Below, in pieces: positions 1 to 56,075 of a stretch of 56,075 bases of DNA. The notes under the pieces were generated by a model. That model saw only the letters and a list, made by a program, of their open reading frames with translations. It had not been told where the DNA came from and did not search any database. The DNA comes from Alphaproteobacteria bacterium (GTDB taxonomy: Bacteria > Pseudomonadota > Alphaproteobacteria > SMXS01), in NCBI GenBank assembly GCA_028284945.1, contig JANQQJ010000010.1:1-56075 (forward strand), in the 5' to 3' direction. The position numbers and the translations under genes are program-made. Numbering within the stretch: position 1 is the first letter of the stretch; each line of letters opens with the position of its first letter.

Positions 1-369
1 CAGGACCAGTGGCCTGTCGTCTTTCTGCTCGCCAGGGACCGCTATAAAGGCCGCACTGAACAGCCCTTCGCGCGTGCCCGACACCGGTAGGATATGCCGG
101 TCTGGGTCGATGTCGTCGAGGCCATAGCGGCGCTCAAGCCAGCCAGCCACGGCCCGTTGCCAGGCCGGGGTGCCCTGGATGGGGGGATATTGTGCATAGA
201 GGCTTTCATGCGCGCGCAGTGCTTCGCCGATCAAGGCCGGCATCGGATGCTTTGGTTCCCCGATGGTGAGGTTTAGCGGATCGGTTCGGCCCGCCGGCAG
301 ATCGTCCAGTAGCGCACGAAGCTGGCTCCAGGTATGTCCGGGAAGCTGGGTCAGTCTGGGATTAAGCAC
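1..369 (-). CDS. dapC: Class I/II aminotransferase, DapC type (N-terminal part, runs off the window)
   Basis: 123 codons are open from a GTG at 369 to the window edge, with an in-frame TGA two codons upstream of that GTG. The N-terminus (LNPRLTQLPGHTW, then the LTIGEPKHPMPALIGEAL and QYPPIQGTPAW regions and a GTREGLF motif) matches the alphaproteobacterial PLP-dependent N-succinyldiaminopimelate aminotransferase family. That enzyme makes N-succinyl-diaminopimelate in the lysine and peptidoglycan pathway. The PLP lysine lies in the missing part. The exact substrate is inferred; other class I/II aminotransferases share this fold. Confidence 0.75.
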   Translation of the reverse strand, partial: MLNPRLTQLPGHTWSQLRALLDDLPAGRTDPLNLTIGEPKHPMPALIGEALRAHESLYAQYPPIQGTPAWQRAVAGWLERRYGLDDIDPDRHILPVSGTREGLFSAAFIAVPGEQKDDRPLVL

Positions 370-450
370 CGGTCAAACCGGAACAAATGCAAAACATGCG
401 GCACTGTACCGGGGCGCGGACTCTGGCACAAGCCGGAAGCTGGGCAGGAA

Positions 451-476
451 AAAGGGGCGGCAGATGCCGCCCCTTT
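451..476 (-). terminator. Rho-independent terminator after the first ammonium transporter
   Basis: A perfect 11-bp inverted repeat (AAAGGGGCGGC with a four-base loop). Read on the minus strand it is followed by a run of five T. It lies 18 bp after the stop of the amt gene ending at 494. Confidence 0.85.
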
Positions 477-493
477 GTGAAGCCTATGGACGC

Positions 494-1723
494 TTAGCGT
501 GTGCTCAGATCGTCCTCGGGATAGGCACCGATATTGTGCAGCGCCAGGTCGGCCCCGCGGAACTCGTCCTCTTCAGACATCCTGAAGCCGATGGTTGCCT
601 TGATCGCGCCATAGACCAGGAACCCGACGACTAGGGCAAACACCACCCCGGCCAGGCTGCCGATCAACTGGCTCATGAAGCTGACACCACCCAGGCCACC
701 CAGGGCTTCTGACCCGAAGATGCCGGCGGCAATACCGCCCCACAGGCCGCACAGGCCATGTAGCGGCCACACACCCAGCACGTCATCGATCTTCCACTTG
801 TTCTGACATAGGGTGAAGAAGATCACGAAAATCGCCCCGGCACCGGCGCCCACCACAAGCGAGCCGATGGGGTGCATGACGTTCGATCCGGCACAGACCG
901 CAACGAGGCCGGCCAGGGCGCCATTGTGGACAAAGCCGGGGTCGTTCTTGCCGACGATGAAGGCCGCCAGCACACCGCCTGCCATGGCGAGTAGCGAGTT
1001 CACCGCGACCAGGCCGTCAATGCCGTCAAGCGCCTGTGCGCTCATCACGTTGAAGCCGAACCAGCCGACGCACAGGAACCAGGAACCCAGCGCGAGGAAC
1101 GGAATGTTGGAGGGTGGAATGCCAACCACCGAACCGTCCGAGCGGTAACGGCCCTGCCGCGCGCCCAGGGTGATGACGGCGCCCAGGGCAATCCACCCGC
1201 CCACACCATGAACAACGATTGAGCCGGCGAAGTCATTGAACGCCGCGCCAAAGGTGGCCTCAAGCCAGCCTTGGAACCCGAAATTGCCATTCCAGATCAC
1301 ACCCTCAAAGAATGGATAGGCGATGCCGACAATGACCGCGGTTGCAACCAGCTGCGGTACAAAGCGCGCGCGCTCGGCGATACCGCCGGAAATGATTGCC
1401 GGGATGGCGGCTGCAAAGGTCAGCAAGAAGAAGAATTTGACCAGATCATAGCCGCTGCCACCGAAAGGTGATCCTTCGGCGGAGCCATTCAGCATCGCGG
1501 CATCCAGAAGGAAACTGGTGCCATAGGCAACCATGTAGCCGACAAAGAAATAGGCGATGGTCGACATACAGAAATCGACCAGGATTTTCATCAGCGCGTT
1601 GACTTGGTTCTTCTTGCGGACGGTGCCGACTTCAAGAAAGGCGAACCCGCCATGCATCAGGAAAACGAGGATCGCTCCCATCAGCACAAAAAATACGTCG
1701 GCCCCTTGTACGGTGGCTTCCAT
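494..1723 (-). CDS. Ammonium transporter (Amt family), first copy
   Basis: 409 residues, the usual Amt length, with about eleven hydrophobic segments and no cleavable signal peptide. The DFAG..VVHGVGGW segment and the later PLHGLCGLWGG segment carry the two pore histidines of the family. The C-terminus GFRMSEEDEFRGADLALHNIGAYPED is the conserved cytoplasmic tail that contacts GlnK in related transporters. It imports ammonium across the inner membrane. It is transcribed alone, from a sigma-54-like promoter at 1799-1813, and ends at a strong terminator. Its sequence differs considerably from the GlnK-linked copy at 2064-3395, so it is a distinct paralogue rather than a recent duplicate. Confidence 0.93.
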   Translation of the reverse strand: MEATVQGADVFFVLMGAILVFLMHGGFAFLEVGTVRKKNQVNALMKILVDFCMSTIAYFFVGYMVAYGTSFLLDAAMLNGSAEGSPFGGSGYDLVKFFFLLTFAAAIPAIISGGIAERARFVPQLVATAVIVGIAYPFFEGVIWNGNFGFQGWLEATFGAAFNDFAGSIVVHGVGGWIALGAVITLGARQGRYRSDGSVVGIPPSNIPFLALGSWFLCVGWFGFNVMSAQALDGIDGLVAVNSLLAMAGGVLAAFIVGKNDPGFVHNGALAGLVAVCAGSNVMHPIGSLVVGAGAGAIFVIFFTLCQNKWKIDDVLGVWPLHGLCGLWGGIAAGIFGSEALGGLGGVSFMSQLIGSLAGVVFALVVGFLVYGAIKATIGFRMSEEDEFRGADLALHNIGAYPEDDLSTR

Positions 1724-1798
1724 TGATCTTCTCCCTATCCTTCTCCCAGTGGCCAGGGATTGTGCAATCGTCTGGCCGGTCTCTCAGGGATAGGTAAA

Positions 1799-1813
1799 CC
1801 AAGAACCGTGCCA
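1799..1813 (-). promoter_or_regulatory. Sigma-54-like promoter of the first amt gene
   Basis: Minus-strand TGGCACGGTTCTTGG fits the -24/-12 consensus TGGCACG-N4-TTGC except that the last base is G. The first 14 bases are identical to the element in front of glnK (3841-3855). It lies 76 bp upstream of the ATG at 1723, which predicts a leader of about 65 nt. No clear NtrC half-site pair was found in the sequence between this site and 1904. Confidence 0.75.
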
Positions 1814-1904
1814 GTTTTGAGGGCTACGCCACTTTTGGCCGGAATCGTAAGGGGTTAAGGACCGTTGCGGCCGAGCGGCAAAAGCGCTGATATGCCGTGA
1901 AAAT

Positions 1905-1958
1905 GCCTAAAAATTAGGCCGGGCCCGCTCAAGACGATGAAATCTTAAGCGGGCCCGG
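1905..1958 (-). terminator. Terminator after the glnK-amt operon
   Basis: An 11-bp inverted repeat (CCGGGCCCGCT at 1919-1929, complement at 1948-1958) flanks a short AAGA..TCTT inner pair. On the minus strand it is followed by GCCTAATTTTTAGGC, itself a small hairpin with a T-rich loop. It sits about 105 bp after the amt stop at 2064. With the sigma-54 promoter, it accounts for the 340-bp gap at 1724-2063; nothing else is evident there. Confidence 0.7.
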
Positions 1959-2063
1959 TTGCCCCGAAGGGCGTCCGGCTGGGAGAAGCCGGGGAGAGTA
2001 TTTTGGGATGGTGGCCTAGAAACGTTGCGGCAGACCGCGCTGTCTCCAGGCCGACCCCCTCCG

Positions 2064-3395
2064 TTACATGATGGTCTGCGACCCTTTGCCGAATTCGGGA
2101 TAGGCTTCCATCCCCAGCTCGGCATAGTCGCCACCTTCGTGCTCGTCCTCTTCACTCAGGCGAATGCCCATGGTCATTTTCAGGACCATCCAGACAATCA
2201 GGCTGACGATGAAGACAAAGGCACCGATCGCAAGGATACCCGTGATCTGCGGACCAAACGACACGTCGCTATTGGTCAGCGGCACGGCCAGCGTGCCCCA
2301 GATGCCGGCGAACAGGTGAACCGGGATGGCACCAACCACGTCATCGATCTTCAGCTTGTCGAGCAGCGGCACCGCGAAGACGACGATCACGCCACCGACA
2401 CCACCAATCAGGATCGACTGGCCGATGGTCGGGGTCAGCGGTTCTGCCGTGATCGATACCAGACCGGCGAGTGCGCCGTTCAGCGCGAAGGTCAGGTCGA
2501 CCTTCTTATAGAGCACTTTGGCCAGCAGGATCGACGCGACGACACCGCCTGCGGCTGCAGCATTGGTGTTGGCGAAGATGTTGGCGATTGCAGCGGCATC
2601 GACGGCGCTGCCCATGGCGAGCTGCGAGGCGCCGTTGAAGCCGAACCAGCCAAGCCACAGGATGAATGTGCCCAAGGTCGCCAGCGGCAGGCTGGAACCC
2701 GGCATCGCATTGACCCGGCCGTCCGGACCATATTTGCCTGTCCGTGCACCCAGCAGGATGGCGCCCGCCAGCGCGGCCCAACCACCTGTCGAGTGAACCA
2801 GGGTTGACCCGGCGAAGTCGGAGAAGCCCATGTCATCGAGCCAGCCGGCACCCCATTCCCAGGAGCCCTGGATCGGGTAAATGATGCCGGTCAGGATGAT
2901 GACGAAGATGAAGAAGGGGAACAGTTTAACGCGTTCGGCCAGGGTGCCGGAGACGATGGAAGCCGCCGTGGCGACAAACACCATCTGGAAGAACCAGTCG
3001 GAAGAGGCCGAGTAACCGGCGGAGAAGTCACCGGCTTCAATGGCGGCGTCATCAGGTGTCCAGAAGAAGCTGAACGGCGCCAGGAACTGGTTGCCATCAT
3101 CGCTGATGCCGTACATCAGATCGTAGCCGATCAGGTAGTACATAATGCCGGCGAGCGAATAGAGCCCGATATTCTTCAGGCACATGGTGGCGACGTTCTT
3201 GGACCGGGTGAGCCCGGCCTCCAGCATGCAGAAGCCTGCAGCCATCCACATCACCAGGAAGCCGCCGATCAGGAATAGCAGCGTGTTGAAGATGAATTGC
3301 GACTCATCCGACACCGCGGCCGCAGCGGGCGTCGTCAGCGCCATGGCGCCGGTTGCAACCGCGCCAAAGGCCAAAAGTTTGTTGGTTTTTGTCAT
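2064..3395 (-). CDS. amtB: Ammonium transporter AmtB, GlnK-linked copy
   Basis: 443 residues. An N-terminal signal-like segment (residues 1-27, ending TTPAAAA) precedes the Amt core. The DFAGSTLVHSTGGW and IPVHLFAGIWG motifs carry the twin pore histidines. The tail GIRLSEEDEHEGGDYAELGMEAYPEF is the GlnK-docking region of the family. It transports ammonium and is expected to be blocked by unmodified GlnK when nitrogen is plentiful. It lies 25 bp downstream of glnK on the same strand, the classic glnK-amtB operon, so it should be transcribed from the sigma-54-like promoter at 3841-3855. Confidence 0.95.
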   Translation of the reverse strand: MTKTNKLLAFGAVATGAMALTTPAAAAVSDESQFIFNTLLFLIGGFLVMWMAAGFCMLEAGLTRSKNVATMCLKNIGLYSLAGIMYYLIGYDLMYGISDDGNQFLAPFSFFWTPDDAAIEAGDFSAGYSASSDWFFQMVFVATAASIVSGTLAERVKLFPFFIFVIILTGIIYPIQGSWEWGAGWLDDMGFSDFAGSTLVHSTGGWAALAGAILLGARTGKYGPDGRVNAMPGSSLPLATLGTFILWLGWFGFNGASQLAMGSAVDAAAIANIFANTNAAAAGGVVASILLAKVLYKKVDLTFALNGALAGLVSITAEPLTPTIGQSILIGGVGGVIVVFAVPLLDKLKIDDVVGAIPVHLFAGIWGTLAVPLTNSDVSFGPQITGILAIGAFVFIVSLIVWMVLKMTMGIRLSEEDEHEGGDYAELGMEAYPEFGKGSQTIM

Positions 3396-3420
3396 TGTTT
3401 TACTCCGTGAGTGCTGTTGG

Positions 3421-3768
<348 letters not shown>

Positions 3769-3840
3769 CTATGCCTCGTGGATCGAACTATTTTTGGAAA
3801 GATGCCCGGGTGTATCCCGCGCCCTTCACCGATCTACGAG

Positions 3841-3855
3841 TCAAGAACCGTGCCA
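3841..3855 (-). promoter_or_regulatory. Sigma-54-like promoter of glnK-amtB
   Basis: Minus-strand TGGCACGGTTCTTGA has the -24 GG and -12 G at the exact sigma-54 spacing; only the final consensus C is replaced (A here). It lies 82 bp upstream of the glnK ATG. The shared 14-mer in front of the other amt gene makes chance unlikely. NtrC-type enhancer control is inferred from the gene content. Confidence 0.8.
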
Positions 3856-3913
3856 GAATCGGAAATTGGTTAATAAAACGTTGATTCTAATAGATAAAAA
3901 TTCTCGAATTGAC

Positions 3914-3932
3914 GTGACGCGCTGTGCGTCAC
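3914..3932. promoter_or_regulatory. Inverted repeat upstream of the glnK promoter
   Basis: GTGACGC and GCGTCAC form perfect 7-bp arms around five bases. The element is about 60 bp upstream of the -24 box, a plausible position for an enhancer-binding protein. The arms do not match the canonical NtrC half-site well, so the binding protein is unknown. Confidence 0.4.
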
Positions 3933-3983
3933 CCGCCCGTCAGATGCACATAGTTTAATCACCATGGGAAACGAGGCTAAATA

Positions 3984-4002
3984 TTGTGCAAATTTTGCAC
4001 AA
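3984..4002. promoter_or_regulatory. 19-bp perfect palindrome between glnK and the UbiH-type gene
   Basis: TTGTGCAAA-T-TTTGCACAA is a perfect odd-length palindrome between the divergent units. It could be an operator for either direction. Its GTGC..GCAC polarity is opposite to the usual NtrC site. It lies upstream of the chosen start of the hydroxylase gene (4046). Confidence 0.4.
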
Positions 4003-4045
4003 AATCCTCGTAGACAATGAGGATGAGCAGCGCGAGATTGTGTGG

Positions 4046-5263
4046 ATGAGCAATTCCGGGCCTTTTCATGTTCTGATTGTTGGCGGCGGCATGGCCGGTT
4101 TGACCCTGGCGGTGGCGCTTGGTCGATCCGGCCTTGATGTTGTGTTGATTGATGCGGTTGACCTGAAAGATACGGTGGCCCCCGATTTCGACGGCCGCGT
4201 GACCGCGATTGCCTACTCGTCCTGGCAGATGCTGCGGGCCATCGATGCCTGGGACGGGATGGCGCCCCAGGCGGAACCCATTCTTGATATTCGGGTAACG
4301 GATGCTGCAGCGCCGGTCTTTCTCAACTTCGATCATCGGGACCTGGGGCGCGATCCTTTCGGTCAGATGGTCGAAAATCGCCATATCCGGGGCGGATTGA
4401 TCGAGGCTCTCGAAGCCATGCCCACTGTGTCCGTGATCGCACCGGCAAAGGTCGATCGGCTGGACCGGGAAGCGACAGGTGCAGTTGCACATCTATCCGA
4501 TGGCCAGCAGGTCAAGGCATCCCTGGCTATCGCTGCAGACGGCCGGTCCTCGCGGCTGCGTGAGGCCGCCGGCATTAAAACCGTCGGGCACCGCTATAAT
4601 CAAACCGGCATTGTCACCACGGTCGAGCACGAAAGACCCCATCATGGCATTGCCCATGAACGGTTCTTGAAACCGGGGCCGTTTGCCATTCTGCCGTTGC
4701 AGGGCAACAGGTCATCGCTGGTTTGGAGCGAAGAGCCCGACGTGGCCTCGACGATTCTCAAGCTGGATGATGAGGCGTTCGATCAGGAAATTGCCCGCCG
4801 GTTCGGCGGTTTTATGGGCGCGGTTCACGCCACCGGGCCTCGGTTTGGCTATCCTTATGCGGTGCACGTGGCCGAGCGGTTCGCCGATACAAGGCTGGCG
4901 CTGGTCGGCGATGCAGCGCACGGTATTCACCCGATTGCCGGTCAGGGCCTTAATCTGGGCTGGCGCGATGTGGCAGCGCTTGCCGAACTCGTGACCGATG
5001 CGGCACGGCTGGGCCTTGATGTGGGCGCGGGCGATGTGCTCGACCGGTATGACCGGTGGCGCCGGGTCGATACGCTGACGCTTGCGACTGTCACCGATAG
5101 TCTCAATGCGCTGTTTTCCAACGATATCGCGCCTGTGCGGGTTGCCCGCGATATCGGCGTCGCAGCCGTTCAGCGCATGGGGCCGCTCAAGCGGTTCTTT
5201 ATGGAACATGCGCGCGGCACGGTCGGTACGCTGCCGCGGCTATTGAAGGGCGAAGCGCTCTAA
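4046..5263 (+). CDS. UbiH/UbiF/VisC/COQ6-family FAD-dependent hydroxylase
   Basis: 405 residues from the ATG at 4046. An upstream in-frame ATG at 3986 lies inside a palindrome and adds residues atypical of the family. The N-terminal FAD-binding motif is VLIVGGGMAGLTLAVALGRSG. A second motif, GDAAHGIHPIAGQGLNLGWRDVAAL, is the signature of ubiquinone-biosynthesis ring hydroxylases. The protein is a flavin monooxygenase expected to hydroxylate the ubiquinone ring precursor at the membrane. Which ring position it attacks (UbiH, UbiF or UbiL-like) cannot be told from sequence here. Other ubiquinone genes in the window, ubiX and COQ9-type, are not adjacent. Confidence 0.88.
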   Translation: MSNSGPFHVLIVGGGMAGLTLAVALGRSGLDVVLIDAVDLKDTVAPDFDGRVTAIAYSSWQMLRAIDAWDGMAPQAEPILDIRVTDAAAPVFLNFDHRDLGRDPFGQMVENRHIRGGLIEALEAMPTVSVIAPAKVDRLDREATGAVAHLSDGQQVKASLAIAADGRSSRLREAAGIKTVGHRYNQTGIVTTVEHERPHHGIAHERFLKPGPFAILPLQGNRSSLVWSEEPDVASTILKLDDEAFDQEIARRFGGFMGAVHATGPRFGYPYAVHVAERFADTRLALVGDAAHGIHPIAGQGLNLGWRDVAALAELVTDAARLGLDVGAGDVLDRYDRWRRVDTLTLATVTDSLNALFSNDIAPVRVARDIGVAAVQRMGPLKRFFMEHARGTVGTLPRLLKGEAL

Positions 5264-5313
5264 GGCCACCCCTGCCCGCGATGTTCTGACTGGTGATACC
5301 GGTTGATCGGTCT

Positions 5314-5646
5314 ATGTGGAAACCTAAGGATGTCAATGTCGGCGTCCGGTTGGCGGCGGCATTGATGTCTTTATTGCTTCAAATATGTGGTCTTGTGCTC
5401 ATTATATTGGGTGCGTTGACGGTACCGCTGCCGGTCCCCACAGGACTTGTTCTCATGGTCCTGGGGCTTTCGCTGTTGCTTTCTTCCAGCCCCGCAGTAC
5501 TTCGCGCCGTCCGCCGATACCGCCGGACCAACCCGAAATTCGATGGCGTACTCAAGAAAGCGCGTGTCAAAATGCCGGGTGCCATGGGCAAGCCGCTGCG
5601 GCGGTCAGAGCCCTGGCGCTTCAAGCCACCACCACCGGGCCCCTGA
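5314..5646 (+). CDS. Small membrane protein of unknown function
   Basis: 110 residues from the ATG at 5314; an alternative GTG at 5293 adds seven. Two hydrophobic segments (about residues 12-36 and 42-60, separated by PLPVPTG) are followed by a basic tail rich in Arg, Lys and Pro. The predicted arrangement is a two-helix hairpin in the inner membrane with a cytoplasmic basic C-terminus. It follows the hydroxylase gene by 50 bp on the same strand. I do not recognise the family. Confidence 0.6.
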   Translation: MWKPKDVNVGVRLAAALMSLLLQICGLVLIILGALTVPLPVPTGLVLMVLGLSLLLSSSPAVLRAVRRYRRTNPKFDGVLKKARVKMPGAMGKPLRRSEPWRFKPPPPGP

Positions 5647-5663
5647 ACGATACCTTGCTGAAC

Positions 5664-5748
5664 AAAAAAAGGGGCCGCCCGGCTTTCGCGGAGCGGCCCA
5701 AGTTTAGGGAGGTAGTAACCGGCCGAGGGAGGGGAAAGGCCGGTTACA
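5664..5748 (-). ncRNA. Candidate small RNA, copy 1 (anti-Shine-Dalgarno-like motif plus terminator)
   Basis: Read on the minus strand: a TATATA -10-like box at 5754-5759, a 10-bp hairpin (GTAACCGGCC/GGCCGGTTAC, 5715-5747) whose 13-base loop is TTTCCCCTCCCTC, an unpaired CCTCCCTAAACTT linker, then a GC-rich terminator hairpin and seven T (5664-5670). The linker, the start of the terminator stem and the TTTTTTTGTTCAG end recur at 55764-55862. Pyrimidine CCTCCC segments exposed in loops or linkers are typical of alphaproteobacterial small RNAs that pair with ribosome-binding sites. It lies 78 bp after the stop of the DUF1192 gene, so it could also be made from that mRNA's 3' end. Confidence 0.6.
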
Positions 5749-5825
5749 GGTTCTATATAGGGACTATTTCTGAACGCACCATTAACAAAGATGTGATCGG
5801 CCCGTGTACCGGGCTTCAACGGGCG

Positions 5826-6017
5826 TCAGCTGAACAGTTTTTCGGCTTCGGACTGCCCGGATTCCTTGCCGTCGATGGCCTGCTTCGTCCGGGTGATTTC
5901 GGCCTCTAGAAGCTCAATCCGCTCTTTCAGTTCGTATACGGACAGATCATCGAGGGATTCCTTGGCCAACGCCTCAGCGGCGGTGGGTTGCTTGCGCGGC
6001 AGATCGTCCAAATCCAT
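5826..6017 (-). CDS. DUF1192 family small protein
   Basis: 63 residues from the ATG at 6017, preceded by GGAG at good spacing. The sequence MDLDDLPRKQPTAAEALAKESLDDLSVYELKERIELLEAEITRTK is the typical DUF1192 pattern: a short acidic start, then a heptad-like helix. It is a small cytosolic protein conserved in Alphaproteobacteria, with no known function that I can name. It is divergent from the oxidoreductase gene at 6095. Confidence 0.85.
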   Translation of the reverse strand: MDLDDLPRKQPTAAEALAKESLDDLSVYELKERIELLEAEITRTKQAIDGKESGQSEAEKLFS

Positions 6018-6094
6018 CGCCGTTCTCCATTGGTTTGATTCGGCAACTCGCTTTATGTTGCCTGCAACAATAGTTGAAAACGAGGAGCGCCTAA

Positions 6095-7093
6095 ATGGCT
6101 GACCTGCCCGCAACCGCCCCTGCCATTGTCGTTACCGAACCCGGGGGGCCTGAAAACCTGAAACTTGACCACGTACCGGTACCGCAGCCAGGGCCTGGCG
6201 AGGTGTTGATCCGGGTGCGTGCGGCAGGGCTGAACCGGGCTGACTCAGTGCAGCGTGAGGGCAACTACCCACCGCCACCGGGCGCTTCTGACATTATGGG
6301 CCTGGAATGTGCGGGCGAAATCGCTGCGCTGGGCGACGGTGTAACCGGTTTTCAAATCGGTGACGGCGTTTGCGCACTGCTAGCTGGCGGTGGCTACGCC
6401 ACCTATTGCGCGGTGCCAGCGGTCCAGGTGCTGCCGCTACCCAAGGGCTTCGACATGGTTCAAGGCGCGGCGATCATGGAAACCTTCTGCACGGTCTGGA
6501 CCAATGTGTTCGACCGCGGCCGGCTGCAGGCCGGGGAGCGGTTTATGGTCCATGGCGGGTCTTCGGGGATCGGCACCTCGGCGATCATGCTGGCCAAGGC
6601 GCGTGGTGCGGAAGTCTATGCCACGGCGGGCTCCGCTGAAAAGTGCAAGGTCTGCGAGGATCTGGGGGCCAAGCGGGCGATCAACTACCGCGAAGAAGAC
6701 TTTGTCGAGGTGATCAAGCAGGAAACGGGGGATGGTCTCGACGTTATTCTCGACATGGTGGGCGGGGATTATCTGGCCAAGGATCTGACCTTGCTGCGGA
6801 TGGAAGGCCGGCATGTCAGCATCGCCTTCCTGCAGAGCCCGATGGCCGAAATTTCCATCGTGCCGATCATGCTGAACCGGTTGACGGTGACCGGGTCCAC
6901 CCTGCGGACACGCACACCGGCACAGAAGGGTGAGGTGGTCTCCGCCGTCCATGATCAGGTCTGGCCATTATTCGAGAACGGCTCGATCAAACCGGTCATC
7001 GATTCAACGCTGCCGCTGGCCCAGGCCGCCGACGCGCAGCGCCGCATGGAAACCAGCGCTCACATTGGCAAGATCATCCTGACGGTCGACTAG
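6095..7093 (+). CDS. NAD(P)H-dependent quinone oxidoreductase (PIG3-like, zinc-free MDR)
   Basis: 332 residues with GAGGAG eight bases before the ATG. The MDR fold is seen in VLIRVRAAGLNRADSVQREGNYPPPPG and the nucleotide-binding HGGSSGIGTSAIMLAKARGAEVYATAG. The structural and catalytic zinc cysteines are absent, as expected for the quinone reductase branch. It should catalyse NADPH-dependent reduction of quinones or enones in the cytosol. It is followed five bases later by the small kinase gene, suggesting a two-gene operon. Confidence 0.88.
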   Translation: MADLPATAPAIVVTEPGGPENLKLDHVPVPQPGPGEVLIRVRAAGLNRADSVQREGNYPPPPGASDIMGLECAGEIAALGDGVTGFQIGDGVCALLAGGGYATYCAVPAVQVLPLPKGFDMVQGAAIMETFCTVWTNVFDRGRLQAGERFMVHGGSSGIGTSAIMLAKARGAEVYATAGSAEKCKVCEDLGAKRAINYREEDFVEVIKQETGDGLDVILDMVGGDYLAKDLTLLRMEGRHVSIAFLQSPMAEISIVPIMLNRLTVTGSTLRTRTPAQKGEVVSAVHDQVWPLFENGSIKPVIDSTLPLAQAADAQRRMETSAHIGKIILTVD

Positions 7094-7097
7094 GGCG

Positions 7098-7610
7098 ATG
7101 GCCGCCCCAACCCTCATTGTCTTTGCCGGATTGCCGGGCAGTGGAAAGTCAACGCTGGCGCGCCTGCTGGCGGTGGAGGTCGGCGCCGTGCTGCTTCGCA
7201 TCGATAGTATCGAACAAGCGATCCGGGACGGCATCGGCGACCGGTTTGCCGGTCCTGAAGGGTATTTGGCGGCATATGCGGTCGCGGCGGACAATCTGAA
7301 GCTGGGCAGAACCGTTATTGCTGATTCCGTTAACCCGCTGGCGCTGACCCGGGCTGCCTGGCGGGCGGTGGGAGAAGACGCCCAGGCAAATGTTCAGGAG
7401 GTCGAGATCATCTGTTCCGATCCTGATGAGCATCGGCGGCGGGTCGAAACCAGGATAACAGACGTGCCCAACCTTGAACTGCCCTCATGGACCGACATCG
7501 TCGGGTCTGACTATCAGCCGTGGGACTCGGCGCGGTTGGTCATCGATACCGCCGGTCAAACCGAACAGGAAAGCTTTCAAGCTCTATTGGCGGTGCTGAG
7601 CAGCGGCTAG
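7098..7610 (+). CDS. AAA_33-type P-loop ATPase/kinase
   Basis: 170 residues. A Walker A motif GLPGSGKST at residues 11-19 opens the protein, and IDSIEQAIRDG and RTVIADSVNPL follow at the positions of the lid and Walker B regions. This architecture is typical of small zeta-toxin/gluconate-kinase-like phosphotransferases with unknown substrates. It starts four bases after the quinone oxidoreductase stop and is probably co-transcribed. No antitoxin-like partner is adjacent. Confidence 0.82.
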   Translation: MAAPTLIVFAGLPGSGKSTLARLLAVEVGAVLLRIDSIEQAIRDGIGDRFAGPEGYLAAYAVAADNLKLGRTVIADSVNPLALTRAAWRAVGEDAQANVQEVEIICSDPDEHRRRVETRITDVPNLELPSWTDIVGSDYQPWDSARLVIDTAGQTEQESFQALLAVLSSG

Positions 7611-7723
7611 TTGATCGTACCCCAAATCGCTTCATATTCTGCTCTTGGCAGCCTATAAGACGGGTTAATCACAACAGCATTGACTGATTAGCACGCGTCG
7701 ATGCGGCGCGTAGGAGAAAGACT

Positions 7724-8335
7724 ATGGCATTACCATTGATGCCCAAGGCAACCGCCGTTTGGCTGGTGGACAACACGACGCTGACCTTTCAGCAGATCGC
7801 CGATTTTTGCGGGCTGCACTCGCTTGAAGTGCAGGGCATCGCGGATGGCGAGGTCGCCCAGAACATTGTCGGCCTCGACCCGACCTCGAACCAGCAATTG
7901 ACGGCGGAAGAAATCGCCCGGTGTGAAGCCGATCCGGAAGCCCGGCTTGAAATTGCTGAATCGAATATGCCGGAACCGAAAAAGCGTAAGGGCCCGCGCT
8001 ACACGCCGGTATCGAAACGCCAGGACCGTCCCGACGCCATCGCCTGGCTGGTGCGCAATCACCCTGAACTGACCGATGCGCAGATCGGCAAGCTGTTGGG
8101 TACGACGAAGCCGACCATCGCCTCAATCCGTGATCGCACCCATTGGAATATGGCCAATCTGAAACCAACAGACCCAGTGTCCCTGGGACTGTGCACGCAG
8201 ATTGAACTGGACGCCGCAATCCAGAAGGCGGCAGAGCGGGTTGCAAAAGAAAAGCCTGATGTATCGGCACCGGACGCTGAACAGCCGGCGATCGATCTGG
8301 GCAGTGCGCCCCAGCCGGATATCAGTTTCGACTGA
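7724..8335 (+). CDS. trcR: DUF1013 cell-cycle regulator TrcR
   Basis: 203 residues with GGAGA six bases before the ATG. The N-terminus (MPKATAVWLVDNTTLTFQQIADFCGLHSLEVQGIADGE) and a second helix-turn-helix-like segment (DAIAWLVRNHPELTDAQIGKLLGTTKPTIASIRDRTHWN) are the DUF1013 signature. The family is restricted to Alphaproteobacteria, and I recall it being named TrcR, a cell-cycle transcriptional regulator. A basic linker KKRKGPRYTPVSKRQDRP joins the halves. The C-terminal 35 residues are acidic and low in complexity. It is flanked by gaps of over 100 bp and so is probably monocistronic. Confidence 0.85.
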   Translation: MALPLMPKATAVWLVDNTTLTFQQIADFCGLHSLEVQGIADGEVAQNIVGLDPTSNQQLTAEEIARCEADPEARLEIAESNMPEPKKRKGPRYTPVSKRQDRPDAIAWLVRNHPELTDAQIGKLLGTTKPTIASIRDRTHWNMANLKPTDPVSLGLCTQIELDAAIQKAAERVAKEKPDVSAPDAEQPAIDLGSAPQPDISFD

Positions 8336-8358
8336 TCAGCAGTGTCCGCTGATTTCGG

Positions 8359-8523
8359 TCAGCTTTGATAGCGGGAGATTTCTTCTTTTATTCGGAGCTT
8401 TTCCCGTTTGAGGGAGGTCAGGCGGGATTGATCGGGGGCCGGGCGGTGAAGTTCCGCGTCGATCTGTGTCTCTAAAGTGTGGTGCTTGTTTTCCAGGGAC
8501 GTCAGATGCGCCTCTCCGTTCAT
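8359..8523 (-). CDS. DUF465/YdcH-like small coiled-coil protein
   Basis: 54 residues: an ATG at 8523 with a strong AAAGGAG six bases upstream, and a TGA at 8359-8361. The pattern HLTSLENKHHTLETQIDAELHRPAPDQSRLTSLKREKLRIKEEI is the DUF465 helical hairpin. A second member lies at 9743-9946. The function of the family is unknown to me. The gene occupies most of the gap between trcR and ubiX, on the opposite strand. Confidence 0.85.
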   Translation of the reverse strand: MNGEAHLTSLENKHHTLETQIDAELHRPAPDQSRLTSLKREKLRIKEEISRYQS

Positions 8524-8620
8524 GCTTTGCTCCTTTAGAATGACCTCAACGCTTGATTAAACCATGGGAATGACCGATGTGTCACGGTAGATCGAGCGGC
8601 AAGAACAGGAGCGTCCCCTA

Positions 8621-9217
8621 ATGCCCGGAGAACCAAGCGTTCCAGCGCGGTTGATCGTCGGTATCAGCGGGGCCTCTGGCGTCATCTATGGCGTGCGGTT
8701 ACTCGAAGCGCTGCGCGACTCGGACGTTGAGTCCCATTTGGTGATGTCGAAAGCTGCTGAGTTGACGTTGAGCTATGAAACCGAGCTGAAGCCTGCTGAT
8801 GTCTATGCGCTGGCGGATCATCATTACAAGGTGAAGGATATCGGTGCGGCGATTGCATCGGGCTCCTTCCGCACACTCGGTATGGCCATTGTGCCCTGTT
8901 CGGTCAAAACCATGTCAGAGATCGCCACAGGTGTGACCGCGACCTTGATGAGCCGGGCCGCCGATGTGGTGCTGAAGGAACGCCGCAGGCTGGTTTTGCA
9001 GGTCCGCGAATCGCCGTTTCATCTGGGTCATCTTCGGACCATGACAGCCCTGACGGAGATGGGGGCGATTATCGCGCCGCCGCTGCCTGCATTTTATCCG
9101 AAGCCGAAAACTGTCGATGAGATCGTCGATAATGCCGTGGGCCGCATATTGGACCTCTTCGATATCGATAATCCGCTCGCGCATCGCTGGCGGGATGGGG
9201 ACGAGGCTAAGCGATAG
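8621..9217 (+). CDS. ubiX: Flavin prenyltransferase UbiX
   Basis: 198 residues. GISGASGVIYGVRLLEAL near the N-terminus and PCSVKTMSEIATGVTATLMSRAADVVLKERRRLVLQVRE in the middle are the FMN-binding and dimethylallyl-phosphate motifs of UbiX. It makes the prenylated FMN cofactor used by UbiD-type decarboxylases, including the one in ubiquinone synthesis. No ubiD gene is in the window. Its last 11 bases overlap the convergent TIGR02444 gene. Confidence 0.93.
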   Translation: MPGEPSVPARLIVGISGASGVIYGVRLLEALRDSDVESHLVMSKAAELTLSYETELKPADVYALADHHYKVKDIGAAIASGSFRTLGMAIVPCSVKTMSEIATGVTATLMSRAADVVLKERRRLVLQVRESPFHLGHLRTMTALTEMGAIIAPPLPAFYPKPKTVDEIVDNAVGRILDLFDIDNPLAHRWRDGDEAKR

Positions 9218-9662
9218 CGCGCAGCAATGGCGCCGCGCGCGCCATGAAGTCATTTTGGTCCGCCCCAAGTTTTGTGGCATAGGCGAGAAGATGATCGCGC
9301 GCCTCGCTCAGCGATGCTGGGCCTGATGGCCGCGAAATCAAGGAGCTCAGCCGGGTTTGTTCCAGTTGTTCCGCGGCTAACTCTGCTGCTGCAACCGTTT
9401 CACGTAATGCGGCTTCGTCGCCAGATTTGCTCAGGGCCCTTCGCATCTGCCGGAGCGGCTGGATGTAGTCGCGCTGCACGGGCCACGCGGCTTCCAGCGC
9501 CCTGTCCAGCGACTCGCCATCCAGCGCGGGGACCCAGAGGCAAAACAACACCACATTCACATCTGCCGCGAACTGTTCCTGCAGGTCGAGACAGGCAGCC
9601 TGAACGTCGGCATTCTCATAGAGCGACACGGAAAAGTCCCAAAAGCCGGATGTATTTGCCAT
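9207..9662 (-). CDS. TIGR02444 family protein
   Basis: 151 residues starting MANTSGFWDFSVSLYENADVQAACLDLQEQFAADVNVVLFCLW, the recognisable start of the TIGR02444 (DUF2390) family, followed by helices rich in Ala and Glu. It is cytosolic, with no catalytic motif. The family is of unknown function and common in Proteobacteria. It overlaps the ubiX 3' end by 11 bp tail to tail. Confidence 0.8.
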   Translation of the reverse strand: MANTSGFWDFSVSLYENADVQAACLDLQEQFAADVNVVLFCLWVPALDGESLDRALEAAWPVQRDYIQPLRQMRRALSKSGDEAALRETVAAAELAAEQLEQTRLSSLISRPSGPASLSEARDHLLAYATKLGADQNDFMARAAPLLRAIA

Positions 9663-9742
9663 GCAATTGACCTGAATGGTGCGACGGGGCGAGGCTCTCT
9701 GGTATCATAGACGGGTCTAAGTGACGAGGTAGCCGGCGCCCC

Positions 9743-9946
9743 ATGACAATTGAACCGGATGAGCTGACCGCCAAGCTGGTGAAACTGCAAACTGAACATG
9801 CAGATCTTGATGCATCGATTACCGCGCTGGAGAGCCAGCTGCATGTCGATCAGCTTCAGGTGCAGCGGTTAAAGCGGCGAAAACTCGCGCTTAAGGACGA
9901 GATGGCCGATATCCGCGATAAGCTCAGACCCGACATTATCGCTTGA
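9743..9946 (+). CDS. DUF465/YdcH-like small coiled-coil protein
   Basis: 67 residues forming two helices: TAKLVKLQTEHADLDASITALE, then QVQRLKRRKLALKDEMADI. The LKRRKLALKDE segment is the family hallmark. It is a paralogue of the 54-residue protein at 8359-8523. It is divergent from the TIGR02444 gene and lies 84 bp before purE. Function unknown. Confidence 0.85.
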   Translation: MTIEPDELTAKLVKLQTEHADLDASITALESQLHVDQLQVQRLKRRKLALKDEMADIRDKLRPDIIA

Positions 9947-10030
9947 TCCCCATGTGTCTTAACGGCCATTTCACTTGCCCAAGGGGCAATCCCCCCTATA
10001 ATCCCGCGCTTTTCCTGGCGAGGATACCGT

Positions 10031-10528
10031 ATGGCCGATAGCGCGCCACAGGTTGGAATCATTATGGGCAGCAAGTCAGACTGGCCGACCATGAAACATG
10101 CCGCCGATATCCTTGAAGCACTGGGTGTTCCCCATGAGACCAAAATTGTCTCCGCGCACAGGACGCCTGAGCGGCTTTACAGCTATGCCAAGTCGGCCAA
10201 GGACCGTGGTCTCAAAGTCATCATCGCCGGTGCCGGTGGCGCGGCGCACCTGCCTGGCATGGCAGCATCCATGACGACGCTGCCGGTCTTTGGCGTTCCT
10301 GTGGAATCCAAGGCGCTCAAAGGCCAAGACAGCCTGCTCTCCATCGTTCAGATGCCGGGCGGCGTACCGGTGGGCACGTTGGCGATTGGTTCGTCGGGCG
10401 CCAAAAATGCAGGCCTTCTTGCTGCCAGTGTGATTGCGTTGCTCGATGACGATGTGGCCTATCAGTTGCAGTCCTGGCGGCAGGCGCAAACCGATATGGT
10501 CGCGCACGACCCCAAGGATGAGGGTTAA
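10031..10528 (+). CDS. purE: N5-carboxyaminoimidazole ribonucleotide mutase PurE
   Basis: 165 residues, class I Pur[42 protein letters not shown] and [13 protein letters not shown] are the CAIR-binding loops, and the His of SAHRTP is the catalytic base of the family. It converts N5-CAIR to CAIR in purine synthesis. purK follows eight bases later, so the pair is an operon. Confidence 0.96.
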
Positions 10529-10536
10529 TCCGGCTC

Positions 10537-11637
10537 ATGCGGGTTGCACCCGGCGGGACCATTGGCATCTTGGGCGGCGGCCAGCTTGGCCGCATGCTGG
10601 CCCAGGCGGCTGCCGACCTGCAGTTCCGGACGTTGATTTTCTGTCCTGAAGAGAACAGTCCGGCCAGCCAGGTGGCCGATGATACGATCATCGCGGCCTA
10701 TAAAGATGAGGCGGCCTTGCGGAACTTTGCAGGCCGCTGTGACGTCATCACCTATGAGTTCGAAAACATCCCCCTGCAGACGGTCAATTTTCTGACTGCC
10801 GACCGGCCCGGGCGGCCGCAAGGGGCCAATGGCCGGGAGGTTTCGGTGCAACCGGCTGCTGAAGCATTACGCACCGGACAGAACCGGCTGACTGAAAAGA
10901 CCTTTCTCAACGGCATCGGCGTGCCCACGGCGCCATTTGCAGCAATTCAATTGCTGGACGATCTGATCGCCGAGGTGCCGTTGCTGGGCTTTCCATGTGT
11001 GCTCAAAACACAGCGCGGCGGCTATGACGGCAAGGGGCAAGCGATGATCCGGTCTGCCGATGATATTGGTACGGCGCACCGCGACCTGATGGGCCAGCCG
11101 GCGATTGTTGAGGGCTTTATCGAGTTTACCCGTGAACTCTCGATCATCTGCGCGCGCGGTACCAATGGGGCCATTGCGTTTTTTCCGCTGGTGGAAAACG
11201 AACATCGCCATCACATTCTTCATAAGACGACCGCCCCTGCCCCGAATGTCTCGGAGGCATTGGCCCGGCGCGCAGAAGATATGGCAAGGCGGATCGCAGA
11301 GGGGCTGGACTATGTCGGCATCCTGGCCGTCGAGCTCTTTGAAACCGTCGATGGTGCTCTACTGGTCAATGAAATCGCACCCCGGGTGCACAATTCCGGC
11401 CACTGGTCGATTGAAGGGGCCAAGACCAGCCAGTTTGAGAACCACATCCGGGCGATTTGCGGCCTACCCTTAGGACCGGTTGACCCGGTCAGGCCGTCGG
11501 TTATGACCAATTTGATCGGTGATGATGTAGACGATCTATCAGCATGGCAGAACCGCGATGATGCGGTAATCCACCTTTATGGCAAGGATGAGGTGCGTGC
11601 CGGCCGCAAGATGGGCCACGTCACAGAGGTCGTTTAA
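10537..11637 (+). CDS. purK: 5-(carboxyamino)imidazole ribonucleotide synthase PurK
   Basis: 366 residues of ATP-grasp fold. Visible are the N-terminal GTIGILGGGQLGRMLAQAA, TYEFENIP, the ATP-grasp segment CVLKTQRGGYDGKGQ, and ELFETVDGALLVNEIAPRVHNSGHWSIEGAKTSQFENH with the metal-binding Glu and Asn. It carboxylates AIR using ATP and bicarbonate, supplying PurE. The stretch about residues 87-107 (ADRPGRPQGANGREV) is longer and more polar than is usual but stays in frame. The stop codon interlocks with that of the opposing COQ9 gene (TTAA at 11634-11637). Confidence 0.95.
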   Translation: MRVAPGGTIGILGGGQLGRMLAQAAADLQFRTLIFCPEENSPASQVADDTIIAAYKDEAALRNFAGRCDVITYEFENIPLQTVNFLTADRPGRPQGANGREVSVQPAAEALRTGQNRLTEKTFLNGIGVPTAPFAAIQLLDDLIAEVPLLGFPCVLKTQRGGYDGKGQAMIRSADDIGTAHRDLMGQPAIVEGFIEFTRELSIICARGTNGAIAFFPLVENEHRHHILHKTTAPAPNVSEALARRAEDMARRIAEGLDYVGILAVELFETVDGALLVNEIAPRVHNSGHWSIEGAKTSQFENHIRAICGLPLGPVDPVRPSVMTNLIGDDVDDLSAWQNRDDAVIHLYGKDEVRAGRKMGHVTEVV

Positions 11638-12311
11638 GGCTTCATCCGTGATTCACCCGGATAGCGCAGCCGGGTCAGCAGGCTAAGCGGCGAGGGCATG
11701 TCCGCGGTCGCTTTGCGGAATTGGGCTTTTGCCTTTTCGATCTGCATCACCCCGTCGATCCGCCGGTCAAGAAACCGCCAGGTTGCTTCGTGGTCTTCTG
11801 AATCGTCGTTCAACCAATAAAGCAGCGTCGAGCCGTAGACGCCGGCCAACAGGCCACGTTTGGTGTAGAAATTAAAGTCTGTCGACGTGTCGCCTGCCGC
11901 CCGCCACATCAAATCGACTGTCCGGGCAATAAATTCTGCCGCCAGCGGTGCGTTGTGCGGCAATGCCAGGAAGGTCATCGCCCGCCGCTCGGCCTCCTTG
12001 TGCTCTGTAACAGCATCGATGCGCGCTTTAACAGCGGCCCGGATGCGGTCGCGGATCCGCATATTGGGCAGGTCCATATCCTTCAGCGCCTTCAGCATCG
12101 CCCTATCGGCGTTGCTCACGAACAGAGTCAACAGGTCCCTGGCGCCGCCCGGAAAAGCCAGTTTGGCCATGCCCTCCTCAATACCCGCTTCCCGCGCTGC
12201 TTTTGACAGGCTGATCTGGCTCCAGCCGTCGAAGGGTACATGCGGTAACGCCGCTTCCAGCAACTGGGTGCGCACCGGATCTAAATGGTCATTTTCCAAC
12301 GGGTCGGTCAT
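11634..12311 (-). CDS. COQ9 family protein (ubiquinone biosynthesis)
   Basis: 225 residues from the ATG at 12311; a longer reading up to 12419 adds residues unlike the family. The N-terminus is a TetR-like helix-turn-helix (QISLSKAAREAGIEEGMAKLAFPGG) and the C-terminal half is the COQ9 lipid-binding fold (TVDLMWRAAGDTSTDFNFYTKRGLLAGVYGSTLLYWLNDDSEDHEATWRFLDRRI). In mitochondria COQ9 presents quinone intermediates to COQ7. The same role is inferred here. It is opposite rpsU and tail to tail with purK. Confidence 0.9.
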   Translation of the reverse strand: MTDPLENDHLDPVRTQLLEAALPHVPFDGWSQISLSKAAREAGIEEGMAKLAFPGGARDLLTLFVSNADRAMLKALKDMDLPNMRIRDRIRAAVKARIDAVTEHKEAERRAMTFLALPHNAPLAAEFIARTVDLMWRAAGDTSTDFNFYTKRGLLAGVYGSTLLYWLNDDSEDHEATWRFLDRRIDGVMQIEKAKAQFRKATADMPSPLSLLTRLRYPGESRMKP

Positions 12312-12458
12312 CCGGCCACTATGGCGCGATGGGCCGAGGCGGTCAAAGGGGTTCACAAACCCGGCCAGGTCTGCTAGATAATCGCGCGTTCGCCGGTTGA
12401 ATGACGTGGCGAAGCACATATCTATTGCTCAACGCAAGATGATCTAACAGGAGAGAAC

Positions 12459-12662
12459 GTGCAAGTTTCGGTTCGCGATAATAATGTTGATCAGGCGCTT
12501 CGCGCCCTGAAGAAGAAGATGCAGCGTGAAGGCATCTACCGTGAAATGAAACTACGCCGTTTCTATGAAAAGCCGTCAGAACGCCGTGCCCGTGAGCACG
12601 CAACCGCTATTCGCCGTGCCCGCAAGCTGGACCGCAAGCGCGCTGAACGCGACGGCCTCTAA
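12459..12662 (+). CDS. rpsU: 30S ribosomal protein S21
   Basis: 67 residues from a GTG start preceded by AGGAGAG. The sequence [45 protein letters not shown] is a full S21 with its basic C-terminus ([13 protein letters not shown]). It helps the small subunit recognise Shine-Dalgarno sequences. It is monocistronic, with its own terminator 33 bp after the stop. Confidence 0.97.
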
Positions 12663-12694
12663 GCCTTAAGAAATCTCCGTATTGATACGGACTG

Positions 12695-12718
12695 AAAGGC
12701 CGCCGAAAGGCGGCTTTT
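12695..12718 (+). terminator. Terminator of rpsU
   Basis: A GGCCGCC/GGCGGCT stem, extended by A-T pairs, with a GAAA tetraloop followed by TTTTGT. It sits between rpsU and the convergent methyltransferase gene and may act in both directions. Confidence 0.85.
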
Positions 12719-12737
12719 GTGATTCAGGGGCACTACT

Positions 12738-13316
12738 CTACCCGGCGCGCCGGTAGCTGTAGATGGTCATCATCGACCCGTCGCGCTTCGACCTCCGTAC
12801 ATTTTGGCCGGTAGCATAAATATCAGGGTCGGCCGGATCCGGATGGGTCGGATCGTTGATGCGCGCCCGTTCCAGCGTCTTCTCGCTGGGTTCATAAAAA
12901 ACCACCGAGCCGCCTGGCTTCGTGACACGGACCGCTTCGGCGAACGCCTTTTGCCGCAGGGGATCGTCGATGTGGTGCAGCACGCCGAAGAAGAACACGG
13001 CGTCAAACGCTTTGTCATCAAAGGGCATATTGTCCGCTGAAAACGCCTGAAACTGAATTTTATCGCGCACGCCGACCTGTGCCGCGCGTTCTTGCCAGTT
13101 CTGGCTGGCGTAATGCGTTTCGTCGGTGGCGGGCTCACCGGTGATGACCCGGTGACCGCGCAGCGCCAGACAGATTGCTGAATTGCCGGCGCCCGTGCCG
13201 ACGTCGAGAACGGTCGCGTCTTCCGGCAGGCCAAGGCTGTCTATTGCCGAAAGGGCATCGGTTGAGATGGCCTTGAACATATCACCGAGAATTTCGCCTG
13301 CGTCGTCCACTATCAT
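12738..13316 (-). CDS. Class I SAM-dependent methyltransferase
   Basis: 192 residues from the ATG at 13316, with GGAG eight bases upstream. A further in-frame ATG at 13355 falls inside the operator palindrome and is unlikely. Motif I is TVLDVGTGAGNSAICLALRG. Motif II/III follow as FDAVFFFGVLHHIDDP and AVRVTKPGGSVVFYEP. This is a Methyltransf_11-type enzyme of unknown substrate. Divergence from a marR gene across a palindrome suggests it belongs to the MarR regulon. Confidence 0.85.
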   Translation of the reverse strand: MIVDDAGEILGDMFKAISTDALSAIDSLGLPEDATVLDVGTGAGNSAICLALRGHRVITGEPATDETHYASQNWQERAAQVGVRDKIQFQAFSADNMPFDDKAFDAVFFFGVLHHIDDPLRQKAFAEAVRVTKPGGSVVFYEPSEKTLERARINDPTHPDPADPDIYATGQNVRRSKRDGSMMTIYSYRRAG

Positions 13317-13339
13317 TGCAAAATCTCCGTCATCTGATA

Positions 13340-13363
13340 TTAATTGCGTGCGCACGCAATTAA
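13340..13363. promoter_or_regulatory. 24-bp perfect palindrome, probable MarR operator
   Basis: TTAATTGCGTGC and its exact complement meet with no spacer, giving TTAATTGCGTGCGCACGCAATTAA. The site lies 24 bp from the methyltransferase start and 36 bp from the marR start. MarR dimers typically bind AT-rich palindromes of this kind between divergent genes. Autoregulation plus control of the methyltransferase is the natural inference. Confidence 0.75.
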
Positions 13364-13398
13364 TAAGAAGGGCTAGGCAATGTCAACCGGAGTTTCAG

Positions 13399-13815
13399 GT
13401 GTCGCAGACATCGAAGCTTTTTGACCTGATCGGAGAGCTCGCGCGCAAAAGGTTCCGGCTTGCAGAGCGGGAACTTATGGTTCTGTCGTTGAACCACACC
13501 GAAGCGCGGTTGTTGAGCCTGCTGCGGGAGCAGGATGGCTGTGCCCAGGAAGTGCTTACCGCGGCGGTCGTGGTCGACCGCAGTAATGTTGGACGGTCTT
13601 TGAAGAAGTTGGAGAAGCAGGGATACATCGTCCGCCAGCGTGATGCAGATGACCGCCGTGCTTACGTTGTTTCTCTTACGGACACGGGGCGCGCCCTAGG
13701 CGAGCAGGTATCTAAGGTCAGGGACCGAATCGTCGATACATTCTGCCAAAATATCAACGAGCGGGACGCGCGGTCAGCGGTCGAAGTTCTAAGCAAGGTG
13801 CTTGGGAAAGATTGA
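13399..13815 (+). CDS. MarR family transcriptional regulator
   Basis: 138 residues from the GTG at 13399, with GGAG seven bases upstream. A winged helix-turn-helix spans about residues 35-95: HTEARLLSLL, then VLTAAVVVDRSNVGRSLKKLEKQGYI, and the wing DADDRRAYVVSLTDTG with the conserved DxRR. The signal it senses is unknown. It probably binds the palindrome 36 bp upstream. Confidence 0.9.
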   Translation: MSQTSKLFDLIGELARKRFRLAERELMVLSLNHTEARLLSLLREQDGCAQEVLTAAVVVDRSNVGRSLKKLEKQGYIVRQRDADDRRAYVVSLTDTGRALGEQVSKVRDRIVDTFCQNINERDARSAVEVLSKVLGKD

Positions 13816-13847
13816 CTGAGGGGTTTTGTAAGGAAGGGCAGGCAATG

Positions 13848-13880
13848 AAAAAGGGCCGCACCCGACGGCACGGCCCTTTC
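13848..13880. terminator. Bidirectional terminator between marR and pntB
   Basis: A perfect 9-bp stem (AAAGGGCCG/CGGCCCTTT) around 12 bases. On the minus strand it is followed by a T5 run, best suited to end the pnt transcript. On the plus strand the T-tract is weaker. Confidence 0.75.
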
Positions 13881-13901
13881 AATTCTACTCTGTAACCGGG
13901 G

Positions 13902-15302
13902 TTACAACGCTTTGACGATGTCCTCGACCATCTTCTTGGCGTCGGCGAACAGCATCATCGTGTTGTCGCGGAAGAACAGTTCGTTGTCCACGCCGGCATA
14001 GCCGGAGCCCATCGAGCGCTTGATGAACAACACCGTATTGGCGTTTTCCACGTCCAGAATCGGCATGCCATAGATCGCGCTTTGCGGATCGGTCTTGGCG
14101 GCCGGGTTGGTCACGTCATTGGCCCCGATCACGAAGGCGACATCGGCGGTCGGGAACTCGGAGTTAATGTCTTCGAGCTCGAACACCTCGTCATAAGGAA
14201 CGTTGGCTTCCGCCAGCAGCACATTCATGTGGCCGGGCATGCGGCCCGCCACCGGGTGAATGGCGTATTTGACGGTGACGCCTTCCTTCTTCAGCTCGTC
14301 GGCCATTTCTTTGAGCGCGTGCTGCGCCTGGGCAACGGCCATGCCATAGCCGGGAACGATGATGACGGTGCCGGCATTCTTCATGATGAAGGCAGCGTCA
14401 TCGGCAGAACCCTGCTTGACCGGGCGTTGTTCGCCCGCCCCTGCGGCGGGGCCAGCGGTCTCGCCACCGAAACCACCCAGGATGACGTTGAAGAACGAGC
14501 GGTTCATGCCCTTACACATGATGTAGGACAGGATCGCACCGGACGAGCCAACCAGCGCGCCCGTGATAATCAGCGCGGTGTTGGACAGCGTGAAGCCGAT
14601 GCCGGCGGCTGCCCAACCGGAATAGGAGTTCAGCATTGACACGACGACGGGCATATCAGCACCGCCGATCGGGATGATGATGGTCACACCGATCAGGAAC
14701 GACAGCGCGATGATAATCAGGAACACCGTCGGGTCCTGGCTCACCGTGAAATAGGCGATCAGGCCCAACAGTGCCAGGCCCAGCACGGCGTTGAGCGGAT
14801 GCTGGCCCGGGAACACCACAGGCGCGCCGGATACCATGCCCGCCAGCTTCAGGAAGGCGATGATCGATCCAGAGAAGGTGATGGCACCGATGGCCGCGCC
14901 GAGCGCCATTTCGATCAGGCTGGCCGTGTAGATTTCACCGGGGGACCCGATACCAAATGCCACTGGCGAATAGAAAGCGCCAGCAGCCACCAGAACAGCG
15001 GCCATACCGACCAGACTGTGGAAGGCAGCGACTAGCTGCGGCATGGCGGTCATGGCGACCCGGCGTGCGATCACCGCGCCAATGCCACCACCAAGGGCGA
15101 TACCACCGACGATCATGGCGACCGTCACGCCATCCAGCGACGGGGCGATATTGATCAGCACCGTACCGACAGCGATGGCCATGCCGATCATGCCGAACAT
15201 ATTGCCGCGCCGGGATGATTCCGGCGAGGACAGGCCGCGCAGCGCCATGATGAACAGGACGCCGGCGACGAGATATAGAATTGCAGTCAGGTTGGCTGAC
15301 AT
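13902..15302 (-). CDS. pntB: NAD(P) transhydrogenase subunit beta (PntB)
   Basis: 466 residues. The N-terminal 270 or so form eight to nine membrane helices (domain II). The C-terminal NADP-binding domain III has VIIVPGYGMAVAQAQHALKEM and VIGANDVTNPAAKTDPQSAIYGMPILDVENA, the characteristic dIII loops, and ends DAKKMVEDIVKAL. It forms, with PntAA and PntAB, the proton-translocating transhydrogenase that drives NADPH formation. It is third in the operon, 12 bp after pntAB. Confidence 0.96.
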   Translation of the reverse strand: MSANLTAILYLVAGVLFIMALRGLSSPESSRRGNMFGMIGMAIAVGTVLINIAPSLDGVTVAMIVGGIALGGGIGAVIARRVAMTAMPQLVAAFHSLVGMAAVLVAAGAFYSPVAFGIGSPGEIYTASLIEMALGAAIGAITFSGSIIAFLKLAGMVSGAPVVFPGQHPLNAVLGLALLGLIAYFTVSQDPTVFLIIIALSFLIGVTIIIPIGGADMPVVVSMLNSYSGWAAAGIGFTLSNTALIITGALVGSSGAILSYIMCKGMNRSFFNVILGGFGGETAGPAAGAGEQRPVKQGSADDAAFIMKNAGTVIIVPGYGMAVAQAQHALKEMADELKKEGVTVKYAIHPVAGRMPGHMNVLLAEANVPYDEVFELEDINSEFPTADVAFVIGANDVTNPAAKTDPQSAIYGMPILDVENANTVLFIKRSMGSGYAGVDNELFFRDNTMMLFADAKKMVEDIVKAL

Positions 15303-15314
15303 CTCCCGGCCCCC

Positions 15315-15620
15315 TTACTTTTCTTTTTTCTTGTACATGGCGAGCATGCGTTGGGTGACCAGAAAGCCCCCAAAGATGTTCACCGATGCAAGCGTTAGCG
15401 CAACAAAGCCTAGCACCTTCGCGGTCCAGGCATTGTCGGTTACCAGTTCAACGCCGACGGCGATCAGTGCACCAACCACGATCACAGAAGACACCGCGTT
15501 CGTCACAGACATCAGCGGCGTATGCAGGGCCGGCGTCACGCTCCAGACCACGTAATAGCCAACGAAAATGGCCAGCACGAAGATCGCGAGTTGAAATACA
15601 AAAGGATCGACAGCTTCCAT
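15315..15620 (-). CDS. pntAB: NAD(P) transhydrogenase subunit alpha part 2 (PntAB)
   Basis: 101 residues with three to four membrane helices (FVFQLAIFVLAIFVGYYVVWSVTPALHTPLMSVTNAVSSVIVVGALIA, then KVLGFVALTLASVNIFGGFLVTQRM). The motif TPALHTPLMSVTNA is diagnostic of the transhydrogenase alpha membrane part. The split of PntA into two proteins is the Rhodospirillum rubrum arrangement. It starts two bases after the pntAA stop. Confidence 0.95.
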   Translation of the reverse strand: MEAVDPFVFQLAIFVLAIFVGYYVVWSVTPALHTPLMSVTNAVSSVIVVGALIAVGVELVTDNAWTAKVLGFVALTLASVNIFGGFLVTQRMLAMYKKKEK

Positions 15621-15622
15621 GA

Positions 15623-16822
15623 TTATTCTCCCTCGCTTTCAGGTGCCGTTTCTTCGGGCTCCGGTTCAGGTTGCGGTCCGCCGAACTGCGGATGAACCAC
15701 CTGCCCGTCCTTGGTCAGCAAAATGCCGGCGACGGTTTCGTCGTCCCAGTCAAAGTTGACCGTGCCGTTTTCCGTATCGACATGCGGCGACAGGAAGTTC
15801 ACCAGATTTTTGGCAAACAGATTGGATGCATCGACCGGCACCCGGCTCGGCACATTCAAATGGCCGATGATGGTAACGTCGTGTTTGACGACCACCTCGC
15901 CTGGTTCGGTCAGTTCGCAGTTGCCGCCGGTTTCAGCGGCCAGGTCATAAATGACTGACCCTGGCTTCATCGACTTGACCATCTCTTCGGTGATCAGGAT
16001 CGGCGCGGGCCGGCCCGGGATCAGCGCGGTGGTGATGGCAATGTCCTGCTTGGCGACGGTATCAGCGATCAGCTGGGCCTGTTTGGCCTTGTACTCGTCA
16101 CTCATTTCCTTGGCATAGCCGGCCGCGGTTTCAGCTTCTGCGGATTCTTCGTCCTCGACCATGACGAATTTGCCGCCCAGCGATTCGACCTGTTCCTTGG
16201 TCGCTGGCCGCACATCGGTTGCCATCACGACGGCACCCATGCGTTTGGCGGTCGCGATGGCCTGCAGACCGGAAACGCCGGCGCCGAAAACCATGACTTT
16301 TGCCGGTGCAACGGTGCCGGCTGCCGTCATCATCATCGGCATGGCGCGATTGAAGTGATCGGCTGCCTCGACGACGGCTTTGTAGCCCGCAAGGTTGTTC
16401 TGCGAACTCAAAATGTCCATCGACTGTGCCCGCGTGATACGTGGCATCAGTTCCAGCGAGAACGCATTCACACCGGCGGCTGCATAGGCCTTGATGCCCT
16501 CGTCGTCCGCATAGGGCGCCAGTGAGGCGATCAGACAGGCCCCTGATTTAATCAGCGCCAGCTCGTCTACGTCGCCTTCGCCAGCGCGCAGTGGCCGCTG
16601 GATCTTGAACACCAGGTCAGCGTCGGCATAGGTGGCCGCGGCATCAGGGGCAATCGTGGCCCCGGCATCAGAGAACAGGCTGTCGGGCATTGCCGCAGCT
16701 TCTCCAGCGCCGGATTCGATAACGATATCGAATCCCATATCGGTCAGTTTCTTGACAGTATCCGGTGAGGCGGCAACGCGGCGTTCATGCGCGCGCCGTT
16801 CCTTCGGTACAGCGATCTTCAT
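15623..16822 (-). CDS. pntAA: NAD(P) transhydrogenase subunit alpha part 1 (PntAA)
   Basis: 399 residues from the ATG at 16822 (GGGGGAG eight bases before). It starts MKIAVPKERRAHERRVAASPDTVKKL, the alanine-dehydrogenase-like fold, and has the NAD-binding segment VMVFGAGVSGLQAIATAKRMGAVVMATDVR and the mobile loop AETAAGYAKEMSDEYKAKQAQL. It binds NADH and passes hydride to PntB. The C-terminal 20 residues are Pro/Glu-rich. It is first gene of the operon; a palindrome at 16905-16919 lies in its leader or promoter region. Confidence 0.96.
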   Translation of the reverse strand: MKIAVPKERRAHERRVAASPDTVKKLTDMGFDIVIESGAGEAAAMPDSLFSDAGATIAPDAAATYADADLVFKIQRPLRAGEGDVDELALIKSGACLIASLAPYADDEGIKAYAAAGVNAFSLELMPRITRAQSMDILSSQNNLAGYKAVVEAADHFNRAMPMMMTAAGTVAPAKVMVFGAGVSGLQAIATAKRMGAVVMATDVRPATKEQVESLGGKFVMVEDEESAEAETAAGYAKEMSDEYKAKQAQLIADTVAKQDIAITTALIPGRPAPILITEEMVKSMKPGSVIYDLAAETGGNCELTEPGEVVVKHDVTIIGHLNVPSRVPVDASNLFAKNLVNFLSPHVDTENGTVNFDWDDETVAGILLTKDGQVVHPQFGGPQPEPEPEETAPESEGE

Positions 16823-16904
16823 TGAGGGCTCCCCCGCTGCTTCTTGATTTCGACCCCGTAAAGGGCCGCGCACTATAACAGACGATTCTTCGCCTGCAAG
16901 GTTT

Positions 16905-16919
16905 TGCTGCAGTGCAGCA
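16905..16919. promoter_or_regulatory. Palindrome upstream of the transhydrogenase operon
   Basis: TGCTGCA-G-TGCAGCA is a perfect 15-bp odd palindrome containing CTGC-N3-GCAG. This resembles sites reported for the polyhydroxybutyrate regulator PhaR in other Alphaproteobacteria. It lies 83 bp upstream of the pntAA start. PhaR binding is only a suggestion. Confidence 0.35.
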
Positions 16920-16991
16920 TAATTTAGTGAACTTTCTAAGCGATATACGCACAGTCACGCGTGATTGGATCAGGGAGAGTGCAGAAAATTG

Positions 16992-18752
16992 TTAAAGCGT
17001 CTCCAGCTCGTCGATCATGGCTTCGATGACGCTTAACCCCTGTTGCCAGAATTCGGGATCGGACGCATCCAGTCCAAAGGGCGCCAGCAACTCTTTGTGC
17101 CGTTTGGTGCCGCCGGCGCGTAGCATGTCGAGATATTTGCCTTCAAATCCATCCGGTGCGGCCTGATAGGCGGCATAGAGCGAATTCACCAAACAGTCGC
17201 CGAAGGCATAGGCATAGACATAGAAGGGTGAATGGACGAAATGCGGGATGTAGCTCCAGTAGGGGCGGTACCCGTCGGTCAACTCAAGCGCCGGGCCCAG
17301 GCTTTCGCGCTGAACGTCCATCCAGATTTCGCCCAGCCGGTCGGGCGTCAGTTCACCGTCACGCCGTTCGCCATGCACGCGTTCTTCAAAGGTGTGAAAC
17401 GCGATCTGACGGACCACCGTGTTGATCATGTCTTCAACTTTGCCCGCCAGCATGACTTTGCGGCGGACTGGATCGTCAGCCTGCGACAGCAGCGCTTGGA
17501 AGGTCAGCATTTCGCCGAAGACGCTGGCGGTTTCCGCCAGGGTAAGCGGCGTCCCTGCCATCAGCGCACCCTGCCCGGCGGCCAAGACCTGATGCACACC
17601 GTGGCCCAATTCATGCGCCAGGGTCATGACATCGCGGGTTTTACCCTGATAATTCAGCAGGATGTAAGGATGTGCCGAGGGCACCGTGCCGTGGGAAAAT
17701 GCGCCGCCGTCCTTACCCGGCTGCACCGGGGCATGGATCCAGTTTTCATCGAAGAACCGCCCGCCAATATTTGCCAGCTCGGGCGAGAAGCGCCGATAGG
17801 CTTCGATGACGGTGCTTTGCGCGTCTTGCCATTCGATCTTGGTGTCATCGTGTTCTGGCAGTGGCGCATTGCGGTCCCAGAACGGCATGGTCTCAACGCC
17901 CATCCACTTGGCTTTGAGCGCATAGTAGCGATGCGACAGTCGTGGATAGGCGGCCCTGACCGCGCTGACCAGCGCATCGACCACGTCGGGTTCAACCTGA
18001 TTCGCCAGATGCATGGACGCCTGAGGCCCGTCGAATTTGCGCCAGCGGTCCTCAACTTCCTTGTCTTTCGCCAATGTATTGGTGATCAGTGCGAACAGGC
18101 CCGCATTGCGCTCGAAGACCTCGGTCAACGCGTCGGCGGCTTTGCGGCGCATTTCGCTATCGGGATGGGACAGCAGGTTCAGGCATTCCGGCTCGGTCAG
18201 CTCGTCGCCGTCGACGGTGAAGCGCAGACCCGCAATGGTTTCGTCGAACAGCCGGGTCCAGGCGGACCGGCCCGTAATCGAAAAATCATGCAGCAGTTCT
18301 TCAGCCTCATCCGAGAGCTGATGCGGCCGGTACTGGCGAACCTCATCTATCCAAGGCGCGTAATGCGCCAGCGCGGGGTCTGTGAGCTTTTCAGCCAACG
18401 CATCGTCGTTGATCCGGTTCAATTCAAGCGTGAAGAACAGCAGCAGCGACCCGGCATCAGTCAGCGCCTGCTGGATCGACTGCGCGAATCGCGCCGCTTC
18501 GGGATCGTCCAGCCGGGTCACCCGGTATAGACCCGCATAGCTCATCAACCGGCCTGAAAGATCCTGCAAGGCTTCATAGGCGCTGACGGCTTCGGCCAGC
18601 GCTGCGCCGCTCAGGTCAGCGACGGTGCCGCGATACTGCTCCTGGAATCCGGCAGCCTTAGCCTGCAATTGATCAAGATCGGACTTGAGCTCGTCTGACT
18701 CCGGGGCGGAATAGAGCGCCGACAGGTCCCATTCTGGCAGAGCCTGCGCCAT
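16992..18752 (-). CDS. pepF: M3 family oligoendopeptidase (PepF type)
   Basis: 586 residues, standard for PepF. The zinc site HELGH is at residues 380-384 (AHELGHGVHQ), with the third ligand in the downstream LAETASVFGE. It is a cytosolic metallopeptidase for short peptides. The ATG lies one base after the gapR stop, so the two genes are translated from one message. Confidence 0.93.
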   Translation of the reverse strand: MAQALPEWDLSALYSAPESDELKSDLDQLQAKAAGFQEQYRGTVADLSGAALAEAVSAYEALQDLSGRLMSYAGLYRVTRLDDPEAARFAQSIQQALTDAGSLLLFFTLELNRINDDALAEKLTDPALAHYAPWIDEVRQYRPHQLSDEAEELLHDFSITGRSAWTRLFDETIAGLRFTVDGDELTEPECLNLLSHPDSEMRRKAADALTEVFERNAGLFALITNTLAKDKEVEDRWRKFDGPQASMHLANQVEPDVVDALVSAVRAAYPRLSHRYYALKAKWMGVETMPFWDRNAPLPEHDDTKIEWQDAQSTVIEAYRRFSPELANIGGRFFDENWIHAPVQPGKDGGAFSHGTVPSAHPYILLNYQGKTRDVMTLAHELGHGVHQVLAAGQGALMAGTPLTLAETASVFGEMLTFQALLSQADDPVRRKVMLAGKVEDMINTVVRQIAFHTFEERVHGERRDGELTPDRLGEIWMDVQRESLGPALELTDGYRPYWSYIPHFVHSPFYVYAYAFGDCLVNSLYAAYQAAPDGFEGKYLDMLRAGGTKRHKELLAPFGLDASDPEFWQQGLSVIEAMIDELETL

Positions 18753-18753
18753 A

Positions 18754-18996
18754 TCAGGGACCGACCGCGCTCATATAGAGATCGAACAGGGCTTCCTGCT
18801 CTTGCCGCTCGGCGGTCTCCATTTTCCGGGCGCGCACAACCTGGCGCATCACCTTGGCGTCGAACCCGCTGCCCTTGGCTTCGGCATAAACTTCGCGGAT
18901 GTCGTCTGCCAGTGCCTTTTTTTCTTCTTCAAGCCGCTCGATTCGTTCGATGAACGACTTCAATTGTCCTGCGGCGAGGCCTGCGGTTTCGGGCAT
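18754..18996 (-). CDS. gapR: GapR (DUF2312) nucleoid-associated protein
   Basis: 80 residues from the ATG at 18996. [49 protein letters not shown] is the GapR pattern: a long coiled-coil helix followed by the DNA-clasping basic part. In Caulobacter, GapR encircles overtwisted DNA and aids replication and topoisomerase action. It is confined to Alphaproteobacteria and phages infecting them. It is upstream of pepF and nearly abutting it. Confidence 0.92.
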
Positions 18997-19064
18997 GGGG
19001 CATCCTTGTTTCAGTGGTGGTTGGGACGAATCCGGACGCGACCTTATCGGTCCTGCGATTGAAT

Positions 19065-20222
19065 TCAAGCGGGTCGCTTGGCGTCACCGAAATCAACGGT
19101 CTGGATGACCAAGTCATCGACCACGTCGCGCAACGCCTCGGCATCATCGGCGCCTGCGGTCCGGGCCGCGTTATAGACATGTAGCTGCCGGTGGGCGCTG
19201 GTGCCCCGCGTAATAATTTCCCGGGCATGTTCAAGTTCCGCCATACAGCCCAAAGCGTCTGCATCCTCATGAAGTTCAGAGATCATTTCATCAACAAGGC
19301 TGGAAAAAGCAATGGTCTCGCCCTTGCCAAAGTCAATCAGGCTACCCTCGGCGCCATAGCGCATCGCCCGCCACCGGTTTTCGTCGATCAGCGGCAGGGG
19401 ATAACGGCGCCAGATCTGATTGTCGCGGCGCAGCCGGTACAGATATCGCAGCAGGCACTGATACATCGCTGCTACTGTCATCGCATCCTCTACCCGGGTG
19501 CAGATGTCGGCCGCGCGCATCTCCAGGGTTGGAAAGCGCGCGCTGGGGCGAATGTCCCACCAGATTTTCGTCGGTTCATCAATCACACCAGCAGCGATCA
19601 GTTGCCCGATGAACCGCTGATATTCCGACCAGGACCCAAAGCGCGCTGGCAGTCCCGTGCGCGGCAGCGAGCTGAAGATCACGGTCCGGTAGGACATCAA
19701 TTCCATATCCGTGCCCTGCCAGAACGGCGATGATGTCGATAGCGCCAGCAAATGGGGCAGGAAGTAACTGATCTGATTCATCAGATCGATCCGCAGATCA
19801 TCGTCTTCGACGCCGGCATGCACATGCATGCCGCAGATCACCATGCGATGCGCGCTGGTCCCAAGATCGCGAATCAGGTCGTGATATCGATCTTTGTGCG
19901 TGTGTACCTGCTCGGACCATTTCGCGAAGGGGTGGGTCGAAGACGCGATCGGTGCGATCCCGAATTGGGAACACACATTAGCGATACAGCGCCGCATGGC
20001 CTCGATTTCATGGCGGGCCTCTTGAACGGTGTCACAGACCCCGGTACCGACCTCGATCTGCGATTGCAGCAGTTCGACCGTAACATGGTCGCCCAATTCA
20101 CTGACGCAAGCGTCCATCAAGCCATCGGGCTGTTCGCGCACGAGGTCGCGGCTTTCCAGGTCGACAAGCAGATACTCTTCTTCGATACCCAGGGTCAGCT
20201 TTGGCTCGGCGGGCGCTGTCAT
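19065..20222 (-). CDS. YbdK family carboxylate-amine ligase
   Basis: 385 residues from the ATG at 20222, overlapping the stop of the preceding gene by [17 protein letters not shown] at the N-terminus and [34 protein letters not shown] and [22 protein letters not shown] are the glutamate-cysteine-ligase type 2 (GCS2) motifs. YbdK proteins have weak gamma-glutamylcysteine synthetase activity; the true substrate is unknown. The stop is followed, after 68 bp, by the gapR-pepF unit. Confidence 0.9.
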
Positions 20223-21037
20223 CCGTAATGCCTGACAGTAAAGACATCCGGGTCGCGTGCCACGGCGCGCAGGGCGTCCGCGATACGGTCCGCCCAAGGC
20301 AGGGCCTTGTCGGGTGTATCGATCAGGTCCTGTCTAATCTCGACCACCGCATTGGCCAGGCCAAGCTTGCCACCATGTTCATTCATGGTGTGGCCCAAAA
20401 GGCGCCCGGAGTAGGGTTGATTATCTCCGACCGTCAACTGCACGTCGCGCCGCAGCCAACCAATCAATGGCTCAGCGACACGCGGGTCGCGATTCCACAA
20501 GATACCCACCTGCCAAGGCCGCCCGGCGCCCTGCATAATCGGCGTAAAGCTATGAATACCAATGCTTGCCGGCGTTGTACCGCGTGTCCTCATGGCAATG
20601 ACGTGTTGCGCCAAAGCGTCGTGATAGGGCTGGTGGAACTGGTGAAGCCGATGCGCGACCTCGGTGTCATCCAAGCCCATATTGCCGGGTATTGCGATCC
20701 CGTCGCTTTCATGCGGGATAAGGCCTTTATGATCGGGCTCACGGTTGGGGTCGATCAACAGGCGCGAAAAGTTGGTCAACACAGCTGTGGCGTCCAGCTG
20801 TTCAGCGAGCCGGAGCGTCACGTCGCGCGCGCCAATGTCCCAAGCGACATGCTGGTCAAAAACAGTTTCCGGCAGGCCCAGCCGGCCATAATCCAGGGGC
20901 AGCGCATTCGACGCGTGATCGCACATCAGCAGGAACGGGGATGTCCCGCCCGGATTGATCACCGTAACGGGTTCGCCTGCCATGACCGGCGGGAAACGAT
21001 CACTCGCAATGGGTTGGTTTTCGGTCTGCGCGCGCAT
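20219..21037 (-). CDS. N-formylglutamate amidohydrolase family protein (first paralogue)
   Basis: 272 residues. LLMCDHASNALP, FSRLLIDPNREPDHKGLIP and IHSFTPIMQG are the Zn-site motifs of the FGase family. The enzyme would release formate from N-formylglutamate or a related acyl amino acid. Translational coupling to the YbdK-type ligase (ATGA overlap) suggests the two act on related gamma-glutamyl or N-acyl compounds. A second, more distant paralogue lies at 54605-55540. Confidence 0.85.
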   Translation of the reverse strand: MRAQTENQPIASDRFPPVMAGEPVTVINPGGTSPFLLMCDHASNALPLDYGRLGLPETVFDQHVAWDIGARDVTLRLAEQLDATAVLTNFSRLLIDPNREPDHKGLIPHESDGIAIPGNMGLDDTEVAHRLHQFHQPYHDALAQHVIAMRTRGTTPASIGIHSFTPIMQGAGRPWQVGILWNRDPRVAEPLIGWLRRDVQLTVGDNQPYSGRLLGHTMNEHGGKLGLANAVVEIRQDLIDTPDKALPWADRIADALRAVARDPDVFTVRHYG

Positions 21038-21099
21038 TGCTGCACTATAACGTGAAACAAAGCTGTGATAAGCGGGGCGGGTTGATTGAGGAAGAAAAA

Positions 21100-22527
21100 G
21101 TGGTGCGACGTCAACGCAGTATTCGGATCATCGCGACGCTGGGTCCCGCGAGCAATAATGCGGCCCGTATTCGCGCGCTCTATGACGCTGGCGCCGATGT
21201 CTTCCGGTTGAATATGAGCCATGGCACGCAGGCAGATATTGCCGCGCTTTATGCCGCCGTCCGTGATGTCGAGATGCAAGTCGGTCGGCCGATCGGCGTT
21301 CTGGCTGATCTGCAGGGACCGAAATTCCGCTGCGGAACCTTTGAGGGCGATGCGGTCGATCTGGAGCCCGGCCAGAAATTCACCGTCGATCTGGACGGCA
21401 GAGACGGTACCAGCGCCCGGGCCTGTCTACCGCATCCGGAGATTTTCGGTGCGCTGGAACCAGGACAGTGCCTGTTACTGGATGACGGCAAGATCAGATT
21501 GCGGGTTGAATCGGTGGGCCCTGATTTTGCCGAAACAATCGTTGAGACAGGCGGCCGACTGAGCAATCGCAAGGGCGTCAACTTCCCCGAATCGATGCTC
21601 GATCTGCCGCCCCTGACAGAAAAAGACCGGACTGATCTGGCTTTTGCGCTCGACCTCGGGGCGGATTGGATTGCCCTCTCCTTTGTCCAGTCCGCGGCCG
21701 ATGTTGCCGCCGCACAGGCTGAAATCGACGGGCGCGCCGGTTTGATCGCCAAGATTGAAAAACCCAGGGCGCTTGGCGATCTGGACGGTATTCTGGAATT
21801 GGCCGATGCCGTCATGGTCGCGCGCGGTGATCTGGGCGTGGAAATGCCGGTGGAAGATGTTCCCGGCGCCCAGAAAACCATTATCGACGCGGCCCGGCGG
21901 CGCGGCCGGTTCGTTATTGTCGCGACACAGATGCTGGAATCCATGGTCAGTGCGCCTGTGCCCACACGGGCCGAGGTTTCAGACGTGGCCAACGCCGTTT
22001 TTGAAGGCGCAGATGCTGTGATGCTATCCGCGGAGTCGGCCGCCGGCGACTTTCCCGTCGAAGCGGTCACCATGATGGACCGGGTCGGCGTGAAGGTCGA
22101 AACCGACGAGCATTATCGGGATTATCTTGAGACGGTTCGCACCCTGCCGCAGCAAACGACGGCGGATGCCATTTCCCGTGCCGCGCGCCAGGTTGCTGAA
22201 ACCATGGGGGCGACCGCGATCGTCACCTATACGACCTCCGGGTCGACGGCATCGCGTGCCTCGCGCGAGCGGCCGACCGTGCCGATCATGGCGGTAACGC
22301 CTAACCTGGCAACGGCGCGCCGGTTGACCCTTGGTTGGGGGCTGACCTGTATCACTTCTGAAGATGCGCAGAATTTTGCCGATATGGTGGCGAAGGCCCG
22401 GCGCTTGTCAAAAGCGCACGGATTTGCAGCGCCCGGCGACCACATTGTGGTTACTGCGGGGGTCCCCTTCGGGACGCCGGGGCGGACCAATATCCTGCGG
22501 ATCGCGCAGGTTCATGAAGCGGATTAG
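21100..22527 (+). CDS. pyk: Pyruvate kinase
   Basis: 475 residues from the GTG at 21100 (GAGGAAG upstream; a second GTG follows at once). Motifs: IIATLGPASNN, FRLNMSHGT, LADLQGPKFRCGTF, IAKIEKPRALGDLDGILELADAVMVARGDLGVEMP and ANAVFEGADAVMLSAESAAGDFP. The last has AES where many family members have GET. The C-terminal allosteric-type domain is complete. It converts phosphoenolpyruvate to pyruvate. Monocistronic, with a hairpin terminator ten bases after the stop. Confidence 0.96.
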   Translation: MVRRQRSIRIIATLGPASNNAARIRALYDAGADVFRLNMSHGTQADIAALYAAVRDVEMQVGRPIGVLADLQGPKFRCGTFEGDAVDLEPGQKFTVDLDGRDGTSARACLPHPEIFGALEPGQCLLLDDGKIRLRVESVGPDFAETIVETGGRLSNRKGVNFPESMLDLPPLTEKDRTDLAFALDLGADWIALSFVQSAADVAAAQAEIDGRAGLIAKIEKPRALGDLDGILELADAVMVARGDLGVEMPVEDVPGAQKTIIDAARRRGRFVIVATQMLESMVSAPVPTRAEVSDVANAVFEGADAVMLSAESAAGDFPVEAVTMMDRVGVKVETDEHYRDYLETVRTLPQQTTADAISRAARQVAETMGATAIVTYTTSGSTASRASRERPTVPIMAVTPNLATARRLTLGWGLTCITSEDAQNFADMVAKARRLSKAHGFAAPGDHIVVTAGVPFGTPGRTNILRIAQVHEAD

Positions 22528-22536
22528 GCAAAGAAA

Positions 22537-22561
22537 AAGCCGCGTCAATTAGACGCGGCTT
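22537..22561. terminator. Bidirectional terminator between pyk and rpmJ
   Basis: A perfect 10-bp stem AAGCCGCGTC/GACGCGGCTT around five bases. A-runs on the 5' side give a T5 tract on the minus strand, so it can serve both convergent genes. Confidence 0.85.
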
Positions 22562-22587
22562 GATGTAGCAGCAGGCTGCTGTGGAGC

Positions 22588-22713
22588 TTAGCCCTGGCGC
22601 GCCTTGAACCGCTTCTGGGTCTTGTTGATCACATAGACCCGGCCCTTACGGCGGATCACACGGCAATCGCGGTGACGCGATTTCAGTGATTTCAGCGAAT
22701 TCTTGACCTTCAT
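22588..22713 (-). CDS. rpmJ: 50S ribosomal protein L36
   Basis: 41 residues, [41 protein letters not shown] in composition. This is the longer, zinc-ligand-poor L36 form (single Cys). It is very basic and is the last-assembled protein of the large subunit. The ATG at 22713 is preceded by an AGAAGAA purine stretch. Convergent with pyk. Confidence 0.95.
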
Positions 22714-22800
22714 TCTTCTTCTCCGCGCCCGTCTGGGCCTGAATCGAAGCGCGGAACATATGGAGGGCGCCCGGCGATGTCAACAGTGCCGCGGGTCTCC

Positions 22801-22939
22801 CTAGATCAAAACTAGCCTCGCTGGAATCGGGAGGTTCCAGCTAAGCCGGTAAAGTTGCTCTAGCAACCAATAGATTAGATCATCTTTATCTGTTGAGTTG
22901 AAACGCTAGGCGCTTCCAACTCGACAGATGATGATCTAG
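22801..22939 (+). repeat. Palindromic intergenic element, copy 1 (two hairpins)
   Basis: Hairpin A (22801-22863) is bounded by CTAG and contains a GCTGGAA/TTCCAGC stem. Hairpin B follows, with a CTGTTGAGTTG/CAACTCGACAG stem inside ATCATC/GATGAT arms, and ends CTAG at 22936-22939. The 94 bp from 22801 align to the reverse complement of 49563-49655, including the unpaired tail CAACCAATAGATTAGATCATCT. The final CTAG provides the TAG stop of the gene at 22936-23937. It has no coding capacity and looks like a REP/REPIN-type element. Confidence 0.75.
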
Positions 22940-23937
22940 AAACCGCCGCCAAATCCGCCGCCGCCTGGGGCTTGATTTCCTGGAATGTCATTGGGGTCGA
23001 TCGACAGGTCGGTGTCGAGAACGCTGGACCCGGTGTCGCCGCCAGTATCGCCACCGGTATCACCACCCATGTCGCCACCGGTATCACCGCCCGTGTCGCC
23101 ACCCATGTCGCCACCGGTATCACCGCCCGTGTCGCCACCCGTATCGCCACCGGTATCGCCACCCGTGTCTCCGCCGGTATCACCGCCGGTATCGCCACCC
23201 GTGTCTCCGCCGGTATCACCGCCGGTATCACCGCCGGTGTCTCCACCGGTGTCGCCGCCGGTATCTCCACCCGTATCTCCGCCGTCTCCAGCATCGCCAC
23301 CGTCTCCAGCATCGCCACCGTCTCCAGCATCGCCACCGTCTCCGGCATCACCACCGTCTCCGGCATCACCACCGTCTCCAGCATCGCCGCCGTCTCCAGC
23401 ATCGCCGCCGGTGTCGGTTCCTGGTGTGGTGGTGTCTTCCGGCACATCGTCGTTTGACTTGAAGCCGTCACCGTCGCTGGTCAGGACCAGCACAGCAACC
23501 GAACCCAGGGCCAGTGCCATCAGACCATAGGTCCAAAGCGCCGAAGGCTCACCTTCGCTGCGTTGATAGAGACGCCGATGGGTTTCGCGGGCGCTTAGTC
23601 CATTGATTCGCAGATCTTCGATCCCCGAGGTTGAAAGCTGCAGGTCCATCAGCGACATCATGCGGCGGCTGCCGCCGCCCCGGTAGGACTGGAACCGACG
23701 CGGTAGCGCCTTGCTCATGGACAGGCCGAAATAGGCTTCGTTGTCACGCTGGTGAGGGGCACCGCCGAACGGAATTCTAAGATAGGCCATGCCGACAAGC
23801 TCGTCTTCGGCGACGACCCCGGCCATCAGATCATCCTGTGGCTGATACATGCTGGGCCAGTCTGCTGCGACCGATGGCAGCGCCATTGAAAGTGCAAAGG
23901 TGCCTGCCGTAAACGACGCACAGATTTTCCGCAGCAT
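22936..23937 (-). CDS. Envelope protein with a signal peptide, membrane helix and long Gly/Asp repeat tail
   Basis: 333 residues. A signal peptide (residues 1-25, ending PSVAA) is followed by a folded exported domain of about 110 residues (AYLRIPFGGAPHQRDNEAYFGLSMS), a hydrophobic helix at 136-153, then a low-complexity tail of eight GGDAGD units and about twenty GGDT units (two read GGDM), closing with GGGGFGGGF. The tail is strongly acidic and could bind calcium or act as a flexible stalk. The first domain resembles short exported proteins seen in Alphaproteobacteria, but I cannot name the family. The stop codon comes from an adjoining palindromic repeat. Confidence 0.75.
   Translation of the reverse strand: MLRKICASFTAGTFALSMALPSVAADWPSMYQPQDDLMAGVVAEDELVGMAYLRIPFGGAPHQRDNEAYFGLSMSKALPRRFQSYRGGGSRRMMSLMDLQLSTSGIEDLRINGLSARETHRRLYQRSEGEPSALWTYGLMALALGSVAVLVLTSDGDGFKSNDDVPEDTTTPGTDTGGDAGDGGDAGDGGDAGDGGDAGDGGDAGDGGDAGDGGDAGDGGDTGGDTGGDTGGDTGGDTGGDTGGDTGGDTGGDTGGDTGGDTGGDTGGDTGGDTGGDMGGDTGGDTGGDMGGDTGGDTGGDTGSSVLDTDLSIDPNDIPGNQAPGGGGFGGGF
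23036..23412. repeat. In-frame tandem repeats inside the Gly/Asp protein gene
   Basis: 12-bp units (GGDT) fill about 23036-23277 and 18-bp units (GGDAGD) about 23278-23412. Units differ at third positions, so the array is not freshly expanded, but it is long enough to change length by slippage or recombination without shifting frame. The opposite-strand Pro/Ser-rich reading frame is a by-product. Confidence 0.85.
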
Positions 23938-24029
23938 GCTGAACTCCGTAACCGAATGAAATGAATCGGGCCTAACGCCCGAAAGCGGTTGCCGATAATA
24001 AACGATTGCCTGCTGCTGTCACGCTGCGG

Positions 24030-25439
24030 CTACTTGCCAATCATCATATCGGCGATCTTTTCCAGCCTTGCGCCATAGGGCGGCTTCAGCCCACCGCTGA
24101 AATTGATTTTTGACTGCTCAAGGATCGACTTGCCGTGGCTGAATGTGCGGAAGCCGGCTTCGCCGTGATAGGCGCCGATGCCACTCGGGCCCACACCGCC
24201 AAATGGCAGTTCCTCAACGGCAACATGCAGGATGGTGTCGTTGACCGTCATGCCGCCCGCTGTCGTGCGCGTGATCACCTGATTGCGCGCGGCATCGTCG
24301 TCGCTGAAGTGATAGAGCGCCAAGGGCCGGTCATGGTCGTTGACATAGTCAATGGCCTCTTCCAGAGCGGCATATTCCTTAACCGGCAGGACGGGTCCAA
24401 ATATCTCTTCCTGCATGATCGCCATATCGTCGGTCACGTCGAACACCATGGTCGGGGGGATTTTGCGCTGGTTGCTCATATCCTCGCCCGCCGGGTTGAT
24501 TTCCTGAACCCTGGCGCCCTTGGCCTTGGCGTCCTCGACCAAGCCGGTAATCCGCTCATAGTGGCGGTCGGCAATGATCGACGTGTAGTCCGAATTTCCC
24601 GCTAGGCTGGGATACATCTGCGTCACCTGATCGGACAGGGCGTCGGCAAACGCATCGGATTTCCCTTTGGGAACAAACGTATAGTCCGGCGCAATACAGG
24701 TTTGTCCGGCATTCAGAAACTTGCCTGTTGCGATGGAGCCTGCGGCTTTTGCCATATCGTAGTCAGGCCCGATGATGGCCGGCGATTTGCCGCCCAGTTC
24801 GAGTGTCACAGGCACCAGGTTTTCAGCCGCAGCCATCATCACCCGCCGGCCTGTGGCCGTAGACCCGGTGAACATCAGGTGGTCATATTTCTGGCTGCTG
24901 AAGGCGGCCGCCACGTCTGGCCCTCCGGTGATGACGGCGACCTGGTCTTCATCGAACACCTCGCCCAGCATTTCTTTCATCAGGTCGGACGCACCAGGCG
25001 TATATTCCGACGGCTTCAGCATCACCCGGTTGCCTGCGGCCAATGCCTGTCCCAACGGGATCAGCGAAAGCTGGTAGGAATAATTCCATGGCGACATGAT
25101 GCCGACCACGCCCAACGGCTGATAGTGGACATAGGCTTTCGCAAACGGGTGCTGCATCCTGTTGAGGGGCCGCTTTTGTGGCTTCATCCATTTTTCAAGA
25201 TGCTTCTTGCCATGTTTCATCGCCATGACGGTGGCCATGGTTTCGGCCAGCAGGGTCTCGTGCCGGCTGCGATTGCCGAAGTCCTCGGTCAGTACTTCGG
25301 CCATTCTATCCCGGTACTTCCGGACTTGGCCTTCAATCGCGGTCAGGTGGGATTTGCGTGTTGTGGCATCGGGTGGCCCATCACGCAGATAGGCTTTGCG
25401 TTGGCGATCAAGGATGTCGGCAATCTGCTGCTGGTCCAT
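24030..25439 (-). CDS. Coniferyl-aldehyde-dehydrogenase-like NAD(P) aldehyde dehydrogenase
   Basis: 469 residues, class 3 ALDH length. The active-site segment is GKFLNAGQTCIAPDYTFVP with the catalytic Cys. MSPWNYSYQLSLIPLGQALAAGNRVMLKPSE and LELGGKSPAIIGPDYD carry the cofactor lysine and general-base Glu. EKWMKPQKRPLNRMQHPFAKAYVHYQPLGVVGI resembles CalB-type enzymes that oxidise aromatic or long-chain aldehydes. Transcribed alone. The true substrate is not evident from neighbours. Confidence 0.88.
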   Translation of the reverse strand: MDQQQIADILDRQRKAYLRDGPPDATTRKSHLTAIEGQVRKYRDRMAEVLTEDFGNRSRHETLLAETMATVMAMKHGKKHLEKWMKPQKRPLNRMQHPFAKAYVHYQPLGVVGIMSPWNYSYQLSLIPLGQALAAGNRVMLKPSEYTPGASDLMKEMLGEVFDEDQVAVITGGPDVAAAFSSQKYDHLMFTGSTATGRRVMMAAAENLVPVTLELGGKSPAIIGPDYDMAKAAGSIATGKFLNAGQTCIAPDYTFVPKGKSDAFADALSDQVTQMYPSLAGNSDYTSIIADRHYERITGLVEDAKAKGARVQEINPAGEDMSNQRKIPPTMVFDVTDDMAIMQEEIFGPVLPVKEYAALEEAIDYVNDHDRPLALYHFSDDDAARNQVITRTTAGGMTVNDTILHVAVEELPFGGVGPSGIGAYHGEAGFRTFSHGKSILEQSKINFSGGLKPPYGARLEKIADMMIGK

Positions 25440-25527
25440 AGGATGCTCCTGTGCTGCACCTTGGGGTCGGGACGGCGCATTCTAGCAAATGTTACCGGTA
25501 AGTAAATTTTCCGCGGTCAAGCCAGGA

Positions 25528-26475
25528 TCAGAAGTTCCCGGGACTGACACCCCGCGTCACGGTTCCCTGTGGCATTCGGTAGTTTGGTGGTGGTTGCTTG
25601 CCGTTCAGTGACCAGCTGAAATCATATTTTCCGATTCTTGTCGCCGTTGCCAGCTCGGCGGCCCTGGCGGGCCCGGCTGACGTCTTCAAATGCTGCAGCA
25701 GCGCCTGTTCGTTGCCGAATAGCGGCATTTGCCACTCATAGATCTCGGACAGATCGACCTTGCTTCCCTTGGGTTTGACGCCATCCTTGCGGGCGATGAA
25801 TTCCCGGGCGGCGCTGCGCAACTGTTCCATGACCTTATGCCCCCTGAAAGGAACCGGCTGAAGTGACGGGCATCCCTTCGCCGGGCAGGATAGGCCATAC
25901 ATCACAAGCGCAGGGTCCCAATGCGCATATAAAATCCGGTGCTCAATATCGTTGAGGGAGAGCGACTCGCCGCCAACGGTAAGCCGTTTTTCCGCCCAAT
26001 CATTGGACTTGCCCAGATAGCTGCGTTTTAGCTTCAGCTTCGGTGTCCGGAAGACGTCACGGCCTGAGGTCGCGCCTGTTCGCTCCGTCAGCGCATCGAA
26101 AGCTGCATAGGTCAGCTTCAAACTTGTCGCATTATAGAGATTCAGCCAAAAGGCGAGCTGTTCGTTGCGGTTCAGCGCCTCGACGTTGGTGCCTTCCAGA
26201 ATGGCAATATAGCTGTCCAGCCGGTCAAGGGCCGTATCACTCAGCTGATCATATCTGATCGGCCGGCGGCCGGCTGTCATATCGTCCGAAATCAATTCGA
26301 GAATCCGCTTCCATGTACTGTGCGGAATCTGCGCCGTGCTGTCTGGATCGTGGGCGGCAAAGGCAGCGATGGGGCCACCCGGCGGCGCGGGTTGCGGGGT
26401 GGCCGATGCCAAGGCGGGCCAAAGGATGATGCTGGCGAAAAAAAGGGGCAGCGCCCTCGTGCTCAAAATACGCAT
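25528..26475 (-). CDS. Exported DUF547 protein
   Basis: 315 residues from the ATG at 26475. Signal peptide at residues 1-25 (LFFASIILWPALASA). The DUF547 core is visible: NEQLAFWLNLYNATSLKLTY, FRTPKLKLKRSYLG, LSLNDIEHRILYAHWDPALVMYGLSCPAKGCPSL and AAREFIARKDG. The family has a papain-like transglutaminase-related fold of unknown activity. It is predicted periplasmic. Divergent from the thioesterase gene. Confidence 0.85.
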   Translation of the reverse strand: MRILSTRALPLFFASIILWPALASATPQPAPPGGPIAAFAAHDPDSTAQIPHSTWKRILELISDDMTAGRRPIRYDQLSDTALDRLDSYIAILEGTNVEALNRNEQLAFWLNLYNATSLKLTYAAFDALTERTGATSGRDVFRTPKLKLKRSYLGKSNDWAEKRLTVGGESLSLNDIEHRILYAHWDPALVMYGLSCPAKGCPSLQPVPFRGHKVMEQLRSAAREFIARKDGVKPKGSKVDLSEIYEWQMPLFGNEQALLQHLKTSAGPARAAELATATRIGKYDFSWSLNGKQPPPNYRMPQGTVTRGVSPGNF

Positions 26476-26561
26476 AATGGACCAACGCTCGCAGACTCTG
26501 TGTTGCTTGTAAATCGGTTGATGGTCGCTTAAGGCAAGCAAACACGGTTCAGGAGGTGGGG

Positions 26562-27005
26562 TTGGCCCGGTCAGACTTCAAATTTCACCACACCATGCGG
26601 GTGCGCTATGCAGAGATCGATGCACAAGGTGTGGTCTTTAATGCCCACTACCTTACCTATTTTGACGTTGGCCATACCGAATATATGCGTGCCGCCGGGA
26701 TCGAATATGCCGCTGAGGTCGACGAGACCGGCATCGATTTTCATTTGGCGAAATCGGTGGTTGAATACAAACAGCCGATCAAATTCGACAAACTGTTCGA
26801 TGTCTGTGTCCGGGTGGCGCGGATCGGCACCTCCAGCATGACCAATCTGTTCGAGATTCATGGTCACGGTGAAGATGATCTGCTGGCGTCAGGCGAAACG
26901 ATTTTGGTGGCAGCCAATCTGGCGACACACCGGCCCGTCCCGGTGCCGGAGTCTTTCGTGCGTCAGGTGCGGGCCTTCGAAGGCGACGCGCTTATCAAGG
27001 GCTAA
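26562..27005 (+). CDS. Acyl-CoA thioesterase, 4HBT (hotdog) family
   Basis: 147 residues. The Shine-Dalgarno AGGAGG at 26551-26556 is five bases from the TTG at 26562, so TTG is preferred over the in-frame GTG at 26556, which overlaps the AGGAGG. FHHTMRVRYAEIDAQGVVFNAHYLTYFDVGHTEYMR is the YbgC/4-hydroxybenzoyl-CoA thioesterase motif with the catalytic Asp. It hydrolyses acyl- or aroyl-CoA. Its 3' end overlaps the convergent isomerase gene by 11 bp. Confidence 0.88.
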   Translation: MARSDFKFHHTMRVRYAEIDAQGVVFNAHYLTYFDVGHTEYMRAAGIEYAAEVDETGIDFHLAKSVVEYKQPIKFDKLFDVCVRVARIGTSSMTNLFEIHGHGEDDLLASGETILVAANLATHRPVPVPESFVRQVRAFEGDALIKG

Positions 27006-27603
27006 GTCGCTCGAACGTATCGCGGACCAGCGGCAGCCGGTCATTGCCGAAATGCATCTCGGTTTCATTGATAAACATGGTGGGTGACCCAAAGCCGCCC
27101 CGGTCGACAACTTCCTGTGTCGTGTCGCGCAGGCGCGCTTTGGTGGCTGGATCGGCAATCCCGTCGAAGAAATCGGCGCGGTCCATGCCCACCGCGTCAA
27201 CGATCTCTGTCAGCACCAGGTCATCGGCGATGTCTTTGTCATCGCGCCAATAGGCTTCGCAGACTTTGGTGGCAAACGGGACGAGCTTGCCTTGGTCGAT
27301 GGCCAGAAAGCAGCCACGCATGGCTTTCACGCTATTGACCGGAAAGATTGACGGCCAGTTGATGGTGATGCTGGCCAACCGCGCCCAGGCTTGCAGGTCC
27401 TTGCCTGTCCAGATCGCTTTGGCCGGAACCGGGTTGTCGCGGTTCTTATAGACGCTGTCATTGGCCATGTTGAAGATGCCGCCCACCAAAACCGGCTTCC
27501 AGATGATATCGACATCAAACTCGGCGGCCATGGGTTGGACATTGTGGAAGCCCAGATAGGACCAGGGGCTGGAACAATCGAAGAAGAACTCGAACTTTAT
27601 CAT
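26995..27603 (-). CDS. 2-hydroxychromene-2-carboxylate isomerase / DsbA-like (kappa GST fold) protein
   Basis: 202 residues. FEFFFDCSSPWSYLGFHNVQPMAAEF is the thioredoxin-like start with the SPWSYL motif of HCCA isomerases. GGFGSPTMFINETEMHFGNDRLPLVRDTF is the matching C-terminal cis-Pro and substrate region. These enzymes use glutathione in aromatic-ring catabolism (naphthalene type), but many homologues act elsewhere. Translationally coupled to the upstream MFS gene by an ATGA overlap, so the transporter may import its substrate. Confidence 0.85.
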   Translation of the reverse strand: MIKFEFFFDCSSPWSYLGFHNVQPMAAEFDVDIIWKPVLVGGIFNMANDSVYKNRDNPVPAKAIWTGKDLQAWARLASITINWPSIFPVNSVKAMRGCFLAIDQGKLVPFATKVCEAYWRDDKDIADDLVLTEIVDAVGMDRADFFDGIADPATKARLRDTTQEVVDRGGFGSPTMFINETEMHFGNDRLPLVRDTFERLSP

Positions 27604-28856
27604 CGTGCTGGGACCCCTGGTGTAACGCCCGGTTGAGACCAGTAACGGAACACCATCAGCCAGACCAGTACAAGCCCGACAATCATATAGATGACGGCAC
27701 CGATCGCGACGGCTTCGACCGAAACGCCGCTGTCAAACAGCAAGCCCATAGTATAGGGAGCGAGTGCGGTCGCGATCATGGCCAGCGCCCCCATAATCGC
27801 CCGTGCCGAACCGACATGGCGTGGCCCGTACATTTCCGTCCAGAAGGCGCCGCCAATCGGAATGCCGAAACCCAGGGTCACACCGGCCAGCCCCAGATAG
27901 AGCCAGGCAGCGATCGGATCATTGGTGATGGCAAGCATCGAAATACCCAGGATCAACGGTATCGAGTTGAACGGAATCAGATAACGCGCGCCAAATCGAT
28001 CAACCAGCGGCCCGCCAATAATCGAACAGATGAATCCGACACCGGCAAAGGCGGTAAAGGCCGCGGGCTGCAGGTCGTAGGACCAGCCATTGGCGTCCGC
28101 GACAAATTGCTGGTGGAAAATCAAACCGGTGAACAGATAGGGCATCGCCATGGATGCCGGAAACATCAAGTAGAAGCGGATATCCCGCAACAACACGGTT
28201 CGCACCCACGCTTCATTCTTGGCCATGCCGCCGGCCTGGCCTTCCTCGCTCTCCTCAAGGAACTTTTCGTGACGCTCGCCATGGCCAGTCAGCAGCCACA
28301 TCATCAGCGGGATCAGGAACAGGGTCAGGAAGACCGCGCTGAACTGCCAGGCGTCGCGCCATCCCAGTTCGGTATCCATGATGCGGGCGATGCCGGGAAA
28401 CACGGCTTGAGCCGCCGCGATACCAAAGCCCGCGACAGAAATCGCCTTGCCGCGTTCTTTGTCGAAGTAGCGCGACATGGTGGTGAAGGAGGCGTGCATC
28501 ATCAGCCCCTGCCCCGACAGGCGCAGCAGGAAGAAAGCAAACAGCAGCGTGACGACATTGGTTGCCGCCGACATGGCAAAACACCCGGCGATCAGCCCGG
28601 CGCAAATCAAGGCGGTGAATAGGCGCAGGTCGACATCATCGATCTTGCGGCCGACCCACATCATCAGGACGCCGGCGATGCCGGTGGAGACGGAAAATAA
28701 CAGCCCGATTTCCCCATGGCTCAGGTCGAAATCCATCCGGATGCTGTTGGTAAACGGACCAAAAAAATATGTCTGCCCGAAGCTGGAAAAGAACAGCATC
28801 AGGAACCCATAGGCCAGGAAACGCGGGTTCGAGAGGATGAAGGCGAGATAGTTCAT
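27600..28856 (-). CDS. MFS transporter
   Basis: 418 residues with twelve predicted membrane helices and a charged central loop (TGHGERHEKFLEESEEGQAGGMAKNEA) between helices 6 and 7. The loop GRKIDDVDLR between helices 2 and 3 is the MFS motif A position. FGPFTNSIRMDFDLSHGEIGLLFSVSTG resembles OxlT/monocarboxylate-type members. Substrate unknown. It heads a two-gene unit with the isomerase-like gene. Confidence 0.85.
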   Translation of the reverse strand: MNYLAFILSNPRFLAYGFLMLFFSSFGQTYFFGPFTNSIRMDFDLSHGEIGLLFSVSTGIAGVLMMWVGRKIDDVDLRLFTALICAGLIAGCFAMSAATNVVTLLFAFFLLRLSGQGLMMHASFTTMSRYFDKERGKAISVAGFGIAAAQAVFPGIARIMDTELGWRDAWQFSAVFLTLFLIPLMMWLLTGHGERHEKFLEESEEGQAGGMAKNEAWVRTVLLRDIRFYLMFPASMAMPYLFTGLIFHQQFVADANGWSYDLQPAAFTAFAGVGFICSIIGGPLVDRFGARYLIPFNSIPLILGISMLAITNDPIAAWLYLGLAGVTLGFGIPIGGAFWTEMYGPRHVGSARAIMGALAMIATALAPYTMGLLFDSGVSVEAVAIGAVIYMIVGLVLVWLMVFRYWSQPGVTPGVPAR

Positions 28857-28950
28857 ATGGGCAATCGGCAGGCAGACAGGGTAGGTTGGACCCCCGAGAG
28901 GGTGGCCCTAGATAGGCCCTTCACCTTTGAATGTATAGAGATCGAAACGA

Positions 28951-29415
28951 ATGCCCGAACAAACGACAGCGTGGCGCTATTTTGAAGATCTGCAGATTGG
29001 TGAAACCGTCCAGTCAGACTGGCTTATCCTCGATAAGGACGAGATGGTGGAATTTGCTCGCCGTTATGATCCTCAATACTTCCATGCCGATGAAGCCGCT
29101 GCGGCCGATCACCCCGTGTTTCAGGGGCTGACCTCAAGCGGCATTTATACGGCGGCGATCTGGCGGATTCTCGATCATCAAGTGTTTGGTGATGTCGCCT
29201 GGGTCTGCGGCATCGGCTGGGATAAGGTCCGTTGGCGTAAACCGATGCGGCCCGGCGACAAGATTTGCGCCTGGGCGGAAATCCTGGAGAAACGCCCCTG
29301 GAAGAAGCGGGACGATATTGGCCGGGTGACCATCCGGCACGAGCTGCGCGACGAAGCCGGTGAATGCGTGTTCGGCTATTACGGCGATAGCCTGGTTCAC
29401 AAACAGCCGGGTTAG
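28951..29415 (+). CDS. MaoC-like (R)-enoyl-CoA hydratase domain protein
   Basis: 154 residues, one hotdog domain. YDPQYFHAD carries the catalytic Asp40 and His45, and GLTSSGIYTAAIWRIL and VRWRKPMRPGDKICAWAEI are further MaoC landmarks. It likely hydrates an enoyl-CoA or acts on a related CoA ester. The stop interlocks with that of the opposing aquaporin gene (TTAG at 29412-29415). Confidence 0.87.
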   Translation: MPEQTTAWRYFEDLQIGETVQSDWLILDKDEMVEFARRYDPQYFHADEAAAADHPVFQGLTSSGIYTAAIWRILDHQVFGDVAWVCGIGWDKVRWRKPMRPGDKICAWAEILEKRPWKKRDDIGRVTIRHELRDEAGECVFGYYGDSLVHKQPG

Positions 29416-30077
29416 GTTTCCGGGTCCTGGAGCAACCACCCGAACAACAGGGTCACCACCGCAGCGCCTGCCAGCTGGGCCGCGATAAAGCCTGGGGCAT
29501 TGCCGATCTGGATGCCGGAGAACGTGTCGGTAAAGGTCCGTGCGATGGTAACCGCCGGGTTGGCGAAAGACGTCGACGAGGTGAACCAATAGCCCGCGGT
29601 GATGAAGAGGCCCACCGCGTAGGGCACCGCATCTGGGCGAAAGCGCACACAGCCCAGAATGGTGGCGACAAGGCCGAAGGTCGCGACAAACTCGCCCAGC
29701 ATCTCGCCTCTGGTTTCGCGGACATTGACGGACGTTTGTAACAGGTCCTGACCGAACATGGCATGGGCGATGATGACACCGGCAATGCCGGCAATGATCT
29801 GGACGACAACAAAAAGCCCGGCATGCGGCAGGGTAATTTCGCGGCGGATGGCAAAGGCCAGGGTGACGGCCGGGTTGAAATGGGCGCCGGATATCGGCCC
29901 GAAGATCAGGATCAGAACCACCAGGATTGCGCCGGTCGCGATCGTATTACCCAGCAGCGCAATGGCGGTGTTACCGCCCGCCAATGTCTCGCCCATGATG
30001 CCGGAGCCAACGACGGTCGCCAGCAAAATGGCTGTTCCCAGCGCCTCGGCACACAGGCGCTTGCTCAGAGAATACAT
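29412..30077 (-). CDS. aqpS: Aquaglyceroporin (MIP family), AqpS-like, in an arsenic operon
   Basis: 221 residues with six membrane helices and both NPA motifs at residues 68-70 (HFNPAVTLA) and 173-175 (FANPAVTIAR), with the selectivity-filter Arg180. In Sinorhizobium meliloti an aquaglyceroporin (AqpS) in the ars operon lets arsenite formed by ArsC leave the cell passively. Its position here, nine bases after arsC, supports the same role. No ArsB or Acr3 pump is in the window. Confidence 0.88.
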   Translation of the reverse strand: MYSLSKRLCAEALGTAILLATVVGSGIMGETLAGGNTAIALLGNTIATGAILVVLILIFGPISGAHFNPAVTLAFAIRREITLPHAGLFVVVQIIAGIAGVIIAHAMFGQDLLQTSVNVRETRGEMLGEFVATFGLVATILGCVRFRPDAVPYAVGLFITAGYWFTSSTSFANPAVTIARTFTDTFSGIQIGNAPGFIAAQLAGAAVVTLLFGWLLQDPET

Positions 30078-30086
30078 GAAGTTGGT

Positions 30087-30611
30087 TTAGGCGGCGCTGT
30101 CGCGCGACCGGCCCATATCATCAAGGCGCTTCTGCAGGCTCAACTTGTCCAGCGACGCCAATGGCAGATTGATGAACACGTCCAGCATGTTGTGAATCTG
30201 CTTATAGGCATCGGCGAAGGCCAGTGCGATATCGGCGTCGTTGATACCCTCAACCTCTTCGGCTGCCGCTGGGTCTTCAAACCCCCAATGGGCGGTCATC
30301 GGCTGGCCTGGCCAGACCGGGCAAACCTCGCCCGCGGCGGAATCACACAGCGTGAACACGAAGTCGAGGTCGGGCGCGCCCTCGGCGGCGAACTCATCCC
30401 ATGATTTGGACCGAAGCGTATCGGTCGGGTGGTTCAATTGTTTGAGCAGGGCGATGGCGTGCGGATTGGGGGCCGGTTTCGGGTGGCTGCCGGCACTGAA
30501 TGCCTGAAACTTACCCAAACCCAGGCGATTCAAAATCGCCTCGGCAAGGATGCTGCGCGCCGAATTCCCGGTGCACAAAAACAACACGTTGTAGATTTTT
30601 TGCTCATTCAT
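30087..30611 (-). CDS. arsC: Arsenate reductase ArsC, low-molecular-weight phosphatase fold
   Basis: 174 residues. The P-loop CTGNSARS has the nucleophile Cys13 and Arg19. Cys89 and Cys97 (TLCDSAAGEVCPVWPG) are placed like the resolving pair of thioredoxin-coupled arsenate reductases, though one residue further apart than in the staphylococcal enzyme. HWGFEDPAA carries the general-acid Asp. It reduces arsenate to arsenite. The C-terminal 35 residues extend beyond the shortest family members. The ATG overlaps the arsR stop. Confidence 0.92.
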   Translation of the reverse strand: MNEQKIYNVLFLCTGNSARSILAEAILNRLGLGKFQAFSAGSHPKPAPNPHAIALLKQLNHPTDTLRSKSWDEFAAEGAPDLDFVFTLCDSAAGEVCPVWPGQPMTAHWGFEDPAAAEEVEGINDADIALAFADAYKQIHNMLDVFINLPLASLDKLSLQKRLDDMGRSRDSAA

Positions 30612-30982
30612 CAGATAACCCCCTTTTCCCTCGTCTCCTGGAACGTGCCCTCCGGCGCAAGGTCGCCCAAAAGGCCTATATCACCGCAAATTTCAGGCCG
30701 GCCGCGGCAACAATCGCGGGTCAGATAGCCCAGCAGATTGCGGGTCCCTTCGATGTCGGCGGCATAGAAAATCTGCCGGACGTCACGCCGGGAATGAATC
30801 AGTCCGGCGCCTTCCAGCAGCGTCAGATGGCTGGATAGGGTCGACGGCACGACCTCCAGCATCTGGGCGATGCGGCCTGCGGGCAGCCCATCAGGCCCCT
30901 CCTGAAGCAGGGTACGGAAGATTTTCAGGCGTGTTTCCTGTCCCAGCGCGGCAAAGGCGCGCACAGCTTTGCTCTGTTCCAT
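30611..30982 (-). CDS. arsR: ArsR family metalloid-responsive repressor
   Basis: 123 residues. A winged helix-turn-helix spans about residues 8-75 (RLKIFRTLLQEGPDGLPAGRIAQMLEVVPSTLSSHLTLLEGAGLI). There is no CxC in the DNA-binding helix as in the E. coli type. Instead Cys91, Cys92 and Cys99 lie near the C-terminus (RDCCRGRPEIC), resembling the arrangement in Acidithiobacillus ferrooxidans ArsR. It should repress arsRC-aqpS until arsenite binds. First gene of the operon. Confidence 0.9.
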   Translation of the reverse strand: MEQSKAVRAFAALGQETRLKIFRTLLQEGPDGLPAGRIAQMLEVVPSTLSSHLTLLEGAGLIHSRRDVRQIFYAADIEGTRNLLGYLTRDCCRGRPEICGDIGLLGDLAPEGTFQETREKGVI

Positions 30983-30989
30983 GTTTCGA

Positions 30990-31003
30990 TATTTGCCGAA
31001 ATA
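30990..31003. promoter_or_regulatory. Candidate ArsR operator
   Basis: TATTT-GCCG-AAATA is a perfect 5-bp inverted repeat with a four-base spacer, seven bases upstream of the arsR start. ArsR operators are AT-rich imperfect palindromes in this position. Short, so only suggestive. Confidence 0.45.
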
Positions 31004-31050
31004 AGGAATAGAGTCGAGTTATGGTTTTGTGACATGGGGGCAGTCCAAAA

Positions 31051-31223
31051 GACTGTCATTCCGGGGCTTAGCCGAGTCCAAATCCTAGGGATTTGGGATA
31101 CGAGGCTTAGAACCCGGAATCCAGGCTAATGCCGGAGCTGCTTCCATGGTTTTCTGGATTCCGGATCGCGACACTCGCACCCAAAACCAGTTTTGGGCTC
31201 GTCTAGCGTCCGGAATGACAGTC
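31051..31223. repeat. 173-bp MITE-like intergenic element with terminal inverted repeats
   Basis: Ends are a perfect 14-bp inverted repeat, GACTGTCATTCCGG and CCGGAATGACAGTC. Inside are three further inverted repeats: CCAAATCC/GGATTTGG (31078-31096), CCGGAATCCAG/CTGGATTCCGG (31114-31164) and CCCAAAAC/GTTTTGGG (31180-31197). It contains no coding frame. The pattern is that of a non-autonomous mobile or structural repeat common in intergenic DNA of Alphaproteobacteria. It fills most of the gap between arsR and the amidohydrolase gene. Confidence 0.8.
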
Positions 31224-31239
31224 GTCTTGGGTTGGTGAA

Positions 31240-32904
31240 TTAAACCACCTGGCCGGTGCGGGCGTCTGTATAAGCGCCGCCATCGACCACGACCGCGCCG
31301 TTCACCAGCACCTTGTCGATGCCATCCGGGTGGCGGACATAGCGGTTGGCTTCACCCGGGACGTCATGCACGAACACCTCTTCCCCGCGGTCGATTTTGT
31401 CCAGATCGAACACCACCACGTCAGCAGCCAGGCCTTCTTTCAGCAGACCGCGGTCAGACATGCCCCAGGCCTGGGCCACTTCGTGGGTCATCCGGTGGAC
31501 CGCGCGTTCCAGGGTCATGTCGCCGCGCTCGCGGACGTGCTTGGACAGCATATAGCAAGTGTCGCCCGCACCGCAGAATTGCGCGATATGGGCGCCTGCG
31601 TCCGATGCGCCGACATGGCAAAACTCGTGATCCAGGATCTGCGCGACATAGTTCGGGTCGGCATGGATCAGGCCGACAAGCTGGAACTCGGCTTCCAGAT
31701 TTTCACGCAGGGCGATGTCGAGCATCACCCGTGGCACGTTTGACCCTTCTTCGCCGGCAATCTCGACCAGCGACTTGCCTTCATATTTCTTGTTGTCCGG
31801 ATGGGTCACCCGGCCGACGCGGACCATGGCGAAGACCGGCGATTCCGAGTTCATCATCTGGTCGATCAGGGTGTCCTGGGTCGCCGGGTCGTTGAAATAG
31901 GCCAGCCGTTCTTCCAGTGACATTTTCAGTGCTGCCGCCCAGGCGGGCATGGAGAGCAGCAGGAACGAATTCTCGCTCAACCGAATATTCATATCGAAGG
32001 GCCGCGGCATGGACTGGCCATAGACCTTTGCACCGGCCGCGTTGACTTCTTCAAGCTTCTCGAGCGACTGCTTCCAGACATCCGAAAGCGAGCTATGAAT
32101 AATCGGCGCCAGCGTGCACATCACGCCGGAGGCTTTGGAGATTTCAGCCAGCTCTTCAATACAGGCGATCTGTTGGCCCTCGGTGATGAAGTCCGGCACG
32201 GTCTGCATGACACCGCGGCCGGTCTCCGCCATGGCTTTGGCCAGGGCGATCTTTTCCTTCAGCTCGGAATAACGGCTGGGCACCGGCTTCATATTCTCAT
32301 CCACATCGACATAGGAGGTGGAGAGCCCGATCGCGCCGGCCGACATAGCTTCTTTCAGCAGGCGGCACATCTCGTCGATCTCGGCGTCGGTGGCGGCGCG
32401 CTCCTGTGCCTCCTCACCCATCACGAACAGGCGCAACACGGAATGGCCGACCAGCGCGCCGACATTAATGCCCAGTCCCTGGCGGATATGGTCCAGATAA
32501 TCGGGGAAGCTTTCCCAGGTCCACGGCACGCCTTCGTCGAAAGTGGCGTTGCCGATATCCTCAATCACACGGAACATGCTGACCAGCTTGGTCGATGCGC
32601 CCTTGTCGCGAATCGGCGCGACGGAGAGCGAACAATTGCCGATCACCACTGTCGTACAGCCGTGCTCCAGCGACGGTGTCGCCAGCCGGTCCCAGCACAA
32701 TTGCGGGTCATAGTGCGTATGAATGTCGATAAAGCCCGGTGCGATGACCTGGCCGCCGGCATCGATTTCCTGTGCGGCATCACCATCGTAGCTGCCGACC
32801 GCGACGATCTTGCCGTCGGCAATCGCGATGTCACCGCTATAGGGCTCGCCGCCCGACCCGTCGACAATAAGCCCGTTCCTGATTGCAATATCTGCCTGAG
32901 CCAT
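31240..32904 (-). CDS. N-acyl-D-amino-acid deacylase family amidohydrolase
   Basis: 554 residues from the ATG at 32904. The metal-binding HTH is in APGFIDIHTHYDPQLCWD, and GCTTVVIGNCSLSVAPI, ALVGHSVLR and HVGASDAGAHIAQFCGAGDT follow as expected for D-aminoacylases, the last with the catalytic Asp. It would hydrolyse N-acyl-D-amino acids or a related cyclic amide in the cytosol. Transcribed toward the MITE-like repeat. The closest neighbour is the aldehyde dehydrogenase 91 bp upstream. Confidence 0.87.
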   Translation of the reverse strand: MAQADIAIRNGLIVDGSGGEPYSGDIAIADGKIVAVGSYDGDAAQEIDAGGQVIAPGFIDIHTHYDPQLCWDRLATPSLEHGCTTVVIGNCSLSVAPIRDKGASTKLVSMFRVIEDIGNATFDEGVPWTWESFPDYLDHIRQGLGINVGALVGHSVLRLFVMGEEAQERAATDAEIDEMCRLLKEAMSAGAIGLSTSYVDVDENMKPVPSRYSELKEKIALAKAMAETGRGVMQTVPDFITEGQQIACIEELAEISKASGVMCTLAPIIHSSLSDVWKQSLEKLEEVNAAGAKVYGQSMPRPFDMNIRLSENSFLLLSMPAWAAALKMSLEERLAYFNDPATQDTLIDQMMNSESPVFAMVRVGRVTHPDNKKYEGKSLVEIAGEEGSNVPRVMLDIALRENLEAEFQLVGLIHADPNYVAQILDHEFCHVGASDAGAHIAQFCGAGDTCYMLSKHVRERGDMTLERAVHRMTHEVAQAWGMSDRGLLKEGLAADVVVFDLDKIDRGEEVFVHDVPGEANRYVRHPDGIDKVLVNGAVVVDGGAYTDARTGQVV

Positions 32905-32995
32905 CTTCCTACTCCCCGCATACACCGTAAATTGTGGACGGCGATGCTAGCGGGGCAGCAGGTGCGGCGCAATCCTCACCGACACATGGACAGGA

Positions 32996-34366
32996 TCACC
33001 CGACGGCGACCGTCTTGATATTGACGAATTCGCGCATGCCGTATTGCGACAGTTCGCGGCCATAGCCGCTGTTCTTGGTGCCGCCAAAGGGCAGCCGCAC
33101 ATCTGATTTAACAAAGTCGTTCACGAAACAGGCCCCGGCCTCCAACCCGCTCTTGGCGATCCGCATGCCCCGGTCCAGATCTTCGGTGAAGACCGCCGCA
33201 CCCAAACCATAGGACGTGGAATTCGCGATCTGCAGCGCTTCTGCTTCGTCCTTCACCCGAATGATCGATGCGACGGGCCCAAACAATTCTTCGGTAAAGG
33301 CGGGCATGCCGGGTTCCACACCTGTCAGCACCGTGGCGGGATAAAAGATGCCGTCACCATTGGGGATATCACCGCCGGCGACCCGTGCGGCGCCGCTCCC
33401 TAAGGTGCGTTCCACCTGCGCTTGCAGGTTCTGACGCAGGTCGGCGCGCGCCAAGGTGCCGAGAGCATTGGATTCATCCATGGGATCGCCCTGCTTGCGG
33501 GCCTGCATGCGGGCCACCAGCCGGTCGGTAAACCCATCGGCCACCGGGTCGACGACAATGAACCTTTTGGCGGCCACACAGGTCTGTCCGGTGTTGAACA
33601 GGCGGCTTTGTGCCCCGGCCTCGGCGGCCTTATCAAGATCGGCGTCTTCGAGAATGACGAACGGGTCGCTGCCGCCCAGTTCCATCACCGACTTTTTCAG
33701 ATTGGCCCCGGCCAGAGCGGCCACAGCCTTGCCCGCGCCAACGGAGCCCGTCAGCGTGACAGCCTGAACCGCGTCATGGGCGATAATCTCAGGGACCGCA
33801 TCGGTATCAACGAACAGACTGGTGAATAGCCCGGGTGGAAAGCCTGCCTCGAGGAACAGTTCTTCCAGCACGCGGGCCGACCCAAAGACGTTGGGCGCAT
33901 GTTTCAATACAAAGCCATTGCCCGCCAGAATGGCCGGAACCGCGGGGCGCAGCGCCTGCCAGAACGGGAAGTTCCAGGGCATGATCGCGAACAACAGCCC
34001 AATCGGCTGAAACGTCACGAAAGCCTTGTTGAAGTCTGTTTCGACCACTTCGTCCGCCAGGAAATTGGCGCCGTTCTCAGCATAGTAGCGGCACAGCCAC
34101 TCACACTTCTCGACCTCAGCGCGGGCTTCGACAATCGGCTTGCCCATTTCAGCGGTAATGATCTGGGCATAGCGCTCCCGGTTCTTCTCAATCACCGCGC
34201 CAAGGCGGCGGATCGCCTCGACACGTTCGTCCATGGGAACTCGGCGCCATCCGTCAAATGCGGCATAGCCTTCCTCGAGCCGTTGACCGATTTGCGCACC
34301 GGTATGGGCGGCAAAGGTTTCAATGGTTTCGCCGGTGGCCGGATTGATGCTGGAAAAGGTTGTCAT
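32996..34366 (-). CDS. NAD(P)-dependent succinate-semialdehyde dehydrogenase
   Basis: 456 residues, short SSADH (Sad/YneI-like) length. MPWNFPFWQALRPAVPAILAGNGFVLKHA, SVMELGGSDPFVILEDADL (base Glu) and RLFNTGQTCVAAKRFIV (catalytic Cys) are all present. The start INPATGETIETF is typical of the family. It oxidises succinate semialdehyde or a similar aldehyde, feeding the TCA cycle. Same strand as the upstream methyltransferase-repeat gene but 97 bp apart. Confidence 0.88.
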   Translation of the reverse strand: MTTFSSINPATGETIETFAAHTGAQIGQRLEEGYAAFDGWRRVPMDERVEAIRRLGAVIEKNRERYAQIITAEMGKPIVEARAEVEKCEWLCRYYAENGANFLADEVVETDFNKAFVTFQPIGLLFAIMPWNFPFWQALRPAVPAILAGNGFVLKHAPNVFGSARVLEELFLEAGFPPGLFTSLFVDTDAVPEIIAHDAVQAVTLTGSVGAGKAVAALAGANLKKSVMELGGSDPFVILEDADLDKAAEAGAQSRLFNTGQTCVAAKRFIVVDPVADGFTDRLVARMQARKQGDPMDESNALGTLARADLRQNLQAQVERTLGSGAARVAGGDIPNGDGIFYPATVLTGVEPGMPAFTEELFGPVASIIRVKDEAEALQIANSTSYGLGAAVFTEDLDRGMRIAKSGLEAGACFVNDFVKSDVRLPFGGTKNSGYGRELSQYGMREFVNIKTVAVG

Positions 34367-34463
34367 GGTCTGCGCTCCGCTATTCGGGAGGCGGCAGTTT
34401 ATTCATTTTCCTTTCAGGCGCTATGCCATCTGCGCCAAAAAAGCCGACAAACTGCAGGCAAGT

Positions 34464-35576
34464 CTAGGGTTCGGCCCGCTGCAACGGTGTCGTCCAAAGG
34501 TAGATCGTGCGCTCCCGTTTGTATCGGCCGCCAGGGGTTACCCGCAAAACCGTCTGCGGCTTGATGCCAGGAATATCGAAGTCGTGGCTGACGATTCGTG
34601 ACCCCGGTCGCATCGCATCGAATTGCGGGATCAGTTTGGCGTTCATTGCCGGGCTGAGGTAGAGGGTGACCACATCCGCCTGGCTGAGGTCGGACTCAAA
34701 AAGATTGCTTTCGCGGACTTCGATCTTGTCTTCCAATTCAGCCGCCGTGATGCGTTCGCGCGATAGCGCCACCAACTTCGGGTCTATTTCGTATCCGACC
34801 GCGAAGGCCCCGTGCCGTTGTGCGGCAGCCAACAGAATCCGGCCGTCACCGGATCCCAAATCATAGACCACTTCGCCCTCTTCGAGCCGGGCCAGCATCA
34901 GCATATCGTCGACCACCGGTTCGGGTGTCGGCACGAAATTGATGTCCGGTTCCCGTTCACCCGGCGACCGCCGCGGCGCCTGGTCGCTGGTTCGCAAGGG
35001 TGTCGTAAACACATAGATCAGGTGCTCGCGCCCCCCTGTAATTTCTGGGGCGAAACGAATAAGCTTGTCAGCGACATAACTGCCGATTCCATGGTCATGG
35101 CTGACGATTCGCGCACCAGGTTTCAAGGTCTCGAACTGTGGGATCAGTTTGCGGTTCAGCGTGTCATTGAGTGACAGGGTGATCACATCGGCGGCGGAGA
35201 GGTTGAGCGTTAAAATATCGGCCCGCTCGAACGAGACTTTGTCGGACACTGATGCGGCGTCGGCATTTTCAATCGAAAGCCTGACCAATTCCGGGTCCAG
35301 CTCAAAGCCGCGCGCGGTTGCCCCATGGGTCAGGGCAGCTGCAATCGGAATGCGGCCATCGCCGGAGCCCAGATCATAGAGTGTGTCGGTTTCCTGAAGT
35401 TCCGCGGCTTCAAGCATTCTGCCCACGACCAGTTCGGGGGTGGGGACATAGGGGGTATCCGGCGCGCGGAAGTCCGGCTCGGAAAATGCACCATCGCCCC
35501 AGAGCACCGCGCCATAGATCGCTGCGCCCACCACGGCGGCGGCGATCAACGCGGTAAGGAGGCGAGTAGCCGACAT
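34464..35576 (-). CDS. Membrane-anchored protein with two tandem SAM-methyltransferase domains
   Basis: 370 residues. An N-terminal hydrophobic anchor (residues 6-26) is followed by two homologous halves. Each begins VPTPE (44-48; 215-219), has motif I YDLGSGDGR (67-75; 238-246), an acidic ELDP/EIDP motif II, a D..L..ADV...L motif IV, and ends in ARIVSH/SRIVSHD and TTPL. The first half lacks Pro after its motif IV (SLNDTLN versus YLSPAMN). The domain resembles the ATP-synthase-c lysine methyltransferase (FAM173-like) group. The substrate is unknown and the catalytic domains may face the periplasm. Confidence 0.8.
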   Translation of the reverse strand: MSATRLLTALIAAAVVGAAIYGAVLWGDGAFSEPDFRAPDTPYVPTPELVVGRMLEAAELQETDTLYDLGSGDGRIPIAAALTHGATARGFELDPELVRLSIENADAASVSDKVSFERADILTLNLSAADVITLSLNDTLNRKLIPQFETLKPGARIVSHDHGIGSYVADKLIRFAPEITGGREHLIYVFTTPLRTSDQAPRRSPGEREPDINFVPTPEPVVDDMLMLARLEEGEVVYDLGSGDGRILLAAAQRHGAFAVGYEIDPKLVALSRERITAAELEDKIEVRESNLFESDLSQADVVTLYLSPAMNAKLIPQFDAMRPGSRIVSHDFDIPGIKPQTVLRVTPGGRYKRERTIYLWTTPLQRAEP

Positions 35577-35581
35577 GGGGC

Positions 35582-36460
35582 TTAGCTGACGTCCAGCCGA
35601 TAGCTGTCGCCATCGCGGACGAGCCGCCCTGCCGTCGGGCTGGAAAAGTGCGTACCGATAATCAGGGTAGGCGTATCCGCGTAGCGTTCGAACATGTCGA
35701 GGCGGGTCTGGGTTGATTGTTTGGAATCGTAGTCAACGGCAGCGGCCCATTCCGGCCGGGCGATCTGGCAGGGATGATGCATGAAGTCACCTGTGATCAG
35801 GGCGGTCTCACCCTGTGATTCGATCAATACGCTGACATGGCCCGGTGTGTGGCCGACTGTCGGAATCAGCCTGACCTCATCACAGATCACATGGTCCGTC
35901 TCGATCAGATCGACCAATCCCGCCTCGAAGACCGGGCGCACCGAATCGCCGAAAACCTCGCCGGTTTCCAACATGGCGCTGCCGTCGTCTTCTTCAGCCT
36001 CTTTTTCCCAGTATTCGTATTCGGTCTTGCCCATCAGATAGCGGGCCTTGTGAAAGGTCGGCCGCCACTTCTCGCCGTCCCACATGGTGTTCCAGCCGAC
36101 ATGGTCGATGTGCAGATGGGTGCATAGAACCGTATCGATGGAGTCGCGCGGGTACCCTGCTTTTTCCAGGTCGTGAAGAAAAGGCCCGTCCATCTGGTTC
36201 CATTTGTCATAGGCACGCTTCTTGTCGTTGCCGACGCAGGTGTCGACCATGATGCGCCGTTCACCGGCTTCAACAACCAGCGCGTGGATGCTGGCCAGCA
36301 TCCTCAATTCCTCGGTCACAAAATGGGGGCGCAGCCAGTCGATGGGTGCGATGGCTTCCTTCGTCGCATCAGGCAGCAGGCCGCGCATGCCGGGCACCCG
36401 GTCCAGCTCCGGCACCTTGGTGATGGTGACGTCGCCGACCGTCCATTTCATGAAATCCAT
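35582..36460 (-). CDS. MBL-fold metallo-hydrolase
   Basis: 292 residues. The metal motif THLHIDH (His115, His117, Asp119, His120) is followed by GHTPGHVSVL and GDFMHHPCQIARPEW, giving a two-metal site. The size and order resemble lactonase-like and AttM-related members, so a lactone or ester substrate is plausible but unproven. It lies five bases upstream of the two-domain methyltransferase gene and is probably co-transcribed with it. Confidence 0.87.
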   Translation of the reverse strand: MDFMKWTVGDVTITKVPELDRVPGMRGLLPDATKEAIAPIDWLRPHFVTEELRMLASIHALVVEAGERRIMVDTCVGNDKKRAYDKWNQMDGPFLHDLEKAGYPRDSIDTVLCTHLHIDHVGWNTMWDGEKWRPTFHKARYLMGKTEYEYWEKEAEEDDGSAMLETGEVFGDSVRPVFEAGLVDLIETDHVICDEVRLIPTVGHTPGHVSVLIESQGETALITGDFMHHPCQIARPEWAAAVDYDSKQSTQTRLDMFERYADTPTLIIGTHFSSPTAGRLVRDGDSYRLDVS

Positions 36461-36604
36461 TATGTTCTCCCTCGCCGCCCCGGCCCCAGTCTCTGCGCAC
36501 GCAGTGTAAGTCTTTCATCAAAAATGCCAATGGCGGCCTATCGCGCGGGTCCGCGACATAGGTTAGGGTCGCGGCAATTCGCGAATCTTCAAGGGGGAAT
36601 CACC

Positions 36605-37585
36605 ATGCGGGCATGGAAGTCAGAAAAGTTCGGAACGCCGGATATTCTTACACTGCAGGACGTCGACCTGCCGGAACCCGGCGACAACACCATCGAGGTC
36701 GAAGTGCTGGCGACCGGCGTCGGCTTGCCGGATGTGTTGATGACGGCGGGCAACTATCCCGCCGTTCAGGCGCCGCCCGTGACGCCGGGACAGGAAGTTG
36801 CCGGTGTAGTGACCAAAGTCGGTCCCGGTGCCGATTTCAACATCGGTGACCGGGTGATGGCCTCGACCATGTTTGCTCAAGGCTCCGGCGGCTTTGCCGA
36901 ACGCTGCTTGTGCAATACGTCGATGGCGACCCTGATTCCGGACGGCCTGCCGGTTGAACAGGCGGCGGGTTTTCTGGTCCCCTACCACACGGCCTATGTC
37001 GGGCTGGTGCAGCGCGGCGAACTCAAGGCAGGTGAAATTCTGCTGGTTCTTGGCGGCGCGGGCAGTTCGGGGTCTGCGGCGATCCAGCTTGGCAAGGCGC
37101 TGGGTGCCACGGTGATCGCGACAGCCAGCAGCGATGAAAAGGCGGATTTCTGCCGCGATCTCGGCGCCGACGATGTCATCAATCACCGTGAGACCGCGAT
37201 CCATCACGCCATGCGGGACATCACCGGTGGGGTCGGCCCCAGTATTGTCTATGACCCGGTGGGCGGCAGCGCCTATGAGCAGGCGACCAAATGCGTTGCC
37301 CAATATGGCCGGATCATTCTGATCGGTTATGGCAGCGGCAGTTGGGCCAAGGTCGATCCGCTGCATTGTGTGCTGCGCAGCTACAACATCATCGGCGCCT
37401 TTGCCGGTGCGACCACGGTGGAAGAAAACAAAACCCATCAGGCGCATATGAATGAGCTGATCGCCGCTGGCAAAATCAGGGTTCCGGTCGACAAGGTCTT
37501 TCCGTTCGATCAGGTGCCGCAAGCCATCGCGCGTGTCGGTGACGGTAACATGCTGGGTAAGGTGATCGTCGCAGGCGCTAACTAG
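36605..37585 (+). CDS. NADPH:quinone oxidoreductase family protein (zinc-free MDR)
   Basis: 326 residues from the ATG at 36605, with AAGGGGG upstream; longer in-frame readings start inside the divergent gene. The sequence MRAWKSEKFGTPDILTLQDVDLPEPGDNTIEVEVLATGVGLPDVLMTAGNY and LVLGGAGSSGSAAIQLGKALGATVIATASS are the MDR core and nucleotide site. No zinc ligands are present. It is likely an enoyl or quinone reductase. Ten bases before an acyl-CoA synthetase gene, so possibly a two-step pathway. Confidence 0.87.
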   Translation: MRAWKSEKFGTPDILTLQDVDLPEPGDNTIEVEVLATGVGLPDVLMTAGNYPAVQAPPVTPGQEVAGVVTKVGPGADFNIGDRVMASTMFAQGSGGFAERCLCNTSMATLIPDGLPVEQAAGFLVPYHTAYVGLVQRGELKAGEILLVLGGAGSSGSAAIQLGKALGATVIATASSDEKADFCRDLGADDVINHRETAIHHAMRDITGGVGPSIVYDPVGGSAYEQATKCVAQYGRIILIGYGSGSWAKVDPLHCVLRSYNIIGAFAGATTVEENKTHQAHMNELIAAGKIRVPVDKVFPFDQVPQAIARVGDGNMLGKVIVAGAN

Positions 37586-37595
37586 GGCTCCCCGA

Positions 37596-39155
37596 ATGGA
37601 TGCGTCACTGCAGGGGCCGACGATTGGCGCGATCATCATCCGGTTGATTGCCCGCTACGGTGACCGCGAGGCGTTGGTCGAAGGCGGCAGACGGCTAACC
37701 TATGCCCAGATGGGTGCGCGGGTCAGCCAACTGGTGCAGGCCTTGCGGGCCGGCGGCGTCGAACGGGGTTCAGGACTGTGCCAGTTGCACGCCAACTCCA
37801 TCGATGCGCTCTTGATCCGGACCGCCGCCCAAGTGCTGGGCGTGCGGCTGGTCGTTCTCAATCCCCTGAGCAGCGCAGAGGACCATGCCTTTATCGCCAA
37901 GGATTCGCTCAGTGAATTCTTGATTGCGGATGCTGCATTTGAAAATTCGGTGTCGCGTATTCTGGATGCCTCACCGTCAATCAAAAAGATTTGGGGAACA
38001 GGCCCAGCCGATTTTGGTGACGATCTCACCGCTCTTGCCGATGGATATGTGCCCGAACCGCTCAGCGACGACAGTGATCCTGAGGACATAGCACAACTGG
38101 TTTACACCGGCGGTACCACCGGCGTGCCTAAAGGCGTTGTCCATAAACACAGGGCGACGATTGCCAGCACGACCACAATGTGTGCCGAGTTCGAATGGCC
38201 CGACAGGCCACGCATGCTGGTCGTCACCGCCCTGTCTCACGCCGGGGGCGGGCTGGTTCTGCCGGTCTGGGTGAAAGGCGGCACGGTCGTACTTCAGCCT
38301 GGCTTCGACCCCGGGCGCTTTTTGTCCGCCGTCGAGAGCGAACGGATCTCCGCTGCCTGGCTGGTGCCGACGATGATCTATCGACTGCTTGACCATCCCG
38401 GCCTGGACCAGGCGGATGTTTCCAGCCTGAAGCTCATGATCTATGGCGGCGCGCCAATCCAGCCGGCCGCGTTGGAGCGCGCGCTGGATCGTTTCGGGCC
38501 GGTCTTTCTGCAACTCTATGCACAGCGGGAAGCGCCCATGCCGCTGACGACGCTCAATAGCTGGGACCATGATCCCGCATATCCCGAACGTTTGGCGTCG
38601 TGCGGGCATCCACCGCCGACATTGCAGCTCAAGCTGCTGGACGAAAGCGATCAGGAAGTTGCTCAGGGCGATGTGGGTGAGATCTGTATCCGTGGTCCCG
38701 TCGTGATGCAGGGATACTGGAACCAACCCGAGGCCACCGCCGAAGCGTTGCGCAACGGCTGGCTGCATACCGGTGATATGGCGCGCGAGGATGAGGCCGG
38801 ATTCATCTATATCGTCGACCGCAAGAAAGACATGATCATCTCCGGCGGGTTCAACATTTACCCCAAGGAAATAGAAGATGTCTTGACCCGCCATCCCGCC
38901 GTTGCCCAGGCCGCGGTGATCGGCGTGCCGGACGATCAGTGGGGTGAGAAGGTTCTGGCGGTCGTTGTGCCCCATGAAGCTGCGGCGGTCATGGAAGAAG
39001 AATTGATCGAGCTGGTGAAGCAACACAAAGGCTCGGTGATCGCGCCCAAAGCCGTGGATTTTGCCGACTCAATTCCGCTAACCGCGCTCGGCAAGCCGGA
39101 CAAAAGGGTGCTCCGGGCCCGCTATTGGGCCGGTGAAGACCGGCAGGTGCACTAA
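37596..39155 (+). CDS. AMP-dependent acyl-CoA synthetase (first of three)
   Basis: 519 residues. The phosphate loop is YTGGTTGVPKG; NGWLHTGDMAREDEAGFIYIVDRKKDMIISGGFNIYPKEIED holds the hinge and C-terminal motifs, and Lys near the end (LGKPDKR) is the adenylation lysine. The A5 motif reads LYAQREAPM instead of the common YGxTE: Gly is replaced by Ala and Thr by Arg, while Glu is kept. It activates a fatty or aromatic acid with CoA. Follows the oxidoreductase by ten bases; its stop interlocks with the opposing patatin gene. Confidence 0.9.
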   Translation: MDASLQGPTIGAIIIRLIARYGDREALVEGGRRLTYAQMGARVSQLVQALRAGGVERGSGLCQLHANSIDALLIRTAAQVLGVRLVVLNPLSSAEDHAFIAKDSLSEFLIADAAFENSVSRILDASPSIKKIWGTGPADFGDDLTALADGYVPEPLSDDSDPEDIAQLVYTGGTTGVPKGVVHKHRATIASTTTMCAEFEWPDRPRMLVVTALSHAGGGLVLPVWVKGGTVVLQPGFDPGRFLSAVESERISAAWLVPTMIYRLLDHPGLDQADVSSLKLMIYGGAPIQPAALERALDRFGPVFLQLYAQREAPMPLTTLNSWDHDPAYPERLASCGHPPPTLQLKLLDESDQEVAQGDVGEICIRGPVVMQGYWNQPEATAEALRNGWLHTGDMAREDEAGFIYIVDRKKDMIISGGFNIYPKEIEDVLTRHPAVAQAAVIGVPDDQWGEKVLAVVVPHEAAAVMEEELIELVKQHKGSVIAPKAVDFADSIPLTALGKPDKRVLRARYWAGEDRQVH

Positions 39156-40177
39156 GCGTAAAGCTCTGTCAGATCGACGCTTGGCCGCTCACCGATGTTT
39201 CCGGCATCCCGTTGCAGCCATTCATCTGCTGCCGCGCGGCCGATGTCGCGCAGATTGAGCAGGAACGGCCACTCTGTGTTTACTTTGCTTGAGGCTGAGA
39301 ACGACTTTAGCGGCTCATCGCCATGGATGAGATGCAGGCGCACCTTTTTGTAATCGTCTTCCTCCAGTTTTCCGTCGTCGACCAGGCGGCTAACGAAGTC
39401 CATGGCCCGAAGTTCACGCATCAGCGAGGCGTTGAAGGTGATCTCGCCCATCCGGTTAAAGATCTCCCTCGCGGTCCGGGGCGTTTCGGCCCGTTCAATT
39501 GGATTGATCTGCACCAGCAACAGATCGTCCGTGCCGCATTCATAGAAAAAGGGCCATAGCGACGGATTGCCCATATAGCCGCCGTCCCAATAGGGAATGC
39601 CGTCAATTTCGACCGCCTGATAGAGATAAGGGATGCAGGCCGAAGCCATCAGTACGTCGGCGGTGATCTCGCTGCAGCCGAATATCTTGACCCGGCCATT
39701 GTGAACATTGGTCGCCGAGATAAACAGCTTCAGGCAATCGCATTGCTGGACGCGGTCAAAATCAATGGTCTCCTCGACCAGATCACGAAGCGGATTGAGG
39801 TCCATCGGATTAAGCTGGTAAGGCGAGGCCATGCGGCTCAGCACGTCGAACCAGAGATAGCTGAACGAGTTATCCAGGTCCCAGGCGCCGGTCAGTACAT
39901 TCAGTGCAGAGCGCCGAATCGGGCTCTTTGCCCCTTCGCGTGCCACCGCTTCCCAGAAACTGTGCAGGGCTTCGCGGGCCCCATCCGGCCCATCTTTCAT
40001 CATGCCGTCGGCAAGCACGGCCGCGTTCATCGCGCCCGCGCTGGTTCCGCTGATGCCCTCGAAGTCCAGCCGGCCATCTTCCAGCAGTCTATCGAGCACG
40101 CCCCAGGTGAAGGCGCCATGTGACCCGCCGCCTTGGAGCGCCAGATTGATCGGCAGTGGGCTGGTGGATCGACTCAC
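39152..40177 (-). CDS. Patatin-like phospholipase family protein
   Basis: 341 residues from a GTG at 40177 that overlaps the bdhA stop (GTGA). LALQGGGSHGAFTWGVLDRLLE is the oxyanion loop, GISGTSAGAMNA holds the nucleophile Ser (GxSxG), and YWDGGYMGNPSL supplies the catalytic Asp (DGG). The C-terminal region after about residue 210 looks like the DUF3734 tail. It is a serine lipid hydrolase. Tight coupling to bdhA suggests a role in lipid or polyhydroxybutyrate turnover. Confidence 0.9.
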   Translation of the reverse strand: MSRSTSPLPINLALQGGGSHGAFTWGVLDRLLEDGRLDFEGISGTSAGAMNAAVLADGMMKDGPDGAREALHSFWEAVAREGAKSPIRRSALNVLTGAWDLDNSFSYLWFDVLSRMASPYQLNPMDLNPLRDLVEETIDFDRVQQCDCLKLFISATNVHNGRVKIFGCSEITADVLMASACIPYLYQAVEIDGIPYWDGGYMGNPSLWPFFYECGTDDLLLVQINPIERAETPRTAREIFNRMGEITFNASLMRELRAMDFVSRLVDDGKLEEDDYKKVRLHLIHGDEPLKSFSASSKVNTEWPFLLNLRDIGRAAADEWLQRDAGNIGERPSVDLTELYA

Positions 40178-40962
40178 TGCGCAGTCCAGCCACCTTCGAT
40201 CGGCAGCATGGTGCCGTTGATTGATGCGGCATTGTCGCCGCACAAATAGACTGCCAAAGCCGCGACGTCCTCGACCGTCACGAATTTCTTGGTCGGCTGC
40301 GCCTCTAGAATCACATCGCGGATGACCTCGTCCTCGGTCATGCCGCGCGCCTCGGCCGTATCGGGAATCTGTTTCTCAACCAAGGGCGTCAGTACATAGC
40401 CGGGCGCAATGGCGTTGACCGTAATGCCTTCCTCCGCCACCTCAAGCGCAGCTGTCTTGGTCAGACCGGCAATGCCGTGCTTGGCCGCGACATAGGCAGC
40501 CTTATAGGGCGAGGCGACCAGTGCATGGGCCGAGGCGATATTGACGATCCGGCCCCAGCCACGCTTTTTCATGGCCGGCAGAACGGCGCGCATGGTGTGA
40601 AACGAGGATGACAGGTTGATCGCCAGAATCGCGTCCCACTTCTCGACCGGAAACTCGTCGATTGGCGCGACATGCTGAATACCGGCATTGTTGACCATGA
40701 TGTCGACTTGGCCGAACCGGTCCTCGGCGTCCTCAACCATCTCAACGATCTGGTCCGGCTTGGTCATATCCGCACTGGAGTAAATCGACTCAATACCGGC
40801 GCGTTCGCGCAATCGGCTGCAGGCTTCTTCGATCAGGGCGGGGTTTCGCAGGCCGTTGATCATGACGTTGCAGCCGGCATCGGCCAGTGCTTCGGCAATG
40901 CCAAGCCCGATGCCGCTGGTTGAGCCGGTGACGATGGCATTCTTTCCGCTGAGTGGTTTCAT
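40174..40962 (-). CDS. bdhA: 3-hydroxybutyrate dehydrogenase (SDR)
   Basis: 262 residues. NAIVTGSTSGIGLGIAEALADAGC is the NAD site, VNNAGIQHVAPIDEFPVEKWD and IASAHALVASPYKAAYVAAKHG carry Asn, Ser, Tyr and Lys of the catalytic tetrad, and PGYVLTPLVEKQIPD is characteristic of D-3-hydroxybutyrate dehydrogenases. It converts 3-hydroxybutyrate to acetoacetate in PHB breakdown. First gene of a pair with the patatin gene. Confidence 0.92.
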   Translation of the reverse strand: MKPLSGKNAIVTGSTSGIGLGIAEALADAGCNVMINGLRNPALIEEACSRLRERAGIESIYSSADMTKPDQIVEMVEDAEDRFGQVDIMVNNAGIQHVAPIDEFPVEKWDAILAINLSSSFHTMRAVLPAMKKRGWGRIVNIASAHALVASPYKAAYVAAKHGIAGLTKTAALEVAEEGITVNAIAPGYVLTPLVEKQIPDTAEARGMTEDEVIRDVILEAQPTKKFVTVEDVAALAVYLCGDNAASINGTMLPIEGGWTAQ

Positions 40963-41112
40963 TGTACTTCCTACCAGGATCAGAAGGTTAGTTTATTGTG
41001 CGCCGCAACATTGGCAAGCGACAAGTCGATGACCGGGCGGGCCCTAAAGGCTGGACGGCGCGTGGATTAGCTCTAGATTGCCGGTGAATGTTGTGCGTTG
41101 AAGGGAGCCCCC

Positions 41113-42723
41113 ATGGCCTGGAATTTCGGTGAAGCGGTAGAGCGGCTGGCAGCAGCTCTGCCGGAGGACAAGGTTGCGCTCGCCCATGGCGACCGGAACA
41201 TCACCTATCGCGAGCTGGACGCCCATGCCTCGGGGATTGCCCGGGCGCTTAAGAAAGCCGGGCTCGACCGGGGGGCGCATGTCGGGCACTACATGCGTAA
41301 TTCGCCAGCCTATCTGGAAACGTTTTATGGCTGTGCCAAGGCAGGCATGGTCCATGTGAACGTCAATTATCGCTATAAGGCCGACGAACTAAAATATCTG
41401 CTCGATACGCTCGATATGCGCGCCCTGGTCTATGACCGGGAATTCGCCGGCGAAGTGGCCGCGCTGAAGGATATGGGGCTCGATATCGGCCTCTTTATCG
41501 AGGCGGAACCCGGTGCGCCGGAAAATGAATTTGCCATGGGCTGGGACGAGGCAATTGGAGGCCCGGCGCAGGCCGGTGATTTTAGCGATGATGACGTGAT
41601 CATTATTGCCACGGGCGGCACCACCGGCATGCCGAAGGGCGTGATGTGGCGCAACGAGGACATGTGGTCGGCGATGGCGGTACATGATTTGCGCCCGACC
41701 CTGGCGGAATTGTCGCCGCCGGTGCCGGACGATATGGCTGGCCACATCACCAATATGACCAATTACCAGGTCGGGCCGCGTTATTGCCCGCTCAATCCGC
41801 TGATGCATGGCGCCGCCTTCATGACAGCCATCGTCCTGCTGGCGCGCGGGGCGACGGTGATCACTGTGCCGGGCGAGCGCTTCGATCCGTTGGCCTCATT
41901 ACGCGAGGCCAAGCGGCAGAAGGTGGAATTGCTCGGCATTGTCGGCGATGCCTTTGCCTATCCGCTGGTCGAGGCGCTGGACGCGCATGCCGATGAGAAA
42001 CTGCTCGAAGGCATCGGGTCCATGGTGTCGTCGGGTGCGATCTGGTCGACGCGCAACAAGGAGCGGCTGCTGGAACACAACCCGGACATGATCCTGGTCG
42101 ATTCCCTGGGCTCGTCAGAGGTGGGTGGGTTTGCCATGAACATGGCCACCAAGGATGAAAAGCCGCAGACCGCCAAATTCGTCATCGGGCCGCGCACCCA
42201 AGTGCTGGACGATGACATGCAGCCCATTCCGCCAGGATCGGACGAACTGGGGATGTTGGCCGTCGCGGGACCCGTGCCCCTGGGCTATTACGGTGACCCG
42301 GAGAAGTCCGCCAAGACATTCCCGACTGTCGATGGCATCCGATATGTCATGACCGGCGATATGTGTTCGGTCGATGCGGACGGGGTGATCGGCTTTAAGG
42401 GCCGGGGCAACGCCATGATCAATACCGGCGGCGAAAAGGTCTTTGTTGAAGAGGTCGAAGAAGCTCTCAAATCCACGCCCGGCATCGCCGATGCGCTGGT
42501 CGTCGGCCTGCCGCATGAACGGTTCGGACAGCAGGTGGTGGCGGTTGTCCATACTGCCGACGGCGAGACCATCGACGAGGACGTGCTGCGCAGCAAGCTG
42601 AAGACCCGGATCAGCGACTATAAGGTGCCGCGACGGATCATCGTCACCACGGAAGAGCTGCGTGCCCCCAATGGCAAGGCGAATTACCCGGCCGCGAAAC
42701 GGGTGGCCGAAGCGGCCGGGTGA
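41113..42723 (+). CDS. Acyl-CoA synthetase (second of three)
   Basis: 536 residues from the ATG at 41113 (AAGGGAG upstream; an in-frame TTG at 41098 is less likely). ATGGTTGMPKG is the phosphate loop, VMTGDMCSVDADGVIGFKGRGNAMINTGGEKVFVEEVEE the hinge and C-terminal motifs, and APNGKANYPAAKR carries the terminal Lys. It resembles steroid/branched-acid FadD-like synthetases (Mycobacterium FadD19 type) in length and motifs. Its last 30 bases, including the stop, are repeated exactly at 43169-43198, bounding an inserted GrlR-like gene. Confidence 0.9.
   Translation: MAWNFGEAVERLAAALPEDKVALAHGDRNITYRELDAHASGIARALKKAGLDRGAHVGHYMRNSPAYLETFYGCAKAGMVHVNVNYRYKADELKYLLDTLDMRALVYDREFAGEVAALKDMGLDIGLFIEAEPGAPENEFAMGWDEAIGGPAQAGDFSDDDVIIIATGGTTGMPKGVMWRNEDMWSAMAVHDLRPTLAELSPPVPDDMAGHITNMTNYQVGPRYCPLNPLMHGAAFMTAIVLLARGATVITVPGERFDPLASLREAKRQKVELLGIVGDAFAYPLVEALDAHADEKLLEGIGSMVSSGAIWSTRNKERLLEHNPDMILVDSLGSSEVGGFAMNMATKDEKPQTAKFVIGPRTQVLDDDMQPIPPGSDELGMLAVAGPVPLGYYGDPEKSAKTFPTVDGIRYVMTGDMCSVDADGVIGFKGRGNAMINTGGEKVFVEEVEEALKSTPGIADALVVGLPHERFGQQVVAVVHTADGETIDEDVLRSKLKTRISDYKVPRRIIVTTEELRAPNGKANYPAAKRVAEAAG
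42694..42723 (+). repeat. 30-bp direct repeat, left copy
   Basis: The last 30 bases of the acyl-CoA synthetase gene, GCGAAACGGG then TGGCCGAAGCGGCCGGGTGA. It contains the inverted repeat GGCCG-AAG-CGGCC. It is identical to 43169-43198, 475 bp away; flanking bases differ on both sides. Confidence 0.95.
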
Positions 42724-42730
42724 TTATCGT

Positions 42731-43078
42731 CTAGGGAAGTTCTTCACGTTTGGTGAGGTCAAATCCGATTTTCAGACCTGGGGCAGCAGGCGATGAGAGG
42801 GTTCCTTTCATGACGTCACCCTCCATTGTCCCGACGGCCACAACATCGACTTCCGGGCCTAATTCGCCGAACGCAGATCGGTAACGCGGGTCGAAAGTTA
42901 CGGATTTAAACTTGCCGGTGAAGCTACCCCTGTCGATCTCATATGTGCCGATGTAGTATGTACCTCCGTCACCCCCGTAAATTCGACCAGTCTCAAGAAC
43001 AACGACGCCACCGTTTTCCCAGGTTCCAGGGCTGGATACGTCCCCAAACCTAGCAGTCCACAACGCTTCAACACTCAT
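42731..43078 (-). CDS. GrlR-like regulatory protein, in a unit bounded by direct repeats
   Basis: 115 residues from the ATG at 43078 with AGAGG upstream. TWENGGVVVLETGRIYGGDGGTYYIGTYEIDRGSFTGKFKSVTF is the GrlR beta-barrel pattern, known from the repressor partner in enteropathogen type III secretion but also found alone in many Alphaproteobacteria. No secretion genes are nearby, so its partner is unknown. It lies wholly inside the 445 bp between the 30-bp repeats. The DNA around its start is more AT-rich than the flanks. Confidence 0.8.
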   Translation of the reverse strand: MSVEALWTARFGDVSSPGTWENGGVVVLETGRIYGGDGGTYYIGTYEIDRGSFTGKFKSVTFDPRYRSAFGELGPEVDVVAVGTMEGDVMKGTLSSPAAPGLKIGFDLTKREELP

Positions 43079-43168
43079 TTTTTGACCTCTACTAGCTCTA
43101 GCAATCGCCGATACATATGCCAGAAACTGCCCGGCGCAAGCCCAGCTAGTCCGTCTTTCACTTGAGTA

Positions 43169-43198
43169 GCGAAACGGGTGGCCGAAGCGGCCGGGTGA
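43169..43198 (+). repeat. 30-bp direct repeat, right copy
   Basis: Exact copy of the 3' end of the acyl-CoA synthetase gene (42694-42723), here non-coding and 65 bp before the next gene. It marks the right boundary of the GrlR-containing unit. Confidence 0.95.
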
Positions 43199-43263
43199 CA
43201 ATCCGCGCTTGATCTCAACGCCTGGATGACCGCCTATAGGCAAAACAAATCCGGGAGGAAAGA

Positions 43264-43755
43264 ATGTTCAAGTCTCTGGCGGTGCTTGCCGCTCTTGTTT
43301 CCGTTGTCGTTATCCAACCTGCCGTCGCCGATGATGCAGACGATGTCGCCGCGATCCAGCAGATCTATGCAGACTGGCGTGCTGCTGTTGAAGGGGCGGA
43401 TATCAAATCATACGTGTCGGTGTTGGATGAAGATGTCCGACTGATGCCGCCGGGGGCCGCTGATTTCGTCGGCCGCGATACCTATGAAGCGTTCCTGCAG
43501 CCGGTGTTCGACAATGCGACCTATCAGATCATTCCGATCAGCGAGATCGATGTCGAGGTTCAGGGGGATTGGGCGTTCGCGCGCTACGATTATGAGGTCC
43601 GGGTCGAGATGAAAGAAGGCAGCACGGAGATCGGCCAGGAAGGCGCTCTGACCGACGACGTCAACCGGTCAAAATATTTTGATGTCCTGCGCCGTCAGGA
43701 CGACGGGACCTGGAAGGTCTATCGCCACACCTGGAATGCGATGCCACCCGGCTAG
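43264..43755 (+). CDS. Exported DUF4440/NTF2-like protein
   Basis: 163 residues with GGGAGGAA upstream. Signal peptide at residues 1-22 (VSVVVIQPAVA). The rest is a SnoaL/DUF4440 cone fold: DVAAIQQIYADWRAAVEGADIKSYVSVLDEDVRLMPPGAADFVGRDTYEAFLQPVF, then DVLRRQDDGTWKVYRHTWN. Probably periplasmic, binding or converting a small molecule. Its stop interlocks with the opposing gene (CTAG at 43752-43755). Confidence 0.85.
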   Translation: MFKSLAVLAALVSVVVIQPAVADDADDVAAIQQIYADWRAAVEGADIKSYVSVLDEDVRLMPPGAADFVGRDTYEAFLQPVFDNATYQIIPISEIDVEVQGDWAFARYDYEVRVEMKEGSTEIGQEGALTDDVNRSKYFDVLRRQDDGTWKVYRHTWNAMPPG

Positions 43756-44603
43756 GTGTGTTTGACCCGGGCCAGCGGCACGGGCGAGCCTGCAACGCCC
43801 CTATCAGTGCGGAAGATCGTTCCAGCGTCATCTCGACCCGTACCACGAGAGCCGGTAACGATGTAGAGGTGTTCCAGGTTTTCACCGCCGAAACAGACGC
43901 TGGTGACCATAGGTAGTGGTACGTCGAGTGAGGGTAATTCAGTGCCGTCGGCGGCAAATACCGCGACCCGTCCGCCCGATGCATCGGCGATGAAGACCGA
44001 GCCATCGGCGCCAACGGCAAGCCCGTCCGGGCGTCCCTTGCCCAGGTCGGCGAAGACCCGCCGGTTGGCGATCCCGCCTTGCCCGTCCAGGTCTTGCGCC
44101 CAGACCGCACAGGTGCTGCTGTCGGCGTGATAGAGGGTCTTCCCATCCGGTGATATCCCGATACCGTTGGTCAGCTCGACCGGGAAATGCAGGTGCCGGG
44201 CAGTCCCGTCCAGATCGATGGAATAGAGCGAACCGGGTTTGGGATCGTCGTCTGAACCGACCGGGCGAAAAGCAACCGACCCACAATAGATTCGGCCATC
44301 CATATCGGCACTCAGATCGTTGAAGCCTTTTTCGCCGCGCGCCTCGTCCGGCTCCAGCAGCACCACCGTGTCGCCGCCGCCGGGCGGTTTGTAGGAGATG
44401 TTGCGGCCCGATACGATCAGCCCGCCATCGGCGTGCAGCGCGATGCCCCCCATGCCGCGCCGGTGTTCGATTGCGGTGCTGATGGTGCCGTCCGCCGCGA
44501 GACAAAAGGCGCCACCATTGATCACATCACTGAATATCAATCCCCGAGACGGGTCCCAGGTTGGTCCTTCGATCAGGCCATAGCCGGTTGCCAGTTCTTC
44601 CAT
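43752..44603 (-). CDS. SMP-30/gluconolactonase-like protein
   Basis: 283 residues forming a six-bladed propeller. LIEGPTWDPSRGLIFSDVINGG has the metal-binding Glu, and ELTNGIGISPDGKTLYHADS (Asn) and GRPDGLAVGADGSVFIADA (Asp) complete the site. It hydrolyses a sugar or other lactone. Fourteen bases after the stop of the permease gene is not the case: the permease lies upstream at 44618, so the two are probably co-transcribed, permease first. Confidence 0.87.
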   Translation of the reverse strand: MEELATGYGLIEGPTWDPSRGLIFSDVINGGAFCLAADGTISTAIEHRRGMGGIALHADGGLIVSGRNISYKPPGGGDTVVLLEPDEARGEKGFNDLSADMDGRIYCGSVAFRPVGSDDDPKPGSLYSIDLDGTARHLHFPVELTNGIGISPDGKTLYHADSSTCAVWAQDLDGQGGIANRRVFADLGKGRPDGLAVGADGSVFIADASGGRVAVFAADGTELPSLDVPLPMVTSVCFGGENLEHLYIVTGSRGTGRDDAGTIFRTDRGVAGSPVPLARVKHT

Positions 44604-44617
44604 ATCGCTCTCCGTCT

Positions 44618-46210
44618 TCAGTCCTTCTGCGCGGCCTCGACCAGTGCGCGTGCCTCATCGTCGGGCAGGCGTTGACGGACGGCTATGCCGAATACGATCA
44701 GCGAGCCGGCCGCGATGATCAGCATATCGAGCCATTCGGGAATCAGCGCGATCCCGCCTCCAAAGTTTCCGATATAGCTCGTTACGCCAATTAACAGCAG
44801 ATAGGGCACGATCCAGGCTGCGTTTTTCAGGTGGAGGGGATCGCCGCTCCTGCCCTCTGCCTGGCGCGACGCGGCCATGATGATCAGGCCGATGCCGATG
44901 ACGATCAGCAGCTTCCAGTTGTTATCCCAACCGGTCCAATAGATCAGCCAACTCACGAGAATGAAGCAAAGCGCTGCGACCGGTTTGGCAAAGGGTACTT
45001 TAAATGGACGGTCGGCATCAGGAAGCTGATGCCGCATCGCCATCAACGAGACCGGGCCAAACACCATGGAAAGAACAGCCGCGCTGCTTATAAAGGCGAC
45101 CAGGGCCTGCCAGCTGGGAAACGGGGCCAGCATCAAAAGACCCAGGCCCGTATTCACAACAATGCCCCAGACCGGAACACCGGTGGTGCTGAGTGACTCA
45201 AAGAAGCGCGGCAGGTGGCCGTTCTTGGCCATCGCAAAGTTCAGTCGCGCAGCGACCCCGGTATAGGCCAAGCCGGAACCGCCGGGTGAAATCACCGCAT
45301 CTGCATAAAGAAGCAGGGCCAGCCATTTCAGCCCCAACAGCGCGGCAAAGGCTGCAAAAGGGCCGCCTGCGGCATTTTCAGTAATCCCGGCCCATCCATC
45401 CGACAGGTGGTCGCTGGGAATGCTGCCGATAAATGCGACCTGCAGCAGGATATAGAGCACAGTGCAAACACCGATCGTGCCAAACAACGCGGCGGGAATG
45501 GCGCGTTGCGGGTTGCGAACCTCTCCAGCCATGTCGAGCAGTGCCCGAAAGCCCAAGAATGAAAAGATAACACCGCCACCGGCAACGGCGGCGAATACAC
45601 CGGAGAGGCCTTCAGGTGCAAAGCCGCCATAGTCGTTGAAATGGCTGCTGTCGAATGCCGTCAGCATCAGGGCAATGGGGGCCACAAACGGAATGACCAG
45701 CTTCCAGAATGTGATTGTCGTGTTCGAATTCGCCAGCCATTGAACGCCCTTCAGATTGATGAAGGCGAACAGAACCAGCATCAGGGCCGCCACTACAATG
45801 CCCTCGGTTGTCAGCACCCGGTTTCCATGGACGTTGGTGCTGAGTTCCGGAAAGTAATTCGAGGCATAATCCAGCACCGCCATGACTTCGATGGGAGCGG
45901 TCGCCATATAAGCGACAAGGCACAACCAGCCGCCCAGAAACCCGTTCATCGAGCCATGGGTGAAGAAGGGAATGCGCGCGATCGATCCGGCGACCGGTGC
46001 GATGGGCACGGTTTCCGCATAAACCAATGCGATGATGAAAGAGATCGCGCCGCCGATCACCCAGGCAAGGATGGCTGCCGGGCCGGCCATCTGCGCCGCG
46101 TGCATCGAGGCGAACAGCCAGCCGGAACCGACGACAGAGGTAATGCCGGTGAAAAAAAGCGCTAGCGGGCTGATCTGACGGCGCAGCCCGGTCTCTGCCA
46201 CACTGGCCAT
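44618..46210 (-). CDS. APC family amino acid permease
   Basis: 530 residues with about twelve to fourteen membrane helices. The start LRRQISPLALFFTGITSVVGSGWLFASMHAAQMAGPAAILAWVIGG has the helix-1 Gly-rich unwound region of APC transporters. GFRALLDMAGEVRNPQRAIPAALFGTIGV is the conserved APC segment between helices 6 and 7. Substrate unknown, likely an amino acid or amine. Followed 14 bp later by the SMP-30-like gene on the same strand. Confidence 0.9.
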   Translation of the reverse strand: MASVAETGLRRQISPLALFFTGITSVVGSGWLFASMHAAQMAGPAAILAWVIGGAISFIIALVYAETVPIAPVAGSIARIPFFTHGSMNGFLGGWLCLVAYMATAPIEVMAVLDYASNYFPELSTNVHGNRVLTTEGIVVAALMLVLFAFINLKGVQWLANSNTTITFWKLVIPFVAPIALMLTAFDSSHFNDYGGFAPEGLSGVFAAVAGGGVIFSFLGFRALLDMAGEVRNPQRAIPAALFGTIGVCTVLYILLQVAFIGSIPSDHLSDGWAGITENAAGGPFAAFAALLGLKWLALLLYADAVISPGGSGLAYTGVAARLNFAMAKNGHLPRFFESLSTTGVPVWGIVVNTGLGLLMLAPFPSWQALVAFISSAAVLSMVFGPVSLMAMRHQLPDADRPFKVPFAKPVAALCFILVSWLIYWTGWDNNWKLLIVIGIGLIIMAASRQAEGRSGDPLHLKNAAWIVPYLLLIGVTSYIGNFGGGIALIPEWLDMLIIAAGSLIVFGIAVRQRLPDDEARALVEAAQKD

Positions 46211-46291
46211 AATGGCCCTTTCCCTTTTCAGACTGCTAGCTTAGTTCAGCGTGATAGGTCTCACCAGTTCGGGTGCCTGCATTGCCTGGGA

Positions 46292-46663
46292 TTAGCAGTG
46301 GTTGCCGGAACCGAAATAATCTCCACCGCGATAGACGTGATCGCCACCGCTCAGTTTCTTTGTCGCATCGACCAGGTTGGCCTTGGAGACATTGACCCAG
46401 CACTCATTGGTATCCTTGAACCAATGGTGTCCGGCACATTCGACGGTCGCGCTTTCGCGGGTCATGACCGGATAAACGGTCCCCTTGCCAAACTGATAGG
46501 GCAGTTTGCGTTTGCTGTCCCACGGGTTGTAGGCCTTATAGGTGAGGTACTCGATCTGTGAGCAGTTCTTAATAGTGACCCGGGTTTTTGCCTCGGCGGG
46601 CACGGTAGATCCCATGATAACGGCTAACGCCGCCAGAGAGGTCAACGCCTGTTTCCACGCCAT
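46292..46663 (-). CDS. Exported four-cysteine protein of unknown function
   Basis: 123 residues from the ATG at 46663 (GGAGACAAAAG upstream). Signal peptide at residues 1-25 (ALAVIMGSTVPAEA). The mature part has four Cys (TIKNCSQ, ATVECAGHHW, TNECWVN and the final NHC), suggesting two disulfides, and several aromatic residues. No family recognised. Flanked by the permease and phosphodiesterase genes on the same strand but with gaps of 81 and 55 bp. Confidence 0.65.
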   Translation of the reverse strand: MAWKQALTSLAALAVIMGSTVPAEAKTRVTIKNCSQIEYLTYKAYNPWDSKRKLPYQFGKGTVYPVMTRESATVECAGHHWFKDTNECWVNVSKANLVDATKKLSGGDHVYRGGDYFGSGNHC

Positions 46664-46718
46664 CTTTTGTCTCCAGAACACCAATCGCCCCAAGGCTCAG
46701 TGTGCCATAGATGCGCCT

Positions 46719-47618
46719 TCATGGCAGCAGGCATGTCGACACCCGGCCCATGGGAAGGCTCGCCATCGCGGCGCGGGGTTCATTGGTTGCAATGATATCG
46801 ACACCGCGGTCGTGCAGGTCCCGATAGGCATTCTGGCGCGCATTGCCACGTTGTCGGTCGGCGCTGCCGAAGGTGCCCAGGCTCACCTCGACACCGGCCT
46901 GATCAAGGGCCCGGTAGAGTCTGGGGTTTGGATCGCCGGTGCCGGTCCATGCAGTAATTCTACTCAGGTCTCCAAGCCGATCTTGGGCGCTGCGCAATCC
47001 CTGTTCGGATTTGATCGTGACCGAGATCATGGCGTCCGGTGCCATGCGGCGCAGATGCGCCGCCGCGTTGACGCTATAGGTAATGAAACTGACCCAAGCC
47101 ATCGCATCTGTCTTGTCCACGACATCCAGCAACAACCCGAAATCTGTGCCTTTGGTGTCGATCGAGAGAATCCCGCGGCCCTTCACGGCTAATATCGCCT
47201 CGCGCAGGGTGGGGATCGGATAGGGTGTTCGCGCCCCATCCGGATCAAGCAGGCGCAGCGATGCAAGATCGGCGTAGGTTTTTGAAGCGACGGAACCGTT
47301 GCCTGTTGTGGTCCGGTTCAGCGTTTCGTCATGCATCAACACCAACACGCCATCGCGGGTGGTGCGCACGTCCACTTCCACCATGGCCGGGCCGAGTTCG
47401 AGCAGCGCGTTGATGGTCTCTAATGCGTTCTCGGGCAGGCCGCGGCTTGGCCCGGCGCGGTGGGCGCTTACAAGCACCGCGTCGGTCTCGCGGATACAGT
47501 CAAAAAAGCCGGGCAGGTCCAGAGCTGTTTGGCGCTCGACCGGTTGACGCTCCTCTCCGCACGCGGCAAGTGCCAAAGACAAGCTCAGCCCCGCGGCGAT
47601 CAGGTGCCGGCGGTTCAT
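46719..47618 (-). CDS. Lipoprotein glycerophosphodiester phosphodiesterase
   Basis: 299 residues from the ATG at 47618, overlapping the upstream stop by ATGA. Lipobox LALAAC gives a lipid-anchored Cys at about residue 20. LVSAHRAGPSRGLPENALETI, VEVDVRTTRDGVLVLMHDETLNRTT and SIDTKG are the GDPD catalytic motifs (His, Arg, Glu, Asp, His). It cleaves glycerophosphodiesters in the periplasm. The C-terminal TNEPRAAMASL is typical. Confidence 0.9.
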   Translation of the reverse strand: MNRRHLIAAGLSLSLALAACGEERQPVERQTALDLPGFFDCIRETDAVLVSAHRAGPSRGLPENALETINALLELGPAMVEVDVRTTRDGVLVLMHDETLNRTTTGNGSVASKTYADLASLRLLDPDGARTPYPIPTLREAILAVKGRGILSIDTKGTDFGLLLDVVDKTDAMAWVSFITYSVNAAAHLRRMAPDAMISVTIKSEQGLRSAQDRLGDLSRITAWTGTGDPNPRLYRALDQAGVEVSLGTFGSADRQRGNARQNAYRDLHDRGVDIIATNEPRAAMASLPMGRVSTCLLP

Positions 47619-48208
47619 TTGATTGGCGAATAGCACCAGGAGGCGATCTTCGGCCCGTCCAGGGCGTCGGTTTGAACCATGCCGGCCAACGCGGCCTCCA
47701 GCCGCCTCAGCGCCGGTTCGGGATCGTCGCCGGTGATTTCATAAAGCGCCAGGCGTTCGTGCTGCAGCGGCAAGGTAGTCTTGGGCAGGTAAACGGCCCG
47801 GTAGCGCCGGCCGCAGGCGTAGCCTTCAACTTGCGTTACCTCCGGCACATGATGGTGGGTGTACCAATAATCCAAATCATTCATGCGCCCCGCATAAGGC
47901 ACCGTGAGCGTCGGCAGAACATGCCTGTTGCGCAGGTCGCTGGGTTCGCTGCCGATAAGATCGGTGATCGGCGAAAAGCGCCAGGACGTGGCGTCGTGGC
48001 CGGTCATCTCGCGAAGTGTGCGCACGCCCGGTTGTGCCGTGCTGGTCAGGATCGCCAGATAGCCGAACCGGGCCGGCGTATAGCCGTTCAACTGTCCCTC
48101 AGATAGTTTGTAGCGAGGCGCGTCCGGCTGGGCAGAATCGACGGCAGCAGACCAGACGGCATCACTCGCTGCATCGCCATAGACCAGAATGATGTCGCTG
48201 CTGTCCAC
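47615..48208 (-). CDS. Unrecognised protein with EthD-like (dimeric ferredoxin-fold) features
   Basis: 197 residues, no signal peptide. The segment PYAGRMNDLDYWYTHHHVPEVTQVEGYACGRRYRA followed by LALYEITGDDPEPALRRLEAAL is reminiscent of EthD or other dimeric alpha-beta-barrel proteins, with the YWYTHHHVPEV string as the likely active cleft. Function not assigned. Coupled to the phosphodiesterase gene by ATGA, and three bases after the SDR stop, so all three are probably one transcript. Confidence 0.7.
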   Translation of the reverse strand: MDSSDIILVYGDAASDAVWSAAVDSAQPDAPRYKLSEGQLNGYTPARFGYLAILTSTAQPGVRTLREMTGHDATSWRFSPITDLIGSEPSDLRNRHVLPTLTVPYAGRMNDLDYWYTHHHVPEVTQVEGYACGRRYRAVYLPKTTLPLQHERLALYEITGDDPEPALRRLEAALAGMVQTDALDGPKIASWCYSPIK

Positions 48209-48211
48209 CAG

Positions 48212-48973
48212 TTAATCGACCGATGCGACCTGGCCGCCATCGACGGCAAGATGTGCGCCGTTAATCCAGATGCCGGCCGGGCTGGAAACAAATGCAATTG
48301 CCCGAGCAAGCTCCTCGCCGGTCCCCAAGCGGCCTAGCGGAATCGACTTTTCGACATTGGCATAAAAGTCCGGCTGCTCCTGCTTGCGCTTGTCCCAGGA
48401 CCCGCCGGGAAACCAGACCGCACCGGGCGAAATCGCATTGGCACGGATGCCTTTGCGCCCCAGGCTTTGGGCCAGTTCGTTGGCATAGGCACGCATCGCG
48501 GCTTTCGCAGGGCCGTAAGACGAGCGGCGCCCGAAATAGAATTTCGACGCCATCGAACCGATGAACGTAATGGCGGCGGCATCGCTTTCTTCCAGGGCTG
48601 GGCGGACCGCATCGACGGCAATGACGCCGGCCATCATGTCGACCCGGAAACTGCGGGCCCAGCCCTCTTCATCTCCGGCCATATCAAACCCGCTGGCGTT
48701 GTGGATCAAGATATCGCAACCCCCCAGCGCATCCAGCGCAGCGGCACAGAATCCTTTAACCGCCTCGCCGTCGGCCATGTCGCAGGCCTGGCCAAATGCG
48801 GTGCCGGGACCGATGGCGGAAAATTCCTCGACGGCGGTATCAACCCCGTCCTGTCCGCGGGCGCAAAGCGCAACAGAGGCGCCTTCTTCGCGCATCAATT
48901 TGCCCGTATACCAGCCGATACCCCGGCTGCCACCCAGAATAATGACGCGCTTGCCTGTCAGTCCCAAATCCAT
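48212..48973 (-). CDS. SDR family oxidoreductase
   Basis: 253 residues. RVIILGGSRGIGWYTGKLMREEGASVALCAR is the nucleotide site, and MASKFYFGRRSSYGPAKAAMRAYANELAQSL contains the catalytic Tyr and Lys. C-terminal IWINGAHLAVDGGQV is typical of classical SDRs. Substrate unknown. First of a three-gene unit with the EthD-like and phosphodiesterase genes. Confidence 0.87.
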   Translation of the reverse strand: MDLGLTGKRVIILGGSRGIGWYTGKLMREEGASVALCARGQDGVDTAVEEFSAIGPGTAFGQACDMADGEAVKGFCAAALDALGGCDILIHNASGFDMAGDEEGWARSFRVDMMAGVIAVDAVRPALEESDAAAITFIGSMASKFYFGRRSSYGPAKAAMRAYANELAQSLGRKGIRANAISPGAVWFPGGSWDKRKQEQPDFYANVEKSIPLGRLGTGEELARAIAFVSSPAGIWINGAHLAVDGGQVASVD

Positions 48974-49144
48974 GCTCTGTCCCCTGTTTCACGGCGCCGA
49001 CCGCCAGATTACGCCTCGCCACCCAAAAGAAAAGCCTGAAGGCCAGGGATGACAAATTTGCGTTCGGACTCGCGGTTTGAAATAGTGTGCGTGGCCCCGC
49101 GGGGGCTGGCCTGACTTGATGCTTTGAAGAAGGATTATGTGACG

Positions 49145-49324
49145 ATGACTCTGGTAGAATCGCTGAAAACGGTAACTCTGGCCGCCATGCTGGCTGCCGG
49201 TTCGCTGACGCTAACGGCATGTGAAGAAAAAAGCCCGCTGGAACAAGCGGCTGAAGACATGGAAGACGCTGCAGAAGAGATGAAAGACTCGATGGAAGAT
49301 GCAGCGGACGATCTGACCAACTGA
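49145..49324 (+). CDS. Small acidic lipoprotein
   Basis: 59 residues from the ATG at 49145. A signal sequence ends in the lipobox SLTLTAC. After the Cys the 36-residue mature part is almost entirely Glu, Asp, Ala and Met in a helical, heptad-like pattern (LEQAAEDMEDAAEEMKDSMEDAADDL). It resembles small entericidin-like lipoproteins in layout, but the sequence is distinct. A second tiny exported or membrane protein follows 67 bp later. Confidence 0.7.
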   Translation: MTLVESLKTVTLAAMLAAGSLTLTACEEKSPLEQAAEDMEDAAEEMKDSMEDAADDLTN

Positions 49325-49391
49325 TCGAACAGGGCCGTGGCGCCTGGGGCGGCGCCGCGACCCCGACACTGATTATTGGAGGAGGCCAACT

Positions 49392-49559
49392 ATGAGTTCA
49401 GGTATCGTGAAGTTCGCGCTGTTGACCGCGGTCATTGGCATCGGCGCGGTGGCGCTGACCAGCCAGGACGAAGACAGCCCGGTCACTGAAGCGCTCGATG
49501 ACGTCAGAGAAAAAGGTGAAGACGTCATCGATGCGATCAATGATGGGCTAGGCAGGTAG
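49392..49559 (+). CDS. Tiny single-helix acidic protein
   Basis: 55 residues with an excellent GGAGGAGG seven bases before the ATG at 49392. A hydrophobic segment (residues 5-22, VKFALLTAVIGIGAVALT) is followed by an acidic amphipathic tail (SPVTEALDDVREKGEDVIDAINDGL). Probably inserted in the inner membrane or exported. Its layout echoes the lipoprotein gene just upstream, and the two are likely co-expressed. Function unknown. Confidence 0.7.
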   Translation: MSSGIVKFALLTAVIGIGAVALTSQDEDSPVTEALDDVREKGEDVIDAINDGLGR

Positions 49560-49562
49560 GCC

Positions 49563-49655
49563 CTAGATACAGATGATCTAATCCATTGGTTCCTAGAGCA
49601 AATTTACCAGCTCAGTTGGAGGTTCTCGATTCCAACTAAGCTGGTTTTGCTCTAG
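49563..49655 (-). repeat. Palindromic intergenic element, copy 2
   Basis: A 63-bp near-perfect palindrome (49593-49655) with ends CTAGAGCAAA/TTTGCTCTAG and a CCAGCT-AGTTGGA stem, plus the tail to CTAG at 49563. It is inverted relative to copy 1 at 22801-22939. The stem bases differ between copies in a compensating way (GTTGGA/TCCAAC against GCTGGA/TCCAGC). Its CTAG at 49652-49655 supplies the stop of the SDR gene at 49652-50443. Confidence 0.8.
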
Positions 49656-50443
49656 AGGGTCAACCAGCCACCGTCGACCGGCAGGTAAGCGCCGGTCACG
49701 AAATCGCTTAAGGGTGAGGCCAGGAACACGGCGGCCTTACCCTGCTCCATCGGCGATCCCCAATGCCCGGCGGGCAGCCGGGAGATACGGTCCGCGATGG
49801 TGTCGCCCAATGGGTCACCTGTCCGTGGTGGCACGTCTCCGGTGATCGGTGGCGCCGGCTCGTCGCCCACCCATGTGGGTCCGGGGGCAATCGCGTTGAC
49901 ATTGATCTTGTGCTGCGCCAGTTCGAGGGCGAGCGCCTTAGTGATCTGGACCACGGCTGCCTTTGATCCGTCATAGGTGACGCCGACACCCGGTGAAACC
50001 GCCTGGGTCGACGCAATATTGATGATCCGACCGCCTTTGCCGCCGTCGATCATGATGCGCGCGGCGGCCCTGCAGCAATAAAACAGGCCGTCCACGTTGA
50101 TCGACCACAACGTGCGCCACATGTCGTCGGTGATATCGCGAACCGGGCCGCCCAGGTCATTATAGACGCCGGCATTGTTGACGATGATGTCGAGGCTACC
50201 GAGCTGGTCGGCCGTGGCCTCCAACGCCGCATCGACGGCCGGGCGGTCGCTGACATCAAGTCCCATAGAAATGCCGCCAATTCGCTCTGCGGTCGCTGCT
50301 GCGCCGGCTTCATCCACATCGCTCACTGCGACTTTGGCTCCCGCCAGGGCCAGCGCCTCGGCAATGGCCGCGCCAATACCCTTGGCCCCGCCGGTTACAT
50401 GGGCGTTCTTACCGCTTAAATCGATCCAGTCTGCTGCTGACAT
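49652..50443 (-). CDS. SDR family oxidoreductase
   Basis: 263 residues from the ATG at 50443. NAHVTGGAKGIGAAIAEALALAGAKVAVSDVD is the nucleotide site, with an acidic residue ending beta-2, favouring NAD. IASTQAVSPGVGVTYDGSKAAVVQITKALALEL has the catalytic Tyr and Lys. A 20-residue loop (PAPPITGDVPPRTGDPLGD) enlarges the substrate side. Stop codon lies in a palindromic repeat. Eleven bases downstream of an NTF2-like gene on the same strand, probably one transcript. Confidence 0.88.
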   Translation of the reverse strand: MSAADWIDLSGKNAHVTGGAKGIGAAIAEALALAGAKVAVSDVDEAGAAATAERIGGISMGLDVSDRPAVDAALEATADQLGSLDIIVNNAGVYNDLGGPVRDITDDMWRTLWSINVDGLFYCCRAAARIMIDGGKGGRIINIASTQAVSPGVGVTYDGSKAAVVQITKALALELAQHKINVNAIAPGPTWVGDEPAPPITGDVPPRTGDPLGDTIADRISRLPAGHWGSPMEQGKAAVFLASPLSDFVTGAYLPVDGGWLTL

Positions 50444-50454
50444 AGGACGCCTTT

Positions 50455-50955
50455 CTAGTTGGAGGCTGGCGGAAACGCGCCGGGCCAATCGCCGGTGATC
50501 ATCCGTTTGGGCCACAGGAACTGCAGCGTGCAGCGTTTGATCTGCCACGCATCGCCGACCTTCACGTAATCCTCGTCATAAAGCCCGTACCAGATCACAG
50601 GGTTGGTGCGCGGGTCCGGCTCATGGACGGTATCGATCAGATAGATCCGGCTGACCGCCGTTGTCGCGCTGGTCAGTTCGACCCATTGATTGGTGGTGAC
50701 GTGAAAACCGCCATAGGGCACGGCGTCCTTGAACACCGCCTTATAGTTTGTCCGGATGGTTTCGCGGCCTTCCCAATTGCCGAATTCCGGCCCGAACTCG
50801 CAGACCGCGTCTTCAGCAAAGATTTCTGCCAGCCCGTCAACGTCGCGGCTGTCCATAAGCTGCGAATAGAGCATTTTGGTTTTCTTGATCGCATCGATCT
50901 CAAGCAGCTCGCGCAGGCGCTTGATTTCGTCGGCGGTAAAAGCGTCTTCGGTCAT
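50455..50955 (-). CDS. SnoaL/NTF2-like protein
   Basis: 166 residues. The GGGGAG Shine-Dalgarno abuts an ATG at 50961 and is six bases from the ATG at 50955, so the latter is preferred. LLEIDAIKKTKMLYSQLMDSRDVDGLAEIFAEDAVCEFGPEFGNWEGRETI is the cone-fold start typical of the SnoaL_4 group, which includes aromatic-ring dehydratases and isomerases. Divergent from another NTF2-like gene at 51088. Confidence 0.85.
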   Translation of the reverse strand: MTEDAFTADEIKRLRELLEIDAIKKTKMLYSQLMDSRDVDGLAEIFAEDAVCEFGPEFGNWEGRETIRTNYKAVFKDAVPYGGFHVTTNQWVELTSATTAVSRIYLIDTVHEPDPRTNPVIWYGLYDEDYVKVGDAWQIKRCTLQFLWPKRMITGDWPGAFPPASN

Positions 50956-51087
50956 GATCATCTCCCCTGAATCAGACTGCGAAGACTAGTCCAGCTGGGT
51001 CTCACCGCAAAGCCGGTAAACAGGTCTGGCGGCGTTTTGCGCGCGCAGGGTATCATCTGTCCGGCCGTCATCACCGGGGGGAGGATC

Positions 51088-51633
51088 ATGACAGCAAAAG
51101 AAATCGAGACGCTGCTCGACAAGCAGGCGATCACCGAAGTGCTCTACCGCTATGCCCGCGGATGGGACCGCTTCGACGAAGAGGCGGTCAGGTCATGCTT
51201 TCATCATGACTCGGTCCACGCGCATGGCCGGTTCAAAGGCGCATCTCAGGATTTTGTGACTCGCGGCATGAAAGCGATGGAAGCGGTCAAGTCGATGAGC
51301 CATTTGATCACCAACCCGATGATTGAGATGGATGGTGACCGGGCCATCGCTGAATGCAGCTTTCTGGCCCATCACCGGCGCGACGCGGCGGACGGGTCCG
51401 GTGAGGAGGACATGTTCCTGAAAGGCCGCTATCTCGACATCTTCGAAAAGCGCGGCGGCGAATGGAAGATTGCCAGCCGAACCGGACTGCATGATTTTGA
51501 GCGGGTGGTGCCACCTGCCGACCAGATCATGGCGTCAGCCGAGCCTGAGCATCTTGGACAAAAGAAGCCTGACGATCCGCTTTATGCGATGCTCGCAAGC
51601 TTTCGCTCAGGAGAAGGAGTCGCCGCACCATGA
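51088..51633 (+). CDS. SnoaL/NTF2-like protein
   Basis: 181 residues from the ATG at 51088 with GGGGGAG five bases upstream. IETLLDKQAITEVLYRYARGWDRFDEEAVRSCFHHDSVHAHGRFKG is the SnoaL_4 start with the usual helix-1 YARGxDR motif. GEWKIASRTGLHDFERVV closes the fold. The stop overlaps the start of the downstream acyl-CoA synthetase (ATGA), so the products probably act in one pathway. Confidence 0.87.
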   Translation: MTAKEIETLLDKQAITEVLYRYARGWDRFDEEAVRSCFHHDSVHAHGRFKGASQDFVTRGMKAMEAVKSMSHLITNPMIEMDGDRAIAECSFLAHHRRDAADGSGEEDMFLKGRYLDIFEKRGGEWKIASRTGLHDFERVVPPADQIMASAEPEHLGQKKPDDPLYAMLASFRSGEGVAAP

Positions 51634-53183
51634 CATCGGCATCAACCGACCCGAGTGTGACGGCCCAGATCACCAGCGCTGCCCGCCTGACCGTCTATCA
51701 GATGTTCCGTGAGCAGGCTTATCGGCAACCGGATGCGCTGGCAATCGAGATGGGGTCGCGGCAATTGTCTTATGGCCAGCTCTTGGACCGGGTCGACCGG
51801 GTGGCGGCTGTGCTGCGCGACAAGGGGGTTGGGCGCGGCGACAGGATCGCGATGATCTCGCAGAACCGGATCGAATATATCGAGGTGATCCTTGCCGCGG
51901 GCCGGATCGGCGCGATCGTGACCTGCCAGAACTGGCGGCTGGCCTTGCCGGAACTGCAGCATTGCATCGACCTGGTCTCGCCGAGCCTGATTGCTGCATC
52001 GGACCGGTTCGACGCCTTGCTTGGCGGCCTGGAACTGGGGGGCGCGCCTGCCCTATCGCTCGACAGTGAATATGAAGACCTGATCGCGGCCGCACCGCCG
52101 GATACGGTCGAGACCAATGTCGATCCCGAAGACGGGCTGATCCTGATCTATACCAGCGGTACCACGGGCCTGCCCAAGGGCGCGCTGATCAGCCACCGGG
52201 CCGAGATCATCCGGACCATGAACCTGCGGCTCGACCTCGGCTTCGATCCTGATGACGCCTATATGGCCTGGGCGCCCATGTTCCATGTGGGGGGCACGGA
52301 ACACAGCCTGTCGTCGCTGATGATGGGCGGGTCGGTGGTGGTGGCCGATGGCCTGGATACCGATGCGATCATCGACGCGCTGGAGGCGCACAAGATCGGC
52401 TGGCTGCTGTTGGTGCCCGCGACCATTGAGCCGCTTCTGGCGGCACTGAAAGAGCGCAAGCCCACCGTCAAGGGGGTCAAGGTTGTCGGCTGTATGGCAG
52501 ACCTGGTGCCACCGGCCATCATTGAAGAAATCTCAACCGCGCTCGATGCGGCCTTCTTCAACAGTTTCGGGGCGACCGAGACCGGGTTGCCGCCACTGTC
52601 AGGCCATCTGCTGGCACCGGGTGCGGATTTGAGCAATCTGGGCAAACAGCCCAGTTCACTGTGTTCATTCCGCTTGCTCGACCCGGATGGCAACGAGGTC
52701 GCGCAGGGCGAGACCGGTGAGGCGGCGATGAAGGGCCCGACTCTGTTCAGCGGCTATTGGGGTGCGGACGAGACCAACCGCAATGATTTCCGCGATGGTT
52801 GGTTCCGCATGGGCGACCTGTTCACCCAGGACGAACAGGGCGGCTACCACTTCGTCGGCCGCGCCAAATATCTGATCAAGTCCGGTGGCGAAAATATCTA
52901 TCCGGCGGAAATCGAACGGGTCCTGCTGGCGGACTCCCGGGTCGGGGACGCCATTGTCGTGCGCACGCCTGACGACCAGTGGGGCGAAGTGCCGGTCGCC
53001 GTCATCGCGCGCAATTCAGATGATCTCACCGCATCAGACGTAGAGGACATGTGCCGCACCGCGCTCGCCGGATATAAACGTCCAAAGGGCGTGTACTTTC
53101 GTGATCTGGATGCATTTCCCCGCAGCTCGAGTGGTAAGATCATTCGTGAAGACGTCGAAAAATGGGTGATGGAACAATCTTAG
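51630..53183 (+). CDS. Acyl-CoA synthetase (third of three)
   Basis: 517 residues. YTSGTTGLPKGALIS is the phosphate loop, FNSFGATETG the A5 motif, and WFRMGDLFTQDEQGGYHFVGRAKYLIKSGGENIYPAEIERVL the hinge and C-terminal domain; SSGKIIRED carries the adenylation Lys. All core motifs are intact, unlike the A5 of the copy at 37596. Likely activates an aromatic or medium-chain acid. Translationally coupled to the NTF2-like gene before it. Confidence 0.91.
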   Translation: MTSASTDPSVTAQITSAARLTVYQMFREQAYRQPDALAIEMGSRQLSYGQLLDRVDRVAAVLRDKGVGRGDRIAMISQNRIEYIEVILAAGRIGAIVTCQNWRLALPELQHCIDLVSPSLIAASDRFDALLGGLELGGAPALSLDSEYEDLIAAAPPDTVETNVDPEDGLILIYTSGTTGLPKGALISHRAEIIRTMNLRLDLGFDPDDAYMAWAPMFHVGGTEHSLSSLMMGGSVVVADGLDTDAIIDALEAHKIGWLLLVPATIEPLLAALKERKPTVKGVKVVGCMADLVPPAIIEEISTALDAAFFNSFGATETGLPPLSGHLLAPGADLSNLGKQPSSLCSFRLLDPDGNEVAQGETGEAAMKGPTLFSGYWGADETNRNDFRDGWFRMGDLFTQDEQGGYHFVGRAKYLIKSGGENIYPAEIERVLLADSRVGDAIVVRTPDDQWGEVPVAVIARNSDDLTASDVEDMCRTALAGYKRPKGVYFRDLDAFPRSSSGKIIREDVEKWVMEQS

Positions 53184-53280
53184 AGTGTTGGTCAGGGGTT
53201 GCGCTCACACTCCGTACAATTACGTCTTTGGCTTAGGGCCCTTGGGTTCCGTTTCGTTGGGGCAGCTTCAGGAGGGGATC

Positions 53281-53769
53281 ATGGATTGCACAAAATTGGC
53301 CGTCGCACTGGCCGTGGCGCTGGCTGCACCAGTGTCGCTGGCCTTTGAGGTTGGCGTTAACTCGACAGAAAGCGTCGCCTATGAAAACTGCAAGGAGGGC
53401 GAAACACTGGAGTGCTTCACCCTGCAGCTTTACATCGAGCAGGACCGCGGTGGCAGTACCGGCAAAGTCGCCGCCGGGTTGGACCGGGTGAACATCCATA
53501 CGGACAATTATTGTGAGGGCGCAACCACCTCAACGACATCGCCTTATTATGGGGTTCCGGAATTTACGCTCGATATGAAGTCGGGCGCGACAACCTTGCT
53601 CAAGAACATCACGCTGCCGATTGGCTGCACGTTCGGGTTTCATGCCCGTGAGACGATGCTTTGGCCCGCAAAAGACAAGATCCACACCTTCACGCTCGAT
53701 GCGTCGAACGCCAGTGACGACATCTGCATGGTGTTCAACACATGGACCGGCCACACCTGGTCCTGCTGA
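53281..53769 (+). CDS. Exported Cys-rich protein of unknown function
   Basis: 162 residues from the ATG at 53281 (AGGAGGGG six bases before). Signal peptide at residues 1-20 (LAVALAVALAAPVSLA). The mature part has six Cys (YENCKEGETLECF, DNYCEG, PIGCTFG, DDICMVF and the last residue), so three disulfides are possible. The rest is beta-rich. No family recognised. Convergent with another Cys-rich exported gene 12 bp away. Confidence 0.65.
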   Translation: MDCTKLAVALAVALAAPVSLAFEVGVNSTESVAYENCKEGETLECFTLQLYIEQDRGGSTGKVAAGLDRVNIHTDNYCEGATTSTTSPYYGVPEFTLDMKSGATTLLKNITLPIGCTFGFHARETMLWPAKDKIHTFTLDASNASDDICMVFNTWTGHTWSC

Positions 53770-53781
53770 CTGTATCGGAGT

Positions 53782-54078
53782 TTAAAGCCCGTCGTCGGGA
53801 AACTCAGCTTGGCAATCGGCCTGGCACTGGACGGCGGCGTCCTTGCAGCATTGCTGTCTGTCGGGATAGTCCCGTTTGCACTGGTTATAGCTAGCAACAC
53901 AACCAAGCGAACAAGTCGGGGCGGCAGCGGCACTGGTAAAACACGCCAGCCAGGTTGGCAGACCGCTACCGGATCCATCGTTACCAGGCAACGTGAGAGG
54001 CTGCGCCGATATGGAACAGGCCGAAACCAGCGCCCCCGCAATGACAAGGGTGCCTATCAGTCTCCTAAATTTAACCAT
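53782..54078 (-). CDS. Cys-rich lipoprotein of unknown function
   Basis: 98 residues from the ATG at 54078 (GAGGAGGAG upstream). The signal ends in the lipobox ALVSAC. The C-terminal 45 residues hold eight Cys in a helical hairpin-like pattern (CSLGCVASYNQCKRDYPDRQQCCKDAAVQCQADC), suggesting a compact disulfide-bonded domain. Function unknown. Confidence 0.65.
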   Translation of the reverse strand: MVKFRRLIGTLVIAGALVSACSISAQPLTLPGNDGSGSGLPTWLACFTSAAAAPTCSLGCVASYNQCKRDYPDRQQCCKDAAVQCQADCQAEFPDDGL

Positions 54079-54136
54079 GGTCCGCTCCTCCTCGCGCTAA
54101 AGGTAGGCGACAGGGTCAGACTGATCAATTCAACAG

Positions 54137-54228
54137 TGGTAGGCGCCGTGGGATTCGAACCCACCCGTGCACGGTAATCTGCCGCTTGCAGGGGTATAAG
54201 CCCCGCCCGCTCACCAGAGCTGACGCCC
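54137..54228 (-). tRNA. Unusual long tRNA-like gene, anticodon UAU
   Basis: 92 nt on the minus strand with an encoded CCA (54137-54139) and discriminator A. Acceptor GGGCGTC/GGCGCCT has two wobble pairs; the T-arm GTGGG-TTCGAAT-CCCAC is perfect. The D-arm is GCTC-TGGT-GAGC, with only four loop bases, as in selenocysteine tRNA. The anticodon arm is CGGGG-CTTATAC-CCCTG, reading UAU at 54196-54198 with A37. A variable region of about 23 nt can form a CGG/CCG arm. A canonical tRNA-Ser, -Leu or -Tyr anticodon is absent. It may be a functional AUA decoder, a Sec-like relic or a pseudogene. Confidence 0.55.
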
Positions 54229-54302
54229 CAAAGAAAATCTTCGGGGTGATCAGGATATTCGGTGCGTCGGACGAATTTGGTTCATGGCCGGTTTCTTGGA
54301 AA

Positions 54303-54377
54303 TGGTGGGCGTGGCAAGGATTGAACTTGCGACCCCTTCGATGTCAACGAAGTGCTCTCCCACTGAGCTACACGCCC
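54303..54377 (-). tRNA. tRNA-Val(GAC)
   Basis: 75 nt including encoded CCA. Acceptor GGGCGTG/CACGCCC, D-arm GCTC-AGTGGGA-GAGC, anticodon arm CTTCG-TTGACAT-CGAAG (anticodon GAC) and T-arm GCAAG-TTCAATC-CTTGC all pair fully. It is 74 bp upstream of the unusual tRNA-like gene on the same strand, so the two may share a transcript. Confidence 0.95.
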
Positions 54378-54604
54378 ATACCCGGTTCCGGGCAGGGACC
54401 GGTTTGAGCCGGTCAGGCGGCGCAATATAGTGAAAACACCGGCCTAGGCAAGGCCCGTTTGGCCGATATCGCCACGCTGCAGGGCTGGTGCTTGCGCTGC
54501 TAGATTGTGCTTCTTCAGAAAACCGTCATAATCCGACGATCATTGGCTGGCCGTTCCGGCGGCGGGCCGCAGTTGAAAGATGCCCGACAGCGCGTGACGA
54601 GCCG

Positions 54605-55540
54605 ATGACGCCAGCCGAACCAGCCTTGAAGACAGCCGATACCGGTGGTGATGCCAAAGCCACCGCGCCCGCGTCTTATCTGCTGACTGAACCTGCCCGG
54701 CAGACGGCGCCCGTCGTCTATGCCTCACCCCATAGCGGGCGGTTCTATCCACCGGATTTTCTCGACAGTTCCCGGCTGGACCCGCACACACTGCGTGCGT
54801 CTGAAGATGTCTTTGTCGACGAGCTGTTCGGCGCGGCACCCCAACACGGTGCGCCGCTGTTGCAGGCTGTCTATGCCCGTGCCTATCTGGATGTGAACCG
54901 CGAGGCCTGGGAACTCGATCCCGACATGTTCGATGAACCATTGCCGGATTATGTGCAGAGCAAGTCAGGCCGGATTTCCGCCGGGTTGGGCACCATCGCC
55001 CGTGTCGTTGCGGCAGGGACGGCGATTTACGCCAGGCGCCTGTCTTTTGCCGATGCACAGCACCGGGTTGCCCATGTCTATGAGCCCTATCATGCGGCCC
55101 AGGCGCGCCTGCTTGACCGATCGGCATCGCAGTTCGACTGCGCCGTTTTGATCGATTGCCACTCCATGCCGTCCACCGGCAGTTCCTGGGGCGACATGCC
55201 GCTGAAAAGCAAGGGCGTGAACGCCGACTTCATTCTGGGTGACCGGTACGGCCGCACCTGCGCGCCGGAAATTACCGAGGTCGCCGAAAAGCATCTGGCC
55301 GGGCTGGGTTTTAATGTGGTGCGCAACGACCCCTATGCCGGGGGCTACAACACCCGGTTTTACGGCACGCCTGCAACCGGCCGGCACGCGCTGCAGATTG
55401 AAATTAACCGGGCGCTTTACGTGAACGAAGAAACGCTGGAGCGCACGTCGGATTTTACCGGTCTGCGCGATGGCTTGACCGGGCTGATCGAAGCTTTGGC
55501 ACAGGTCCCGCTCGACGCGCTGCGCGCGCCTGCGGCTTAG
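54605..55540 (+). CDS. N-formylglutamate amidohydrolase (second paralogue)
   Basis: 311 residues from the ATG at 54605. VVYASPHSGRFYP, the DVFVDELFGAAPQHGAPLLQAVYARAYLDVNREAWELD region, IDCHSMPS and NDPYAGGYNTRFYG are the HutG-type motifs with the Zn ligands. This one matches the histidine-degradation N-formylglutamate deformylase family better than the copy at 20219-21037. No other hut genes are in the window. Monocistronic. The 64 bp before it and the 226-bp tRNA gap hold nothing else evident. Confidence 0.88.
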   Translation: MTPAEPALKTADTGGDAKATAPASYLLTEPARQTAPVVYASPHSGRFYPPDFLDSSRLDPHTLRASEDVFVDELFGAAPQHGAPLLQAVYARAYLDVNREAWELDPDMFDEPLPDYVQSKSGRISAGLGTIARVVAAGTAIYARRLSFADAQHRVAHVYEPYHAAQARLLDRSASQFDCAVLIDCHSMPSTGSSWGDMPLKSKGVNADFILGDRYGRTCAPEITEVAEKHLAGLGFNVVRNDPYAGGYNTRFYGTPATGRHALQIEINRALYVNEETLERTSDFTGLRDGLTGLIEALAQVPLDALRAPAA

Positions 55541-55584
55541 GGTTTTTGCGATTGATCTGAATTCGAATATCCCAATCCCGTTTG

Positions 55585-55724
55585 CCCTGAGGAACGAGCG
55601 TAGCGAGTGTCTCGAAGCCTGTCCTGAGCGACGCCGCAAGGCGGCGTCGAAGGGGGGGCGTCGAACAGGATTGGGGGCCTTCATGCTTCGAGACGGCGCT
55701 GGCGCGCCTCCTCAGCACGAACGG
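55585..55724. repeat. Intergenic palindromic repeat
   Basis: CCCTGAGGAACGAGCG..CTCGAAGC on the left is mirrored by GCTTCGAG..CTCCTCAG on the right. A perfect hairpin GACGCCGC-AAG-GCGGCGTC lies inside. This CTCGAAGC / CCTCAG pattern recurs between genes in many Alphaproteobacteria. No coding content. With the small RNA it fills the 382-bp gap before the last gene. Confidence 0.75.
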
Positions 55725-55763
55725 CCCCAGAGAGGCCAGCTCAAACGCATCTGCTGCCTGAAC

Positions 55764-55862
55764 AAAAAAAGAGCCACTCCGATCACTCGAAGTGGCCCAA
55801 GTTTAGGGAGGAAACGCCCACGAAGGGCAGTATCAGCGCGCGGAAAACGCGCAGCCGATACC
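55764..55862 (-). ncRNA. Candidate small RNA, copy 2
   Basis: On the minus strand: a large hairpin (55830-55861, GTATC arms and GCGCG stem), a small GCCC-TTCGT-GGGC hairpin (55816-55828), the unpaired TTTCCTCCCTAAACTT linker, then an 11-bp terminator stem with T7 (55764-55770) and GTTCAG. The linker, GGCC stem start and T7-GTTCAG end match copy 1 at 5664-5748. The 5' hairpin sequences differ completely, showing a conserved 3' module. It ends 61 bp after the stop of the gene at 55923. Confidence 0.65.
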
Positions 55863-55868
55863 AGTAAA

Positions 55869-55897
55869 ATAGTACTCCGGGAGCGCTCGGAATCCAA
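55869..55897 (-). promoter_or_regulatory. Promoter-like element for small RNA copy 2
   Basis: Minus-strand TTGGAT and TACTAT are separated by 17 bases, the ideal sigma-70 spacing, and end seven bases before the hairpin start at 55862. This argues that the RNA is transcribed on its own and is not only the tail of the upstream gene. Confidence 0.5.
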
Positions 55898-55922
55898 GGA
55901 GATTCTGGAAACCGATGCAACA

Positions 55923-56075
55923 TCAGGGTGTTATGACGACTTTCCCGGTTGTCTTGCGGCTGACGACAGCGCGCAGCCCTTCAACCGCTTGGTCAAGCGG
56001 TAAGGTCTTGGAAACCAAGGGCTTAATCTTTCCTTCGGCGAGCCAACCCATCAGGGTCTGATGGCTCTGGCGCAC
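55923..56075 (-). CDS. MDR-family oxidoreductase (C-terminal part, runs off the window)
   Basis: 50 residues plus a TGA at 55923 are visible and the frame is open to the window edge. The sequence LMGWLAEGKIKPLVSKTLPLDQAVEGLRAVVSRKTTGKVVITP is the C-terminal substrate-domain end of zinc-free quinone-oxidoreductase-like MDR proteins (two others lie at 6095 and 36605). Too little is visible to name a substrate. Confidence 0.75.
   Translation of the reverse strand: MRQSHQTLMGWLAEGKIKPLVSKTLPLDQAVEGLRAVVSRKTTGKVVITP

Follow-up and report, generated by a model that had tools for sequence, protein, structure and literature searches.

The window analysed here, a stretch of 56,075 nucleotides of alphaproteobacterial DNA, carries on its minus strand a genuine tRNA-like gene of 92 nt, called tRNA-Ile(tat) by ARAGORN, with an ordinary valine tRNA gene, tRNA-Val(gac) in the same output, beside it. 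Everything on which the preliminary description had remarked, namely the UAU anticodon, the 4-nt D-loop (TGGT), the 23-nt variable region, the perfect T-arm, the encoded CCA and the valine neighbor, can be read directly from the sequence. It turns out, however, that one feature had been overlooked: the 23-nt region is itself a hairpin that closes on a second anticodon loop, GAU. From 5' to 3' the gene reads GGGCGTC-A-GCTC-TGGT-GAGC-GG-GCGGGG-CTTATAC-CCCTGC-A-AGCGG-CAGATTA-CCGTG-CACGG-GTGGG-TTCGAAT-CCCAC-GGCGCCT-A-CCA. The branch is of the 7/5 type, with A8 facing C and no eighth pair, and the Rfam general tRNA model scores the gene at 22.3 bits, compared with a gathering score of 29 bits. There is a single copy in the genome, which is 3.56 Mb in size and 99% complete. 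The positions of all the features are given in Table 1.

Table 1. Features of the dual-arm tRNA gene and its surroundings in the window
Feature	Position	Strand	Remarks
Entire tRNA gene, its two anticodon-type stem-loops in tandem	54137..54228	-	nt 1 = 54228; CCA = 54139-54137; ARAGORN, homologues, covariation
Acceptor stem, 7 bp, GGGCGTC/GGCGCCT, two G.U	54228-54222 with 54147-54141	-	Sequence; A73 at 54140
Short D-arm, 4-bp stem, 4-nt loop TGGT	54209..54220	-	Sequence; one-nucleotide linker (A, 54221) to acceptor
First anticodon stem-loop, GCGGGG-CTTATAC-CCCTGC	54188..54206	-	U33-U34-A35-U36-A37-C38; loop 54200-54194; UAU 54198-54196; proposed decoding arm
Second anticodon-type stem-loop (the 'variable arm'), AGCGG-CAGATTA-CCGTG	54170..54186	-	GAU 54179-54177; C29-G41 retained; putative identity arm for IleRS
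CACGG, 5 nt, joining the second arm to the T-arm	54165..54169	-	Corresponds in position to the class-I variable loop (44-48); wider family has RGGTY
T-arm, perfect 5-bp stem GTGGG/CCCAC, loop TTCGAAT	54148..54164	-	Sequence
5' leader hairpin, able to sequester the acceptor 5' strand	54220..54253	-	8 of tRNA nt 1-9 paired; beats 200/200 leader shuffles in stability
Ordinary tRNA-Val(GAC), just upstream, same strand	54303..54377	-	ARAGORN; possibly co-transcribed
Promoter-like site	54451-54424	-	Noted with tRNA-Val

Several familiar identities were considered for this gene and rejected. The 4-nt D-loop and the long extra arm are shared with tRNA-Sec, but the elongated acceptor branch, 6-bp D-stem, G73 and UCA anticodon of that tRNA are all lacking, and in their places the window gene has a 7/5 branch, a 4-bp D-stem, A73 and UAU. 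Among the three readings offered in the preliminary description, a retooled Sec-like tRNA therefore falls, and a non-canonical isoacceptor reading AUA is the best supported; the third, a non-decoding RNA, has still to be reckoned with for the derived subtype found in the window. A serine allo-tRNA (8/4 or 9/3) is incompatible with the 7/5 branch and with A73 in place of G73. A class-II tRNA-Leu or tRNA-Ser is at odds with the relatives, in which the GAU loop is conserved and a class-I loop of 5 nt follows the arm, and a decayed gene of either kind, which had been named as a possible refuter, is contradicted by the covariation and the class-I core of the wider family. The class-I form of tRNA-Ile3(UAU) has a variable region of 4-5 nt instead of 23 nt with a second hairpin, and tRNA-Ile2(CAU) is set aside by the UAU anticodon. 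Pairing between the UAU and GAU loops was also discarded, consistent complementarity not being seen by eye.

Genes with the same two arms form a family found in more than 100 IMG/VR phage contigs, in named phages, in a Cereibacter plasmid, in Xanthomonas plasmids and in some chromosomes. BLAST against 60 related genomes found close homologues in two, G010 and G023 (a Sneathiellales MAG and Rhodospirillales bacterium TMPK1), and a plasmid search found the gene, unannotated, in Cereibacter sphaeroides plasmid D; a search of INPHARED with the window gene gave no match. A pattern combining the UAU loop, the second loop and the T-arm, in which T33 of the first arm was required, matched 70 IMG/VR phage contigs and 55 stretches of GTDB genomes, some of the latter by chance. 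Among the candidates inspected from 385 alphaproteobacterial genomes, the true members were limited to G000, G010, G023, G131 (without its 5' part) and G341, the rest being ordinary Ser, Leu, Sec and Met tRNAs. The G131 copy (L010/L154, G131:C1:45159-45245) is a 3' remnant without the acceptor 5' strand and the D-arm, as after integration or partial deletion. When 10 candidates per genome from 398 proteobacterial genomes were scored with a covariance model, the scores were swamped by ordinary tRNAs. The named carriers are Vibrio phage Brizo and other Thalassavirus, Synechococcus phage SynMITS9220M01 and Acinetobacter phage qsb1, in all of which the gene is annotated as plain tRNA-Ile.

The family falls into three subtypes. 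Subtype A has a class-I core (UA linker and normal D-arm), two hairpins and then a class-I variable loop, RGGTY; it resides in some chromosomes and in phages, where it is often part of an array of 10 to 24 tRNAs. In the phage arrays the dual genes lie beside normal tRNAs, sometimes adjoining a full tRNA-Ile(GAU). The ordinary tRNA-Ile(GAU) beside the dual gene of Vibrio phage Brizo (L162:1413-1488) has the loop CCGATAA, with C33 in place of the near-universal U33. Subtype B belongs to the Xanthomonadaceae, where 40 Xanthomonas plasmid records matched (25 of them across most of the query) as well as chromosomes; it is unannotated in the plasmid records among the matches listed, and ARAGORN misreads it as tRNA-Ile(GAT) by using the second hairpin. 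Database entries for tRNA-Ile(UAU), or wrongly for tRNA-Ile(GAU), can thus hide an unusual architecture. Of the Xanthomonas plasmid records (L549 and 39 others), some have two places with a dual-arm tRNA, and in L549, X. citri pCuR, the unannotated gene lies near copper-resistance and metal-efflux genes.

Subtype C, which is marked by a linker of one base and a D-loop of 4 nt, comprises the window gene and copies in alphaproteobacterial chromosomes, in the Cereibacter plasmid and in a T4-like phage contig (L069) that encodes a family-B DNA polymerase, UvsX and a DnaB-like helicase. The window gene has the UAU loop with U33 and A37, the GAU loop and C29-G41, the features by which the family is defined, but its linker and D-loop differ from the UA8-9 linker, normal D-arm and Levitt pair 15-48 of subtype A. 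It was therefore filed under the derived subtype C, linked to the family by its two arms and by a gradation of sequence similarity. Comparison of the subtype-C flanks gave no homology outside a segment of roughly 130 bp in which the gene itself is contained. Several copies lie near transposases, an integrase or a ParA-like gene. Related AAA ATPase genes occur near three subtype-C loci only, in the Cereibacter plasmid (L005:6122-7315), Marivivens (L146:2782-4107) and TMPK1 (L155:4017-5438); in the plasmid this gene begins 29 nt past the tRNA.

To examine the second loop, viral contigs were scanned for tRNAs with a UAU anticodon and a long variable region, leaving the second loop and position 38 unspecified. 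Among the matches listed, 56 of 66 distinct intact genes have GAU at positions 34-36 of a 7-nt loop closed by at least 3 bp, compared with 0.9 such heptaloops when the variable regions are shuffled. No conserved second loop was found in 29 control genes that share the D-arm and the long variable region but have other anticodons. Among phage tRNAs with a D-arm of class-I type, some tRNA-Asn(GUU) and amber suppressors (CUA) likewise have long variable arms in which no loop is conserved (viral contigs L352-L471).

In 75 dual genes, nearly all of the second loops (CAGAUUA, CAGAUAA, UAGAUUG, CUGAUAA and similar) follow Y-W-G-A-U-W-R. Judged by its sequence, the loop is of the tRNA-Ile(GAU) type, as CAGAUUA, CAGAUAA and CUGAUAA illustrate. 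Positions 32 and 38 are C.A in 60 genes and U.G in 11; these are taken here as isosteric alternatives typical of anticodon loops. The pair C29-G41 is found in 67 of 73 second arms versus 10 of 75 first arms. Position 33 of the second loop is A in 65 genes and U in 10, and position 37 is U in 48 and A in 25. The segment that follows the arm (CGGTT, AGGTC or CGAT) resembles class-I variable loops, A73 is present in 74 of the 75 genes, and CCA is encoded in 58.

Both arms are under compensatory change. In 32 diverse members 95.5% of the cells pair, and 217 cells have changed on both sides as against 54 in shuffles. The Levitt pair 15-48 covaries without exception in all 32 (A-U in 26, G-C in 6). 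In the second arm, pair 29-41 is C-G in 31 of 32, while two-sided changes occur at 28-42, 30-40 and 31-39. Without guidance, RNAalifold predicts all five hairpins, both anticodon arms among them. The conservation and covariation asked for in the preliminary description hold for the window's own subtype, with homologues in other alphaproteobacteria: across nine subtype-C sequences, the window's among them, 95.1% of the cells pair and 15 pairs have changed on both sides. All seven acceptor pairs are kept, five of them with two-sided changes, and the D-stem varies among relatives as GCTC/GAGC, GCAC/GTGC, GCGC/GCGC and GCAT/ATGC. The second-arm pair 29-41 is C-G in eight and U-G in one. By this comparison, subtype C has a shortened D-arm that is still under compensatory selection. 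The subtype is without U8 and most of the D-loop bases, and the first-arm pair 31-39 is broken in five of the nine sequences; core contacts typical of a decoding tRNA may be missing.

We propose that these genes encode a tRNA-Ile of mobile-element type with tandem anticodon arms, the first decoding AUA and the second being recognized by the isoleucyl-tRNA synthetase (IleRS) of the host, and we give this reading a probability of nearly 60%. The first arm, with UAU, U33 and A37, would read AUA directly, and the second, with its GAU heptaloop, 32.38 pair and C29-G41, would imitate the anticodon arm of an ordinary tRNA-Ile(GAU). The host enzyme would turn to the second arm because the usual bacterial IleRS takes G34 or lysidine-34 and charges U34 poorly. 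The topology would allow this: the first arm follows the D-stem and the second precedes the variable loop, so that each would be placed like a normal anticodon arm, and either could stack on the D-stem, the two alternating to present GAU to IleRS and UAU to the ribosome. A phage or plasmid would thereby gain an AUA reader with no need of TilS or lysidine. We infer the synthetase contact, the first-arm decoding and the alternate stacking, and for the window copy also that its short-D-arm form is still charged and used, although its activity is less certain than that of the phage form.

Isoleucine identity in Escherichia coli depends on the anticodon, A73 and t6A37, with minor contributions from C4-G69, the 12-23 pair and C29-G41 (PMC9976931). 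A review (PMC4810244; also PMC4014445) indicates that UAU is charged poorly by E. coli IleRS, and a phage tRNA with UAU as its sole anticodon would then be poorly charged in many hosts. The second arm supplies the missing elements G34, A35, U36, C29-G41 and usually A38, and the first arm is mostly without A38. In class-I UAU phage tRNAs A38 is usual (53 of 93), but not in the dual first arms (8 of 52; p = 7e-7, which is indicative only, since the sequences are related). The prevalence of A33 argues against decoding by the second arm. The conservation of U33 in the first arm is not independent evidence, as T33 was fixed by the search patterns. Two observations do not favor the proposal. Isoleucylation by E. 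coli IleRS depends strongly on t6A37 (PMC11938285), and most second arms, having U37, cannot carry it, which counts against their being read by IleRS. Furthermore, AUA use is not raised in phages with dual tRNAs (median 0.18 of Ile codons versus 0.25 in class-I UAU phages) and lends no support.

Of the other explanations, a non-decoding tRNA-like RNA, serving as a decoy or bait for anticodon nucleases, IleRS or modification enzymes, or as a regulatory RNA with a leader switch, is unlikely but deserves the most attention. It would fit the mimicry of tRNA-Ile(GAU) by the second loop, the eroded D-arm of the window subtype and the leader hairpin that could sequester the acceptor strand, and a review notes that UAU allo-tRNAs, suspected of belonging to mobile elements, were inactive in E. 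coli (PMC7609411). Against it, compensatory change maintains every stem, the acceptor and T stems included, A73 is nearly universal and CCA mostly encoded, and copies stand within phage arrays of ordinary tRNAs.

Charging of a class-II tRNA by LeuRS, or by SerRS, with AUA then read as the wrong amino acid, seems improbable. E. coli LeuRS is not known to read the anticodon, and UAU, the long variable arm and A73 would all suit LeuRS, though A73 argues against SerRS. There is also a precedent in nev-tRNA-Ile(UAU), charged with leucine in vitro according to its report (PMC4300185). Yet a full class-I variable loop, with a Levitt pair that covaries, comes after the arm, and neither synthetase would need the nearly invariant GAU loop and C29-G41 for recognition.

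It is very unlikely that the second arm is an inherited relic of an ancestral tRNA-Ile(GAU) with a duplicated anticodon arm, kept for structure: it does occupy exactly the original place of the anticodon arm in a class-I tRNA, before the 44-48 loop, but a relic would lose its loop first, and here the GAU loop and C29-G41 are fixed across very different phages while the stem changes with compensation. That one tRNA serves the whole Ile box, with UAU for AUA and GAU for AUU and AUC, is scarcely credible despite the heptaloops with 32.38 pairs in both arms and the U33 kept in ten second loops, because the U-turn base U33 is replaced by A in the other second loops and several carriers already have a separate tRNA-Ile(GAU).

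The nearest published objects to the proposed two-armed tRNA-Ile are the UAU allo-tRNAs, which have another branch type, and class-I tRNA-Ile3(UAU). The latter, known from Mycoplasma mobile, Bifidobacterium and Lactobacillus plantarum, likewise uses UAU to read AUA without lysidine; no second anticodon-type arm is described for it, and the M. mobile IleRS is itself adapted to U34 (PMC4014445, PMC4810244). In 8/4 allo-tRNAs (Mukai 2017, as reviewed in PMC7609411), UAU is among the commonest anticodons and an extra arm and odd junctions are likewise present; they come from environmental bacteria and are suspected to reside on mobile elements. By this description, the 7/5 branch, A73 and the GAU loop in the extra arm would set the dual family apart, although some published UAU allo-tRNAs may belong to it. 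tRNA-Ile2(CAU) with lysidine also decodes AUA as Ile, but it needs TilS, has a CAU anticodon and is of class I. The nematode nev-tRNA-Ile(UAU) shares UAU and a V-arm; it is a eukaryotic nuclear gene, and its abstract mentions no GAU-loop feature (PMC4300185). A literature search of partial coverage found no tRNAs with two anticodon arms, and a prior description may exist elsewhere.

In isoleucine tRNAs, the three bases of the anticodon normally have to serve both identity and decoding, two demands that compete. The sequence evidence tips the balance slightly towards a natural tRNA that divides this labor within one molecule, the ribosome reading one arm and the synthetase the other. If so, nature would have solved, by means of separate hairpins, a problem on which tRNA engineers work, phage reading of AUA would be explained although the usual IleRS charges UAU poorly, and neither TilS nor an altered IleRS would be needed for phages and plasmids to read AUA in many hosts. 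The family also opens to direct test the question of whether an anticodon left unused by the ribosome can be read by a synthetase.

The check for the usual AUA route, suggested in the preliminary description, found tilS in the window genome together with 44 ordinary tRNAs and a CAU tRNA with the Ile2-type loop CTCATAA, a candidate tRNA-Ile2 that is not separated from elongator Met. AUA makes up 3.7% of the Ile codons in the window. Since tilS and a candidate tRNA-Ile2(CAU) are both present, the window gene is most likely an accessory and not the only AUA reader of its host, an extra instead of a replacement.

Leader hairpins similar to that of the window gene are found at six other subtype-C loci (L002, L003, L005, L108, L146 and L157), and in these seven members the leader can pair with 6 to 9 of tRNA nt 1-9. 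Where the acceptor sequence changes in subtype C, the complement in the leader changes along with it. The leader fold is matched in stability by 7% of leader shuffles or fewer in seven of ten subtype-C members, whereas 26% of the other members (n = 68) fall below 10%. As a lead only, the hairpin may control maturation of the tRNA. Elsewhere in the window, the minus strand has two stretches that match the Rfam suhB/mmgR small RNA family, at 55757-55835 and 5657-5741.
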